DNA of 49,660 nucleotides from contig CALXLO010000006.1 of assembly GCA_944389235.1 (NCBI GenBank), positions 1-49,660 on the forward strand. Direction: 5' to 3'. This DNA is from an uncultured Alphaproteobacteria bacterium (GTDB lineage Bacteria > Pseudomonadota > Alphaproteobacteria > Rs-D84). A program made the translations under genes and the position numbers. Under the pieces are notes generated by a model that was not told the origin of the DNA, did not search any database, and saw nothing but the letters and a program-made list of their open reading frames with translations. Each line of letters starts with the position of its first letter. Position 1 is the first letter of the stretch. Positions 1-49,660 of the stretch are shown in pieces.

Positions 1-49
1 ATAATTACACGTCTGTGCAAACATAAACAACAAGAACAAAGTCCGCAAA

Positions 50-77
50 AAAATCCCACCATTCGGTGGGATTTTTT
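50..77 (-). terminator. Terminator after the outer-membrane barrel gene
   Basis: An 8-bp stem (AATCCCACC paired with GGTGGGATT) with a four-base loop is flanked by A and T runs. It lies 20 bases past the stop of the minus-strand barrel gene and could work in both directions. Confidence 0.8.
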
Positions 78-96
78 CAGATTTAATTGTTCAAGC

Positions 97-852
97 TTAG
101 AACTGAGCCCCAAACTTAACACCAAATCCAATGCCATCTTTGGTTTCCCAATCGCCTGTGCCGTGGGCCATTTCACCGCTGATGTATGCACCGATGAACA
201 TATCTTGGTTGATGTTATAATTCACACCAAATTTACCGGTCCAAACACCTGCGTTTTCTGCCCAGTCATCCATGATGCCTGTATATTCTGCACCCAGCAA
301 CAATGCCCAATCAGATGTCAACGACAGGTATCCATCCAATCCAGCAATCAAGGCATGCAGCCCATCATCACCCCAGTTGAATGATTCTGTGTTCTTGTAA
401 TTAAATTCAACATGACCAGCGACAGTCCACATATCTGTTACATATCCGCCACGAACACCAACGCCCCATGTATACATTGTTTGGTCTGCGTCTAAAAATT
501 CTGCGCCCCATACAGGTTTCAAAGCATAGGATGCATACGCATCAAGTTTCCAATTCATATCATCTAACAGACGATAATCAGCGCCAATTTCGAAATCGCC
601 CCAACCGTAGTGGTCAAAGCCATCGTTTTCATAAACATTTGTATCAATCCACATTGATGCACGGTCTGTGATACCATAGCCGAACTTTTCTCTGACACCC
701 CAACTATCAATATCTTCTGTATGTGAATTTACTTCTGTAATGCTGTAAAAGCGACCTTGGTCTGGACGATACATCGGATTATCGTTAATTGCAGCGTTCG
801 CACTTGTCGCCGCAAAAACAGCCAATAAAGATGTTAAAAATAATTTTTTCAT
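97..852 (-). CDS. Outer-membrane beta-barrel protein (hypothetical)
   Basis: This 251-residue protein has a clear signal peptide (MKKLFLTSLLAVFAATSANA, cleavage after ANA). The mature part is rich in alternating aromatic and polar strands (many W, Y, G and D), with no long hydrophobic helix. It ends in ...KFGAQF, and a terminal Phe is the usual recognition signal of the BAM outer-membrane assembly machinery. Size and composition suggest a barrel of about 8-10 strands, of the kind often annotated as an outer-membrane or porin-like protein. AGGA lies just upstream of the ATG. It is a single gene with its own terminator. I cannot assign a substrate. The barrel call is from composition and the C-terminal signature only. 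Confidence 0.7.
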   Translation of the reverse strand: MKKLFLTSLLAVFAATSANAAINDNPMYRPDQGRFYSITEVNSHTEDIDSWGVREKFGYGITDRASMWIDTNVYENDGFDHYGWGDFEIGADYRLLDDMNWKLDAYASYALKPVWGAEFLDADQTMYTWGVGVRGGYVTDMWTVAGHVEFNYKNTESFNWGDDGLHALIAGLDGYLSLTSDWALLLGAEYTGIMDDWAENAGVWTGKFGVNYNINQDMFIGAYISGEMAHGTGDWETKDGIGFGVKFGAQF

Positions 853-951
853 TTCCTGTCCTTTTATGGTTTGGTTAGCAAAAACTAGATTTTGTACCTA
901 GTTATAATAATTATGTAATCCGAATAAGACATTTTTCAAGAATAAAGATTT

Positions 952-1051
952 TTGCAAAACGACAAAAAATGTGGTATAAAGGGGGCACAACGAATCGCGG
1001 ATAAAAATCACATCAGTACATAAAAAACGCCAGAATCAATGGCGTTTTTTG
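952..1051 (+). ncRNA. Candidate small RNA with promoter and terminator
   Basis: On the plus strand TTGCAA (952-957) and TATAAA (975-980) are 17 bases apart, which is ideal sigma-70 spacing. About 40 bases further on lies a hairpin (ACGCC paired with GGCGT) followed by a T run at 1027-1051. There is no open frame of note between them. This would give a transcript of about 65 bases starting near 987. The same hairpin also serves as terminator for mltG from the other strand, so the plus-strand reading could be coincidence. Confidence 0.3.
1022..1051 (-). terminator. Terminator downstream of mltG
   Basis: The hairpin ACGCC/GGCGT has A and T runs on both sides and lies about 65 bases past the mltG stop. 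It is symmetrical, so it could stop transcription in either direction. Confidence 0.7.
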
Positions 1052-1113
1052 TTTATATTATATTTATTCAGCGGGTATAAAATTTATTATACTTTTTAAT
1101 GAATGACGCATTT

Positions 1114-2130
1114 TTATTTTTCGTTTTGAATTTTTTTTATCACGCGCCAGTTAGCATGATTTTTTATATGTTCGTTATAAGACTTAGAAAACCGATGTCC
1201 ACCACTGCCATCTGCGACAAAAAATAAATAGTTTGTATCTGCTGGTTGCAAGACAGCATGTATTGCATCCAATCCGACATTTGCAATCGGCGCGGGCGGC
1301 AGGCCACGATTAGTATATGTATTATATGGGCTGGGTATTTTCAAATGTTCGCGCAGTAATGGATGCCCCTGCATATCCCCCAGTTTGTTTGTCAGTGCAT
1401 ATACAACTGTTGGGTCCGCCTGTAATCGCATATTATCACGCAGACGGTTCAGATACACACTGGCCACAATTGGCATTTCAGATTTTTTAGGGGTTTCTTT
1501 TTGAACAATTGATGCCAATGTTATAATTTCGTTCCATGTTTTTAACGGTCGTGGCGCAACGCGTCCGGCGCGTTCCCAGTTTTCTTGTAATGCAACCATT
1601 TTCTTGCGCATTAAATCCAACAATGCTAAACGCGAAGTTCCACGCGCAACACGATATGTATCTGGGAACAAGTCGCCGTCGCGCAAATTACACACGGGCA
1701 AATCAGTCCCTGGGCCACATTCAACAGACCCAGTCAGCGATTCGTCTGCCATTAATAATTTCTTTATTTGTTTTATGGTTAAACCTTCGGGGATAACAAT
1801 TGTTGTTGCTGCGACATCACCATGCGCAAACATATCAGCAATGCGCCAAACGCTGGCACGACGCGGAATATCGTATAATCCAGATTGAATTTGTCCACCA
1901 TTTCCACGAACGGCAATTTTGAATAAAGTCGGTGAATTAATCAGCTGTTGCGATTGTAATTTTTCTGCAACACTGGAAACAGTTGCACCATTTGGAACAG
2001 TAAATGTTACAGGGGTGCGAACAGTACTGTGTACACCAAATATATATACAGCGATTAAAACAACAATTAATATTGCTGCGCAAATTACATTTATATATAT
2101 TTTCCCAGGAATAATAGATTTCTTTTTCAT
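1114..2130 (-). CDS. mltG: Endolytic murein transglycosylase MltG (YceG-like)
   Basis: MltG is an inner-membrane lytic transglycosylase that cuts nascent glycan strands and so sets their length. The protein has a short cytoplasmic N-terminus, one membrane helix (about residues 11-31), a LysM-like region (PNGATVSSVAEKL) and a C-terminal YceG domain. Family signatures visible are ASIVQKET, LQADPTVVYAL and the YTNRGLPPAPIANVG stretch. The glutamate of QKET corresponds to the catalytic Glu of the family. I chose ATG 2130 (338 residues): the longer frame begins with TTG 2160 inside a promoter-like sequence. In many alphaproteobacteria mltG directly follows fabF; here three other elements separate them. 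Confidence 0.93.
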   Translation of the reverse strand: MKKKSIIPGKIYINVICAAILIVVLIAVYIFGVHSTVRTPVTFTVPNGATVSSVAEKLQSQQLINSPTLFKIAVRGNGGQIQSGLYDIPRRASVWRIADMFAHGDVAATTIVIPEGLTIKQIKKLLMADESLTGSVECGPGTDLPVCNLRDGDLFPDTYRVARGTSRLALLDLMRKKMVALQENWERAGRVAPRPLKTWNEIITLASIVQKETPKKSEMPIVASVYLNRLRDNMRLQADPTVVYALTNKLGDMQGHPLLREHLKIPSPYNTYTNRGLPPAPIANVGLDAIHAVLQPADTNYLFFVADGSGGHRFSKSYNEHIKNHANWRVIKKIQNEK

Positions 2131-2139
2131 AGCCAGGTA

Positions 2140-2167
2140 ATTATACAAATAAAAAATCAAGTTGCAA
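2140..2167 (-). promoter_or_regulatory. Promoter of mltG, possibly giving a leaderless mRNA
   Basis: Read on the minus strand, TTGCAA (2167-2162) is followed after 16 bases by a perfect TATAAT (2145-2140). Transcription would start near 2133, only about three bases before the ATG at 2130. No Shine-Dalgarno sequence precedes that ATG. Confidence 0.5.
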
Positions 2168-2179
2168 ATTGCAAAAAAA

Positions 2180-2207
2180 TAAAAACCGCCATCAGCGGAT
2201 TTTTTTA
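2180..2207 (-). terminator. Terminator after tRNA-Pro
   Basis: The CCGC/GCGG stem with a five-base loop and T-rich tail lies directly past the CCA end of the tRNA on the minus strand. Confidence 0.7.
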
Positions 2208-2216
2208 TTAAGTCAG

Positions 2217-2293
<77 letters not shown>

Positions 2294-2420
2294 TCATTTC
2301 ACAGGCAGGCGGATTATGCAACGATTTGATACAAAAATCAATATTTTTTATTCGATATTTTTTGTTTCACTTGTGAAAAATATCTGCAATACTTGTTTAT
2401 CGTTTAATGCACAAAATAAA

Positions 2421-2426
2421 TATAAT
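2421..2426 (+). promoter_or_regulatory. Putative -10 element of the acyl-CoA synthetase gene
   Basis: A perfect TATAAT lies 40 bases upstream of the ATG in an AT-rich stretch. No good -35 hexamer is seen at 16-18 bases. A Shine-Dalgarno AGAGGA (2452-2457) precedes the start. Confidence 0.35.
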
Positions 2427-2466
2427 ATTAAGTATTAATTTATCTAACAAAGAGGATTATTAACCT

Positions 2467-4149
2467 ATGTTTGCGCTGAAATTTTTACAAAAAGATAATT
2501 TTGAAAATTATGAAGATTATGTTAAAAACGCTGTTCCAAATGTGCCAGAAAATTTCAATTTCGCATACGATGTCATAGATGTCTTGGCTGAAACAGAACC
2601 AGATAAACTGGCATTATTATGGACAGATGACAGTGGTGAAAAAAAGAAATTTACTTTTCGTGATTTGTCCCGCATGTCAAACGCCGCGGCGAATTTCTTG
2701 ACATCGCGCGGTTTGACGCGTGGGGACACTGTTTTGCTGTTTATGCGTCGTCGCTGGGAATATTGGATTTTGATGTTGGCAATGCACAAGGCTGGGATTA
2801 TTCCAATTCCATCAACGAATCAGTTAAAGGCCGAAGATATTGAATATCGTATCGAACGCGCGGCATCGCGTGCAATTATCGCATTTGACGATGGTCATAT
2901 TGTTAACGAAATAAAATCAGCAATTGGCGACCGTGATGTTCAATTAATTTATAATACTGATGTTGCCGATTCTTTGACAACCATGCCAGATACTTTTGAA
3001 CGCGTGCCAAATGAAAACACAGATACAATGGTTATTTATTTTACCAGTGGCACCACAGATTTACCTAAAATGGTTGCACATAATTTTACATACCCATTGG
3101 GACATATTAATACGGCTGTTTTTTGGCAACGGTTGCATGATGGGGACATACATTTCACATTGTCTGAATCAGGCTGGGCAAAATGTTCGTGGGGTAAAAT
3201 GTACGGTCAATGGCTGGCGGGTGCAACGGTATTCGTGTTTGATTTTGCCGGAATTGCAACTGCGCATGACTTATTAAGTGCAATGGCCGACAATCACATT
3301 ACATCATTCTGTGCGCCACCAACTGTGTACAAGATGTTGATACACGCCGATTTTTCACATTATGATTTATCCGCATTGAAAAAGGCCGATGTCGCCGGCG
3401 AAGCGTTAAATCCTGAAATTTTTGAACGCTTCCAATCTGCAACTGGCATTAAATTACACGAAGGTTTCGGTCAAACAGAAACATGTATAATGCTGTTTAC
3501 AAATCAGTGGATTGAACCAAAACCAGGCAGTATGGGCATGCCTGCGGCGGGGTGGGATGTTCAATTATTGGACGAAGGGGGACGGCCTGTGCCAAATGGT
3601 ACTGTTGGTGAAATTTGCATATCATTAAAGAACGGTCATCCGGTTGGTTTGTTCCAAGGATATTATAAAAACGAAAAATTAACATCCCAGGTGTTTCGTG
3701 ATGGATTCTATCATACTGGTGATGTGGCATATCGCGATAACGATGGATACTATTGGTTTGTTGGCCGCAATGACGATTTAATTAAAACATCTGGATATCG
3801 TGTCAGCCCATTTGAAGTAGAAAGCGTATTAATGGAACACCCGGCGGTACGCGAAGTTGCGGTTACAGGTATCCCAGACCCATCACGCGGCATGGCGGTC
3901 AAGGCAACTATTGTCCTGAATAAATATTTCCAGGGTACTGATGTTTTGGTGCGTCAATTACAAGACCATGTACGCAGTCGCACAGCATCATATAAATATC
4001 CGCGCGTAATCGAATTTGTGGACAGTTTGCCTATGACCATCAGTGGCAAGATTCGTCGTGCATTAATTCGTACACTGGACAGCGCGAAAAATACAATCAT
4101 TGAACCGATTAAAAATACAATCGGGCTGGGCAAAGATGACGATAAATAA
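2467..4149 (+). CDS. AMP-forming acyl-CoA synthetase (ACSM-like)
   Basis: This 560-residue enzyme belongs to the ANL superfamily, which activates a carboxylic acid as acyl-AMP and then joins it to CoA. The P-loop motif YFTSGTTDLPKM is near residue 190, followed by GFGQTET, the YHTGD...D.DGYYWFVGRNDD hinge region and the C-terminal TISGKIRR lysine. The overall pattern is closest to medium-chain/benzoate-type acyl-CoA synthetases rather than long-chain FadD, but the substrate cannot be read from sequence alone. It could salvage exogenous fatty acids for the phospholipid genes seen elsewhere in the window. It is a single gene with a strong terminator and stands between mltG and fabF. Confidence 0.88.
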   Translation: MFALKFLQKDNFENYEDYVKNAVPNVPENFNFAYDVIDVLAETEPDKLALLWTDDSGEKKKFTFRDLSRMSNAAANFLTSRGLTRGDTVLLFMRRRWEYWILMLAMHKAGIIPIPSTNQLKAEDIEYRIERAASRAIIAFDDGHIVNEIKSAIGDRDVQLIYNTDVADSLTTMPDTFERVPNENTDTMVIYFTSGTTDLPKMVAHNFTYPLGHINTAVFWQRLHDGDIHFTLSESGWAKCSWGKMYGQWLAGATVFVFDFAGIATAHDLLSAMADNHITSFCAPPTVYKMLIHADFSHYDLSALKKADVAGEALNPEIFERFQSATGIKLHEGFGQTETCIMLFTNQWIEPKPGSMGMPAAGWDVQLLDEGGRPVPNGTVGEICISLKNGHPVGLFQGYYKNEKLTSQVFRDGFYHTGDVAYRDNDGYYWFVGRNDDLIKTSGYRVSPFEVESVLMEHPAVREVAVTGIPDPSRGMAVKATIVLNKYFQGTDVLVRQLQDHVRSRTASYKYPRVIEFVDSLPMTISGKIRRALIRTLDSAKNTIIEPIKNTIGLGKDDDK

Positions 4150-4178
4150 AAATGGGGTTTATCCCCATTTTATTTTTT
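4149..4178 (+). terminator. Terminator after the acyl-CoA synthetase gene
   Basis: The AAATGGGG/CCCCATTT stem with a five-base loop is followed by TATTTTTTT. It overlaps the 3' end of the converging regulator gene. Confidence 0.85.
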
Positions 4179-4517
4179 TGTGATATTGTCTATCATCCAT
4201 ATAATGTTTTTTCTGTTTGAATTGGGCAAAGAATTTAATTTTATTATTATATCAGCTGTCTTTTTGTCTGTTATATAATCATTATCCAATTCATTAAAGA
4301 AACGCACAACTGGCACACCTATTGCATGCGCAATTTGACATAACCGCGACACAGAAATACGATTTGCAGCCGTTTCGTATTTTTGAACTTGTTGAAAAGT
4401 TATGCCAATTTTGTTTGCAACATCTTTTTGTGATAGTCCCATTTTTTCACGCATAACCCGTATCATTTGTCCGATACGAACATCTGTATCAGATGGTGCA
4501 AATTTTTTTCCAGACAT
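4170..4517 (-). CDS. Cro/CI-type helix-turn-helix regulator
   Basis: This 115-residue protein carries an XRE-type helix-turn-helix at about residues 14-70 (RIGQMIRVMREKMGLSQKDV, then GITFQQVQKYE). The 'TFQQVQKYE..ANRISVSRL' pattern is the one common in small alphaproteobacterial SinR-like regulators. No effector domain follows; the last 35 residues are polar. GGGGGGA precedes the ATG. A structured RNA with an intrinsic terminator ends only about 25 bases upstream of this gene on the same strand, so the regulator may be expressed by readthrough (inference). Its targets are unknown. Confidence 0.85.
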   Translation of the reverse strand: MSGKKFAPSDTDVRIGQMIRVMREKMGLSQKDVANKIGITFQQVQKYETAANRISVSRLCQIAHAIGVPVVRFFNELDNDYITDKKTADIIIKLNSLPNSNRKNIIWMIDNITKK

Positions 4518-4540
4518 AACAATTCCCCCCAGTTATTAAT

Positions 4541-4570
4541 AAAATAAAAAACCACCAAACATCAGGTGGT
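4541..4570 (-). terminator. Intrinsic terminator of the structured RNA, upstream of the regulator gene
   Basis: On the minus strand ACCACC and GGTGGT pair around an eight-base loop, followed by TTTTTTATTTT. It lies between the structured RNA and the ATG of the Cro/CI-type gene. Confidence 0.85.
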
Positions 4571-4768
4571 CGGGGGCTAACAAATCACAACTAGTCATGA
4601 TACGTGGTTTTCAGATAAATCTTTATCACCACGCCACCCCGACCCATATAGAATCGCAGGCTTGCGGTGCAAACATGCACTCGCCGAAAAAAAAATTAAC
4701 GATGCTTATTTGCACCGACTAGTTGCAAGGCTTGTTAGTGCCCCGAATCCACTGTTATGGATTCAAAT
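4546..4768 (-). ncRNA. Structured untranslated RNA, family not recognised (stand-alone RNA or leader)
   Basis: The 340 bases between fabF and the regulator gene hold no credible ORF but a strongly folded minus-strand transcript of about 220 bases. A perfect TATAAT lies just upstream (about 4775-4770). The predicted pairs are: GAATCCA/TGGATTC (a 5' hairpin), CGGGG(C)..TAACAA with TTGTTAGCCCCCG closing the whole element, GCAACTAGTC with GACTAGTTG(T), a hairpin CGGTGCAAA/TTTGCACCG, and CGTGGT/ACCACG enclosing GATAA/TTATC. It ends in an intrinsic terminator. The size would suit 6S RNA, but I see no convincing single-rod 6S shape. tmRNA, RNase P RNA and SRP RNA signatures are absent. It could also be a regulatory leader of the adjacent Cro/CI gene. 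Confidence 0.65.
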
Positions 4769-4769
4769 A

Positions 4770-4775
4770 AATTAT
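4770..4775 (-). promoter_or_regulatory. -10 element of the structured RNA
   Basis: On the minus strand TATAAT lies 7-8 bases before the first hairpin. The -35 region is poor (CTAGAA-like). It sits downstream of the fabF terminator, so the RNA is likely to have its own promoter. Confidence 0.5.
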
Positions 4776-4826
4776 ACACGATTTATTTTATAGTTCTAGT
4801 TTTTTATTTTATACGATATAAATTTA

Positions 4827-4857
4827 ATAAAAAATCGCCCGGATGGGCGATTTTTTT
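4827..4857 (-). terminator. Terminator after fabF
   Basis: The stem ATCGCCC/GGGCGAT with a GGAT loop and flanking A/T runs lies immediately past the fabF stop codon. Confidence 0.85.
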
Positions 4858-6111
4858 TTATTTTTCAAATCGTTTAATTATTAAACTGGCGTTTGTACCA
4901 CCAAAACCAAACGAATTACTTAACGCGACATCAACCTTGCGCTGTTTCGCAACATTCGGCACCAGGTCAAAATCACCAACCTCTTCTTCTGGATTTTCCA
5001 AATTAATGGTCGGTGGAACAATGCCATCACGAATCGCCAAAACACAGAATATCGCCTCTACCCCACCGGCAGCACCCAACAAGTGCCCCGTCATAGATTT
5101 CGTTGACGACATTGATACATCTGTACCAGCGAACAAGGTCTTGACCGCTGCTAATTCACCCATATCACCCAATCCAGTTGATGTGCCATGTGCATTAATA
5201 TAATCAACATCACCCGGCTGCAAACCTGCATCTTTCAATGCAGACTGCATTGCGCGCATGCCGCCTTCGCCACCGGGGGCCGGGGCAGTAATATGATACG
5301 CATCACCCGACAGACCGTATCCGGCAACTTCGGCATAAATTTTAGCACCGCGTGCAATGGCATGTTCGTATTCTTCCAGAACCAATATGCCCGCACCTTC
5401 GGACATTACGAAACCATCGCGCCCCTTGTCCCATGGCCGTGATGCTGCCGCTGGGTCATCATTGCGTGTTGATAACGCCTTCATCGCACAGAAACCCGCG
5501 ACACCGATTTTACCAACCGCACCTTCGGAACCACCAGCAACCATAACATCTGCATCGCCATGTTGAATTAAACGCACAGCTTCGCCAATAGAATGCGCCG
5601 CTGATGCGCACGCCGTTACCACAGATAAATTCGGTCCCTGTAAACCGTATTTGATAGACACATGTCCCGCAGTCATGTTAATAATAGCCTTTGGAATAAA
5701 AAACGGACTGATATGACGCGGACCACTTGAATACAATTCAACACAGTTATCATATATTGTATTCAGTCCACCAATACCGGCACCAATCGATACCCCCATT
5801 CTGGTTTTATCACCATCATAATCTGCCAAACCGGCATCCCGCATTGCTTCATCTGCGGCAACAACGCCGTACAATATAGACTTGTCCATTTTGCGTTGTT
5901 CACGCGCATCTATGACAGAATCAGGATTATATTCACCCGGCGCAGTTCCAATAACTGGCAGCCCAGCAATTTGCGATGTTAAATCAGACGCGTCAAATGT
6001 ATCAATTTTACGCACCCCAGAAACACCGTTTATAATGTTTTTCCATGCGTATTCAATTCCTGTTCCAACCGGTGAAACAATACCCATACCGGTAATAACA
6101 ACTCTTTTCAT
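4858..6111 (-). CDS. fabF: 3-oxoacyl-[acyl-carrier-protein] synthase II
   Basis: FabF condenses malonyl-ACP with growing acyl-ACP in type II fatty-acid synthesis in the cytoplasm. The protein is full length (417 residues). It carries the active-site cysteine in VVTACASAAHSIGEA and the two histidines in NAHGTSTGLGD and KSMTGHLLGAAGG, giving an intact Cys-His-His triad, plus the glycine-rich C-terminal SNSFGFGGTNA. ATG 6111 is preferred over an in-frame TTG one codon earlier. It follows acpP at 130 bases, separated by a terminator-like hairpin, so the two are probably read together at different levels. Confidence 0.97.
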   Translation of the reverse strand: MKRVVITGMGIVSPVGTGIEYAWKNIINGVSGVRKIDTFDASDLTSQIAGLPVIGTAPGEYNPDSVIDAREQRKMDKSILYGVVAADEAMRDAGLADYDGDKTRMGVSIGAGIGGLNTIYDNCVELYSSGPRHISPFFIPKAIINMTAGHVSIKYGLQGPNLSVVTACASAAHSIGEAVRLIQHGDADVMVAGGSEGAVGKIGVAGFCAMKALSTRNDDPAAASRPWDKGRDGFVMSEGAGILVLEEYEHAIARGAKIYAEVAGYGLSGDAYHITAPAPGGEGGMRAMQSALKDAGLQPGDVDYINAHGTSTGLGDMGELAAVKTLFAGTDVSMSSTKSMTGHLLGAAGGVEAIFCVLAIRDGIVPPTINLENPEEEVGDFDLVPNVAKQRKVDVALSNSFGFGGTNASLIIKRFEK

Positions 6112-6177
6112 CAAACATATCCTTTATGTATTTTTACACAACGACAATATAATAAAACCTTTTGCGGCGCGCGTACA

Positions 6178-6214
6178 GAAAAAAATCCGTCGGCACAAAA
6201 AATACCCCGACGGA
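6178..6214 (-). terminator. Terminator/attenuator between acpP and fabF
   Basis: On the minus strand TCCGTCGG pairs with CCGACGGA around a 13-base loop and is followed by a seven-T run. Partial termination here would give more acpP than fabF mRNA, matching the high demand for ACP (inference). Confidence 0.7.
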
Positions 6215-6247
6215 CATTTTATATCATGGAACATACGCCCCCAGATA

Positions 6248-6481
6248 TTATTTTTTATGCGCATCAATATATTGAACAGCTTTGCCAACTGTATCTAATT
6301 TTGCGGCTTCTTCATCAGGAATATTGATATCAAACTTTTTTTCAACTTCCATAACAAATTCTACGACATCCAAAGAATCTGCGCCTAAATCATTAACGAA
6401 TGCAGAATCTTCTTTTACTTTTTCTTCTGGCACACCCAGTTTATCGGACACGATTTTTTTTACTTCTTCAAAAGTTGTCAT
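6248..6481 (-). CDS. acpP: Acyl carrier protein
   Basis: This 77-residue acidic protein is the carrier of fatty-acid synthesis intermediates. The 4'-phosphopantetheine attachment serine is in GADSLDVVEF. Length and the helix pattern match AcpP closely (start KKIVSDKLGV, end ...IDAHKK). AGGA precedes the ATG. It heads the acpP-fabF pair. A second, divergent ACP is encoded 1.6 kb upstream on the same strand. Confidence 0.98.
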   Translation of the reverse strand: MTTFEEVKKIVSDKLGVPEEKVKEDSAFVNDLGADSLDVVEFVMEVEKKFDINIPDEEAAKLDTVGKAVQYIDAHKK

Positions 6482-6568
6482 TTTTTATCCTTTATTTAGG
6501 TTAAATTTGTGGCCCAATCATGGGCGTCATTATTAAAAACTATCATTTTATGCCCCCAGTGTCAAGGA

Positions 6569-6599
6569 ATTATAACAAACGATAACAATCACTTGACAA
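6569..6599 (-). promoter_or_regulatory. Possible acpP promoter
   Basis: On the minus strand TTGTCA (6599-6594) and TATAAT (6574-6569) are 19 bases apart, slightly long. A separate TTGACA (6565-6560) lies just downstream with a weak -10. These sit between the integrase-like gene and acpP, so acpP need not depend on the upstream operon. Confidence 0.4.
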
Positions 6600-6618
6600 A
6601 GGCGAAAATATATGTATG

Positions 6619-7617
6619 TCAATTCATTAATTCTGACAGCAGGTTGTTCATGTTAGTGCGTATTTCTTCGCGGTCAGATGCCCACACCAGCTGGCGCATC
6701 AGGAATTTATGCACATCGTCCATTGTCAAATTTTCAATCCCAGCAGCCATCGCAATTTTATGCCATGCGATGCGCGGGTCTGTTAAATGCCCCCGCCCCC
6801 GCCCCGGAAAAACCCAGCGACCATTTTGTGGTAAATCTTGTAATAAAACAGCTGCTGCATCAGACAACGGCCAATCACCCCATGTATAATGATTAAAATC
6901 TAAATCACGCCACTGCATTGCAAATACACGCGATTTCGGTGCAAACCCATATATCAACATTAAAAACGCTGCACGCAAATTTTGCGACGGTTCACGCCTA
7001 ATTGCACGCACCAATCTATGAAATCCTGTTTTATTTAATGGTCGCACCCGTCGTACCAGCTTTATTTTTTGCAAATCTGATACAGGATTTGTTTTCGCAT
7101 ACCCATTATCAATTGCGTATTTATATACGCTTTGTAATAAATCTTGCATACGACTGGCAATTGCGCGACCGTCAATATTATTAATAACTGTGGCAATATC
7201 ATCAGATGTAATATCTGTTATATTCTTGTCCAATAATGGCGACAAGTGCCGTCGAATAGCGCGTTCCAGTTTTTCACGCGACAAACTGTTGCGGCGAATA
7301 CGATTCGCAATATATATTTCAAAAAATTTTTTCAATGTTATTTTTTTATTGCGTCGCCGCGGTTTTTGTGCGGCACGCGCCAATATTTCTGGGACCGCAC
7401 TGCGCGCAGATTCAACATCAGTTTCCGGATAGTTTCCAATTATTATTCGTCTGTCGCGACCATGCACGCGTTTACGAACAAAAAATGTTTTGACACCGCG
7501 ACTGGTAATATACATGCGCAGTCGCGGTTCTGACATATCTTGGACAACATCAAACCCTGTTGCAGGCGTTGGCAAATTATCCAATATAAATGGATTAAAA
7601 AAGAATTGATGTGCCAT
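6619..7617 (-). CDS. Integrase-like protein lacking tyrosine-recombinase catalytic residues
   Basis: This 332-residue protein has the layout of a P4-type phage integrase. An N-terminal arm-binding domain (residues ~30-80, VRKRVHGRDRRIIIGNYPE) is followed by a core-binding domain (~95-190, TLKKFFEIYI) and a C-terminal domain. The catalytic domain is degenerate. The box I Arg position reads in GFAPKSRVFAMQW with no Arg/Glu pair at the expected spacing, the HxxR box is HKFL, and there is no tyrosine at all after FNHYTW, so the nucleophile is missing. It therefore cannot be a normal recombinase. The frame is intact, with GGGGGG upstream of the ATG and a 17-base gap to its neighbour, which suggests a retained DNA-binding role rather than decay (inference). 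Confidence 0.7.
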   Translation of the reverse strand: MAHQFFFNPFILDNLPTPATGFDVVQDMSEPRLRMYITSRGVKTFFVRKRVHGRDRRIIIGNYPETDVESARSAVPEILARAAQKPRRRNKKITLKKFFEIYIANRIRRNSLSREKLERAIRRHLSPLLDKNITDITSDDIATVINNIDGRAIASRMQDLLQSVYKYAIDNGYAKTNPVSDLQKIKLVRRVRPLNKTGFHRLVRAIRREPSQNLRAAFLMLIYGFAPKSRVFAMQWRDLDFNHYTWGDWPLSDAAAVLLQDLPQNGRWVFPGRGRGHLTDPRIAWHKIAMAAGIENLTMDDVHKFLMRQLVWASDREEIRTNMNNLLSELMN

Positions 7618-7634
7618 ATCGCCCCCCTGTTGTT

Positions 7635-8024
7635 TTAGTGTTGATTTATTTTATTGTTCCAGAAATTGCGTTGAGAATTAATTGCTGATTCATATCGCTT
7701 TAACACACTAAAAAATTCATTATTGCGTTGATGAAACGGACAAAATTCTTCGTTGCACGCACCATATATATTATTTGGATTAAAATTCTTGCAAAACGAA
7801 TCGTATGGCGCATTAATTAAATCAGTACGATATTCATGCCGTTTAACACATGCGCGTATATCATCTGGATTTTGACTTTTACCAATCCATCTAATCAAAG
7901 AATCGTATGTGCAGAATTTATCTAAACGCAAAGATGCACATTTATATTGCAGTGCACGCCATTCTATAAAATCTGCGCGCTGCTGCTTAATTGGCGTTGT
8001 TAAGATATATTGAATTTTTTTCAT
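7635..8024 (-). CDS. Small Cys-containing protein, paralog family member 3
   Basis: This 129-residue protein has no recognised domain. It belongs with the products at 8362-8739 and 8758-9174. All three begin with a similar block (here KKIQYILTTP, then ADFIEWRAL) and share a C-terminal motif: two Cys, then aromatic or His, two residues, NN, aromatic-F, an L-rich helix, and a final QR.F/YW (here CPFHQRNNEFF...SQRNFW). No signal peptide or membrane helix is seen. A GGA ribosome site precedes the ATG. It lies 15 bases from the second ACP and 17 from the integrase-like gene. The paired cysteines suggest a metal site or disulfide; the function is unknown. Confidence 0.7.
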   Translation of the reverse strand: MKKIQYILTTPIKQQRADFIEWRALQYKCASLRLDKFCTYDSLIRWIGKSQNPDDIRACVKRHEYRTDLINAPYDSFCKNFNPNNIYGACNEEFCPFHQRNNEFFSVLKRYESAINSQRNFWNNKINQH

Positions 8025-8039
8025 ATTTTTCCTGTTTAT

Positions 8040-8342
8040 TTATCTAGTTTTTTTGTTCATTAATGATGCCCGTAATCTATCCAGAAACACTGACTTGTTT
8101 CCCTTTTGTTCCAGGCGGTTCATATTAACATAGCGAACCATATCACCGACTGTTCTCATGCTCATAATCTGGTCATCAGAAAACACGATATTAAATTCTT
8201 TTTCAACATGACCAATTAATTCCATCTTGTCCAGACTATCCAATCCTAAATCATTATCAAAATCCGTCCCCAGTTTTATTGCATTGGCACGAAAATTAAA
8301 TAATTTTGATATAGAACCTTTTACTGTATTAAAGTTTTTCAT
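8040..8342 (-). CDS. Second acyl carrier protein-like protein
   Basis: This 100-residue protein contains an intact carrier-protein core with the phosphopantetheine serine in LGLDSLDKMEL and the usual helix III region (FSDDQIMSMRTVGDMV). It differs from AcpP 1.6 kb away by a basic, Lys/Arg-rich tail of about 25 residues (RLRASLMNKKTR) and low overall identity. AGAGGA precedes the ATG. It is embedded between members of a small Cys-protein family in a tight operon, with no synthase or ligase next to it. A specialised carrier such as AcpXL is possible but not shown by the context. Confidence 0.85.
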   Translation of the reverse strand: MKNFNTVKGSISKLFNFRANAIKLGTDFDNDLGLDSLDKMELIGHVEKEFNIVFSDDQIMSMRTVGDMVRYVNMNRLEQKGNKSVFLDRLRASLMNKKTR

Positions 8343-8361
8343 AATAAATCCTCTATTTTTA

Positions 8362-8739
8362 TTATCTGCAATTTGCGAATTTTTGTATCCAGTAAATATT
8401 GCGCTGTTTTTTCAATATATGCAGCATCCGTGATAAATCAAAGAATGCAACATTATTTTTATAATACTTGCATTGTGTTTTGGTGCATGGAACGCAATAA
8501 CTAAAATGTTCACAGCGTTCCAGACTGACACAAACCCCAGAATCATTATCACGACCAAAATCCGGCACCTGTGATATATATGTATAAAGACATCCATCAA
8601 ATCCAGCCGACAGCCGTTCGCGTGATATATCATACTTGTGCTTTGCATCTGACACTTTGGCACGCAAGTTTTTATATTCTGCAACATCTGCACGAATTGC
8701 GTGCAAAGGCGTTTTAACAATATACTTCAACATAGACAT
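8362..8739 (-). CDS. Small Cys-containing protein, paralog family member 2
   Basis: This 125-residue protein is related to its neighbours at 8758-9174 and 7635-8024. It opens LKYIVKTPLHAIRADVAEYK and carries the family motif near its end (CTKTQCKYYKNNVAFF, then KKQRNIYW). It has several more cysteines in the middle (GCLYTYI, GVCVSLERCEHFSYCVPC), suggesting a zinc site or disulfides. No signal peptide is seen. It lies 18 bases after family member 1 and 19 before the second ACP. An overlapping frame of 102 codons is a shadow. The function is unknown. Confidence 0.7.
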   Translation of the reverse strand: MSMLKYIVKTPLHAIRADVAEYKNLRAKVSDAKHKYDISRERLSAGFDGCLYTYISQVPDFGRDNDSGVCVSLERCEHFSYCVPCTKTQCKYYKNNVAFFDLSRMLHILKKQRNIYWIQKFANCR

Positions 8740-8757
8740 AATTTAATTACCCTTGAT

Positions 8758-9174
8758 TTACTTTACCCGACTGAATTTTTCCGCCCAGAATTTTGCGCGC
8801 TGATTTTTCAAATATTCATATTTTGATTTATTTTCAAAATAATCATTATTATGCTTGTAATACGAACATTTTTGCATATCACATGGCCACCAACTGGGCA
8901 CAAAATACGGACAATTTAATTTATATTCTTTTAATACATTAAATCCTGTTTCAAAGTCTAATTCTGGGTGCCACGATGTTTGAATACAACCACAATATTC
9001 CTTGGCACTGGGGACCAGACGAAAATCTTTACCAAAATTACATGTCATACGCGCACGCGACAAAAACATATTGCGTCGCGCAGATGCCGCGCATCGCCCC
9101 AATTTTCTAAATTCGGCAATATCAGACAATATATCGCCCCCAGATGTATTTAACAGATATTTCACAAAGGTCAT
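8758..9174 (-). CDS. Small Cys-containing protein, paralog family member 1
   Basis: This 138-residue protein is the longest of the three paralogs. The N-terminus (FVKYLLNT...DIAEFRKLGRCAASAR) and the C-terminal motif (CDMQKCSYYKHNNDYF, then KNQRAKFW) match the other two. The middle differs and contains CGCIQTSW and WWPC. It starts 17 bases past the lepA stop with AGGA before the ATG, so it is probably transcribed with lepA. I do not recognise the family and can assign no function. Confidence 0.7.
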   Translation of the reverse strand: MTFVKYLLNTSGGDILSDIAEFRKLGRCAASARRNMFLSRARMTCNFGKDFRLVPSAKEYCGCIQTSWHPELDFETGFNVLKEYKLNCPYFVPSWWPCDMQKCSYYKHNNDYFENKSKYEYLKNQRAKFWAEKFSRVK

Positions 9175-9191
9175 TTTTATTTTCCTATTGC

Positions 9192-10988
9192 TTAATTTAC
9201 TTTTAATGCGTTAATAAATGCAGACTGTGGTATTTCTACATTACCAAATGTCCGCATTCGTTTTTTTCCCTCCTTTTGCTTCTCTAACAATTTACGCTTG
9301 CGCGTGATATCCCCCCCATAGCACTTTGCGGTTACATCTTTGCGATATGCCGCAATTGTTTCGCGTGCGATAATTTTACCACCGATTGCCGCCTGTAAAG
9401 GAATCTTGAATTGGTGCCGCGGAATTAAGTCTTTTAATTTTTCAACGATTTGTCGACCGCGTTTTTCTGCTGCACTGCGATGACACATAAACGACAAAGG
9501 TTCTACATTTTCATCATTAACCAGTATTGAAACCTTTACCAAATCAGATGCGCGATATCCTTGGACAACATAGTCAAATGACGCATACCCAGACGATAAC
9601 GATTTTACCCTGTCGTAAAAATCAAATACAATTTCTGCCAGTGGCAATTCATATACCAACACTGCGCGATTACCAACATAGGAAATATTTACCTGGATGC
9701 CCCGCCGTTCTGAACACAGCGACATTATTCCCCCCATATATTTATCAGGCATCATAATTGTTGCACGAACCCACGGTTCTTCGATAGATTCTATTTTGGT
9801 CAAATCTGGCATATCCGCGGGATTTTCTAAATCAATTACATTGCCATCGCGCAAATGAATTTTATATAACACGCTGGGGACAGTATTAATTAAATTCAAG
9901 TTAAATTCGCGACGCAACCGTTCACTGATAATTTCCATGTGCAACAGCCCTAAAAATCCGCATCGCAACCCAAACCCCAGCGCAGACGATTTTTCTGTTG
10001 TAAAAACAAACGATGCATCGTTTAGTGCCAACTTTTCCGCACTGTCGCGCAGATTAGGATAATCATCTGCAACAACCGGAAAGAACGACGAAAACACCAC
10101 CGGCACAGACGGTTTGAACCCAGGCAAAGGTTCACCACCATCCCCCAGTCGCGCATCTGTTATTGTATCGCCAACCTTGCAGTCATGAATTGTTTTCATA
10201 CCGGTTATAATAAACCCAATTTCACCGGTCCCCAGTATATCAGTATCAACCATTTTTGGCGTAAAGTATCCGATTTTTTCAATCGTATATTCTGCTGCGG
10301 TTGCCATAAATCTGATTTTTTGCCCGCGCTTTAATTGCCCATCAACCACGCGCACCAATATCACAACCCCTAAATAAGAATCATACCAAGAATCAACCAG
10401 CAACGCACGCGTCGGTGCGTTTTCATCCCCCCGTGGCGACGGCAGACGATGTACAATTTCTTCCAGCAAATCAGGCACCCCTGCCCCAGTTTTACCAGAA
10501 ACACAAATTGCATCATGCGCATCCAGTCCGATAACATCTGCGATTTGTTCACGCGTTGCATCAACATCGCTGGACGGTAAATCTATTTTATTTAACACTG
10601 GCAACATTTCTAAATCGTTATCCAATGCCAAGTACGCATTTGCCAATGTTTGCGCCTGGACCCCTTGGGTTGCATCAACCAAAATCAGCGCACCTTCACA
10701 TGCCGCCAAACTGCGTGAAACTTCATAAGAGAAATCAACATGCCCTGGGGTATCCATTAAATTTAATTGATATTCCACCCCATCACGCGCACGATAATTC
10801 AGCCGCACAGTCTGGGCCTTTATCGTAATTCCGCGTTCGCGTTCAATATCCATAGAATCCAGGACTTGCGCCTTCATTTCGCGCGATTGCAAACCACCCG
10901 TATATTCAATTAAACGGTCTGACAGTGTTGACTTTCCATGGTCAATATGCGCAACGATTGCAAAGTTTCTGATGTTCTTTTGATTCAT
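9192..10988 (-). CDS. lepA: Elongation factor 4 (LepA), ribosomal GTPase
   Basis: LepA is a translational GTPase that acts on stalled or assembling ribosomes. The product (598 residues) is full length. G1 AHIDHGKST lies at the N-terminus, RGITIKAQ (G2) and DTPGHVDF (G3) follow, and NKIDLPSSD (G4) lies near residue 130. The EF-G-like domains and the LepA-specific C-terminal domain ([20 protein letters not shown]) come after. ATG 10988 is used; the longer frame starts with TTG. It follows rbfA by about 80 bases on the same strand and is followed by five close-set accessory genes. Confidence 0.97.
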
Positions 10989-11067
10989 ACCCAAGACCGT
11001 ATATTATGCGGCAATGATACACCAGTATATTTTAATTGCAATCAATTTTTATAAAAAAATCTGCAAA

Positions 11068-11433
11068 CTATTCCGATTGATTTTTATCTAAATTTTCAAA
11101 AATTTTATCCAATCGCGCCGCTGTATCCAGCGTATCATCGTATTCAAAGCGGATTTCTGGCACATATTTTTGATTCATTCGCGCCGCCAGTGTATATCGC
11201 ACAGTCTTGGTTATATTATCCAAGCGGTGTTGAACCGCATCAATATCTGCATTATGTGAATAATAGAACAGCCGCACAAATTGCAGTCCGCCATGCGCCA
11301 CCGCCCCAACCAAAGACACACCGCGCAACAATTCATCATCACTAAAATCGTCGCGCAATATTTCTGCGACCAGTGTTTGAACTTTGCTGGCGACGCGTGC
11401 CGCACGATTAGAGTTATTATGCTTTTTTTCCAT
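11068..11433 (-). CDS. rbfA: Ribosome-binding factor A
   Basis: RbfA is a cold-shock maturation factor of the 30S subunit that binds near the 16S 5' helix. This 121-residue protein has the KH-like fold pattern: RVASKVQTLVAEILRDDF at the start, then LRGVSLVGAVAHGGLQFVRL and a C-terminal ...YVPEIRFEYDDTLDTAARLD, where VPEI.F..D is the family hallmark. It is usually near infB or truB; here it precedes lepA instead. Confidence 0.93.
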   Translation of the reverse strand: MEKKHNNSNRAARVASKVQTLVAEILRDDFSDDELLRGVSLVGAVAHGGLQFVRLFYYSHNADIDAVQHRLDNITKTVRYTLAARMNQKYVPEIRFEYDDTLDTAARLDKIFENLDKNQSE

Positions 11434-11519
11434 TTATTTTTCCTGTATATATATTCAGATTGTAAATTATAAAAGATTAAATTACAATCAAGTAAATTTT
11501 TTGTCAAAGGAATGTATGG

Positions 11520-12095
11520 ATGAAATTCGCAGAATATATATTAAGCAAATCAGAAAGTCGCACATATTCATGGATTGTATTTGTTTTGACCATCTGCGAA
11601 TCTATATTTTTATTTGTTCCACCCGAAGTTTTTATGACCCCGCCAATTATTGCGAACAAAAAACGGGCATTACCAATAACAATTGCGGCGGCATTGGGGT
11701 CAATTGTTGGTGGCATAATTGCATACATGATTGGTGCATGGCTGTGGGATTCACTGGGACAATGGATAATTAACACTTTTACGAATCCTGATTTAATTGA
11801 AACAGCAATAAAACCGATGTTCAGTAAATACGGAATTTTAATCATAGTACTGACTGCTGTGACCCCTATACCGTACAAGTTGCTGGCAATATGGCTGGGG
11901 TTTATTGGTTATCCATTGTGGATATTTGTTGCAGTATCTGCGATATTCCGCACAGGTCGCTTTGCAATAATTGCGACCCTGTTATATTTTTTCCAAGAAC
12001 GCGCAAATTTGATTGTTAAAAAATATTTTTGGCCGATAACAATAGGCGCGATAATCGCCGCCGGTCTGGGTGTCGGGTTAATATCATTGTTTTAA
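11520..12095 (+). CDS. YqaA/DedA-like inner-membrane protein
   Basis: This 191-residue protein has four or five hydrophobic segments. It matches the YqaA family (VTT/SNARE-associated fold) with the typical ESIFLFVPPEVFMTPPII near residue 30 and TAVTPIPYKLLAIWLGF in the middle. DedA-like proteins are linked to lipid transport and membrane homeostasis; the exact role of YqaA is not established. A GGA lies before the ATG. It is a single plus-strand gene between two minus-strand blocks. Confidence 0.85.
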   Translation: MKFAEYILSKSESRTYSWIVFVLTICESIFLFVPPEVFMTPPIIANKKRALPITIAAALGSIVGGIIAYMIGAWLWDSLGQWIINTFTNPDLIETAIKPMFSKYGILIIVLTAVTPIPYKLLAIWLGFIGYPLWIFVAVSAIFRTGRFAIIATLLYFFQERANLIVKKYFWPITIGAIIAAGLGVGLISLF

Positions 12096-12257
12096 CCCCA
12101 TAATTACCGCCACACCATTAATACACTGTCTGATATTAATGCTGAACCCTGTTCATAACTGCGTAATTCTGTGGCACTGATGCCAAACATTTTTATAACA
12201 TTTTTTCTTGCGTCTTAATTAGCATTACATTCATGTCCCCCCCCTGTTTTATTTTTA

Positions 12258-12285
12258 CAAAAAACACCGCCGTGATAAAGGGCGG
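12258..12285 (-). terminator. Distal terminator of the fibre operon
   Basis: The CCGCC/GGCGG stem is followed on the minus strand by TGTTTTTTG. Confidence 0.65.
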
Positions 12286-12304
12286 TTAAAGGCCGGAAAC
12301 TATA

Positions 12305-12337
12305 CAAAAAAGTGTCGCGTATTGGTTATTCCGCGAC
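12305..12337 (-). terminator. Terminator hairpin GTCGCG/CGCGAC
   Basis: A perfect six-base-pair stem around a 12-base loop is followed on the minus strand by ACTTTTTTG. Confidence 0.65.
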
Positions 12338-12476
12338 CCTCCAACCCAAACAGAGTTTTACTATTGAGACTTCTAAACCCAGCATTGATAATCCAACCAA
12401 TGCGTATTTATTATCGCACAAAGATTTTGCTATTTCAAATTATTTTATAAAAAACACCGGCAAATGCAGGCGTTAT

Positions 12477-13535
12477 TTATTGAATCCATACAGATGCATA
12501 AGTTTCCGCTGTTTCACTGCCCACAGGTATTTGTACATTTCCCTTGGAAACAGTAATTGTACCATCGGCCTGGGATACATTTGTAACAACAGCCCCCGCA
12601 CCAGATGACACAACATTAACATTTACATTTGCCAGGTCTTCTTTGGTTGCGTATGTACTGGCCGCGGTACCAGCATCCAGCTTTGCCCCCAACGCATCCG
12701 TTAATCCAGAAATCTTGGACTGGTCAATCGCAGCATCTGTGGCAACCATATCATTTGTTATTGTTCCTGTTGTGATATTACCAGTTTCATCTGTAACAAC
12801 TGCTTTGTTTGCGTTTTCCACGGTTTGTGCAATATCAACCTTGCCCGCCAGCGCAGTATTTATAACCTTGTTTTGAACAGGGTTTTCACTGTCTGGACTT
12901 AATTCAGCATCTACGATAACCTGGGCTGGCAAATCGCCTGCAATAACTTGACCGGTTTCATTTGTCATTAAAACTTTGTTTGCGGCACTTTCGCCCAAAT
13001 CAGCATCCATTTTCCCAGCATCTAATTCATTTACCGCATTAACCAAGTTGTCTTTTGCAGTTGTTGTCAACGATGTAATAGTACCAATTTCGGCCGCATT
13101 TGTTGCAGCGGCATTACCAGCGGCGGTGGCATCAGATTGTGCAGCGGCGACATCTGCGACCAGACCGGATTCTGCATTACCCACGGTTTCAACCAGTGTA
13201 TCAACCGTGCTGGATTCCGCCTTGGTCGCCAACGCAGTTGCCACGGCCTTTTCAGACGGATATGCCGTATCCGTTGCAGACGCAGTATCACGCACAGTAT
13301 TGACTTTGTTCTGGGTATCTTCGGCATTCATGCCCAGTGTCGCTGTAATTTGATTTCCCGTTACAGATACAGATGTTATAACATTACCATCACCTGTCGT
13401 GCTGCTGATTACATCTGTTTCAACATTACCGATTGCCTGGTCAACATAGTCTTTGGATGCAACATCCGCCCGGGCAACGCCGACAACCAGCATCGCCATA
13501 ACAGAAACGGCTAAAACAGCATTCTTTTTTATCAT
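12477..13535 (-). CDS. Secreted fibre-like protein D
   Basis: This 352-residue protein has a signal peptide (MIKKNAVLAVSVMAMLVVGVARA) and a mature start ASKDYVDQAIGNVET shared with its neighbours. The rest is low-complexity and rich in A, T, D, N and V. It contains units familiar from phage tail fibres and trimeric surface fibres: YPSEKAVATALATK, SENPVQNKVINTAL, TITSLTTTAKDNLVNAVNEL and AAIDQSKISGL. Such units usually form trimeric coiled stalks. It ends in ...ETYASVWIQ. It is the last gene of the operon, 100 bases after protein C. It is likely surface-exposed or periplasmic; its partner or receptor is unknown. Confidence 0.8.
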   Translation of the reverse strand: MIKKNAVLAVSVMAMLVVGVARADVASKDYVDQAIGNVETDVISSTTGDGNVITSVSVTGNQITATLGMNAEDTQNKVNTVRDTASATDTAYPSEKAVATALATKAESSTVDTLVETVGNAESGLVADVAAAQSDATAAGNAAATNAAEIGTITSLTTTAKDNLVNAVNELDAGKMDADLGESAANKVLMTNETGQVIAGDLPAQVIVDAELSPDSENPVQNKVINTALAGKVDIAQTVENANKAVVTDETGNITTGTITNDMVATDAAIDQSKISGLTDALGAKLDAGTAASTYATKEDLANVNVNVVSSGAGAVVTNVSQADGTITVSKGNVQIPVGSETAETYASVWIQ

Positions 13536-13635
13536 GTCTACATTCTATCTAAACCAAGCGTTTCATATCTATTTATTCTATCATTTTTTGCTGTGCGACG
13601 CAAACCTGCATCGCACAGTTTATCGCGCAATTACA

Positions 13636-14913
13636 TTACGGATTCGCGTCGCCCTCATGGGTGACACCACGGGCAATAACTTCCCATTCAAACGTTGTAC
13701 CATTTGATACCAACACACACTTGTTGGTCGGGTTGCTGCATTTGCCACTTGGCATTGGGATCTTGGCATCGGCCGCCGTCTGGGCTGCTTCTGCCGCATC
13801 TGCGGCCGCATCAACCGCGGTTTTCAATTCATTAACAGCACCCGGTACCGTCTTCGCCGTTGTTGTGAATGTGTTATCTGTGATATTTTGTTTTAATGCA
13901 ATATCACCCGAAACATCCGCAACCTCACCGGCCACTTCATTAATCGCCCCGACCAAGTTTCCTTGTTCTGTGGTTGTCAAACTGGTCAAAGTACCAATCG
14001 CCGATGTATTGGTTGATATATCACTTGCGTTATCAGCGATACCCTGGGTATTTTCTTCAACCTGGGTCGTCAATTCAGATATATCTGTTGTAATACCAGA
14101 CGTTGCGGTTGTAATTGCGGCATTGACCGCACCCGCTGTCGGATACATTTCATCACTGTTCTTGTTTGCATTCCATGTTGTCGTTGTAACACGATTAGCA
14201 ACATTTTCTTTTGCACCCAACGATGCTTCTAATCCATTAATTTTTGATTGATCAATGGCTGCCGACGCGGAAATATCTGCATTAACGATTGCGCCCGCTT
14301 CAATATCACCGGCACCAACAGTATCTTGACTGGCCAAACCACCCAGACCTGTAATTTTTGATGCATCAATGGCCGCCGATGCTGAAATGTCTGCATTAAC
14401 GATTGTACCGTCTGCAATCATGCCGCTTGTAACTTCACCAGTTGTAATATTACCATCCGCCCCAGTAATAACAGCCTTGTTCGCGGCACCAGCGCCCTGG
14501 GCGACATCAACCTTGCCGCCGACCGCTGTATTTATTCCACTGGTTGCGGCGCTAATTGCTGTTGCGACCGCGGCAACAGATGGATATCCTGTTTCACTGG
14601 TGATATTTTGTGAATATGTTGCCGATGTAACCAGTTGTGTATCTTGTTTACCCGCCAAACCGGTTGTCAAAGATTCTTGGGTTGCGTATGTATCGGCCGC
14701 TGTTTCAGCATCCAATTTAGCATTCAATCCTGTTTCCAATGTTTCAATTTCCCCTTCGGCGGTATCAACCCGTCCAGACAATGTTGTTACAGATGTTTCA
14801 ACGGTACCAACCTTGTCATCAACATACTGACTGGACGCGATATCTGCGTTCGCCGTACCGACCGACACAGCCATTAACAATGTTGCAAATATACTTGCTG
14901 TTAGTTTTTTCAT
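13636..14913 (-). CDS. Secreted fibre-like protein C
   Basis: This 425-residue protein has a signal peptide (MKKLTASIFATLLMAVSVGTANA) then ASSQYVDDKVGTVETSV, which looks coiled-coil. It carries repeated stalk units: YPSVAAVATAI, YPTAGAVNAAI, TLTSLTTTEQGNLVGAINEV, and a 38-residue imperfect tandem repeat around NADISASAAIDxSKI. The C-terminus has a Cys pair (GKCSNPTNKCVLV) followed by FEWEVIAR, resembling that of protein B. No catalytic motif is seen. Gaps of 52 and 100 bases separate it from proteins B and D. Confidence 0.8.
   Translation of the reverse strand: MKKLTASIFATLLMAVSVGTANADIASSQYVDDKVGTVETSVTTLSGRVDTAEGEIETLETGLNAKLDAETAADTYATQESLTTGLAGKQDTQLVTSATYSQNITSETGYPSVAAVATAISAATSGINTAVGGKVDVAQGAGAANKAVITGADGNITTGEVTSGMIADGTIVNADISASAAIDASKITGLGGLASQDTVGAGDIEAGAIVNADISASAAIDQSKINGLEASLGAKENVANRVTTTTWNANKNSDEMYPTAGAVNAAITTATSGITTDISELTTQVEENTQGIADNASDISTNTSAIGTLTSLTTTEQGNLVGAINEVAGEVADVSGDIALKQNITDNTFTTTAKTVPGAVNELKTAVDAAADAAEAAQTAADAKIPMPSGKCSNPTNKCVLVSNGTTFEWEVIARGVTHEGDANP
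14239..14466 (-). repeat. 114-bp imperfect tandem repeat inside fibre protein C
   Basis: Two copies offset by 114 bases (38 codons) encode the NADISASAAID(Q/A)SKI(N/T)GL unit. It is a coding repeat of the stalk. Confidence 0.7.
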
Positions 14914-14965
14914 TTTACCACCCTTTTTTTAGTTTTTTATTTGTTTATCAAAACTCTTTTGTGTC

Positions 14966-16162
14966 TTATTGTGCCGGAACGGTCACATTTATCCACGCCA
15001 AGTCCCCATCGGTTGTTACCGACAATACACATAACCCAGATGCTGCCATGCAATCAGCATCAGGCTGCGGTATAGCTAAATCCACGATTTTGCTATCTGT
15101 TTCCGTCTTGGTATATGTTGTTGCGACATCTGCCTTGGCGGATAAATCTGTTTTCAGTTGTGAAACATCTGATGTTATATCTGCAATTGTTTCAGCATCA
15201 GGCATATCATCTGTTTTAGATTTAACTTCATTAATTGCGCCGACTAAACTTGTTTGTTCAGTGGTTGCCAAATCGCCCAGCGTACCAATTGCATTTGCAT
15301 TTGTATCGACACGCGTTGTCAATGCGTTAACATCTGACACAGACGCTTTATCGTTCAACGCAGTTGCCACCGCTTTATTTTGAATTGCGTTTTCACTGTC
15401 AGTACTTAATGTTGCATCCACAGTCGGTATTGTCGGCGCGTCCGTCAAGTCAGCATACGAACCACTGACCGCAACATTTGCCAATCCAGATACCTTGTCC
15501 GTACTGATTTGTGGTATATCTTCTGCTGTCAAGGGTGCACTGCCTGTGACCAAACCCTTGGCATCATATGTTATCTTGGTGCCGGTCCCTGGTTCAATCG
15601 CCGCATTGGCAGACACTTTATTATCAATAGCACTATTAAATGTATCGTATTCTGCAACTTTTTCTGCGGTGATACCAGAATCCACCGCCGCCTGTTGCGG
15701 TTCTGTTAATGTATCTTGTTTGTTCATCAGCCCCGTTGTCAATGCACCGATATTATCACGAATTTCTGTTAAATCGGTACCATCTGGGATATCGTTTCTT
15801 AATTGTTCAATCGCTGTATGCACTGCCGCCGCAGATGGATATTGCGTCGTCGTTGATTGTGCATTGACCGTATCTGTTTTATTTGCTGTATTTTCCGGCA
15901 CATAGCCCAAAGATGGCTGCATTCCAGAAACAGAATCCTTTAATTCGTTTACCTGTCCTGCCACATAATTGACAGTTGATTTCATTTCCTCTGCATCCTT
16001 GACTGTGGCATAAGTTTGCGCAACATTTATTAACACTTCATTATCGCGCCGGTCAACATAGTCCTTGCTGGAAACCAACACAGGTGCCGCGTCTGCCGCC
16101 ACGGGTCCCAACAAAGCCGCCATCATAATAAAACTATAAAATACAAATCTTTGTTCTTTCAT
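14966..16162 (-). CDS. Secreted fibre-like protein B
   Basis: This 398-residue protein starts with a signal peptide (hydrophobic FIMMAALLGPVAADA) followed by VSSKDYVDRRDNEV, the family's mature N-terminal block. Stalk units include YPSAAAVHTAIEQL, SENAIQNKAVATALNDK and TLGDLATTEQTSLVGAINEV. The tail has two Cys (ADCMAASGLCVLSV) then LAWINVTVP, aligning with the Cys pair and Trp of protein C. It starts 12 bases past protein A's stop, so the two are certainly co-transcribed. Confidence 0.8.
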   Translation of the reverse strand: MKEQRFVFYSFIMMAALLGPVAADAAPVLVSSKDYVDRRDNEVLINVAQTYATVKDAEEMKSTVNYVAGQVNELKDSVSGMQPSLGYVPENTANKTDTVNAQSTTTQYPSAAAVHTAIEQLRNDIPDGTDLTEIRDNIGALTTGLMNKQDTLTEPQQAAVDSGITAEKVAEYDTFNSAIDNKVSANAAIEPGTGTKITYDAKGLVTGSAPLTAEDIPQISTDKVSGLANVAVSGSYADLTDAPTIPTVDATLSTDSENAIQNKAVATALNDKASVSDVNALTTRVDTNANAIGTLGDLATTEQTSLVGAINEVKSKTDDMPDAETIADITSDVSQLKTDLSAKADVATTYTKTETDSKIVDLAIPQPDADCMAASGLCVLSVTTDGDLAWINVTVPAQ

Positions 16163-16174
16163 TTGTTAACGCCA

Positions 16175-17434
16175 CTAAAATACAATTTCATACCATGTTT
16201 GCGCGCCTTCTGCATCTGTACCGAAAATGCGATTAGGCACAACCTTGTCCATAATGACTGCCTTGTCCGCCTTGTCCAACGAAGATTGAACATCTGGGGC
16301 CAATTTTGATTTCGCAATGGCTGCATCGTCTGCGACATTGCTGTTAGAAATCTGACCTGTGAACGCAATCTGATTTAATGCAGATGTATCAACTTTGTTT
16401 TCAACCGCTGTTTGAATATTCTGCACAGTCTGATTAAATTCTTCTAAATTACCTTGGGTCGGCAGGTTTGAAATATCGCCCTTTAATTCATTAATTGCCG
16501 CAACGATTGTTTGTGCTGCTGTATTTAACTTGCCCGTACCGAACGCCGTTTGAACGGCCGTTAAATCACTTTCTGTTTCAGCAACCCGTGTTGTCAACTC
16601 GCTGACTGCGGTTGAATTTAGCGTTAACTCTTCTTTGGTTGCATATTGCGTTTCCAACGCATCAATGGCGACACCGATTGCCTGATTCATTTGTTCCGTT
16701 GTAGAATACATTGTTAAATCCGCCGCTTCGCCTGGTTCGCCCTGGGGTCCCGCCGGTCCGGTAATTTCCGCCTTGGATATCAAGATATTCCATTGCGTAT
16801 CACCGTCATATTTCCACAGCAAATTATCATCATTTGAACCGATAATAATTTCGCGACCGTCTTGACCTGCGACCAAATCCAAAGAATCTTTCAGATTGTC
16901 GACATTAACAAAAATCTCATTACCGTCTATTTCAATAATATCATCGTTTGAAATCAATGTATCTTGTTTAGCATCCAACGATTCAACAAATCTGTCGTCT
17001 GCGGTACGCAATTCTTCGACATCAGTTTTTAACCGGTCAATATCTTGTGCCATTGCCGCCGCTGCATCCGGGTCAATTCCCCCGGTTCCGCCACTGGATG
17101 ACCCGCCCCCAGACGATGACCCACCAGACACAACCGGACGCAACGCCCCGCCACTGGACGACACCGCACCGGTCAAATAACTGCCCAACGATAGACGCGG
17201 TGTTGTGGCAACGCGTCCTGTGGCTGTTGTTCCACCTGATGCGACATTTCTGTTGCTGGTATTAGCAACACTGACTGAACTGCCACGCACAGAATCAGAT
17301 GCCGCACTGGACGCACTGGAATAAGTGCCATTACCACCCAATGTACGAACAGCCATCGCGGCATGTGCCGCGCCGGACATAAATCCCATGGCACATATAA
17401 CGGTAAAAACTGATACACCAAAACTGTTTTTCAT
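16175..17434 (-). CDS. Secreted fibre-like protein A with short collagen-like segment
   Basis: This 419-residue protein has a signal peptide ending SGAAHA, a Ser/Gly-rich low-complexity region (~30-130, including GGSSSGGGSSSGG), a coiled-coil-like stretch (MAQDIDRLKTDVEELR) and four collagen-type Gly-X-Y triplets (GPAGPQGEPGEA). Fibre units follow (GKLNTAAQTIVAAINELK; DDAAIAKSKL). It ends ...GAQTWYEIVF, with a Trp near the end as in its neighbours. It lacks the YVD block of proteins B-D, so it may be the base or outermost subunit (inference). ATG 17434 is preferred to the preceding TTG. Confidence 0.8.
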   Translation of the reverse strand: MKNSFGVSVFTVICAMGFMSGAAHAAMAVRTLGGNGTYSSASSAASDSVRGSSVSVANTSNRNVASGGTTATGRVATTPRLSLGSYLTGAVSSSGGALRPVVSGGSSSGGGSSSGGTGGIDPDAAAAMAQDIDRLKTDVEELRTADDRFVESLDAKQDTLISNDDIIEIDGNEIFVNVDNLKDSLDLVAGQDGREIIIGSNDDNLLWKYDGDTQWNILISKAEITGPAGPQGEPGEAADLTMYSTTEQMNQAIGVAIDALETQYATKEELTLNSTAVSELTTRVAETESDLTAVQTAFGTGKLNTAAQTIVAAINELKGDISNLPTQGNLEEFNQTVQNIQTAVENKVDTSALNQIAFTGQISNSNVADDAAIAKSKLAPDVQSSLDKADKAVIMDKVVPNRIFGTDAEGAQTWYEIVF

Positions 17435-17496
17435 CAATTCTCTCTGCCTGTAATAATAATATCACAAATCCCAATATTCACCAAACGCATAATCTC

Positions 17497-18237
17497 TTAA
17501 AACTCGTATCGCAGTCCCAGCGATATAGAATTATCCAAGATAAAGTCTATTTTATTTTCCATATAGTATTTTGTATTTGTATCAGCCCATGGATAAAACT
17601 TATGCGAAGAGCCCATCAGTCCCGCCAAGCGATAGCGCAAATCCAGCGCAACATTATCATCTAAATTCCAGGACCAGCCCAACATCACACCAATCATTGG
17701 TGCAAAGCCGTAATTTTTACGGTCTGAACCATCGGCAAAATCAGGCGCATCAATTGTTGTGATTGGCATTGCCGCACCAACGCCGGCCCCCAGATAAAAA
17801 CCAATATCAAAATCGTAATAAGCATTCAACATTGCATACGGAATTTGCAATGTAAATTCTGTTTGATTATCACGGTCTTCAAAATATCCTATATATCCTG
17901 CCTCTATATCCAATCGCCAACTGTCGAAATTTTTACCGACCAAGAAACTGCCCCCGAATACAGGCTCAAAAGAAAATTCATTGGCAACATCATCTGGCCG
18001 TTTGGGCATATCGCTTTGCGCGACATATTTATTTGTCCAATTCAGCAAATTAAAATCGGCACGCAGCCCAATATACCAACTGTCATTCGTTGGCTTTGCA
18101 ACACTTATATTGTAATTGCGATTATAGTTTTGTGCCAGATTGCTGTACGCATTTGTTCTGGTTGCATACGGCGATGCAGCATACGCACCAGACACCGCCA
18201 ACATTGCAAACGCAACGCCCAATACTAAATTTTTCAT
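17497..18237 (-). CDS. Outer-membrane beta-barrel protein, first gene of the fibre operon
   Basis: This 246-residue protein has a signal peptide (MKNLVLGVAFAMLAVSGAYA) and strand-like segments such as WYIGLRADFNLLNW and SWRLDIEAGYIGYF. The terminal ISLGLRYEF ends in Phe, the usual outer-membrane insertion signal. It resembles OmpA/Omp25-type eight-stranded barrels often annotated 'outer membrane beta-barrel'. It is 60 bases upstream of fibre protein A and has a strong promoter, so it leads the operon. It may anchor the fibres or be co-regulated with them; the sequence does not decide. Confidence 0.75.
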   Translation of the reverse strand: MKNLVLGVAFAMLAVSGAYAASPYATRTNAYSNLAQNYNRNYNISVAKPTNDSWYIGLRADFNLLNWTNKYVAQSDMPKRPDDVANEFSFEPVFGGSFLVGKNFDSWRLDIEAGYIGYFEDRDNQTEFTLQIPYAMLNAYYDFDIGFYLGAGVGAAMPITTIDAPDFADGSDRKNYGFAPMIGVMLGWSWNLDDNVALDLRYRLAGLMGSSHKFYPWADTNTKYYMENKIDFILDNSISLGLRYEF

Positions 18238-18267
18238 CTGTATTCCACCCTTAATAAATTACAACTA

Positions 18268-18295
18268 TTATATCATAAAAAGGCATTAGTTCCAA
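18268..18295 (-). promoter_or_regulatory. Promoter of the barrel/fibre operon
   Basis: On the minus strand TTGGAA (18295-18290) and a perfect TATAAT (18273-18268) are exactly 17 bases apart, about 30 bases before the barrel ATG. Confidence 0.7.
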
Positions 18296-18363
18296 ACACA
18301 AATTATTACTTTTTTATAAATTAAAAAAATCATGCGTACAAAATATTTTATTTCTCTGTTTTC

Positions 18364-18392
18364 TTGACCAAAGTATATTTTTTTAATACTAT
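18364..18392 (+). promoter_or_regulatory. Possible ftsE promoter giving a leaderless mRNA
   Basis: TTGACC (18364-18369) and TACTAT (18387-18392) are 17 bases apart. The start would fall near 18399, next to the ATG at 18400. The TTG inside the -35 is the first possible in-frame start but is an unlikely one. Confidence 0.35.
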
Positions 18393-18399
18393 TTTTATC

Positions 18400-19197
18400 A
18401 TGTCAGATAACACTGCAATATCTTTTGCAAATGTTGGTGCGCGATATGATAATGGTCGCGAAGTTTTATCTGATGTTTCTTTTAATATCAGTCCTGGCGC
18501 GTTTTATTTCTTGTCTGGTGCATCTGGCGCGGGCAAGACAACATTACTGCGATTAATATATCAACTGCATCGTCCATGTCGTGGGCAAATAAAGTTATTT
18601 GGAAAAATAACAAACGATTTATCGCGTGATGAAATTTCAAATCTGCGGCATAGAATGGCGATTGTTTTCCAAGAATATTCTTTGTTATCACACATGACGG
18701 TATTTGATAATGTCGCATTACCGCTGCGTGTGCGTGGCATCGGCGAAGATAAAATAAAAAAATTGGTTATCAAGGTACTGGAATGGGTTGGTCTGGCAAA
18801 ATATGCAAATGCTAATCCCAAGACTTTGTCCGGGGGCCAGCAACAGCGCGTATCTGTGGCGCGCGCAATTATTATCCAGCCGGCAATTTTACTGGCAGAC
18901 GAACCAACCGGCAATCTGGACGACGAAAACGCATCGCGTTTAATGGAATTGTTTGTTCAAATGAACAAAACATTTGGTACAACAATTATTCTGGCAACAC
19001 ACAGTACTAAATTAATGGAAACATATCGGTTCCCGACAATTCATGTTGAAAATCATCGGGTCAGTTTTATTGACGGCGCACGCCGACCAACACAAAAAAT
19101 TATTACCCCAACCACAACAAAAGTATGGAAGGGACCCAAACCACAAAACTATTTTGCAGAATTATCAAAACAATTTGAAAATATTGAAAACGCATAA
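18400..19197 (+). CDS. ftsE: Cell-division ABC transporter ATP-binding protein FtsE
   Basis: FtsE is the ATPase of FtsEX, which at the division site drives periplasmic peptidoglycan hydrolase activation. This 265-residue protein has Walker [12 protein letters not shown]-loop VFQEYSLL, signature LSGGQQQRV, Walker [13 protein letters not shown] and the H-loop ATHS. The C-terminal ~45 residues extend beyond the usual FtsE length and are basic and proline-rich. ftsX follows after five bases, as is standard. ATG 18400 is preferred over TTG 18364. Confidence 0.93.
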
Positions 19198-19202
19198 AAA
19201 AT

Positions 19203-20039
19203 ATGAAAAAGCCAATTGTATTTTCACTGGTTCGCGAACAATCTGTCTTTATGACGGCAATTATGGCACTGTTAACATTTTTAGCCGTATTGGCATTGGG
19301 AATTGCGTTGGCGATTGGCACTGGGGTTGTGCGATGGAATACCCAATGGGATTTATATGCAACGGTCCAAATTATGGATGATAATAATGTCAAAACAGTT
19401 AAAAAAATAATTGACGAAAATCGCGCACATATAACCAGTGTATCTGAAATAACAACTGACCAGATGCGCGATTTAATGCGACCATGGATATCTGGTGGCG
19501 GTGCGTTGGAAAATTACCTGCCCCGGATGTATGAATTACAATTTGATACAACAGATAATCTGGAATCAATCGGCGAACAGATTGGGGCGCATGCGCGCTT
19601 TCTGACCCATGCCCAAGCATTAGAAACATCGACATCTGCGGGATGGAAAATGATATTTATTGCGACATTTGTATTAATTCTGACATTGGGGGCAATTGGT
19701 GTATGTATGTCATATATTGCGCGCAATACAGCAATGCTGCACCGGCGTGAATTAGAGATATTAAATCAAATCGGTGCCAGTGATAATTATGTCGCACGCC
19801 AGATGCAGATAATTATTACCAAGATATGTATTGTCGCATGCACCGGCGGATTTATCATTGCAGCCCCGGTATTATTGTTAATATTGTCGGCGGCGCACAG
19901 TGCGCGGGTTGGGTTGATGGCAATGCTGGACATATCCGGCGGCGGATGGATTGCATTGATATTATTACCGATTGCAATCATAATATTTGCGATATGGATG
20001 ACGCGCCGCACAACATTAAACATTTTGAAAAGTGAATAA
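19203..20039 (+). CDS. ftsX: Cell-division permease FtsX
   Basis: This 278-residue membrane protein has one helix near the N-terminus (~17-42), a periplasmic domain (~45-145) and three C-terminal helices, the FtsX topology. The conserved region HRRELEILNQIGASDNYVARQ lies before the third helix. With FtsE it forms the complex that activates septal hydrolases. The downstream gene starts within its last codons (8-base overlap), indicating translational coupling. Confidence 0.9.
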   Translation: MKKPIVFSLVREQSVFMTAIMALLTFLAVLALGIALAIGTGVVRWNTQWDLYATVQIMDDNNVKTVKKIIDENRAHITSVSEITTDQMRDLMRPWISGGGALENYLPRMYELQFDTTDNLESIGEQIGAHARFLTHAQALETSTSAGWKMIFIATFVLILTLGAIGVCMSYIARNTAMLHRRELEILNQIGASDNYVARQMQIIITKICIVACTGGFIIAAPVLLLILSAAHSARVGLMAMLDISGGGWIALILLPIAIIIFAIWMTRRTTLNILKSE

Positions 20040-20550
20040 AGTGAAATTATTTACCCCGTCTTTATTAATTCTGACAGTTTTAGTAATTGGTGGCATGGCG
20101 TTTAAGTTTTCAACCCCATCACAGTGCACAGAAATTTTACCACACGACAACATATTTGTACTGACTGGCGACATGCGCCGCATTCCATTTGCTGTGCGCC
20201 AAATGCACGCACATCCGGGTTCAAACCTGTATATAATCGGGGTTGGTGGCGACGCATCGTATACCGGCAATGACCGTATCAGCATAGAATCTGATTCAAA
20301 ATCAACATATCAAAATGCACGCGCGATTCGGAAAATTGCCGACGCACATAACATAAATCGCCTGGTAATAATTACGACCGAAGACCACATGAATCGTGCC
20401 CGATACTTGATACGACGGGAAATGCCGAAATCAACAATTATTGCGTGCCCTGTACCACTGACCGATATGCCAACAACAAAAAGACTTGAACGATGGGGGA
20501 TAGAATATATAAAATACATCGCGACATTAATGGGAATAAATGAAAGTTAA
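20032..20550 (+). CDS. YdcF/SanA-like DUF218 protein
   Basis: This 172-residue protein has one N-terminal membrane helix and a DUF218 domain (VLTGDMRRIPFAV; IESDSKSTYQNARAI; VIITTEDHMNRARYLI). The acidic and Ser/Thr residues of ESDSKSTYQNA are the family hallmark. DUF218 proteins (ElyC, SanA, YdcF) are linked to envelope biogenesis, with the molecular function not settled. Start is GTG 20032 or GTG 20041. It sits between ftsX and plsC, an order common in alphaproteobacteria. Confidence 0.8.
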   Translation: MNKVKLFTPSLLILTVLVIGGMAFKFSTPSQCTEILPHDNIFVLTGDMRRIPFAVRQMHAHPGSNLYIIGVGGDASYTGNDRISIESDSKSTYQNARAIRKIADAHNINRLVIITTEDHMNRARYLIRREMPKSTIIACPVPLTDMPTTKRLERWGIEYIKYIATLMGINES

Positions 20551-20568
20551 AAAACAAAGGGTTAAAAA

Positions 20569-21276
20569 ATGATACGAACAATATTATTCAAAATTATTCT
20601 GGGGATATATTTTGTATTATGGTCGCCGATTTTATTAATTGGATTGATATCTGCGCGTCTGACACGATTTCTGATTATAACATGCGCAATGGGCGTATTG
20701 GGTCTGGCGCGAATAATTGCCGGCATAAAATATGTTGTGCATTTTCCCCCAACCGAAGAAAACGGTGTCCCATTTGCGCCAAACGGCAACATCAGATTGG
20801 ATGGCAAGGCAATAATTGCATCAAAACACATGTCTATTATGGAGGTTGCAATTCTGGTCACCCGTGTACCAAATTCGTTTTTTATTATAAAACGCGAATT
20901 ATTATGGATACCGATTTACGGTTGGGCATTTTGGCGCATGGGATTACAGGGCGTTAACCGCGCGCGTGGTGCAACAAACATGCACAAATTAACAAATGCC
21001 GTCGCCAAAAAGATAATGGACGGCATGGTTTTAATCATATTCCCCGAAGGCACCCGTGCCAAACCAGGTCGCAAAATTCCCCTGCGCCGCGGTTTGTTAT
21101 TTTTAGCACACGAATTAAAATTGCCAATTTTACCCGTTGGCACCGACACCGGTCTGTATTGGCCAAAACGCGGCCGCATGCACAGTGGTACGGCAAATAT
21201 ATGGTTTGAACCAATGTTGCCATGCAACGCATCGTTGGATGAAATCAGCGCATCAATAAACCGCCACAGCGCATAA
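20569..21276 (+). CDS. plsC: 1-acyl-sn-glycerol-3-phosphate acyltransferase
   Basis: PlsC makes phosphatidic acid by acylating position 2 of lysophosphatidic acid at the inner membrane. This 235-residue protein has N-terminal hydrophobic segments, block I ASKHMSIMEV, block II ...GVNRARG and block III IIFPEGTRAKPG. Block I reads HX4E instead of the usual HX4D, a conservative change in the catalytic dyad. It is the last gene of the ftsEX operon and converges closely on a minus-strand gene. Acyl donors would come from the acpP/fabF system. Confidence 0.88.
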   Translation: MIRTILFKIILGIYFVLWSPILLIGLISARLTRFLIITCAMGVLGLARIIAGIKYVVHFPPTEENGVPFAPNGNIRLDGKAIIASKHMSIMEVAILVTRVPNSFFIIKRELLWIPIYGWAFWRMGLQGVNRARGATNMHKLTNAVAKKIMDGMVLIIFPEGTRAKPGRKIPLRRGLLFLAHELKLPILPVGTDTGLYWPKRGRMHSGTANIWFEPMLPCNASLDEISASINRHSA

Positions 21277-21280
21277 GCAG

Positions 21281-22438
21281 TTATTCTGTTTTTTTATATG
21301 AACAACTTTCGCCTGGATTGGTGTATATAAAGGTCCCGGTCATGTCTTTACCCTCTATACCATGTTTAATATAACACTGTTCTATTGCTGTCGCACCTTC
21401 TGGGCTGGTAACATCACCATCATCAAGACCGGGGCACGGGCTGCATGAACCACCTGTGCCATAATATCCTGCATTGCAAAGACATTTATCTTCTGAATTA
21501 ACATGACCATTAGCATCACACAGAACACATACATCACTGTTATCGTTATACTTTTGGTACCCACTGTTACACGTAATTGTCTTTACAGAGCATGTTTGTG
21601 CTTTAACAGGACATTCTGTGTCAGGATAATGAATAGTGCCATCGCTTTTTTCATTTCCATATGTACAAGTCGCATTTTCGGGACACCAACTTTCGTCTTC
21701 CACACAATCAACACTGCAGGTTCTATAGCAACTATTCTCTTCGGTACCATTACCACCACCATTTGGATAATCGGATGGGCATTTTGTACAATTGCTGCCA
21801 CTTCCGAAATAGCCAGCATTACATTTAGATGATGAACTGGTGCTTGTTTTGCAATCACAACTGTTTTGGTCCCAAGTCACAGTAGTAGTCGTTGTTGTTG
21901 TATAAGCATCATAAGTGTAAGTTTTTTCAGAAGTCCCCGGCTCACAATCGGCCGGCATCTCACACTTTACACAATAATTATATGTTACTTCGCATTTGCC
22001 AGCCGTAGCAGTATCCGACCACGTTTCATACCCTTGTTTACACTTGCTACAAGAATAAACCAGGTTATTACCATCATAACATCTTTCTGTTGAGCTTTCA
22101 CAGCCTTCAGTAACTGGATTATTCGCAGGTTCAGGATCCTCTGAACATCCTTGAGGCTGACAAGTAGTTCCTCCCCCCGTACCAGGATCCGTGCCCCCCC
22201 CACCTTGGCCACCAGAACCAGAGCCTGTTTTACATTCTGCATCACAATTGTCTGGCGTTGTAGCGCAGCAAATATCACTAACATTATTGCCATAACAAAC
22301 AGATGTTCTATTTGTACCTTCTCCATACTTTTGTACACAAAGCCCCATATCTGCACCACCTGGGTCAACAATGGCATGTGATATTGTTGGAAATACGGAT
22401 GTTATGTATAATACACATAAAAACAGCAATTTTTTCAT
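21281..22438 (-). CDS. Secreted cysteine-rich repeat protein
   Basis: This 385-residue protein has a signal peptide (MKKLLFLCVLYITSVFPTISHA) and more than 40 cysteines arranged in GYxxxxxxCxxC-type units (NAGYFGSGSNCTKCP, NAGYYGTGGSCSPCP). These resemble the small disulfide-rich repeats of TNFR/EGF-like modules. A Gly-rich linker (GSGSGGQGGGG) precedes the repeats. The C-terminus (IEQCYI...GIEG.D.TGTFIY...CSY) matches those of the proteins at 28326 and 38031. It is probably disulfide-bonded and exported. I chose ATG 22438, which has GGGAT upstream, over a longer frame. Only four bases separate its end from plsC's end. Confidence 0.8.
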   Translation of the reverse strand: MKKLLFLCVLYITSVFPTISHAIVDPGGADMGLCVQKYGEGTNRTSVCYGNNVSDICCATTPDNCDAECKTGSGSGGQGGGGTDPGTGGGTTCQPQGCSEDPEPANNPVTEGCESSTERCYDGNNLVYSCSKCKQGYETWSDTATAGKCEVTYNYCVKCEMPADCEPGTSEKTYTYDAYTTTTTTTVTWDQNSCDCKTSTSSSSKCNAGYFGSGSNCTKCPSDYPNGGGNGTEENSCYRTCSVDCVEDESWCPENATCTYGNEKSDGTIHYPDTECPVKAQTCSVKTITCNSGYQKYNDNSDVCVLCDANGHVNSEDKCLCNAGYYGTGGSCSPCPGLDDGDVTSPEGATAIEQCYIKHGIEGKDMTGTFIYTNPGESCSYKKTE

Positions 22439-22619
22439 CTCTTTTATCCCCTTGGGTTTTGTATAAAACAAAATCACGCCCGTTATTCGTTTCGGGATGT
22501 CAGAGATTTAATCAACAGAAATTTTTTATGCGTTAATGTATTTTAATACGCACCGCCGCCCACATTTATGGACGATTTTTTTATTTTTCGTCGCACACGA
22601 ATTTACATACACATATCTA

Positions 22620-22643
22620 TAAAAAACGGCGCAAAATGCGCCA
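22620..22643 (-). terminator. Terminator of the tolB-nuclease unit
   Basis: GGCGC pairs with GCGCC around a TTTT-type loop, followed on the minus strand by GTTTTTTAT. It lies about 130 bases past the nuclease stop. Confidence 0.7.
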
Positions 22644-22691
22644 AAAATATATCCATTCGTCACGACGCTGTTGACCGGGTTCTCACACCCC

Positions 22692-22719
22692 GTCGGCAAA
22701 TGCCCGCCGACATTTTTTA
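22692..22719 (+). terminator. Orphan plus-strand terminator
   Basis: GTCGGC pairs with GCCGAC around an eight-base loop and is followed by ATTTTTTAT. No plus-strand gene lies before it. Confidence 0.55.
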
Positions 22720-22772
22720 TGTTATATGGTTTATAATTTTATTGCAACAGAAAAAATATTAAAAACCGCTGT

Positions 22773-23186
22773 TTAATCACACCATGATGTGCGACGACCG
22801 CCATCATACGGTCGTGCCAAGTGTTCTGACACCATTACCGCGCCAACATCGTTTATCATATCCGTTGCGACAAACGCATCAATACGCCCCAGATATTTAT
22901 CATCTTTAATCCCAGATAATTCAACCATCGCACCACACGGCAATATTTGTTCCAACCGCCGCCGGGCATCATTTGCCATTTGAATCTCACTGGCACATTT
23001 ACCGTGCAATTCGGGGGCATCTATGTTTGAAATTCTGACGCGTACCGGTACATTTATATCATCTGACACCATTACAGTTGCACCGAATGTATCACCATCA
23101 ATAACATAATCAACAACTGCTGGCATTGCAATTGCCGCCAACGGCATAACAGCCAAAAATACAAAAAATCCCAAAACAAATCGCAT
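22773..23186 (-). CDS. Secreted thermonuclease-like protein (SNase family)
   Basis: This 137-residue protein has a signal peptide (MRFVLGFFVFLAVMPLAAIA) and an SNase fold. DGDT, RVRISNIDAPELHG and KYLGRIDAFV supply the expected Arg, Glu and Arg catalytic residues and the calcium-binding Asp. It probably cleaves nucleic acid in the periplasm or outside. ATG 23186 is eight bases past the tolB stop, with no clear ribosome site, so translation is likely coupled to tolB. The longer frame starts inside tolB and is less likely. Confidence 0.85.
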   Translation of the reverse strand: MRFVLGFFVFLAVMPLAAIAMPAVVDYVIDGDTFGATVMVSDDINVPVRVRISNIDAPELHGKCASEIQMANDARRRLEQILPCGAMVELSGIKDDKYLGRIDAFVATDMINDVGAVMVSEHLARPYDGGRRTSWCD

Positions 23187-23193
23187 ATTAATA

Positions 23194-24513
23194 CTACGGC
23201 AACCGCGGCGACCAAGTCGGTTCAACACCATTTACGCCATCTGGTAAGTCTATTTCATATACATTTTGTCCCGTAATATCCACACTGCGAATGTGGCTGA
23301 TGCGTTCCAGACCATCCAGTGCTTTTTCTGTTTCATAGTAAACCAAGCGGCGCGACCCTGGTGCCCAGGATGGAGCCTCCATATACCAGCCACCTGCTAA
23401 AATTTTTTCATTACGACCACGCGGATTCATAATACCAATATAAAAAGTATCATCTGCCATCTTGGTAAATGCAATAAACTGCCCGTCTGGCGACCATGCC
23501 GGCGTGGCATATCGCCCTGCCCCATATGTAATGCGTTCAACATCGCCGCTGGCTAAATCCAGAACATAAATTTGCTGATTACCACTGCGGTCAGAATTAA
23601 ACGCCATCTTGGTACCATCGGGCGAATAAGACGGACTGGTATTCAAAGAATTACCAAATGTTAACTGGCGCAATTCTTTGGTTTCTATGTTATATTCATA
23701 TATATGCGTAATCCCATTTTTTACCAACGATAACGCAACCTTGGTACCGTCGGGCGAAAAACGCGGCGCAAAGTTCATGCCACCAAATTGCCCTAAACGC
23801 CGCTGTTGACCGGTGTCTAAATCCAATGTCCAGACCATTGGGTCATCGTCCCGAAATGATAAAAATACAATTGTCTGCATATTTGGCGAAAAGTGCGGCG
23901 ACATAACAAATGTATCTTCATCAGATAAATAGCGCATGCCATAACCGTCTTGGTCCATAATTGCCATGCGTTTAATACGATTTTGTACCGGCCCCGTTTC
24001 TGCGATAAAGACAATCTGTGTATCAAAATAACCGACTTCACCGGTTAATCGTTCATAAATTGCATCTGCCATAATGTGCGCCAGCCGACGAACAGATTTC
24101 CGCGATGCGACCAGACTTTGCGCCTCTATCTGTTCACGGGATTCAACATCCCAAACATAAAATTCCAGATTATAGCGACCATTGGATTCTGCGGATAATT
24201 TTGCCTGAACTAAAACCTGGGCCTTTACCGCCGACCACAATGAAAAATCCGGCATAGTACCCATTTTTACAAATTCTGGCAACGCATCGCGCGAAACAAT
24301 ACGAAACAGTCCTGTGGATTTCAAATCAGCATCAACCACATCGCGTATCATTTCTGCATCATCCAGCGACACATTTCCGACAGGTTCAATCTTTTGCACC
24401 GCAATTGATATCGGCTGGGTCGCATTGGCAACGATATCAACCTTGATTTCTGCACGCGCCGGCATAACCACCATAACACACAATACAACCAGCGCAAAAA
24501 AATGTCTGAACAT
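23194..24513 (-). CDS. tolB: Tol-Pal system periplasmic protein TolB
   Basis: TolB links Pal and TolA in the Tol-Pal complex, which holds the outer membrane to the wall and constricts it at division. This 439-residue protein has a signal peptide (ending ARA), an N-terminal alpha/beta domain (~25-160) and a six-bladed beta-propeller. The propeller repeats appear as MSPHFSPNM, FAPRFSPDGTKVALS, TSPSYSPDGTKMAFN, ATPAWSPDGQFIAF and APSWAPGSRRL. ATG 24513 with AAAGGA upstream is preferred over the TTG at 24522. No other tol/pal genes lie in the window. Confidence 0.95.
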   Translation of the reverse strand: MFRHFFALVVLCVMVVMPARAEIKVDIVANATQPISIAVQKIEPVGNVSLDDAEMIRDVVDADLKSTGLFRIVSRDALPEFVKMGTMPDFSLWSAVKAQVLVQAKLSAESNGRYNLEFYVWDVESREQIEAQSLVASRKSVRRLAHIMADAIYERLTGEVGYFDTQIVFIAETGPVQNRIKRMAIMDQDGYGMRYLSDEDTFVMSPHFSPNMQTIVFLSFRDDDPMVWTLDLDTGQQRRLGQFGGMNFAPRFSPDGTKVALSLVKNGITHIYEYNIETKELRQLTFGNSLNTSPSYSPDGTKMAFNSDRSGNQQIYVLDLASGDVERITYGAGRYATPAWSPDGQFIAFTKMADDTFYIGIMNPRGRNEKILAGGWYMEAPSWAPGSRRLVYYETEKALDGLERISHIRSVDITGQNVYEIDLPDGVNGVEPTWSPRLP

Positions 24514-24687
24514 TGTAAACAATCCTTTCCATATATCAAAAATCTACAACATTCAATTCTATATGCTTGTAAAATAAATTGCAAGAAAACCCGGCACAAA
24601 AGCATATTTTTTATTTTACCCACCATCAACACAACCAACCACACAACAGCCATCACAACAGTATTTACGGCAGTAATTACAAATGTA

Positions 24688-24715
24688 TTGACAAATGCCA
24701 ATACAATGATATAGT
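24688..24715 (+). promoter_or_regulatory. Promoter of the RHH/DinD-like pair
   Basis: A consensus TTGACA (24688-24693) and TATAGT (24710-24715) are 16 bases apart, about 47 bases before the first ATG. Confidence 0.55.
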
Positions 24716-24762
24716 CGTTTGTAAAGACTGTGGTGTTTGCATCTGTATAGGGGGTTGTGTAT

Positions 24763-24987
24763 ATGCCAAATGTAATGCAACAATTATTCGTAATGAATAT
24801 GGAATCTTTATTGCGCGAATATGCGGCTTTTCGTGCATTTAATAAATCGGACAGTGTTATAAATATGCGTATCCAGCATCAAGTACTGGAACGAATAAAA
24901 CAACTGGCTGAACAACAGCATGTCCCCTATCAAACATTGATATCGTCTGTGCTGTTTTCACTGGCCAACATAGAAGAACAAAAATAA
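24763..24987 (+). CDS. Ribbon-helix-helix (BrnA/CopG-like) small DNA-binding protein
   Basis: This 74-residue protein ends in a CopG/BrnA-like block (VINMRIQHQVLERIKQLAEQ, then VPYQTLISSVL), which is the beta-strand plus two-helix pattern of ribbon-helix-helix repressors and antitoxins. ATG 24763 is preceded by AGGGGG at good spacing; the longer GTG start is less likely. The next gene starts 15 bases later. A two-gene module with autoregulation is plausible, but no BrnT-type toxin is present. Confidence 0.75.
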   Translation: MPNVMQQLFVMNMESLLREYAAFRAFNKSDSVINMRIQHQVLERIKQLAEQQHVPYQTLISSVLFSLANIEEQK

Positions 24988-25002
24988 CAACGGGGATAAA
25001 AT

Positions 25003-25947
25003 ATGGCGTACAAAAAATCTAAAAATATTTTTTCACATCTGAACAATTGCGCCAAGAATACATACGACGACAACCCGCCAAACTTATTTTCTGATATAGA
25101 TAACACATCTTGGTGCGATTATTGGTTGTTTTCTGATTTATATAATTTGTTTGGCCCGATGTACATCGGCAATCATAATGACATAGACATAACTGGGCGC
25201 GCAGCAATAACCAAACACGATTTTAATACAACTTATCGCCACAGCAGTAAACAAACCACGCCTACTTTTTACGATTTTTATAATGGACATGTTGCAACAT
25301 TTTATAACAACTATGCCATAATGGATAAATATGGAACTATGCGCAACCAAAATGGGCCAGATGCAAAACTGACCCGTTATGCATGTTGGGCTTTTATTCA
25401 TCAATGGCCACAACTGATATTTGCCCAAACATACTTTATGATGCCGTCTGTAAAATTTGATGAATTATATAACAATGCATATCAATATGCACGAATTGCA
25501 CTGCGAACAGAACTGGCGCACACAGAACACATTATCCACGGCATCGCGCATCGCAATCACGCCAACATGCGCCAATTTAATTATTATATAAACCGTGCAT
25601 TCTTTTACGGGCGCGACACTAATGATATAAAATGTGCATACGGCATACCACTTGCATCAAACGACCCATTGGCTAACTATATGGGCTCCTATTCGTTGAC
25701 GGCACGCAGTCGCGGTATGCGTAATGCAATTGCAAAAATTGACACAACCCCAAACATGCGATTTGAAAAATTTTCAGATATTTTATACGACGAATTGGTT
25801 GCAGCACGCGTAAAGATGATAAAAGAAACAAACATCGCCCCAGAACAAGATATATTCAAAAAATCTGTTGCATCGGTATCGCGTCAATTAAAAAACACAG
25901 AACAACAGTTTATACAAAAATTTGCATTACAAAATTTACAGCGATAA
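25003..25947 (+). CDS. DinD-like protein (DNA-damage-inducible protein D family), divergent
   Basis: This 314-residue protein has features of the DinD family. ...KLTRYACWAFIHQWPQLIFAQTYFMMP matches the family's RYACYL..Q.....A.AQTYFA core, and DPLANYMGSYSLTARSRGMRNAI matches the C-terminal LADFLPT..IKAKDFA..IT block. The N-terminal third is unusually rich in Tyr and Asn. In E. coli DinD inhibits RecA-driven strand exchange and is SOS-induced; here no LexA box is evident. It follows the ribbon-helix-helix gene by 15 bases and ends at a strong terminator. Confidence 0.6.
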   Translation: MAYKKSKNIFSHLNNCAKNTYDDNPPNLFSDIDNTSWCDYWLFSDLYNLFGPMYIGNHNDIDITGRAAITKHDFNTTYRHSSKQTTPTFYDFYNGHVATFYNNYAIMDKYGTMRNQNGPDAKLTRYACWAFIHQWPQLIFAQTYFMMPSVKFDELYNNAYQYARIALRTELAHTEHIIHGIAHRNHANMRQFNYYINRAFFYGRDTNDIKCAYGIPLASNDPLANYMGSYSLTARSRGMRNAIAKIDTTPNMRFEKFSDILYDELVAARVKMIKETNIAPEQDIFKKSVASVSRQLKNTEQQFIQKFALQNLQR

Positions 25948-25975
25948 AAAATGGCGGGCCTGCCGCCATTTTTTA
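25946..25975 (+). terminator. Bidirectional terminator between the DinD-like and VirB2-like genes
   Basis: ATGGCGG pairs with CCGCCAT around a five-base loop, flanked by A and T runs. It serves both converging genes. Confidence 0.85.
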
Positions 25976-25981
25976 TAAAAT

Positions 25982-26347
25982 TTACCATCTTGTAATAATG
26001 TCTGCACAACCAATTATCCCTAAACCAGTTGAAGACAAGAAAAACTGTAAGACAATTCCAATACCAAATAACAATATAAAACCGACCAGCATCCCAGTAC
26101 CCTTCGCTTTCAAGTCGTCCATTTTAACTTCGCCCTTAGAGATATATCCCCACGCCCATCCGGCGATAATGAACGCAGCACCAACGAATGCCAATGTCCG
26201 CAAAATAGAAAACACGCCATACATTTCGCTAATTAATTGACACAGACCAGCATTATTAACCGCACCAGCCACAGCCGCCAATGACGGTGTTGCCCCAGCC
26301 AATAGAACCAAACCCGCAACACCCAGATTTTTTAATAACTTTTTCAT
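25982..26347 (-). CDS. VirB2/TrbC-like pilin subunit
   Basis: This 121-residue protein has a signal peptide (MKKLLKNLGVAGLVLLAGATPSLA), then two hydrophobic helices (about 50-72 and 87-108) joined by a polar loop (GYISKGEVKMDDLKAKG). This is the topology of VirB2/TrbC pilins of type IV secretion systems. The helices are Gly/Ala-rich, as in that family. No other VirB or Trb gene lies in the window, so it is isolated here. It could instead be a small exported two-helix membrane protein with a chance resemblance. Confidence 0.6.
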   Translation of the reverse strand: MKKLLKNLGVAGLVLLAGATPSLAAVAGAVNNAGLCQLISEMYGVFSILRTLAFVGAAFIIAGWAWGYISKGEVKMDDLKAKGTGMLVGFILLFGIGIVLQFFLSSTGLGIIGCADIITRW

Positions 26348-26420
26348 AGAAATCCCCTTTTATATTCCTTGTTATGAATAATTTTATCATAAAACAACCC
26401 GTCGTTCAAGCACATCATAA

Positions 26421-26456
26421 CAAACAAAAAACCAGTATCAAACGATACTGGTTTTA
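26421..26456 (-). terminator. Terminator after the lipoprotein gene
   Basis: A perfect nine-base-pair stem ACCAGTATC/GATACTGGT is followed on the minus strand by TTTTTTG. Confidence 0.85.
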
Positions 26457-26480
26457 TTACTTTCAAACACAATTCTGTTT

Positions 26481-26867
26481 TTACATCGCAGGAACGATAA
26501 CATATCTGCGTTTCAGAACCGGCTGTCCACCACAAGAATTGCATGATGTGCGTTCAACTGTGGCTGCACACGCATCACAAGAAACTTCTTGTGCCGCCGG
26601 TGCCAAGACTTGGCGTTCATTGCGTTGTGGCAAACCGAATGTATCGCGTGCATACAAATCTTCACAGCGTGTATTGCGATAAATAATTTTTTTGCCATTA
26701 TCTATACCGCTAACATATTGCGAGAAATTGCGTCCATATTCGCCGGCATAGTAAATACAATCTTGACCGTCTTGGGTGTATCTGACACCGCCTTTGTAGT
26801 AATCATAATATGCGCCACAACCGGCCAAAGATGTTAACGCGATTACAGAAACCAGAACTTTTTTCAT
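26481..26867 (-). CDS. Predicted lipoprotein with cysteine-rich C-terminus
   Basis: The 128-residue product begins MKKVLVSVIALTSLAGC, a type II signal with lipobox LAGC, so it is probably lipidated on that Cys. The middle is Tyr-rich (AYYDYYKGGVRY) and the C-terminus has four Cys in CDACAATVERTSCNSC before QPVLKRRYVIVP. The CxxC pairs suggest metal binding or disulfides. ATG 26867 has GGA upstream; the longer frame is less likely. I recognise no family. Confidence 0.75.
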   Translation of the reverse strand: MKKVLVSVIALTSLAGCGAYYDYYKGGVRYTQDGQDCIYYAGEYGRNFSQYVSGIDNGKKIIYRNTRCEDLYARDTFGLPQRNERQVLAPAAQEVSCDACAATVERTSCNSCGGQPVLKRRYVIVPAM

Positions 26868-27020
26868 GCTATCTGTCCTTTTATCAAACTTCTGCGTTAT
26901 TCTCTGACCTGCTCCCCGATTCGTACTATGATTATTGCACAAAAATTTACATTGTCAATAATTTAAGCAGATTATATGCAAATGTTCCTTAATAAAAATC
27001 AAACAAGACGCATAACATTG

Positions 27021-27029
27021 TGCTATAAT
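27021..27029 (+). promoter_or_regulatory. Extended -10 promoter of the aldolase gene
   Basis: TGCTATAAT is a perfect extended -10 (TGnTATAAT) with no strong -35. The predicted start is about 23 bases before the ATG. Confidence 0.65.
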
Positions 27030-27058
27030 CTGTATACAAAGATAAAAAAGGCAAAAAT

Positions 27059-28006
27059 ATGGATTACAAAGATTTCGGTTTAGTAAACACAAAAAATATG
27101 TTCCAAGACGCAATTACAAATCACTATGCTGTGCCCGCATTTAATTTTTACAACATGGAAACCTTGACTGCGATTATATCTGCCGCACGCGACACACACA
27201 GTCCGGTTATCTTGGCGGTATCAGAATCGGCATTAAATTATATGGGTGGCGATACATTAATGGGAATGATTTGGGGATTAAAACTGCGCCCATCCGATAT
27301 GGTGGCATTACACTTGGACCATGGTCATTCATTTGAATCATGCGTAAACGCAATAAAACTGGGCTTTTCCAGCGTAATGATTGACGGTTCTGCACTGGCA
27401 TTTGATGAAAATATTTCACTGACCCAAACAGTTGTGCAATACGCACATAAATACGATGTATCAACCGAGGCTGAACTTGGTTCCTTGGCAGGCATAGAAG
27501 ATGAAAACACAAAATCAGAAAAATCGTCTTATACCAACCCAGACGATGTCGTTAATTTTGTAAACGCGACAAATGCAGATTCTTTGGCGATTGCAATTGG
27601 CACCAGTCATGGCGCGTACAAGCGAAAATCAGACACCGAAGAATTGCGTTTTGATATTCTGAAACGCATCGCAGACCAGTTGCCTGATTTTCCATTGGTG
27701 CTGCATGGCGCATCAACAATCCCCCAAGATTTCGTAAATCAAATAAATAAATTCGGTGGACAAATACAAAACGCGCGCGGAATACCAGCGAACCAATTGC
27801 GCCGCACGGTTGAAATGAATATATGCAAAATAAACACGGACAGCGACCTGCGCTTGGCATTTACCGCGGGGGTACGCCAAGAATTGTTCTCTGCCCCAGA
27901 AAAATTTAATCCGCGTGATTATTTATCAGTTGCCCGGCAAAATATATATAAAACATGTATCACAGAAATAAAAGAAATCACCCAATCTGCAAACAGATTG
28001 AAATAA
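27059..28006 (+). CDS. fba: Class II fructose-1,6-bisphosphate aldolase
   Basis: This 315-residue protein is a zinc-dependent aldolase of the Fba/GatY/KbaY family, which cleaves fructose-1,6-bisphosphate (or tagatose bisphosphate) in glycolysis. Visible motifs are VPAFNFYNMET, the zinc-binding ALHLDHGHSFE, STEAELGSLAGIEDE, GTSHGAYK and VLHGAST. The sequence is closest to the class IIB group, but tagatose specificity cannot be excluded. It is a single gene with an extended -10 promoter. The next 275 bases hold a structured untranslated region. Confidence 0.92.
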   Translation: MDYKDFGLVNTKNMFQDAITNHYAVPAFNFYNMETLTAIISAARDTHSPVILAVSESALNYMGGDTLMGMIWGLKLRPSDMVALHLDHGHSFESCVNAIKLGFSSVMIDGSALAFDENISLTQTVVQYAHKYDVSTEAELGSLAGIEDENTKSEKSSYTNPDDVVNFVNATNADSLAIAIGTSHGAYKRKSDTEELRFDILKRIADQLPDFPLVLHGASTIPQDFVNQINKFGGQIQNARGIPANQLRRTVEMNICKINTDSDLRLAFTAGVRQELFSAPEKFNPRDYLSVARQNIYKTCITEIKEITQSANRLK

Positions 28007-28021
28007 AAAAGCATTTTTCTG

Positions 28022-28050
28022 TTGCGATAAACAGGCAAATTAAATAAAGT
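28022..28050 (+). promoter_or_regulatory. Possible promoter of the structured RNA downstream of fba
   Basis: TTGCGA (28022-28027) and TAAAGT (28045-28050) are 17 bases apart, both four-of-six matches. The predicted start falls at the first hairpin. Confidence 0.3.
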
Positions 28051-28055
28051 AAATA

Positions 28056-28281
28056 TATCGCAAATAATATTGCGATACAGGTGTGAAAACCTGGGGTGGG
28101 AATCAGCATCGTCGGGGGATTTGTTAGTAAAAACTAAGTATATTTCCATGACGAAAAATAAAAATGCAATAAAGCGTAAAATTTACGCAAAATTTTTATT
28201 AAAAAATCCCAGATTTTCGCAGTATAGAACATAAAAATTCATGCCGAATCTAAACCACCGTTTAGATTCGGCAATTTTTTA
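28056..28281 (+). ncRNA. Candidate structured RNA, family not recognised
   Basis: About 225 bases without a convincing gene contain hairpins in series: TATCGCAA/TTGCGATA (28056-28077), CAGGT/ACCTG (28079-28094), TTAGT/ACTAA (around 28123-28137), GCGTAA/TTACGC (around 28169-28184) and a 14-bp terminator. Between the second and third is a G-rich stretch (GGGGTGGGAATC, CGTCGGGGG), unlike the AT-rich surroundings. It may be a stand-alone RNA or the 3' untranslated region of fba. I match it to no known riboswitch, 6S, SRP or RNase P RNA. Confidence 0.4.
28242..28281 (+). terminator. Strong terminator, 14-bp stem
   Basis: TGCCGAATCTAAAC and GTTTAGATTCGGCA form a perfect stem with a four-base loop, followed by ATTTTTTAT. 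One arm recurs at the start of the next gene (28327-28340). Confidence 0.85.
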
Positions 28282-28325
28282 TTTATAAAAATGGCAGATT
28301 TCTGCATGTTTTATCCCCACTCTTT

Positions 28326-29210
28326 GTGCCGAATCTAAACGGTCGTTTGAATGTGTGCATGTTGCTGACGGTATGTATCGCTGCAATGCCCGGCCTCTTA
28401 TATGCCGCTAGCACTGGTGGCGAAAATATTAACTTTTCAGATGACAGGTGTATGCATAATTGTATGGATTGTGGCAGATGGGAAGGTTATGATTGCTGTA
28501 CAATATGTAATGACTTCACTGGTGGTGGTGGTGGGGGCACCGGGTTTGGTATGTGCGTATCTGCCGGCTGTACGGACATCGGCAGCAGAACAGAATGGCA
28601 GGACCCAGGTTCATCCGCATCTGTTCTGGGCGAAACGGGTGCAACCAGTTCCAGCAATGTTTGTTTCGATATTGATGGTGTCGAATATTATGTAAAATCC
28701 GCAACGGCATGTAAATCAGATTTCACCAGAAAACAGTTTGTTATTCTGGGCTGTCCATCAAATATCACTTTTTACAAGTGTCTGTACAATTATACAGCGC
28801 CTGTGACTGGTGACGAATGTAATGAATCAACATGTATTCCAACCGCATGGACATTGGTAACCAGTGGCAACGATGCCGTTCAACAGCGTACAAATCGTGG
28901 CTGTGGGGCAACTGGCGCTTGTACCACAGTCATACCAGATGAAGTGCGTTGTCCAACCGGATATTATGGTACGCCAGCAATAAATATACGTACTAATACC
29001 ATAACCGCATATTGTACACCGTGCCCGACACATTCGTCTGGAACGCAAACAACCGCTGGTCCGGGCGGCGTAGCTGGTAATATGATCGGCGGCGGCGGAC
29101 AAAATCCAGGTACGGTTGATATTACAGAATGTTATTTACCATCCGGCATCGAAGGTACAGACAGCACAGGTACATGGATATATGACGATAAATGTCATTA
29201 CAGTAATTAA
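28326..29210 (+). CDS. Secreted cysteine-rich protein
   Basis: This 294-residue protein has an N-terminal signal (hydrophobic CMLLTVCIAAMPGLLYA) and about 24 Cys (CMDCGRWEGYDCCTIC; RCPTGYYGTPA; YCTPCPTHSSG). It has the ...CPTGYYG... unit typical of the Cys-rich family and the shared C-terminus ITECYLPSGIEGTDSTGTWIY...CHYSN. The GTG start at 28326 is inside a copy of the upstream terminator arm, and no good ribosome site is seen; ATG 28359 is the alternative but would remove the basic n-region. It is probably exported. The function is unknown. Confidence 0.75.
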   Translation: MPNLNGRLNVCMLLTVCIAAMPGLLYAASTGGENINFSDDRCMHNCMDCGRWEGYDCCTICNDFTGGGGGGTGFGMCVSAGCTDIGSRTEWQDPGSSASVLGETGATSSSNVCFDIDGVEYYVKSATACKSDFTRKQFVILGCPSNITFYKCLYNYTAPVTGDECNESTCIPTAWTLVTSGNDAVQQRTNRGCGATGACTTVIPDEVRCPTGYYGTPAINIRTNTITAYCTPCPTHSSGTQTTAGPGGVAGNMIGGGGQNPGTVDITECYLPSGIEGTDSTGTWIYDDKCHYSN

Positions 29211-29269
29211 AACATTCATTCGGTTCAAAAATAAATTCAAATAACAGAAATTTTTTCACACGACAGATG

Positions 29270-29494
29270 GCGATTTCCCCACCCAGTGCACGACTTTGGC
29301 GATACAGAACGCATCTTGGGAATATATTTTGTACTTACGCAGTACAAAATTAACCAGTCCTGCCCTGCATGTAAAAATTAATGACCAGGTATATTATGGC
29401 GATATGTTTCCAACAACGCCAGTAAATACAAATCCCGATTCTTTAACCGGAATGACCAATGCCAGCGGGTCAATTAGTACATTTCGCCCCCTAT
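29270..29494 (+). pseudogene. Remnant of the C-terminal domain of a Cys-rich secreted protein
   Basis: A frame of about 75 codons resembles the end of the large protein at 47951. YLRSTKLTSPALHVKINDQV matches its YSEKLSSPAIHIGYNG, and ...VYYGDM matches MCYGIL. No signal peptide, start or upstream repeat region is present, and a stop lies immediately upstream, so this looks like the 3' stub of a decayed gene. An internal ATG (29296) gives 66 residues but has no ribosome site. Confidence 0.55.
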
Positions 29495-29548
29495 GACCAA
29501 ACTGATACGATTCAAGAGTTAAAAATAAATTAGAATGATACAGATGCA

Positions 29549-29607
29549 CGCGATAATAACCGCGAAGTGTACAAATTGCTACACGAGCCGGTTATTACCG
29601 CGCGCAG
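29549..29607. repeat. Long palindrome downstream of efp
   Basis: CGCGATAATAACCG (29551-29564) and its complement CGGTTATTACCGCG (29591-29604) form a 14-bp stem with one G-T pair. An inner TACAC.../GTGTA pair surrounds the loop. It has no T run, so it is not a standard terminator; it may be a processing or REP-like element. Confidence 0.5.
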
Positions 29608-29622
29608 ATGTGTTATTATAAT

Positions 29623-30192
29623 TTATTTAGCGCGTTCAACATATTCCAAGGTTTCAGTATTTACCACTATTTTTTCACCTTGTTCGATGAACAAAGGCAC
29701 TTGAACACGAACACCATTGTCCAAGATTGCTGGTTTGCCACCACTGTTGGATACAGTTTGACCCTTTAATGCAGGTTCGGTTTCTGACACAGTGGCAATA
29801 ACTGTCTTTGGCAAAGAAACTGATACAGGTTGACCTTCTACAAAATTTGCCTTGACCATCATTTCAGGTGCCAAGAATTTCATCTGTTCGCCCAATGAAT
29901 CAACCGGCATTGTAAACTGTTCATAATCAGACAAATTCATAAAATACGCGTCTGTGCCATCAGAATACAGATATTGGCAATCAAAATCTTCTACTGTTAA
30001 TTTTTCAACTTTATCTTCGGCACGCCAACGGTCATTGCCTTTGTTCCCAGAATCAATATCACGCAAATCCGCCTGGACAAATGCGCCACCCTTGCCTGGT
30101 TTAACCTTGGTAATAGACATTACAGAATAGCGTTTGCCGTTATGCGAAATGACCCAACCAACACGCATATCATTTGCAATATATGATGCCAT
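29623..30192 (-). CDS. efp: Translation elongation factor P
   Basis: EF-P rescues ribosomes stalled at polyproline. This 189-residue protein has the three beta-barrel domains and the conserved lysine in KPGKGGAFVQ, the usual modification site. The C-terminal domain carries SNSGGKPAILDNGVRVQVPLF. ATG 30192 gives the usual family length; a longer frame starting at 30219 adds nine unlikely residues. Downstream is a large palindrome rather than a classical terminator. No EpmA/B or EarP modification gene is in the window. Confidence 0.95.
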   Translation of the reverse strand: MASYIANDMRVGWVISHNGKRYSVMSITKVKPGKGGAFVQADLRDIDSGNKGNDRWRAEDKVEKLTVEDFDCQYLYSDGTDAYFMNLSDYEQFTMPVDSLGEQMKFLAPEMMVKANFVEGQPVSVSLPKTVIATVSETEPALKGQTVSNSGGKPAILDNGVRVQVPLFIEQGEKIVVNTETLEYVERAK

Positions 30193-30257
30193 AATAATAC
30201 CTCTTTGTTTTTTGTGCACTTATTATAAAAACCGCGCACGCCGATGGCAAGTATTTA

Positions 30258-30797
30258 TTAGTCTTTATTTTTATGTGCCAAATAGCGATTTATACTGTCC
30301 ATAATTATTTTATCGGCTGTTGCGCGGTCTGCCCAACCATTGACACGCGACCATGCGTTTGGCTGCAAATCTTTGTAATGATGGAAAAAGTATTCAATTT
30401 TTGAACGCAGAATTGCAGGTAATTGTTCTATGTATTCTGTATTTGTATAATACGGGTCAATATTATCACGCGGAACACAAATAATCTTTTCATCGCCGCC
30501 GGCCTGGTCTTCCATCAACAGCGCACCAATCGGTCGCACTTCTATCAACACCCCTGGCAGCAAGGGTGCATTACAAACAACCACGCAGTCCAACGGGTCC
30601 CCATCATCCCCCAATGTTCCGGGAAAGTACCCATAATTTGCCGGATACGCCATTGGTGTATGCAAAATTCTGTCAACCCGCGACAATCCGGTTGATTTAT
30701 CCAGTTCATATTTTACACAACCGTTTTCTGGTACTTCGATTATTGCGTTCATCTTTTTTGGCGGTTCTTTGCCTGGTGCAATTTCTTCTATACCCAT
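30258..30797 (-). CDS. ppa: Inorganic pyrophosphatase
   Basis: This 179-residue cytoplasmic enzyme hydrolyses pyrophosphate, driving biosynthesis. The family I signature (D-D-G-D-P-L-D-CVVV) supplies metal-binding aspartates, with YPANYGYFPGT upstream. Length is typical for a bacterial hexameric PPase. The gene lies between dnaN and efp on the same strand, with a terminator after dnaN. Confidence 0.96.
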   Translation of the reverse strand: MGIEEIAPGKEPPKKMNAIIEVPENGCVKYELDKSTGLSRVDRILHTPMAYPANYGYFPGTLGDDGDPLDCVVVCNAPLLPGVLIEVRPIGALLMEDQAGGDEKIICVPRDNIDPYYTNTEYIEQLPAILRSKIEYFFHHYKDLQPNAWSRVNGWADRATADKIIMDSINRYLAHKNKD

Positions 30798-30830
30798 AAT
30801 ATACCCCCTGTATTTCGCGTAATGTTATCA

Positions 30831-30865
30831 TAAAAAACAATTCCACAAAATAAATATTTGTGGAA
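30831..30865 (-). terminator. Terminator after dnaN
   Basis: TTCCACAAA pairs with TTTGTGGAA around a seven-base loop, followed on the minus strand by TTGTTTTTTA. Confidence 0.85.
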
Positions 30866-30899
30866 CTGTTCAAGGACATATAAATGTTAAACAAAACTT

Positions 30900-32018
30900 C
30901 TACATACGCATCGGCATCAATACAAATAATGCGTCTGTGTTTTTATCAGTAGATTTAATGATTGTCGGCGACAGCGGGTCTTGCATTTCCATTTGGAATT
31001 TTTCGCCTTCGACCTGGCTGGCGACATCCATCAAGAATTTAACATTAAACACAACAGTAAACGCACTGTCGCCATTGTATTCAATATCTAATTCTTGGGT
31101 TGCGGTTCCTGCATCTGGGCTGGACGCATTTACCACCAGTTTATTCATAGAAAATGTTAACTGCACAGACTTGGTTTTATCGACACTGGCAACGGATACC
31201 AAGTCCACCGCATTCAAGAACTGCTTTCTGTCCAAGATTGCAATCTTGTCATTACCCTTTGGTATAACGACACGATAATTTGGATATTGTGCATCAACCA
31301 ATTTACTGGTCAAAGTTGCTGCACCAACAGTAAAGCGTGCCTTGGTATCAGATAATTCAACCATAACATCATCAACAGTTGCATCTTCCAGTAATTTTGA
31401 CAATTCGCCAATCACGCGGCGTGGTAAAATAACCGCCGGCATTTCTGTACTGCCTGCGGGTGCCGGCATCGCGCACAGTGCCATACGCTGGGCATCTGTT
31501 GCGACCGCCGTCAACATTTTTTCTTTGCCTTCGTCAGATATATGGAAATAAATTCCACCCAAGTGATAACGCACATCATCCGTTGGAATTGCAAACTTAG
31601 TCTGATTAATCAAGTGCGCCAAATCACCTGTTGTCATTTGAAATTTAGTTGTTAAATTACTGCCCGCCATGGCCGGGAAATTTTCGGCCGGCAATGTTGG
31701 CAAATGAAATACAGCACGCCCACTGGACACAACCAACTGGTCCCCAGATTGTTTGAACGATATTTCTGCATCATCTGGCAATTTACGCACAATGTCATAT
31801 AACATCTGAACCGGCACAGTTGTGCGACCGCCCAAAGTTATATCTGCGGCGACATGTTCCACCAATTCCAAATCAACATTTGTTGCCGACAGAACCAAAT
31901 CATCACCGACATCAATTTTTACATTCATTAATATCGGCAAAGTTGCGCGTTTTTCAACAATAGACTGCATGTGTCCCAGCGCACGGATTAAAACCTGGCG
32001 AAAAACTGAAAATTCCAT
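30900..32018 (-). CDS. dnaN: DNA polymerase III beta sliding clamp
   Basis: DnaN forms the ring clamp that tethers polymerase III to DNA and recruits repair proteins. This 372-residue protein has the three repeated clamp domains (start EFSVFRQVLIRALGHMQSIV) and the C-terminal ...TDALFVLMPMRM. AGGAGC precedes the ATG. dnaA is about 11 kb away on the same strand, not adjacent. Confidence 0.97.
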   Translation of the reverse strand: MEFSVFRQVLIRALGHMQSIVEKRATLPILMNVKIDVGDDLVLSATNVDLELVEHVAADITLGGRTTVPVQMLYDIVRKLPDDAEISFKQSGDQLVVSSGRAVFHLPTLPAENFPAMAGSNLTTKFQMTTGDLAHLINQTKFAIPTDDVRYHLGGIYFHISDEGKEKMLTAVATDAQRMALCAMPAPAGSTEMPAVILPRRVIGELSKLLEDATVDDVMVELSDTKARFTVGAATLTSKLVDAQYPNYRVVIPKGNDKIAILDRKQFLNAVDLVSVASVDKTKSVQLTFSMNKLVVNASSPDAGTATQELDIEYNGDSAFTVVFNVKFLMDVASQVEGEKFQMEMQDPLSPTIIKSTDKNTDALFVLMPMRM

Positions 32019-32152
32019 TTATATGCTCCTGTTAATATCTCTATAAAAGTACGCCTACATTCCTGTTTGTCAGTTTATCAAAAAATGCCGATTCGGTGCA
32101 AGGGCAAAACAACCTGTTTTACCGCGACAAAAACACAATATTGTCAAACATA

Positions 32153-34267
32153 TTATTTTTGATTTAATATTCCAGCGGCTAAATCTTGAACCGGCAAATT
32201 CATCCATTCTGGGTCGCCGTCTTTGGCCGGTGCGCCGCGTTCCATTGCTGTTTGGCACGGATTATCATCAGCCAACCAATTTTCGATTAAATCACCCGCC
32301 AACAAACCGACACCAGCACCTGCGACCAAGCCAATACCACCTGTAAACGGTGCCAACAACAATCCGATTCCTGTGGCAGATGCCACCTTGCCGGCGACTG
32401 CAGCACCACTGATTTGGATATCTGGTTCTGCCAAATTACCGGTAATTTCAATAGAATTAACAACATTACCCGTCAGTGATAATTTTAACCCGCGTACCGG
32501 CACCGTTGTTAACGCCAGATTTATATTTTCTGTTCCCAAATTTAATGTACCTGCCAAACGCACATCTATGGCATTAGTTTCCACCGCAACACCATTTTGT
32601 GTTTCAATTAAGCCTTCGCGTAATTTTGTATTAACTGCAACACAAGAAATTCCAATTTGATTATACTTTTTTTCTGACCGGAACAAATCTTGAATACTAT
32701 GTCGCAAAGTGGTCAAGAAATCTGTCCCATACATATTGGCAACCAATGCAGAATGCGCATACCCCCCGGCCGCAGAATAAACGCGTACAGGCCCACTGAT
32801 TGTTTGCATCCATTCAGACAAGTTTGAACCGCTGGCCTCTACATACAAATCAAGATTAACCGGCAAATCAGAAATAAAATCGTCAACATTTATTTCATCC
32901 AGCAATGTTCCAATTACTATATTTCTGCCCATACCACCTGCGCGGATATACATGCGGCCTTCACTGTCTATATTACCATTTGCAGCAATTTTAACATCGC
33001 CACCTGCGATATTTACACCAACATCTGCGCGTGCACGACCATTATCAACCTTTAACGCAACATCTACATCACGCAAATTCAAATTGCGATACACAATAAA
33101 TTGTTCCAACAAGACATTTAATTTCAAATCTGTCTGCACCAGTTTATCGCCAAACAGTGGTGTATCCTTAAACACATTCAATGCGCGATTTGGGTGAATC
33201 CAGTTTCCACCATATAATCCTGGGAATAATTCCAACAAATTAATATAATCAGATTCCAAGTCTGCATTTATTATTGGTCGCGCGCCCCCCCAATCAACAA
33301 ATCCGGAAAAACGCAATTCATTACCACGCATTTTTATTGACGAATTACGCAATGTCAGCCGTGTCCAATCAAAACCACCGGCAATAGATACATTCATACT
33401 GGACATTCGCGACAGGTCTGTATTCAATATAGCCCCCAGCGCACTAACATCTGGTATATCACCTTTGATAATAAAATCTATTGGTGCTTTACTGGTACCT
33501 TCCAGTGCGATATTTGCAATTAGCGCGTCACCACCTGTTGCAAACGCAACGCGTACTGGGTAAACCTTGCGTTCCGAATTATATTGCGAAAACACCACTA
33601 TAAACGGGAAAACTTCGCGTTCAGATTTTATCCATCCACTGTACTCGCGACTATCTGAATGCGGGATATATCGAATTTGTACACCGTCCAAATAATAAGA
33701 TGCATTTACTATATTTAATGCTAAATTTTGTATTTCCAATCCGCCCAAGCCCAATTCTTTGAATGGGAAAGCGTCTGGTTCTGTATTGTTATTTGCCGCA
33801 TCATCTGTTTTATTATCAACAGTATTTTTTGCATCATCATCTGGCAATGTTGCCACAGAAAATTCCCCATCTGCATTGCGTTCTAAATTAATCGCTGCGT
33901 CATATATTTTTATATTTTGAATTGTTGGCATATCGCGGAACAGCGAAATTAAATCCAGCGTAACATCAATTTTTTCTGCGCTGAATATATATTTATTCGT
34001 TGCCCATTGTGCACTGGGGATACGAACCTGGTTTAATTCTATTTGCGGACGCAACGAAAAATTCCACGATACCGCCCCATCTATTTCGACCGGCAATCCC
34101 GTTGATGTACGCAACACAGATAAAACACTGCCGCGCAATTTTTCTAAATCAATCTGCGACAGCGCAACAACAACCGCAACAACCAGCCCCATAATAAACA
34201 AGGCCAGCACACGCATCATTATAAAAAAAACACTTCTTTTTTTCTTTTTTCTAACCATTTCACACAT
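32153..34267 (-). CDS. AsmA-family protein
   Basis: This 704-residue protein has a cytoplasmic basic stub (VRKKKKRS), one membrane helix (~12-38) and a very long beta-rich periplasmic region, as in AsmA, TamB and YhdP-type proteins that form lipid-conducting bridges to the outer membrane. The AsmA start pattern LRGSVLSVLRTSTGLPVEIDGAVSW is visible. Near the C-terminus is a Gly-rich hydrophobic stretch (about 640-680). It may carry phospholipids outwards. It starts seven bases after the rluC stop, so the two are co-transcribed. Confidence 0.8.
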   Translation of the reverse strand: MCEMVRKKKKRSVFFIMMRVLALFIMGLVVAVVVALSQIDLEKLRGSVLSVLRTSTGLPVEIDGAVSWNFSLRPQIELNQVRIPSAQWATNKYIFSAEKIDVTLDLISLFRDMPTIQNIKIYDAAINLERNADGEFSVATLPDDDAKNTVDNKTDDAANNNTEPDAFPFKELGLGGLEIQNLALNIVNASYYLDGVQIRYIPHSDSREYSGWIKSEREVFPFIVVFSQYNSERKVYPVRVAFATGGDALIANIALEGTSKAPIDFIIKGDIPDVSALGAILNTDLSRMSSMNVSIAGGFDWTRLTLRNSSIKMRGNELRFSGFVDWGGARPIINADLESDYINLLELFPGLYGGNWIHPNRALNVFKDTPLFGDKLVQTDLKLNVLLEQFIVYRNLNLRDVDVALKVDNGRARADVGVNIAGGDVKIAANGNIDSEGRMYIRAGGMGRNIVIGTLLDEINVDDFISDLPVNLDLYVEASGSNLSEWMQTISGPVRVYSAAGGYAHSALVANMYGTDFLTTLRHSIQDLFRSEKKYNQIGISCVAVNTKLREGLIETQNGVAVETNAIDVRLAGTLNLGTENINLALTTVPVRGLKLSLTGNVVNSIEITGNLAEPDIQISGAAVAGKVASATGIGLLLAPFTGGIGLVAGAGVGLLAGDLIENWLADDNPCQTAMERGAPAKDGDPEWMNLPVQDLAAGILNQK

Positions 34268-34273
34268 TTTTTC

Positions 34274-35245
34274 TTACGGCAACGGAAATTCCAAGAACTG
34301 TATTACCGGTCGCATAAAATCCGGTGGGGTTGCACGCAAAGTTATAATTCGTCCAGTTGACGGATGCTGGAATGTTAACCTATACGCCAATAAAAACAAG
34401 TTATTTGTCGCCAGGACAGAACGCAGCGCCCCATCAGGCTGTTTATCTGCGCCATACAAACTGTCGCCGACAATTGGTGCATGCAGACTTTGCGCACTGT
34501 GCACACGCAACTGATGTGTACGCCCTGTTTTGGGTGAAAATCGCACCCAAGACAAATGTCCGCCGGCCGTGGCCAATACATCATATTCTGTAATTGCATG
34601 TTGCGGACGCTGACCGGTGCCACCATTTATTCTGTCTGGGGTTTCAAATACCTGACCCTTGACCATATAATTATCAATAACACCGTGTTGCGGGCGCACA
34701 TCACCATTTAATAAAGCCAAATATTCTTTATGCGCCGATTTATTTTGAAATTCTGCCGCCAATACTTGGGCTGCGCGTTGATTTTTGGCAACAACCAAAA
34801 CCCCGCTGGTTTCCCTGTCTAAACGATGAACCAAAGATATTTTATCATACGGGAACAACGCCGCCGCCATTTTATCAACAGATTTACGAATACCTGTTCC
34901 GCCCTGAACCGCCAAACCCGCCGGCTTGTTAAATACGACTATATCCGCATCATCATGAATTATACAGCAACGCAAATGTTCTAAATCAGATAATGAAAAA
35001 TTATTCCCAGATTCTGTTTTTTTTGCTGGTGGTGCCGCATAACTGGTCAATGTCGGTGGCACACGCACGACATCGCCGGCACATAATATTTCTTGTCCCT
35101 TGGCGCGCGAAGAATTAACACGAATTTGCCCACCCCGACACAATTTATAAAATTCCCGCTGGGGCATAGACGGGTATCGCCGAACGAACCATCGCAACAA
35201 TCGGGTACCATCTTCTGTTTTTGAAACTTCTACTAATTCTGCCAT
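34274..35245 (-). CDS. rluC: 23S rRNA pseudouridine synthase RluC/RluD family
   Basis: This 323-residue enzyme isomerises uridines in 23S rRNA. An N-terminal S4 domain (residues ~15-75, GGQIRVNSSRAK...GDVVRVPP) precedes the catalytic domain with motif SLVHRLDRETSGVLVVAK, whose Asp is the catalytic residue. RTHQLRVH and VGDSLYG follow. The S4 pattern ending in VRVPP is closer to RluC than RluD, but the target sites cannot be told from sequence. Confidence 0.8.
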   Translation of the reverse strand: MAELVEVSKTEDGTRLLRWFVRRYPSMPQREFYKLCRGGQIRVNSSRAKGQEILCAGDVVRVPPTLTSYAAPPAKKTESGNNFSLSDLEHLRCCIIHDDADIVVFNKPAGLAVQGGTGIRKSVDKMAAALFPYDKISLVHRLDRETSGVLVVAKNQRAAQVLAAEFQNKSAHKEYLALLNGDVRPQHGVIDNYMVKGQVFETPDRINGGTGQRPQHAITEYDVLATAGGHLSWVRFSPKTGRTHQLRVHSAQSLHAPIVGDSLYGADKQPDGALRSVLATNNLFLLAYRLTFQHPSTGRIITLRATPPDFMRPVIQFLEFPLP

Positions 35246-35271
35246 GCGCGTCTATTTTTATTTAGTATGTT

Positions 35272-35736
35272 TTATTCACCGTATGTTATACGAACAACAT
35301 TTTGATTTCCTGACGCGTTACAATCACCTGCCGCACCACTTTGCGTACGCCCAGACATTTCATAACCCACAGAACCTTCCCATCCTTTGGTTATAAAATA
35401 TTCACAATCAGACTTGGATAATCCTGTGATAGATATTATGAATTGGCGTGCATTTGACGGATTAACAGATATTTCGTATGTTCCACCATAGGGATTTTGA
35501 TTTGACATACCAATCGCGCCAAAAATTGTAGAATTATTTATATTAGAATAATCATCATATTCACTGAATATACTGCGCACTTGGGTAACCATTTGCAAGA
35601 CTTCATCATTTACAGTCTGATGTTTTTGCATATTCATCGCGCTGTTTATCCCAGCGATTGCGACAACGGTAATGACCCCCATAATCGCCAACACCCCCAT
35701 CATTTCAACCATAGACCGACCAGATTCTTGTTTCAT
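35272..35736 (-). CDS. Type IV pilin-like protein
   Basis: This 154-residue protein has a class III prepilin leader: short and polar (MKQESG), then RSMVEMMGVLAIMGVITVVA, in which cleavage after Gly places Glu at mature position 5, as required for assembly. A Cys pair in the C-terminal region (SDCEYFI and GDCNAS) could form the D-loop disulfide. It is a single gene diverging from uvrC, with no prepilin peptidase, ATPase or secretin nearby. It might belong to a type IV pilus or a pseudopilus encoded elsewhere. Confidence 0.75.
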   Translation of the reverse strand: MKQESGRSMVEMMGVLAIMGVITVVAIAGINSAMNMQKHQTVNDEVLQMVTQVRSIFSEYDDYSNINNSTIFGAIGMSNQNPYGGTYEISVNPSNARQFIISITGLSKSDCEYFITKGWEGSVGYEMSGRTQSGAAGDCNASGNQNVVRITYGE

Positions 35737-35787
35737 TTTTATAACCCCTATTTGCTATTTATTTTTTTATATTCTATCATAAAAGGC

Positions 35788-37212
35788 ATGAATATTCAAT
35801 TTTCTGATTTGATTGAAAATAGTCCCAATGCCCCCGGCATATACAAAATGTACGATTCCGACGGCACACTGTTATATGTTGGCAAGGCTAAAAATCTGGC
35901 AAATCGTCTGCGCCAGTACACAGACATATCCAAACTGGAATTACACAAACAAGTTATGCGCACATTAGTCGCGCGGGTTGAATGGGAAATAACCCCCACC
36001 GAATCAGACGCACTGATATTGGAACAAAAGCTTATTAAAACATTAAAGCCGAAATATAATATCATGCTGACCGATGGGAAAATGTACCCAATGATTGCAC
36101 TGACCGCATCGCAATATCCGCGTCTGTTAAAATTCCGCGGCAAGATATCCCAGCGACGCGATGTATACGGTCCATATCCGTCTGTATCTGCATTAAACGA
36201 AACAATAAAAACAATTCAAAAAGTATGTCGTCTGCGAACATGTACAGATACATTTATGCGCAATCGCACGCGTCCATGCCTGTTATATCAAATTGGTCGA
36301 TGCAGTGCACCATGTACAATACCGCAAACAAATTACAATGAAAATGTTTCACTGGCGCGACGGATATTAACCGGCGACAGTCAACCAATTATTGCCGACC
36401 TGACCCGTGAAATGAAAAAATATTCTGATATAATGGACTTTGAACATGCTGCCGAATGTCGTGATAAAATTGCAGCGTTAACACAAACATCAAATCGCGG
36501 TATACGGCGCAATCGTGCACATAGCGCGAATTTTAATTGGAACGATTCTGTTAATGACCTGGAACAATGGTTGGGGATAGAAATAAAATGCGCGGGTGTG
36601 TTTGATAATTCACATCTGTTTGGGAAAAGCCCTGTTGGTGCAATGATAACATTTGGTCATGATGGTTTTATAAAAACAGGATATCGTCATTTCAAATTGC
36701 GGGACGCATCGCGTGCCGGCAATGATATTGCCATGATGGCGGAATTTGTATCACGCGCAGTATCGCGTGGCCCCAAATTAGACTTAATAATTGTTGATGG
36801 CGGACCGGCGCAATGGAACATTGCCCACGAAACAGCCCCCGATATACCAATTTTAGGTGTGACCAAGGGCGTTGTACGCGATGGTGATGAACATTTTATA
36901 ATGCCAGACGGTCGTGTATATCGTGACATGGCAAAAGATTCGCGTCTGTTTTTATTACTGCGCGCGGTACGCGACGAAGCACACAGGTTTGTCATAACAT
37001 TTCATCGCACGGTGCGCGCCAAGAATATGACATCATCTGTACTGGATGAAATTGATGGCATCGGACCTGGGCGCAAACGCGCATTGCTGAATCATTTTGG
37101 TTCTGCACGCGCGGTCGCCGATGCAGATTTAGATTCATTACGCCATGTCCCAGGTCTGGGGAAATCGGCCGCAGAAAAAATATATGCCCATTTTCATTCC
37201 GAAGTGATATAA
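35788..37212 (+). CDS. uvrC: Excinuclease ABC subunit C, shortened form
   Basis: UvrC makes both incisions in nucleotide excision repair. This 474-residue protein has a GIY-YIG domain (1-95, APGIYKMYD...LYVGKAKNL), a UVR domain (~200-233, DFEHAAECRDKI), an RNase H-type endonuclease domain beginning at ~265 (GVFDNSHLFGK; LDLIIVDGG; RDEAHRFVITFHR) and a helix-hairpin-helix tail (IDGIGPGRKRALLNHFGS). Between UVR and endonuclease only about 40 residues remain instead of ~150, so the Cys-rich middle region is absent and total length is ~130 below normal. The catalytic Asp, Asp and His residues are present. ATG 35788 is used; the long upstream frame is spurious. Confidence 0.9.
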   Translation: MNIQFSDLIENSPNAPGIYKMYDSDGTLLYVGKAKNLANRLRQYTDISKLELHKQVMRTLVARVEWEITPTESDALILEQKLIKTLKPKYNIMLTDGKMYPMIALTASQYPRLLKFRGKISQRRDVYGPYPSVSALNETIKTIQKVCRLRTCTDTFMRNRTRPCLLYQIGRCSAPCTIPQTNYNENVSLARRILTGDSQPIIADLTREMKKYSDIMDFEHAAECRDKIAALTQTSNRGIRRNRAHSANFNWNDSVNDLEQWLGIEIKCAGVFDNSHLFGKSPVGAMITFGHDGFIKTGYRHFKLRDASRAGNDIAMMAEFVSRAVSRGPKLDLIIVDGGPAQWNIAHETAPDIPILGVTKGVVRDGDEHFIMPDGRVYRDMAKDSRLFLLLRAVRDEAHRFVITFHRTVRAKNMTSSVLDEIDGIGPGRKRALLNHFGSARAVADADLDSLRHVPGLGKSAAEKIYAHFHSEVI

Positions 37213-37236
37213 TTTGAATTAACCAAAGGAGAAATC

Positions 37237-37857
37237 ATGAAATTTTTTGTAAACTTTTTATCTGCATTCCGCATTACTGCGGCATTTGCAATTATACCAT
37301 TAATAATGTTCAGTTCTTATAATCCGACAATTTTCTGGTGGGCAACATTTATTGTATTTATACTGGCTGCAATATCAGATTGGTTTGATGGATATCTGGC
37401 CCGTAAATACAATGTATGTACAAAACTGGGTGGCGTTATGGACCATATCGGCGACAAATTGTTGGTATCAAACACATTAATTATGTTGGCGGCATTAACA
37501 CCAATATGGTTTATTGTTGTACCAGTTATATTAATGATTGCACGCGAATTATATATCAGTGGCCTGCGCGAATTTCTGGGCACCCAGAAAATAGAAATGC
37601 CGGTACCCAAGGCGCGCTTTTCAATGGGCAAGGTAAAAACAGCCCTGCAAATGATTACGATAACATCATTTTTATTGTTATTCGCGCTTAGCACAATGTT
37701 AACCCCTGAAATGGACAGTCGCGTAATGATGTGGACAGTAAATATATTATCACAAATCGGCATTTGGGGATTATGGTTATCATTAATTGCATCTGTATGG
37801 TCTGCGACCCAATATACATTTACATTTGCAGAAAAATTAAAACAAATAAAAGAATAA
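37237..37857 (+). CDS. pgsA: CDP-diacylglycerol-glycerol-3-phosphate 3-phosphatidyltransferase
   Basis: PgsA makes phosphatidylglycerol phosphate, the committed step to PG and cardiolipin, at the inner membrane. This 206-residue protein has several membrane helices and the CDP-alcohol phosphatidyltransferase motif DG-x2-AR-x8-G-x3-D-x3-D, seen as DGYLAR, then GGVMDHIGD. AAGGAG lies at ideal spacing before the ATG. It lies 24 bases after uvrC, a common pairing (uvrC-pgsA). Confidence 0.95.
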   Translation: MKFFVNFLSAFRITAAFAIIPLIMFSSYNPTIFWWATFIVFILAAISDWFDGYLARKYNVCTKLGGVMDHIGDKLLVSNTLIMLAALTPIWFIVVPVILMIARELYISGLREFLGTQKIEMPVPKARFSMGKVKTALQMITITSFLLLFALSTMLTPEMDSRVMMWTVNILSQIGIWGLWLSLIASVWSATQYTFTFAEKLKQIKE

Positions 37858-37872
37858 ATATTTTACGAACAC

Positions 37873-37904
37873 AAAATCTTGCCAAATATGGCAAGATTTT
37901 TTTA
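37873..37904 (+). terminator. Terminator of uvrC-pgsA
   Basis: AAAATCTTGCC pairs with GGCAAGATTTT, followed by more T. Confidence 0.9.
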
Positions 37905-38030
37905 ATGCAAAACTTTATATTTTTTGATTATAATATATTTTGAGTTGGGAATTTTTTACATTAAACGAACAATATTTTTATCACACATTCTAAATGTAAA
38001 TTATCCCATAAACATAATGGAGATAAAAAC

Positions 38031-38546
38031 ATGCGATTTTCATATTTTGCGCTGGTTACAACATTAATTTGTATTGTTGCTTTACCTGCTTTTTCTGTCG
38101 GGATTAATTCATGTTATACAGAAACATCCCAAAGCGTTACAAACGGACGGTTAATAACACGCAAAAATAAATATTTTTATCCAAACTGTCCAGAACCGGG
38201 AAGTGCCGGCTCAATGTGTATATGCGCAGACAAAGAAATAGAATATTTTTGCGACTGCAACAGTGGCTGGTATGCAACAAATGCCAGGCCAGCAACCGCA
38301 ACATGTAAATGCAACGCCTGTCCTGCGAACAGCACATGCAGCAGTTATACTAATTTTTCTTGCAACCGTGGTTATTATAAATCAGGTGGTGGTTGCGCCA
38401 GATGCCCCAAAGACAGCAACACCGGTACATACGGCACAACCAGTGGCAGTGGTTCAACATCTATATCATATTGTTATATTCCCGCAAATGGTTCGTATTC
38501 CAACACTTACGGCAATTTTACATATACAAGCAATTGTTTTTATTAA
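38031..38546 (+). CDS. Small secreted cysteine-rich protein
   Basis: This 171-residue protein has a signal peptide (hydrophobic FALVTTLICIVALPAFS) and about 16 Cys (CICADKEIEYFCDCNSGWYA; CKCNACPANSTCSS; GYYKSGGGCARCP). The C-terminus (ISYCYIPANG..SNTYGNFTYTSNC) matches the family end of the 21281 and 28326 proteins. It is a compact, probably disulfide-bonded version of the Cys-rich family. It is likely exported. A strong terminator follows 20 bases later. Confidence 0.75.
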   Translation: MRFSYFALVTTLICIVALPAFSVGINSCYTETSQSVTNGRLITRKNKYFYPNCPEPGSAGSMCICADKEIEYFCDCNSGWYATNARPATATCKCNACPANSTCSSYTNFSCNRGYYKSGGGCARCPKDSNTGTYGTTSGSGSTSISYCYIPANGSYSNTYGNFTYTSNCFY

Positions 38547-38562
38547 TAAATTTTAACATTAT

Positions 38563-38610
38563 AAAACGCGCCAGGGACAGAATTTTATACACCCTGGCGC
38601 GTTTTTTTTC
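38563..38610. terminator. Bidirectional terminator between the Cys-rich gene and dnaJ
   Basis: A perfect 10-bp stem CGCGCCAGGG/CCCTGGCGCG with a 15-base loop is followed by eight T. It also has a T-rich tail on the minus strand for dnaJ. Confidence 0.9.
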
Positions 38611-39742
38611 AGAACCAACCCTTTTTAGCACTTTTTGTGCCGGCAAATTCATTTAATAATTTCTTTTGTTTTTCGGTCAGTTTTGTTGGCACACGCATAT
38701 TTACATCTATATACAAATCGCCAAAACTGCCTGCGCGTCTGGTTGGCATACCATGCCCACGCACGCGCAATTTTTCACCAACTTGTGTCCCTGCGGGAAC
38801 TTTGACCGCTAATTTTTTATCGTCAATGGTGTCAACTTCTATTTCACCACCCAGTGCCAGTGTCGTAAACGGAATATCAACATGCGTAATTAAATCTGCA
38901 CCATCGCGTTCAAATCGTTTATCTGGGCGCACCCGCACATCCAGATAAAAATCACCCGCCGGCGCACCATTTTGACCGGCTTCGCCCTGACCCGCCAGAC
39001 GCAAACGCGTGCCATCTTCGACACCAGCCGGGATATTTACATCCAATGTGCGACTTTTACGCATTGTGCCTGCGCCATCACATTGTGTACATTTTTTATC
39101 AATCTTGTGGCCGGTACCATTACATTCTGGGCACGGTGTTTCCATTGCAAAAAATCCGCGCGATGTACGCACATATCCACTGCCACCGCAACGCGAACAT
39201 GTAGGTGCAGGCTTGCCATCTGCGGTGCCATATCCATGGCACTTATCACATTCAACATTTGTTGTAAATTTTATCGTATGCGTTGTACCAAAATACGCAT
39301 CGCGCAGGTCAATAACAACTTCGTCCAGCAAATCGCGTCCCCCGCGCTTCGCAGATGCCCCTGCCCGCGAATCGGCACCAAAATCACCAAAGCCAAAACC
39401 ACGCATTGCTTCGCGTAATATATCATCCATTCCTGCGCCGCCCATATTAAAGTGAAACGCACCATTTCCAAATGGATTTGCCCCATTTCCGAACGGGTTT
39501 GCCCCCGACGCATTTCCCCCGGCGAATGCTGCATCACCAAATCTGTCGTATGCAGCGCGTTTTTGTGGGTCTTTTAATATATCAAACGCATTATTTACTT
39601 CTTTGAATTTTTCTTCGGCATCTTTATCGCCCGGATTTCTGTCCGGATGATATTTCAGCACTAATTTATGATATGCTTTTTTAATATCGTCGTCTGACGC
39701 ATTTCGCGCCACGCCCAAAACTTCATACGGGTTTTTATTCAT
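38609..39742 (-). CDS. dnaJ: Chaperone DnaJ
   Basis: DnaJ delivers unfolded clients to DnaK and stimulates its ATPase. This 377-residue protein has a J-domain (1-70, with HPD in [10 protein letters not shown]), a Gly/Phe linker (~75-110, GANPFGNG repeats), four CxxCxGxG zinc repeats (~150-215: [32 protein letters not shown]) and the C-terminal substrate domains. The gene ends in TGA. dnaK is not in the window. Confidence 0.97.
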
Positions 39743-39849
39743 TTTTCATCATCCATAATTATTATGTCTTATGATATATAAGTATACATATAAAAAAATC
39801 AAGACTATAAAAATCCTTTTAATTTCTGGGGGCGACAAAATTCTTTCAC

Positions 39850-39878
39850 TTGCAAGAAAATTAAAAATATACTAATAA
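39850..39878 (+). promoter_or_regulatory. Possible parE promoter giving a leaderless mRNA
   Basis: TTGCAA (39850-39855) and TAATAA (39873-39878) are 17 bases apart. Transcription would begin near 39885, close to ATG 39888. No ribosome site is visible upstream of the ATG. Confidence 0.35.
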
Positions 39879-39887
39879 TAATATGCT

Positions 39888-41867
39888 ATGACAGAACAAA
39901 ACACACACACATACGATGCATCAGATATCCAGGTATTAGAAGGGCTGGAACCTGTCCGCCTGCGTCCTGGCATGTATATTGGCGGCACAGATGAAAAGGC
40001 ATGGCATCATTTGCCGGTGGAAATACTTGATAATTCTATTGACGAAGCGGTTGCCGGTTTTGCAAAAAATATTTCTGTTAATCTGATTGATGCCAAGACT
40101 ATTGAGATAACCGACGACGGTCGCGGCATACCAGTTGATGAACATCCGAAATTTCCTGGTAAATCTGCACTAGAAATTATTTTAACCACCCTGCATTCTG
40201 GCGGCAAATTTAATAATAATGTATATAAAACCAGTGGCGGATTGCACGGCGTGGGCAGTTCTGTGGTTAACGCGCTAAGTGCTGAAATGATTGTTGTAAT
40301 TTCGCGCGACGGCTATGAATGGACACAAACTTTTTCACGCGGTCGCCCAACCAGCGCAATGACCCGCGGCGCACCAACGAAAAAACATGGCACAAAAATC
40401 AGATTTACCCTGGACGATGAAATTTTCGGTGCATCCGCGGTATTCAAGCCGGTAAAGATATATCGCATGGCGCGTGCAAAATCGTTTTTATCACGTGGTG
40501 TGCGCATAGATTGGAATTGCAACCCGGAATTATTAACCGAAGACATGAATATTCCGGCGCAAACAACATTCTATTATCCAAACGGTGTTGCGGACTTTCT
40601 GGATGAAAAGACCCGCGATAAACCGCGCATTATGCCCAAGATATTCAACGGCACGGTCGATTTCCCAGATGACAGTGGACGCGTTGAATGGGCGTTAACT
40701 TTTTTAACCGATGAAAACGGTGCTGCATCTGATGATGGATTTTTTGCGTCATACTGCAACACAATTGCGACAATTGACGGTGGCACACATGAAAACGGGT
40801 TCAAGGCGGCTATTACCAAGGGTATCAAGGCATACGGTGATAAAGTCGGAAATAAATCAGCGGCATCTATAATCAGCGACGATGTTTTTGATTCTGTTGC
40901 GGCAATTGTATCTGTATTTTACAAAACCCCGCAATTTTTGGGTCAAACCAAGGAAAAATTGTCTAACCCAGAAATTGCGCGATATACAGAAAACGCCCTG
41001 CGCGACCCGTGGGATATATTTTTGGCATCTGACCCAAAAACCGCGAATGCGATACTAGAATTTGTCATAAACCTGGCAAACGCGCGCATTAAAACGAAAC
41101 AAGTCAAAGAAATTGCCCGCAAAACCCCAACGAAACGCATACGCATGCCGGCAAAATTGGCAGATTGTTCCAAACACGGTGTTGACGGGACAGAACTGTT
41201 TATTGTAGAAGGCGAATCCGCCGGCGGCACCGCGAAACAGGCGCGCGACCGCGCGACCCAGGCAATTATGCCACTGCGTGGCAAGGTGTTAAATGTTGTA
41301 TCTAATTCAGACGAACGATTCAGTGCAAACAAAGAATTAAATGAATTGATTGATATTATCGGTGCCGGCACTGCCAAGGATTGGGATGAATCCAAACTGC
41401 GCTATGAAAAGATAATTGTTATGACCGATGCCGATGTCGACGGCAGTCATATTGCATCATTACTGATGGCGTTCTTTTACCAGGTCATGCCCCAGTTAAT
41501 TTATGGCGGTCATTTGTATTTATCGTGTCCACCGCTGTATAAACTGACATGTGGGACAGAATCGGTATATGTCGATTCTGACGAAGAACTGGAAAAATTA
41601 AAAGAAACGAAATATAAAAATAAAAAAATAGAAATATCGCGGTTCAAAGGGCTGGGCGAAATGATGCCAAATCAATTAAAAGAAACCACAATGTCGCCAA
41701 AAACGCGTCGTTTGATTCGTGTTGATTTGCCACCGCGTACAGATGATGGTGCCGAAGACACAGAAAAGACGCGCACAATCGTGTCAGAACTGATGGGTAA
41801 AAAGCCGGAATTTAGATTCAAGTTTATTACGGAACACGCCCAATTCGTCAAAGATTTGTTTGTATAA
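39888..41867 (+). CDS. parE: DNA topoisomerase IV subunit B
   Basis: ParE is the ATPase subunit of topoisomerase IV, which unlinks daughter chromosomes. This 659-residue protein has the GHKL ATPase domain (start VLEGLEPVRLRPGMYIG; EILDNSIDEA; DDGRGIPVDE; GGLHGVGSSVVNALS), the transducer domain and the TOPRIM domain (FIVEGESAGG; DADVDGSHIASL). The DASDIQVLEGLEPVR opening and the lack of a GyrB-type insert favour ParE over GyrB. ParC is not in the window. Confidence 0.92.
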   Translation: MTEQNTHTYDASDIQVLEGLEPVRLRPGMYIGGTDEKAWHHLPVEILDNSIDEAVAGFAKNISVNLIDAKTIEITDDGRGIPVDEHPKFPGKSALEIILTTLHSGGKFNNNVYKTSGGLHGVGSSVVNALSAEMIVVISRDGYEWTQTFSRGRPTSAMTRGAPTKKHGTKIRFTLDDEIFGASAVFKPVKIYRMARAKSFLSRGVRIDWNCNPELLTEDMNIPAQTTFYYPNGVADFLDEKTRDKPRIMPKIFNGTVDFPDDSGRVEWALTFLTDENGAASDDGFFASYCNTIATIDGGTHENGFKAAITKGIKAYGDKVGNKSAASIISDDVFDSVAAIVSVFYKTPQFLGQTKEKLSNPEIARYTENALRDPWDIFLASDPKTANAILEFVINLANARIKTKQVKEIARKTPTKRIRMPAKLADCSKHGVDGTELFIVEGESAGGTAKQARDRATQAIMPLRGKVLNVVSNSDERFSANKELNELIDIIGAGTAKDWDESKLRYEKIIVMTDADVDGSHIASLLMAFFYQVMPQLIYGGHLYLSCPPLYKLTCGTESVYVDSDEELEKLKETKYKNKKIEISRFKGLGEMMPNQLKETTMSPKTRRLIRVDLPPRTDDGAEDTEKTRTIVSELMGKKPEFRFKFITEHAQFVKDLFV

Positions 41868-41885
41868 AAAATTGCAAAAAAAAAC

Positions 41886-41918
41886 ACCGGACTGAAAAAA
41901 AACAGTCCGGTATTTTTT
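41886..41918 (+). terminator. Terminator after parE
   Basis: ACCGGACTG pairs with CAGTCCGGT around an A8 loop, followed by ATTTTTTG. Confidence 0.9.
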
Positions 41919-41930
41919 GTTTTCCCCATC

Positions 41931-43109
41931 TTATTGGATACCGACGCGGAACTGGTCATTCCAGTTGGCGACAACTTGACCGCCGACTGTACATTGCAAA
42001 TCTTCAAATCCGTTTTCTATTTGTCCATTTTTAACAACATGACTGGTTATTAATCCACCCGCAGTTCCCAACACGACCCCTGCAATAGAATCCGACAACA
42101 AACGCGATGTATTAAAATTACCTTCGGTGTTGCGCCACTTGCTGACATCTAATGTTGCCGCCGCGTCATTAATAGATTTAATCGCATTGCTGATATTTGT
42201 ACGCGACACAGTTATTCGCGCATTCAACGCAGCATTGGCGGAATCTGTATTTACCTGGCTAATCAGCGCCATCAGCTGATTATACATATTATTAAACACG
42301 ATTTGGTTCGGTGCATCGCCGCTGCAATATACCAATATATTATTTATTTGTGTTGTGATACTGGCATTATCAGCATATTGCGCCGTATAACTGGTTATTT
42401 GTTGCAACACATTCGCATCACAGGTAAATAAAGACACTGATGATGGCTGATTGTTAACTATTTGGACACTAGCCACACCACCAGACGAACTTGCTACACA
42501 ATGCTGCCCGTTCCAGTCTTTATTATCTTCACAAATACAACTTTCCCCATTCCACACAGCACCTTCTTTAGCGTCAGCTGCCTTTATACAATTGATTAAT
42601 TCTTCTGATGCAATACAATATGTTCCAGATATTTCATAATACAAACGACTGTTTGAATTTTCTATGTTATTTACTGGCACCCCATTTCTTATATCTGCTT
42701 CAGAACACCCACCCTTTATATCGTGTGCAATCCATTTATACACATCACATGTATATATTTGTTGTACAGCAATATTGTTGCCCTGGAAAGCATGACCTGC
42801 CGGCACCAAAACAACAGTACCTGTATCGCACTTCATATTATTACCACACGCCCATACACGATTATTAAAACTTGTTTTTGGTAATAATGGTGGTCGCCAA
42901 TTTATTAAATCTGAATAGTCTTGATAAGATTCATACAAAAAGCTTGCACTATTTGCCGTTTGAAACAACGCATCTCCTGACATAAATCCGTTTGTATCAA
43001 AAACACTAGGATTAAAATTTACGCTATATTCTGCACAATCAGCCCAAACAAGTTGTGGTACAACAGATACAAAACACCATAATCCAATTAATGACAAAAT
43101 CCGTTTCAT
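41931..43109 (-). CDS. Secreted protein of unknown function
   Basis: This 392-residue protein has a signal peptide (hydrophobic ILSLIGLWCFVSVVPQLVWA). The N-terminal half is Cys-bearing and rich in aromatics. A short Cys cluster (CICEDNKDWNGQHC) and an S/V-rich linker lead to a helical Asn/Ser/Ala-rich stretch (~260-330). Near the end is a Gly/Ala-rich hydrophobic segment (SIAGVVLGTAGGLITSHVV) followed by GFEDLQCTVGGQ. No known domain is recognised. The hydrophobic Gly-rich segment recalls glycine-zipper insertions. It is a single gene between parE and dnaA. Confidence 0.65.
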   Translation of the reverse strand: MKRILSLIGLWCFVSVVPQLVWADCAEYSVNFNPSVFDTNGFMSGDALFQTANSASFLYESYQDYSDLINWRPPLLPKTSFNNRVWACGNNMKCDTGTVVLVPAGHAFQGNNIAVQQIYTCDVYKWIAHDIKGGCSEADIRNGVPVNNIENSNSRLYYEISGTYCIASEELINCIKAADAKEGAVWNGESCICEDNKDWNGQHCVASSSGGVASVQIVNNQPSSVSLFTCDANVLQQITSYTAQYADNASITTQINNILVYCSGDAPNQIVFNNMYNQLMALISQVNTDSANAALNARITVSRTNISNAIKSINDAAATLDVSKWRNTEGNFNTSRLLSDSIAGVVLGTAGGLITSHVVKNGQIENGFEDLQCTVGGQVVANWNDQFRVGIQ

Positions 43110-43191
43110 AATTCTCTGCTCCTATTTACAGGAATATGCCCATAAATTATTATTTATATTTTATCACAAAATATCAGTATTTCCAATAATG

Positions 43192-43216
43192 AAATTAAAA
43201 CGCGCCATTTGGCGCG
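43192..43216 (-). terminator. Terminator after dnaA
   Basis: CGCGCC pairs with GGCGCG around a four-base loop, with TTTTAATTT on the minus strand, 11 bases past the dnaA stop. Confidence 0.8.
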
Positions 43217-43227
43217 AATATTTATTT

Positions 43228-44511
43228 TTATTTATATTCTGCAACCATTTGCGAAATTTGCGCCGCCAAAACCAAGTCTGTTTTCTTTAATTTTTCAATT
43301 TGCGCAATCGCATACAGAACTGTTGCATGGTCGCGGTCGCCACAAACACGACCAATTTCCCCCAGCGACATATTTGTTGCATCTTTTAATACCGCCATCA
43401 TCATTTGACGCGCCAACACAACCGCGCGACTGCGACCACGACCACATACCGCATCATACGATACCGCCAGTTTTTCACACATAGATTTCACCATTGCAAT
43501 TGGCGTTTTCGCCTTTTGCAAAGAATCTGCTAATAAATGCTGGGCAATATCCATTGTTACAGATGTACCCATTAATTCTGCGTATGTTTTGATTTTCAAC
43601 GCAACCCCACCAATCAAATGACCATTGCCGGCAACACGCGATGCAATTTCATCGGCAACATCAGACGCAACCCCGGCGCGCATCAGCATAACACGGCGAA
43701 CATTCATTGTCGGTGCTGCAACATCTGCGACCAATCCAGATGCCATCAGCGATTGCATACGACGGTCAAAACCATTCAAATTATTTGGGGCGGCATTTGC
43801 TGATAAAACGATGTTCTTGCCCGCGGCGCGTAAATCAATAACCAATTGAGCAAATTCTTCGCATGTTGCGCGTTTGCCGGCCAATGTTTGCACATCATCT
43901 AATATAAATGTATCGCAATTGCGGCAAAAATCTTTGAATGCGAATACAGACTTATCATGTAAACTGCGTGTAAATTCAGAAACAAATTGACCACCAGACA
44001 TTTTTATTGTGCGCCCCATTGATGCGCGTTCAATGCAATCTAATAACAACGATTTTCCACAACCCGCCGGTCCATAAACAAACAACGGCGAGAATGGAAC
44101 CATACCCGCCGCCAGTTTTTTGCATGCCGATACCACAAAGGTATTTTCATCACTGCATACGAACGCCGCAAACGCATCTTGGGTCGCCGTGTGCGTTGAC
44201 GCGACATTCGCGGCCGGTGCATACTGCTGTACATTATTATCATTTGCAATTACCGCCGCGCGCGCACTGCGCACACAAATACGCAGCCCCATTCCAAATT
44301 GTGCCGCAACTGACACCAACACCCCAGAATGCACACTGTTAATAAAATCCGCAGAAAATTGATTTTGTGCCGTCAAAACCAAAACATTATCACAAACATC
44401 GAACTGTAACGGCGCAATCCAAGAAGTAAAACTTGCAGAATCCATTTTCGCGGCAATGGCCCCCTTGATTTGTTCCAAGTTTGTCATTTCAATTTTTGCC
44501 GCTGCCTGCAT
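43228..44511 (-). CDS. dnaA: Chromosomal replication initiator DnaA
   Basis: DnaA binds oriC boxes and opens the origin. This 427-residue protein has domain I (~10-80), a short linker, the AAA+ domain (Walker A GPAGCGKS; sensor FILDDVQTLAGK) and the C-terminal helix-turn-helix domain IV (GRGRSRAVVLARQ; MSLGEIGRVCGDRDHATVLYA). It is slightly shorter than usual mainly because of the linker. ATG 44511 has GGAG at ideal spacing. Confidence 0.93.
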   Translation of the reverse strand: MQAAAKIEMTNLEQIKGAIAAKMDSASFTSWIAPLQFDVCDNVLVLTAQNQFSADFINSVHSGVLVSVAAQFGMGLRICVRSARAAVIANDNNVQQYAPAANVASTHTATQDAFAAFVCSDENTFVVSACKKLAAGMVPFSPLFVYGPAGCGKSLLLDCIERASMGRTIKMSGGQFVSEFTRSLHDKSVFAFKDFCRNCDTFILDDVQTLAGKRATCEEFAQLVIDLRAAGKNIVLSANAAPNNLNGFDRRMQSLMASGLVADVAAPTMNVRRVMLMRAGVASDVADEIASRVAGNGHLIGGVALKIKTYAELMGTSVTMDIAQHLLADSLQKAKTPIAMVKSMCEKLAVSYDAVCGRGRSRAVVLARQMMMAVLKDATNMSLGEIGRVCGDRDHATVLYAIAQIEKLKKTDLVLAAQISQMVAEYK

Positions 44512-44853
44512 ATCGTTTCTCCTTCTTCCTTGTTCCCCTCAAAAATTATCCATCTGCGCCAAGGTATAAAAACCACCCCGACATAAACGCTAAATTTTTA
44601 TGACGATATTTCGTTCAATAAAATTTAGTGTTTCTGTTTTTCCGTTTGGGGGATATGTGTCCCCCGCCCCTCGCTTTTATTTTATTGATTGATTTATTTA
44701 TCAATCGTTTTGGATACAGCAAATAAGTTATAAGATTAATTCCACTTTGCAACCAAATGTTAAACAATTTTTGAACATTTATTTTTTGACAACGATTCGT
44801 TTTTTTGCCTGTTTTCTGCGCTTTGTATATACACTGTATATACATAAAAATAT
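44512..44853. other. AT-rich gap upstream of dnaA; weak origin candidate
   Basis: These 342 bases contain no gene. They include a box-like TTATCCATC (44547-44555, one or two changes from TTATCCACA), a strongly AT-rich core around 44685-44715 with GATTGAT/ATCAATC, and a GGGGGA/TCCCCC palindrome at 44648-44665. Position next to dnaA is suggestive but consensus DnaA boxes are missing, so the origin call is tentative. Confidence 0.25.
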
Positions 44854-45873
44854 TCACGCACGAACATATCCGCCATCGATTTTTCTTACCAAACCCTGCA
44901 ATTCCAAGACGACCAAATCTGCTTTTATTTCCGAAACAGATTTTTTGACAATTTCTGCCAATACAGATTCTGATACAGGATTTGTTCCCAACGCATCCAA
45001 TAATACATTTTCCGATACAGATTTTTTTTCATCGCCACCCAAATTTTTATTTGATTTGAAAAAATCAGACGGTCCGCTGCACAATTTTGCCGCCCCAGAC
45101 GCAATCAATGAATTTGGTCCGCACGCCCGCGAATCAGACGGATGCGATGGTATCGCCCATATTTCACGCCCAAAATCAGATGCGAATCGCGCAGTTTTCA
45201 TACTGCCTGAATTAACATCTGCCTCGCCCAAGATTAATTTTTCCCCGATTCCTGCGACCCAACGGTTGCGTTGAACAAAATTTGTTGCGACCGGCGTAAA
45301 ACCAACCGGCATTTCACTGACCACGGCACCGCGCGAAACAATTTCCCAATACAGCGATTCGTTTTCTAATGGCCATATATAATCAACACCACCGGCAACG
45401 ACCGCAACCGTTTGATTATCGCCATTTGCACGCAACGCCCCACGATGTGCGGCGGTATCAGTTCCCATCGCCATCCCAGACGCAACCACAATACCATGAC
45501 CGGCAAACGCATTGGCAATATCAGATGCGATTCGCATTCCTGCGAATGTTGCATGACGCGTACCCACAATACTGACCATTTTTCGACGCAAAGTTTCCAG
45601 ATTTCCGCGCACTGATAACACGGGCGGATGATTTTTTACCTGTTTCAACATTGGCGGATAAAAAACCGACGCATCATCAATATAAACGACCCCCAGTTCT
45701 TGGGCACGATTCATTTCTTGCAACACCGCATCACGCAAGCGATTATCATGCTTTAATGTTTCTGCTGCCGATTCGGCATTTCCGAATTGCGAAATCAGTT
45801 CTGCATATCGCGCAGGTCCAACCCCCGGCGTTCGCAACAGCATTAATTTATAAAACAGACTGCTATTTTCCAT
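44854..45873 (-). CDS. dprA: DNA-processing protein DprA
   Basis: DprA protects incoming single-stranded DNA and loads RecA during transformation. This 339-residue protein has the Rossmann-like domain with VSIVGTRHATFAG, VASGMAMGTDTAAHRGAL, VVAGGVDYIWPLEN and FVQRNRWVAG motifs, and a C-terminal winged helix (~275-335). Full length suggests that the DNA uptake function is kept. plsY-dprA adjacency, common in alphaproteobacteria, is interrupted here by an unknown gene. Confidence 0.92.
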   Translation of the reverse strand: MENSSLFYKLMLLRTPGVGPARYAELISQFGNAESAAETLKHDNRLRDAVLQEMNRAQELGVVYIDDASVFYPPMLKQVKNHPPVLSVRGNLETLRRKMVSIVGTRHATFAGMRIASDIANAFAGHGIVVASGMAMGTDTAAHRGALRANGDNQTVAVVAGGVDYIWPLENESLYWEIVSRGAVVSEMPVGFTPVATNFVQRNRWVAGIGEKLILGEADVNSGSMKTARFASDFGREIWAIPSHPSDSRACGPNSLIASGAAKLCSGPSDFFKSNKNLGGDEKKSVSENVLLDALGTNPVSESVLAEIVKKSVSEIKADLVVLELQGLVRKIDGGYVRA

Positions 45874-45908
45874 ATCAAAACATACTATAAAAAAATCTAT
45901 ACATATTA

Positions 45909-45941
45909 AAAGTATAAAAACGCCGTGGCGGCGTTTTTATA
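45909..45941 (-). terminator. Terminator before dprA, after the secreted protein gene
   Basis: A 12-bp stem TATAAAAACGCC/GGCGTTTTTATA surrounds a five-base loop. Confidence 0.8.
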
Positions 45942-45967
45942 CAACACAAAGACATTTACATATAAAC

Positions 45968-46846
45968 TTATTTAATTTGCTGTAATCCATTTAATATAAA
46001 TTCATAATTATATGTATCACATTCATCTGGTTTTGCAACCCCCACCCATACATCACTGTTGCATTCTTGTTTCAGCGCATTCAGTGCATCAACAATTTGC
46101 GTATAACTTGGGTCGCGCGCGCCCCCAGAATCGCGCAGAACCAGCAATTGCGACAACAATAATTCATTTTTATCCAGATTTGTATTTGCCTGACCTTCTA
46201 CGGCACCGCCAATCCAACGATTACCAAATAATTCCATCGCACCGACCCCCAGACCGGCCCCACCGACGACACCACCAACCGTCGCCCATGTCCGCGTAGA
46301 TTTTTTAGCATCTAATATGCGTTGACGCAGCAGTTCATTATCTGTCCATTGACCGCATGTTATATCTTCACCAATTATGAAATAGCGCCCAGCAATATCA
46401 TCAACACTGATTTTTGGGTCATTAGATTTAACCTCTACCCGAACGAAACAAACATTATTATCTGGGTTTTGGACATCTTCTACCATAGACGAATAATCAT
46501 TTGTATTGCTGTATCTGGATGCCCAAACAAAAGTATTACCAACACCGATATTATTACTGATACACGCCTGTTTTTCTTTTTCACGGTTATTTGTTGACGG
46601 TGGCACAACAGATTCTGCATCGACCCGCACTGCGTCTGGTGTAATTGTTGGCGTTGTTGCCAGTTTGGCTTCATTGGCATTTGCCATTGCCGTAATTTGA
46701 TTAGTTGACGCGGTAACGCGTGGTGCACTCATAACCATCTGGGATGCCATAGACCGTCGGGCCTGTTGATTATTCTGCACGGCGAACGCCCCTGATGGCA
46801 CAGTAATTAATCCGACTATAAACCAAGATATGATTTTGTTCATCAT
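45968..46846 (-). CDS. Exported protein of unknown function with Gly-rich segment
   Basis: This 292-residue protein has a signal peptide (MMNKIISWFIVGLITVPSGAFA), then a Gln/Arg/Thr/Asn-rich N-terminal region, a Cys-bearing middle domain (NNVCFVRVEVKSND...FIIGEDITCG) and a Gly-rich helix (ATVGGVVGGAGLGVGAMELFG, about residues 192-212) followed by an acidic/helical tail with two more Cys. It has no recognised family. It lies between dprA and plsY on the same strand, with terminators on both sides, so it is an independent insert in a usually adjacent pair. Confidence 0.65.
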   Translation of the reverse strand: MMNKIISWFIVGLITVPSGAFAVQNNQQARRSMASQMVMSAPRVTASTNQITAMANANEAKLATTPTITPDAVRVDAESVVPPSTNNREKEKQACISNNIGVGNTFVWASRYSNTNDYSSMVEDVQNPDNNVCFVRVEVKSNDPKISVDDIAGRYFIIGEDITCGQWTDNELLRQRILDAKKSTRTWATVGGVVGGAGLGVGAMELFGNRWIGGAVEGQANTNLDKNELLLSQLLVLRDSGGARDPSYTQIVDALNALKQECNSDVWVGVAKPDECDTYNYEFILNGLQQIK

Positions 46847-46915
46847 TCTCTATCCTCGTTATCATTTATGATGCATTATATCACAAAACGCGCTGAAAAT
46901 AAAGAATAAACAATA

Positions 46916-46943
46916 AAAACAAAATGCCGCGTTCGCGGCATTT
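46916..46943 (-). terminator. Terminator after plsY
   Basis: AAATGCCGCG and CGCGGCATTT pair with a tiny loop immediately past the plsY stop. Confidence 0.8.
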
Positions 46944-46944
46944 A

Positions 46945-47538
46945 TTACTTTTTCCACTTCCATTCTATTTTTGATTCGGTTCCGTTCAGCAATCTGGAAA
47001 TATTTGCACGATGTCGCCAGCAACACAACAATCCTATGGCCAGATAAGCCAAACCGATTCGCCAATCTGTTACGAAACCTAAAATTGGCATTAAACAAAA
47101 AACAACAACTGCCCCCAACGACGAATACCCTGTTGATAACGCCACGACCAACCATTCAACCCCACAGACCAAGAAAGCCAACGGGTTTGACACTAACAAA
47201 ATACCGAACAGTGCAGAAATACCCTTGCCCCCCCGGAATCGCAACCATATTGGATAGCAATGACCAACCACGGCGGCAAATCCGGCCCACGCCGCCAGAA
47301 CATCGCCACCAACCGACATACCAATCAGCACCGCCGCAATAACCTTGGCCATATCCAGAACCCATGTTGCCGCCGCAGCGCGCAGCCCACCGACACGCAA
47401 AACATTTGTTGCGCCAATATTACCACTGCCCACCTGGCGCAGGTCGCCCTTGCCCATCAATCGCGTTAATATCAGCCCCATTGGTATTGATCCCAACAGA
47501 TAAGCGACTATAATTACAACAATATATTCAAATATCAT
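46945..47538 (-). CDS. plsY: Acyl-phosphate glycerol-3-phosphate acyltransferase PlsY
   Basis: PlsY acylates glycerol-3-phosphate using acyl-phosphate, the first step of phospholipid synthesis in bacteria lacking PlsB, at the inner membrane. This 197-residue protein has five or more membrane helices and the three PlsY blocks: GSIPMGLIL..., the GSGNIGATNVLR motif and RFRGGKGISALFG. With pgsA and plsC in this window it covers much of the phosphatidic acid to PG route. An overlapping frame of 97 codons is a shadow. Confidence 0.95.
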   Translation of the reverse strand: MIFEYIVVIIVAYLLGSIPMGLILTRLMGKGDLRQVGSGNIGATNVLRVGGLRAAAATWVLDMAKVIAAVLIGMSVGGDVLAAWAGFAAVVGHCYPIWLRFRGGKGISALFGILLVSNPLAFLVCGVEWLVVALSTGYSSLGAVVVFCLMPILGFVTDWRIGLAYLAIGLLCCWRHRANISRLLNGTESKIEWKWKK

Positions 47539-47611
47539 TCTATTTTTCCTTGATTTTATGTTTGTTTTCTATAAAATATCAAAAAACATTTGTAAATAAA
47601 AGGAAAATAAA

Positions 47612-47872
47612 GTGGCAAATCATAAGTCATCTAAAAAAAGAATTTTAGTAACAGCCAAGAAAAATGCTGTAAATAATGCGCGTCGCAGTGCGGTAAAAAC
47701 CGAAACTAAAAAGGCGTTAAACGCAATCGCATCTGGCGACAAGACAGTTGCAACAAATGCGCTGCGTATGGCGGAAAGCAAGATTATGAAATCAGCGGGC
47801 AAAATCATGCCTAAAAAGCGTGCCGCACGCAAAGTTTCGCGCTTGGCAAAAAAAGTTGCAAAAATGGCATAA
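47612..47872 (+). CDS. rpsT: 30S ribosomal protein S20
   Basis: This basic 86-residue primary-binding protein of the 30S subunit reads ANHKSSKKRILVTAKK at the start and SAGKIMPKKRAARKVSRLAK near the end, both typical of S20. The start codon is GTG, preceded by AAAGGA. In E. coli rpsT uses a rare UUG start involved in autoregulation, so a weak start here may serve the same purpose (inference). It is a single gene with its own terminator. Confidence 0.95.
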   Translation: MANHKSSKKRILVTAKKNAVNNARRSAVKTETKKALNAIASGDKTVATNALRMAESKIMKSAGKIMPKKRAARKVSRLAKKVAKMA

Positions 47873-47896
47873 CAAAAATTTTTTATGTTCAGAATA

Positions 47897-47923
47897 AAAT
47901 CCGCGTCTTCGCGGATTTTTTAT
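47897..47923 (+). terminator. Terminator after rpsT
   Basis: AAATCCGCG pairs with CGCGGATTT around a TCTT loop, with a T run after it. Confidence 0.9.
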
Positions 47924-47950
47924 TAGTATATAAAAACAAACACAATAATC

Positions 47951-49660
47951 TTATCCACCGGTGTGATATGTTTGACCGTTGTATTCCAGGTTTATTCCAT
48001 CACCCGTACCAGATTCCAATATGCCATAACACATACCGCCATTATAACCAATATGTATCGCAGGCGACGATAACTTTTCACTATATAATGGTATTACTAA
48101 CCCACTGCCTGTACGCAATGTTGTAAACCCCAGCCCACATAACTGGCTGCATACACCGTCTGAACTTTGATTATACCCGTCATTACACACAGTCGTATAT
48201 TCACAACTGTTGGGATAATTAACAGTACCGCTGACTGGTACATTTGTACCGCCCGCAATGCTTTGATTAATACAATTTTTTGCGCACCCACTTTGACTGG
48301 TTGCTGCCGGACCATCGCGATAGCCCGCCGGGCATTGTGTTGGTGCCGTCGCCCCAGACTCAGACCAATTACCCACACCAACAGAAACACATAAATTGCT
48401 TTTCAGTTCTTCAAATGTTTTTCCCCACTGTTCGCCCTCTAGATTAGGATTGTAATACGACGCATTGCATATACTTGCTAATGGTTCATACGCATTACAG
48501 GCATTGCCGCATTTATCACTTACGCCATAATCACCATCACAATATGAACAAGAATAATACTTGAACGTTCCCTTTTCATCAGATGTCTCTACAAAGTAAA
48601 TACGACATTCTGATAAATTGTCATGTATACCATCTTCACTCCAATAATCATGTCGTTGTACTATTCCGGCATACTCTATTGCAGTTGGGCATTGCTTGCA
48701 ACCGCTGGCACCCGCAGTATCTGAATATGTTGCGCCAGTGCACTGATTACAATTGGATGTCTTGCCATAATACACGGTGTGCGCCGGATTCCAATAGCCC
48801 GCCGAACATGTCGATGCAGACGAATCATTGGCTGTCTTAACATATTTCCCCGCAGGTACATTCATATAACACCCACTTTGACTGGTTGCTGCCGGACCAT
48901 CGCGATAGCCCGCCGGGCATTGTGTCGGTGCCGTCGCCCCAGACCCAGACCAATTACCCGCCCCAACAGAAACACATAACTTATTTTTTAATTCTGTACT
49001 GTTTGCGCCCCATAATTCACCCCCAGCAGTTGGGTTGTAATACGATGCAGAACATTTACTAGCCAGTGAATCATGTGCATTACACATAGTATCACTGCAT
49101 GCAGCACTAACCCCATAGTCGCCATCACACACAGCACAACTATAAGTAAAAGTTCCCTTGGCATCAGATTCTGCCATCCACGCGCGACATCCGGTTAGTT
49201 TATTGTGAACACCATCTGATGTCCAATACCAATAACCAGTAACGATATCTGCATTTTTAGTTGATTTTGGACAATCATATTTAACCCCACTGATGCAATA
49301 TGTTGTACCGGTGCATTGTGCTTGACCTGTTCGGGTGGTGGAACTTCCACCCGTTGAATAATATCCTGCTGATACACTATTGCGCACACCACCACTGCAA
49401 TAATATTGATTACCGCCACAGGCTGCTTGACCTGTTCGGGTGGTGGAACTTCCGCCCGTTGAATAATATCCTGCTGATACACTCTTGCGGGTTCCACCGG
49501 TGCAATAATATTGATTGCCACCGCATGCCGGACAGCTGCTGCCGCTTTTATAATATCCTGATTTACAAGATATGCTGATTGAGCATGTTGAAGACGCGGC
49601 ATTACACGAACCACCGTAATATTGTCTGCCGCTGGTTGATGAACTGCCGTGGGTACAGGT
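47951..49660 (-). CDS. Large cysteine-rich repeat secreted protein, 5' end outside the window
   Basis: The reading frame stays open to the right edge: the apparent GTG start at 49387 lies within the repeat unit, and in-frame codons with the same repeats (NQYYC, SVSAGYY) continue to 49660. At least 569 residues are seen. Repeats include a 35-residue unit (SVSAGYYSTGGSSTTRTGQA) and a ~195-residue unit (CPAGYRDGPAATSQSGC, then ...AGYWNPAHT, YSDTAGASGCKQCP) present twice. Cysteines are paired in C-x6-8-C patterns suited to disulfides. The C-terminal domain (LVIPLYSEKLSSPAIHIGYN, CYGILESG, LEYNGQTYHTGG) also appears as a fragment near 29.3 kb. It is probably a surface or exported protein; the signal peptide is out of sight. 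Confidence 0.8.
   Translation of the reverse strand, partial: TCTHGSSSTSGRQYYGGSCNAASSTCSISISCKSGYYKSGSSCPACGGNQYYCTGGTRKSVSAGYYSTGGSSTTRTGQAACGGNQYYCSGGVRNSVSAGYYSTGGSSTTRTGQAQCTGTTYCISGVKYDCPKSTKNADIVTGYWYWTSDGVHNKLTGCRAWMAESDAKGTFTYSCAVCDGDYGVSAACSDTMCNAHDSLASKCSASYYNPTAGGELWGANSTELKNKLCVSVGAGNWSGSGATAPTQCPAGYRDGPAATSQSGCYMNVPAGKYVKTANDSSASTCSAGYWNPAHTVYYGKTSNCNQCTGATYSDTAGASGCKQCPTAIEYAGIVQRHDYWSEDGIHDNLSECRIYFVETSDEKGTFKYYSCSYCDGDYGVSDKCGNACNAYEPLASICNASYYNPNLEGEQWGKTFEELKSNLCVSVGVGNWSESGATAPTQCPAGYRDGPAATSQSGCAKNCINQSIAGGTNVPVSGTVNYPNSCEYTTVCNDGYNQSSDGVCSQLCGLGFTTLRTGSGLVIPLYSEKLSSPAIHIGYNGGMCYGILESGTGDGINLEYNGQTYHTGG
48285..48981 (-). repeat. Two-copy 585-bp coding repeat
   Basis: Blocks at about 48285-48395 and 48870-48980 are nearly identical over 110 bases and are offset by 585 bases (195 codons). 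They encode the CPAGYRDGPAATSQSGC unit of the Cys-rich protein. Confidence 0.85.
49321..49530 (-). repeat. 105-bp tandem coding repeat
   Basis: Two adjacent copies (49321-49425 and 49426-49530) are offset by exactly 105 bases, i.e. 35 codons. Their first 60 bases differ at one or two positions, suggesting recent duplication. Confidence 0.9.

Follow-up and report, generated by a model that had tools for sequence, protein, structure and literature searches.

Tyrosine integrases of the P4/lambda type (PF13356 and PF22022; lambda Int, 1z1b; the HPI and HAI7 integrases) consist of an arm-type, a core-binding, and a catalytic domain. Recombinase relatives that lack the catalytic residues are also known, such as the XerD-like protein encoded beside scpA in streptococci. 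Our literature search for tyrosine recombinases that had been exapted or had lost catalysis retrieved only TnsF of the Tn6022-type transposons, an inactive tyrosine recombinase with N-terminal zinc fingers that is used in DNA targeting (PMC10293859). The protein studied here, which we call INT, shares with the P4/lambda-type integrases their domain order, sequence matches, and fold, but its catalytic residues are all lost, the Lys hairpin and the Tyr segment are deleted, and, instead of a mobile-element context, it has a fixed position behind lepA, mostly before acpP, where it is vertically inherited. Like TnsF, it is a catalytically inactive tyrosine recombinase that has been kept; however, TnsF carries zinc fingers at its N terminus and acts in transposition with TniQ, whereas INT begins with an arm-type domain, without any zinc-finger Pfam match, and belongs to a predicted lepA operon. 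With the streptococcal XerD-like protein it has in common the absence of catalytic residues and a fixed place beside housekeeping genes, but that protein is of the Xer type without an arm domain, and its neighbors and phylum differ.

The window, by which we mean the whole stretch of 49,660 nt that was analyzed, belongs to an 823-kb genome in 22 contigs whose named relatives include many uncultured Alphaproteobacteria from the guts of animals as well as Candidatus Enterousia species. In the GTDB, Candidatus Enterousia is placed in Rs-D84 at the ranks of both order and family, and its genomes are reduced (PMC12306168); the host is a gut alphaproteobacterium of this type, with a reduced genome and belonging to the order Rs-D84. 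All sequence data are metagenome assemblies, and the E values of the genome searches are given per genome. Along the minus strand, the genes follow the order lepA, CP1, CP2, ACP2, CP3, INT, acpP, and fabF (Table 1). A preliminary description of this DNA had reported five closely spaced genes behind lepA, each with its own ribosome site, and this is what we found: the five frames from CP1 to INT are all open, the successive gaps from the end of lepA (position 9192) through INT measure 17, 18, 19, 15, and 17 bp, and a purine-rich stretch resembling a ribosome-binding site lies at each of the five starts. The spacing between INT and acpP is 137 bp. A gene for an XRE-type helix-turn-helix regulator is situated behind fabF (window positions 4170 to 4517, minus strand).

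Table 1. Features of the lepA-fabF region, with positions in the window
Feature	Position	Strand	Basis
lepA (elongation factor 4), upstream flank	9192..10994	-	600-aa ORF; upstream of the slot in 98/101 INT loci
CP1, 138-aa four-Cys protein of a new family	8758..9174	-	ORF, family profile, AlphaFold2 model
CP2, 125-aa paralog of CP1	8362..8739	-	ORF, family profile
ACP2, 100-aa second acyl carrier protein	8040..8342	-	PF00550
CP3, 129-aa paralog of CP1 and CP2	7635..8024	-	ORF, family profile
INT, 332-aa dead lambda/P4-type tyrosine integrase, family-wide core gene	6619..7617	-	Domain matches, alignments
Direct-repeat box TTGTTAT-N3-TTGTTAT before the acpP -35	6568..6589	-	Conserved in nearly all loci of the genus
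acpP promoter -35 TTGACA, followed by -10-like TGATAGTTT	6560..6565	-	Sequence and alignment
acpP, housekeeping acyl carrier protein, downstream flank	6248..6481	-	TIGR00517 above cut-off; behind INT in 98/101 loci
fabF	4858..6114	-	PF00109 and PF02801

According to our census of 101 distinct INT loci, acpP lies directly behind INT in 98, lepA is within reach upstream in 98 as well, and nearly all related species show the order lepA-[CP]n-INT-acpP-fabF. An INT match was obtained in 57 of the 59 genomes of the genus, 55 of these matches being close (54 to 79% identity over nearly the full length), and in 179 of the 201 genomes of the order, a count that takes in a few distant ordinary integrases, for example, in families f2 and f4; high-scoring copies occur in nearly all genera of family f1. 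Other f1 genera encode a full-length INT, in most of the genera read directly behind lepA and usually with acpP-fabF next to it, while genus g22 retains lepA-INT with no acpP behind INT. The tested genomes of the same genus without INT have no clear acpP either, and we dropped this joint absence as functional evidence: four of them keep lpxA, which needs acyl-ACP, so that an unassembled segment is likelier than a true loss, and the absence of INT from these genomes is probably an assembly gap. The preliminary description would have judged the grouping accidental if the homologs never occurred together; they recur in conserved order in many species, far beyond chance, and its view that gene order and intact frames reflect selection is supported. 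INT is a core gene of the whole bacterial family and is inherited vertically, and its distances correlate with those of LepA (r = 0.78), as expected of such inheritance.

INT matches Phage_int_M, Arm-DNA-bind_3, and Phage_int_SAM_3, the scores for PF13356 (30.0 bits), PF22022 (36.6 bits), and PF14659 (24.6 bits) all exceeding their cut-offs. An alignment of INT against five full-length integrases from its order showed that none of the catalytic elements (ArgI, Lys hairpin, HxxR, and Tyr box) has survived, each being either substituted or deleted. TGQR is replaced by YGFA and HDLRR by DDVHK or NDIYK, the Lys hairpin is absent, and a deletion has removed the GH and Tyr boxes but spared the last helix, a configuration common to all f1 members aligned. 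Among 53 sequences of the genus, position 226 (ArgI) is Ala, Val, Leu, or Thr and never Arg, position 300 (His) is always Asp, and position 303 (ArgII) is Tyr, His, or Asn. Since all dead members share the same deletions, the alignments point to a single inactivation event in the ancestry of INT. For close genome pairs, deeper ones being saturated, dN/dS of INT is 0.04 to 0.15 as against 0.02 to 0.06 for lepA in the same pairs, i.e., about two to three times the lepA value. INT is therefore catalytically dead, as had been proposed, yet under purifying selection; the "dead integrase" of the preliminary description is a conserved and probably domesticated gene, not a decaying relic. Invariant positions amount to 39 of 84 in the arm domain, 15 of 96 in the core-binding domain, and 36 of 142 in the pseudo-catalytic domain, so the arm domain is the best-conserved part, with the invariant basic residues R34, K43, R48, R50, R57, and R72; the net charge of the protein is +22. 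In Foldseek searches, the structural model (mean pLDDT 82.4; pTM 0.48, the arrangement of the domains therefore being uncertain) matched DNA-bound lambda Int (1z1b, E value of 1.4e-7) and the arm domains of the HPI and HAI7 integrases. The phage and plasmid matches shown were ordinary integrases with 22 to 26% identity.

CP1, CP2, and CP3 were rightly described as paralogs, since a single profile recovers all three (E values of 1e-31 to 1e-38) and they share four invariant Cys residues. Of the tested ORFs that separate lepA from INT in the loci retrieved, all but three belong to this one family, with four near-invariant Cys residues. The CPs are a new family without relatives in the libraries searched: no credible match was found in Pfam, NCBIfam, PHROGs, PADLOC, or solved folds, and fold searches with the AlphaFold2 model of CP1, in which a beta hairpin is set between two long helices (mean pLDDT 90.8), returned nothing significant. 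The four conserved Cys residues probably form a zinc knuckle. The CP mean net charge is +9. Viral contigs contained relatives neither of INT nor of CP, the scan for the latter using CP1 alone because the alignment behind the CP profile was too variable, and a viral origin of either was set aside on these grounds. Within their own genome the CPs occur at this place only. Elsewhere, genera g25, g27, and g28 have diverged CPs in front of INT, whereas g18, g24, and g29 have none there. Across 98 loci, CP is absent from 17, and the remaining 81 have at least one copy (one in 42, two in 19, three in 14, four in 5, and five in 1). CP ortholog pairs gave dN/dS values of 0.15, 0.22, and 0.5, and the family evolves faster than INT. 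In genus g28 the slot has received another insertion, a NUDIX-like ORF that separates the CP gene from INT (L197:3080-3598).

ACP2 matches PF00550 (50.8 bits against a cut-off of 20.8; E value of 2e-13), with an intact serine in its DSL motif (DSLD) and a basic C-terminal tail, and it scores 55.9 bits against TIGR00517, the equivalog of the housekeeping AcpP, below the cut-off of 70.45. It is present in 3 of the 101 loci, namely, the window and two other species (L290 and L298). Both of these show the slot order CP1-CP2-ACP2-CP3-INT, one of them with a doubled ACP: the ortholog at L298:2978-3608 has 209 aa and two ACP domains, with DSLD in both. An order of paralogs, ACP, and integrase does recur in these species, but the five genes are no fixed system, given that CP number varies from none to five and ACP2 is rare. 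The link to acyl chains that the ACP had suggested is weak; what stays constant as a neighbor is acpP-fabF, an ordinary gene pair with a promoter of its own.

We consider it likely that INT is a domesticated, noncatalytic, sequence-specific DNA-binding protein produced from the lepA transcript, with the CP slot beside it. When family Rs-D84 arose, its ancestor would have had an active P4/lambda-type tyrosine integrase established downstream of lepA, which would then have lost catalysis by remodeling, through loss of ArgI, deletion of the Lys hairpin, replacement of His by Asp or Asn, loss of ArgII, and deletion of the Tyr box. The arm-type domain that binds DNA, the core-binding domain, and the C-terminal helix would have been kept, as would a catalytic domain of reduced size. 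The present protein would have an architectural or regulatory role on specific DNA sequences; we infer its DNA binding, as well as zinc binding by the CPs and cotranscription from lepA to INT. A dead recombinase could instead act through protein contacts alone. The slot between lepA and INT would tolerate insertions: small, basic, four-Cys helical hairpins of a fast-evolving family would have multiplied there, and in a few species an ACP paralog would have been added. With catalysis lost, the DNA-binding parts kept, and the gene fixed in about a dozen genera, INT is a clear case from nature of an integrase that became a cellular protein, and it raises a tractable question, what it binds, in an uncultured lineage with reduced genomes, while the CPs define a new protein family. 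More speculative, and in our opinion improbable, is the extension that in this gut family with reduced genomes the domesticated integrase serves in the nucleoid or in regulation, its DNA site or its partners being determined by a diversifying family of four-Cys adaptors from the same transcript.

The variable slot admits other explanations. CP and INT might form one complex, in which the CPs act as zinc-knuckle adaptors that alter the DNA target or the oligomeric state of INT: the CPs stand directly before INT in four genera and nowhere else in their own genome, both proteins are basic, and in TnsF a single chain carries zinc fingers together with a dead tyrosine recombinase (PMC10293859). Because 17 of 98 loci and several genera have INT but no CP, we hold such a complex to be rather unlikely. 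Still less probable is a selfish or defense-like island, in which INT would be what is left of a mobile element, and CP proteins its cargo or an arms-race system. The variable copy number and faster evolution of CP, and a fixed slot that has also received ACP2 and the NUDIX-like ORF, would agree with such an island, but purifying selection acts on INT and its inheritance is vertical, the CPs have no relatives in PADLOC, PHROGs, or viral contigs, and several genera retain INT without CP.

Equally doubtful is the proposal that INT activates acpP and lpxA through TTGTTAT repeats at the -35 and in this way links the operon to the acyl-ACP supply. The acpP promoter beside INT carries TTTGTTAT-NN-TTTGTTATAATT against the -35 in nearly all loci of the genus, although the table of box positions comprises only loci selected for TTGACA and GTTA and its frequencies are slightly favorable; in the window, the box is a direct repeat with a 10-bp period, 30 bp behind the INT stop. 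Sites of arm-type integrases are often direct repeats. The only other site within two mismatches in the same genome precedes lpxA (L224; C3:77170-77191 on its own contig, minus strand), and the box was present before lpxA in all promoters read in the genus (g1) and in most other f1 genera. However, families f4 and f6, in which no INT was detected beside acpP, carry the variant TTGTAATATTTTGTAATAT (GTAAT-N5-GTAAT) before lpxA, and in genus g23 INT adjoins acpP without a clear box. Furthermore, a CenR-like response regulator and a histidine kinase are encoded in the host's own genome (C3:52172-54117; L379:12172-14117). The winged-helix DNA-binding domain of this regulator is shortened, as it is in genus g28, and its altered recognition region, likewise shared with that genus, is in step with the altered box; it falls below the cut-off of PF00486 (Trans_reg_C) and is therefore easily missed in annotation. 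Regulators with PF00486 were detected in 8 of 9 genomes outside f1 and in none above the cut-off within f1. The response regulator was sought in selected loci and in about half of the host's own genome. From the variant box in families without INT and the CenR-like pair, we infer that the box is probably a response-regulator site outside the INT module, and INT is disfavored as its owner. The sole strongly conserved noncoding element adjacent to INT is hence better explained by another protein, and no DNA site for INT was found. At the promoters that it activates in Rhodobacter, CenR uses a direct repeat that is spaced at 10 bp and precedes the -35 (PMC9275681). The resemblance, which concerns the promoter box only, extends to the position and spacing of the repeat, the cell-envelope genes, and an OmpR-family regulator with its kinase, but the half-site here is GTTAT and not TGA, and the DNA-binding domain of the present regulator is shortened. 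At a distance of 5 to 8 kb from acpP there is a third, less common copy of the box (L233, L234, L237, and L238). Its neighbors are mltG and, on the other side, an outer-membrane-type gene (both names being our own reading of the sequences), and it is on the strand opposite to both, where it could drive an antisense or small RNA.
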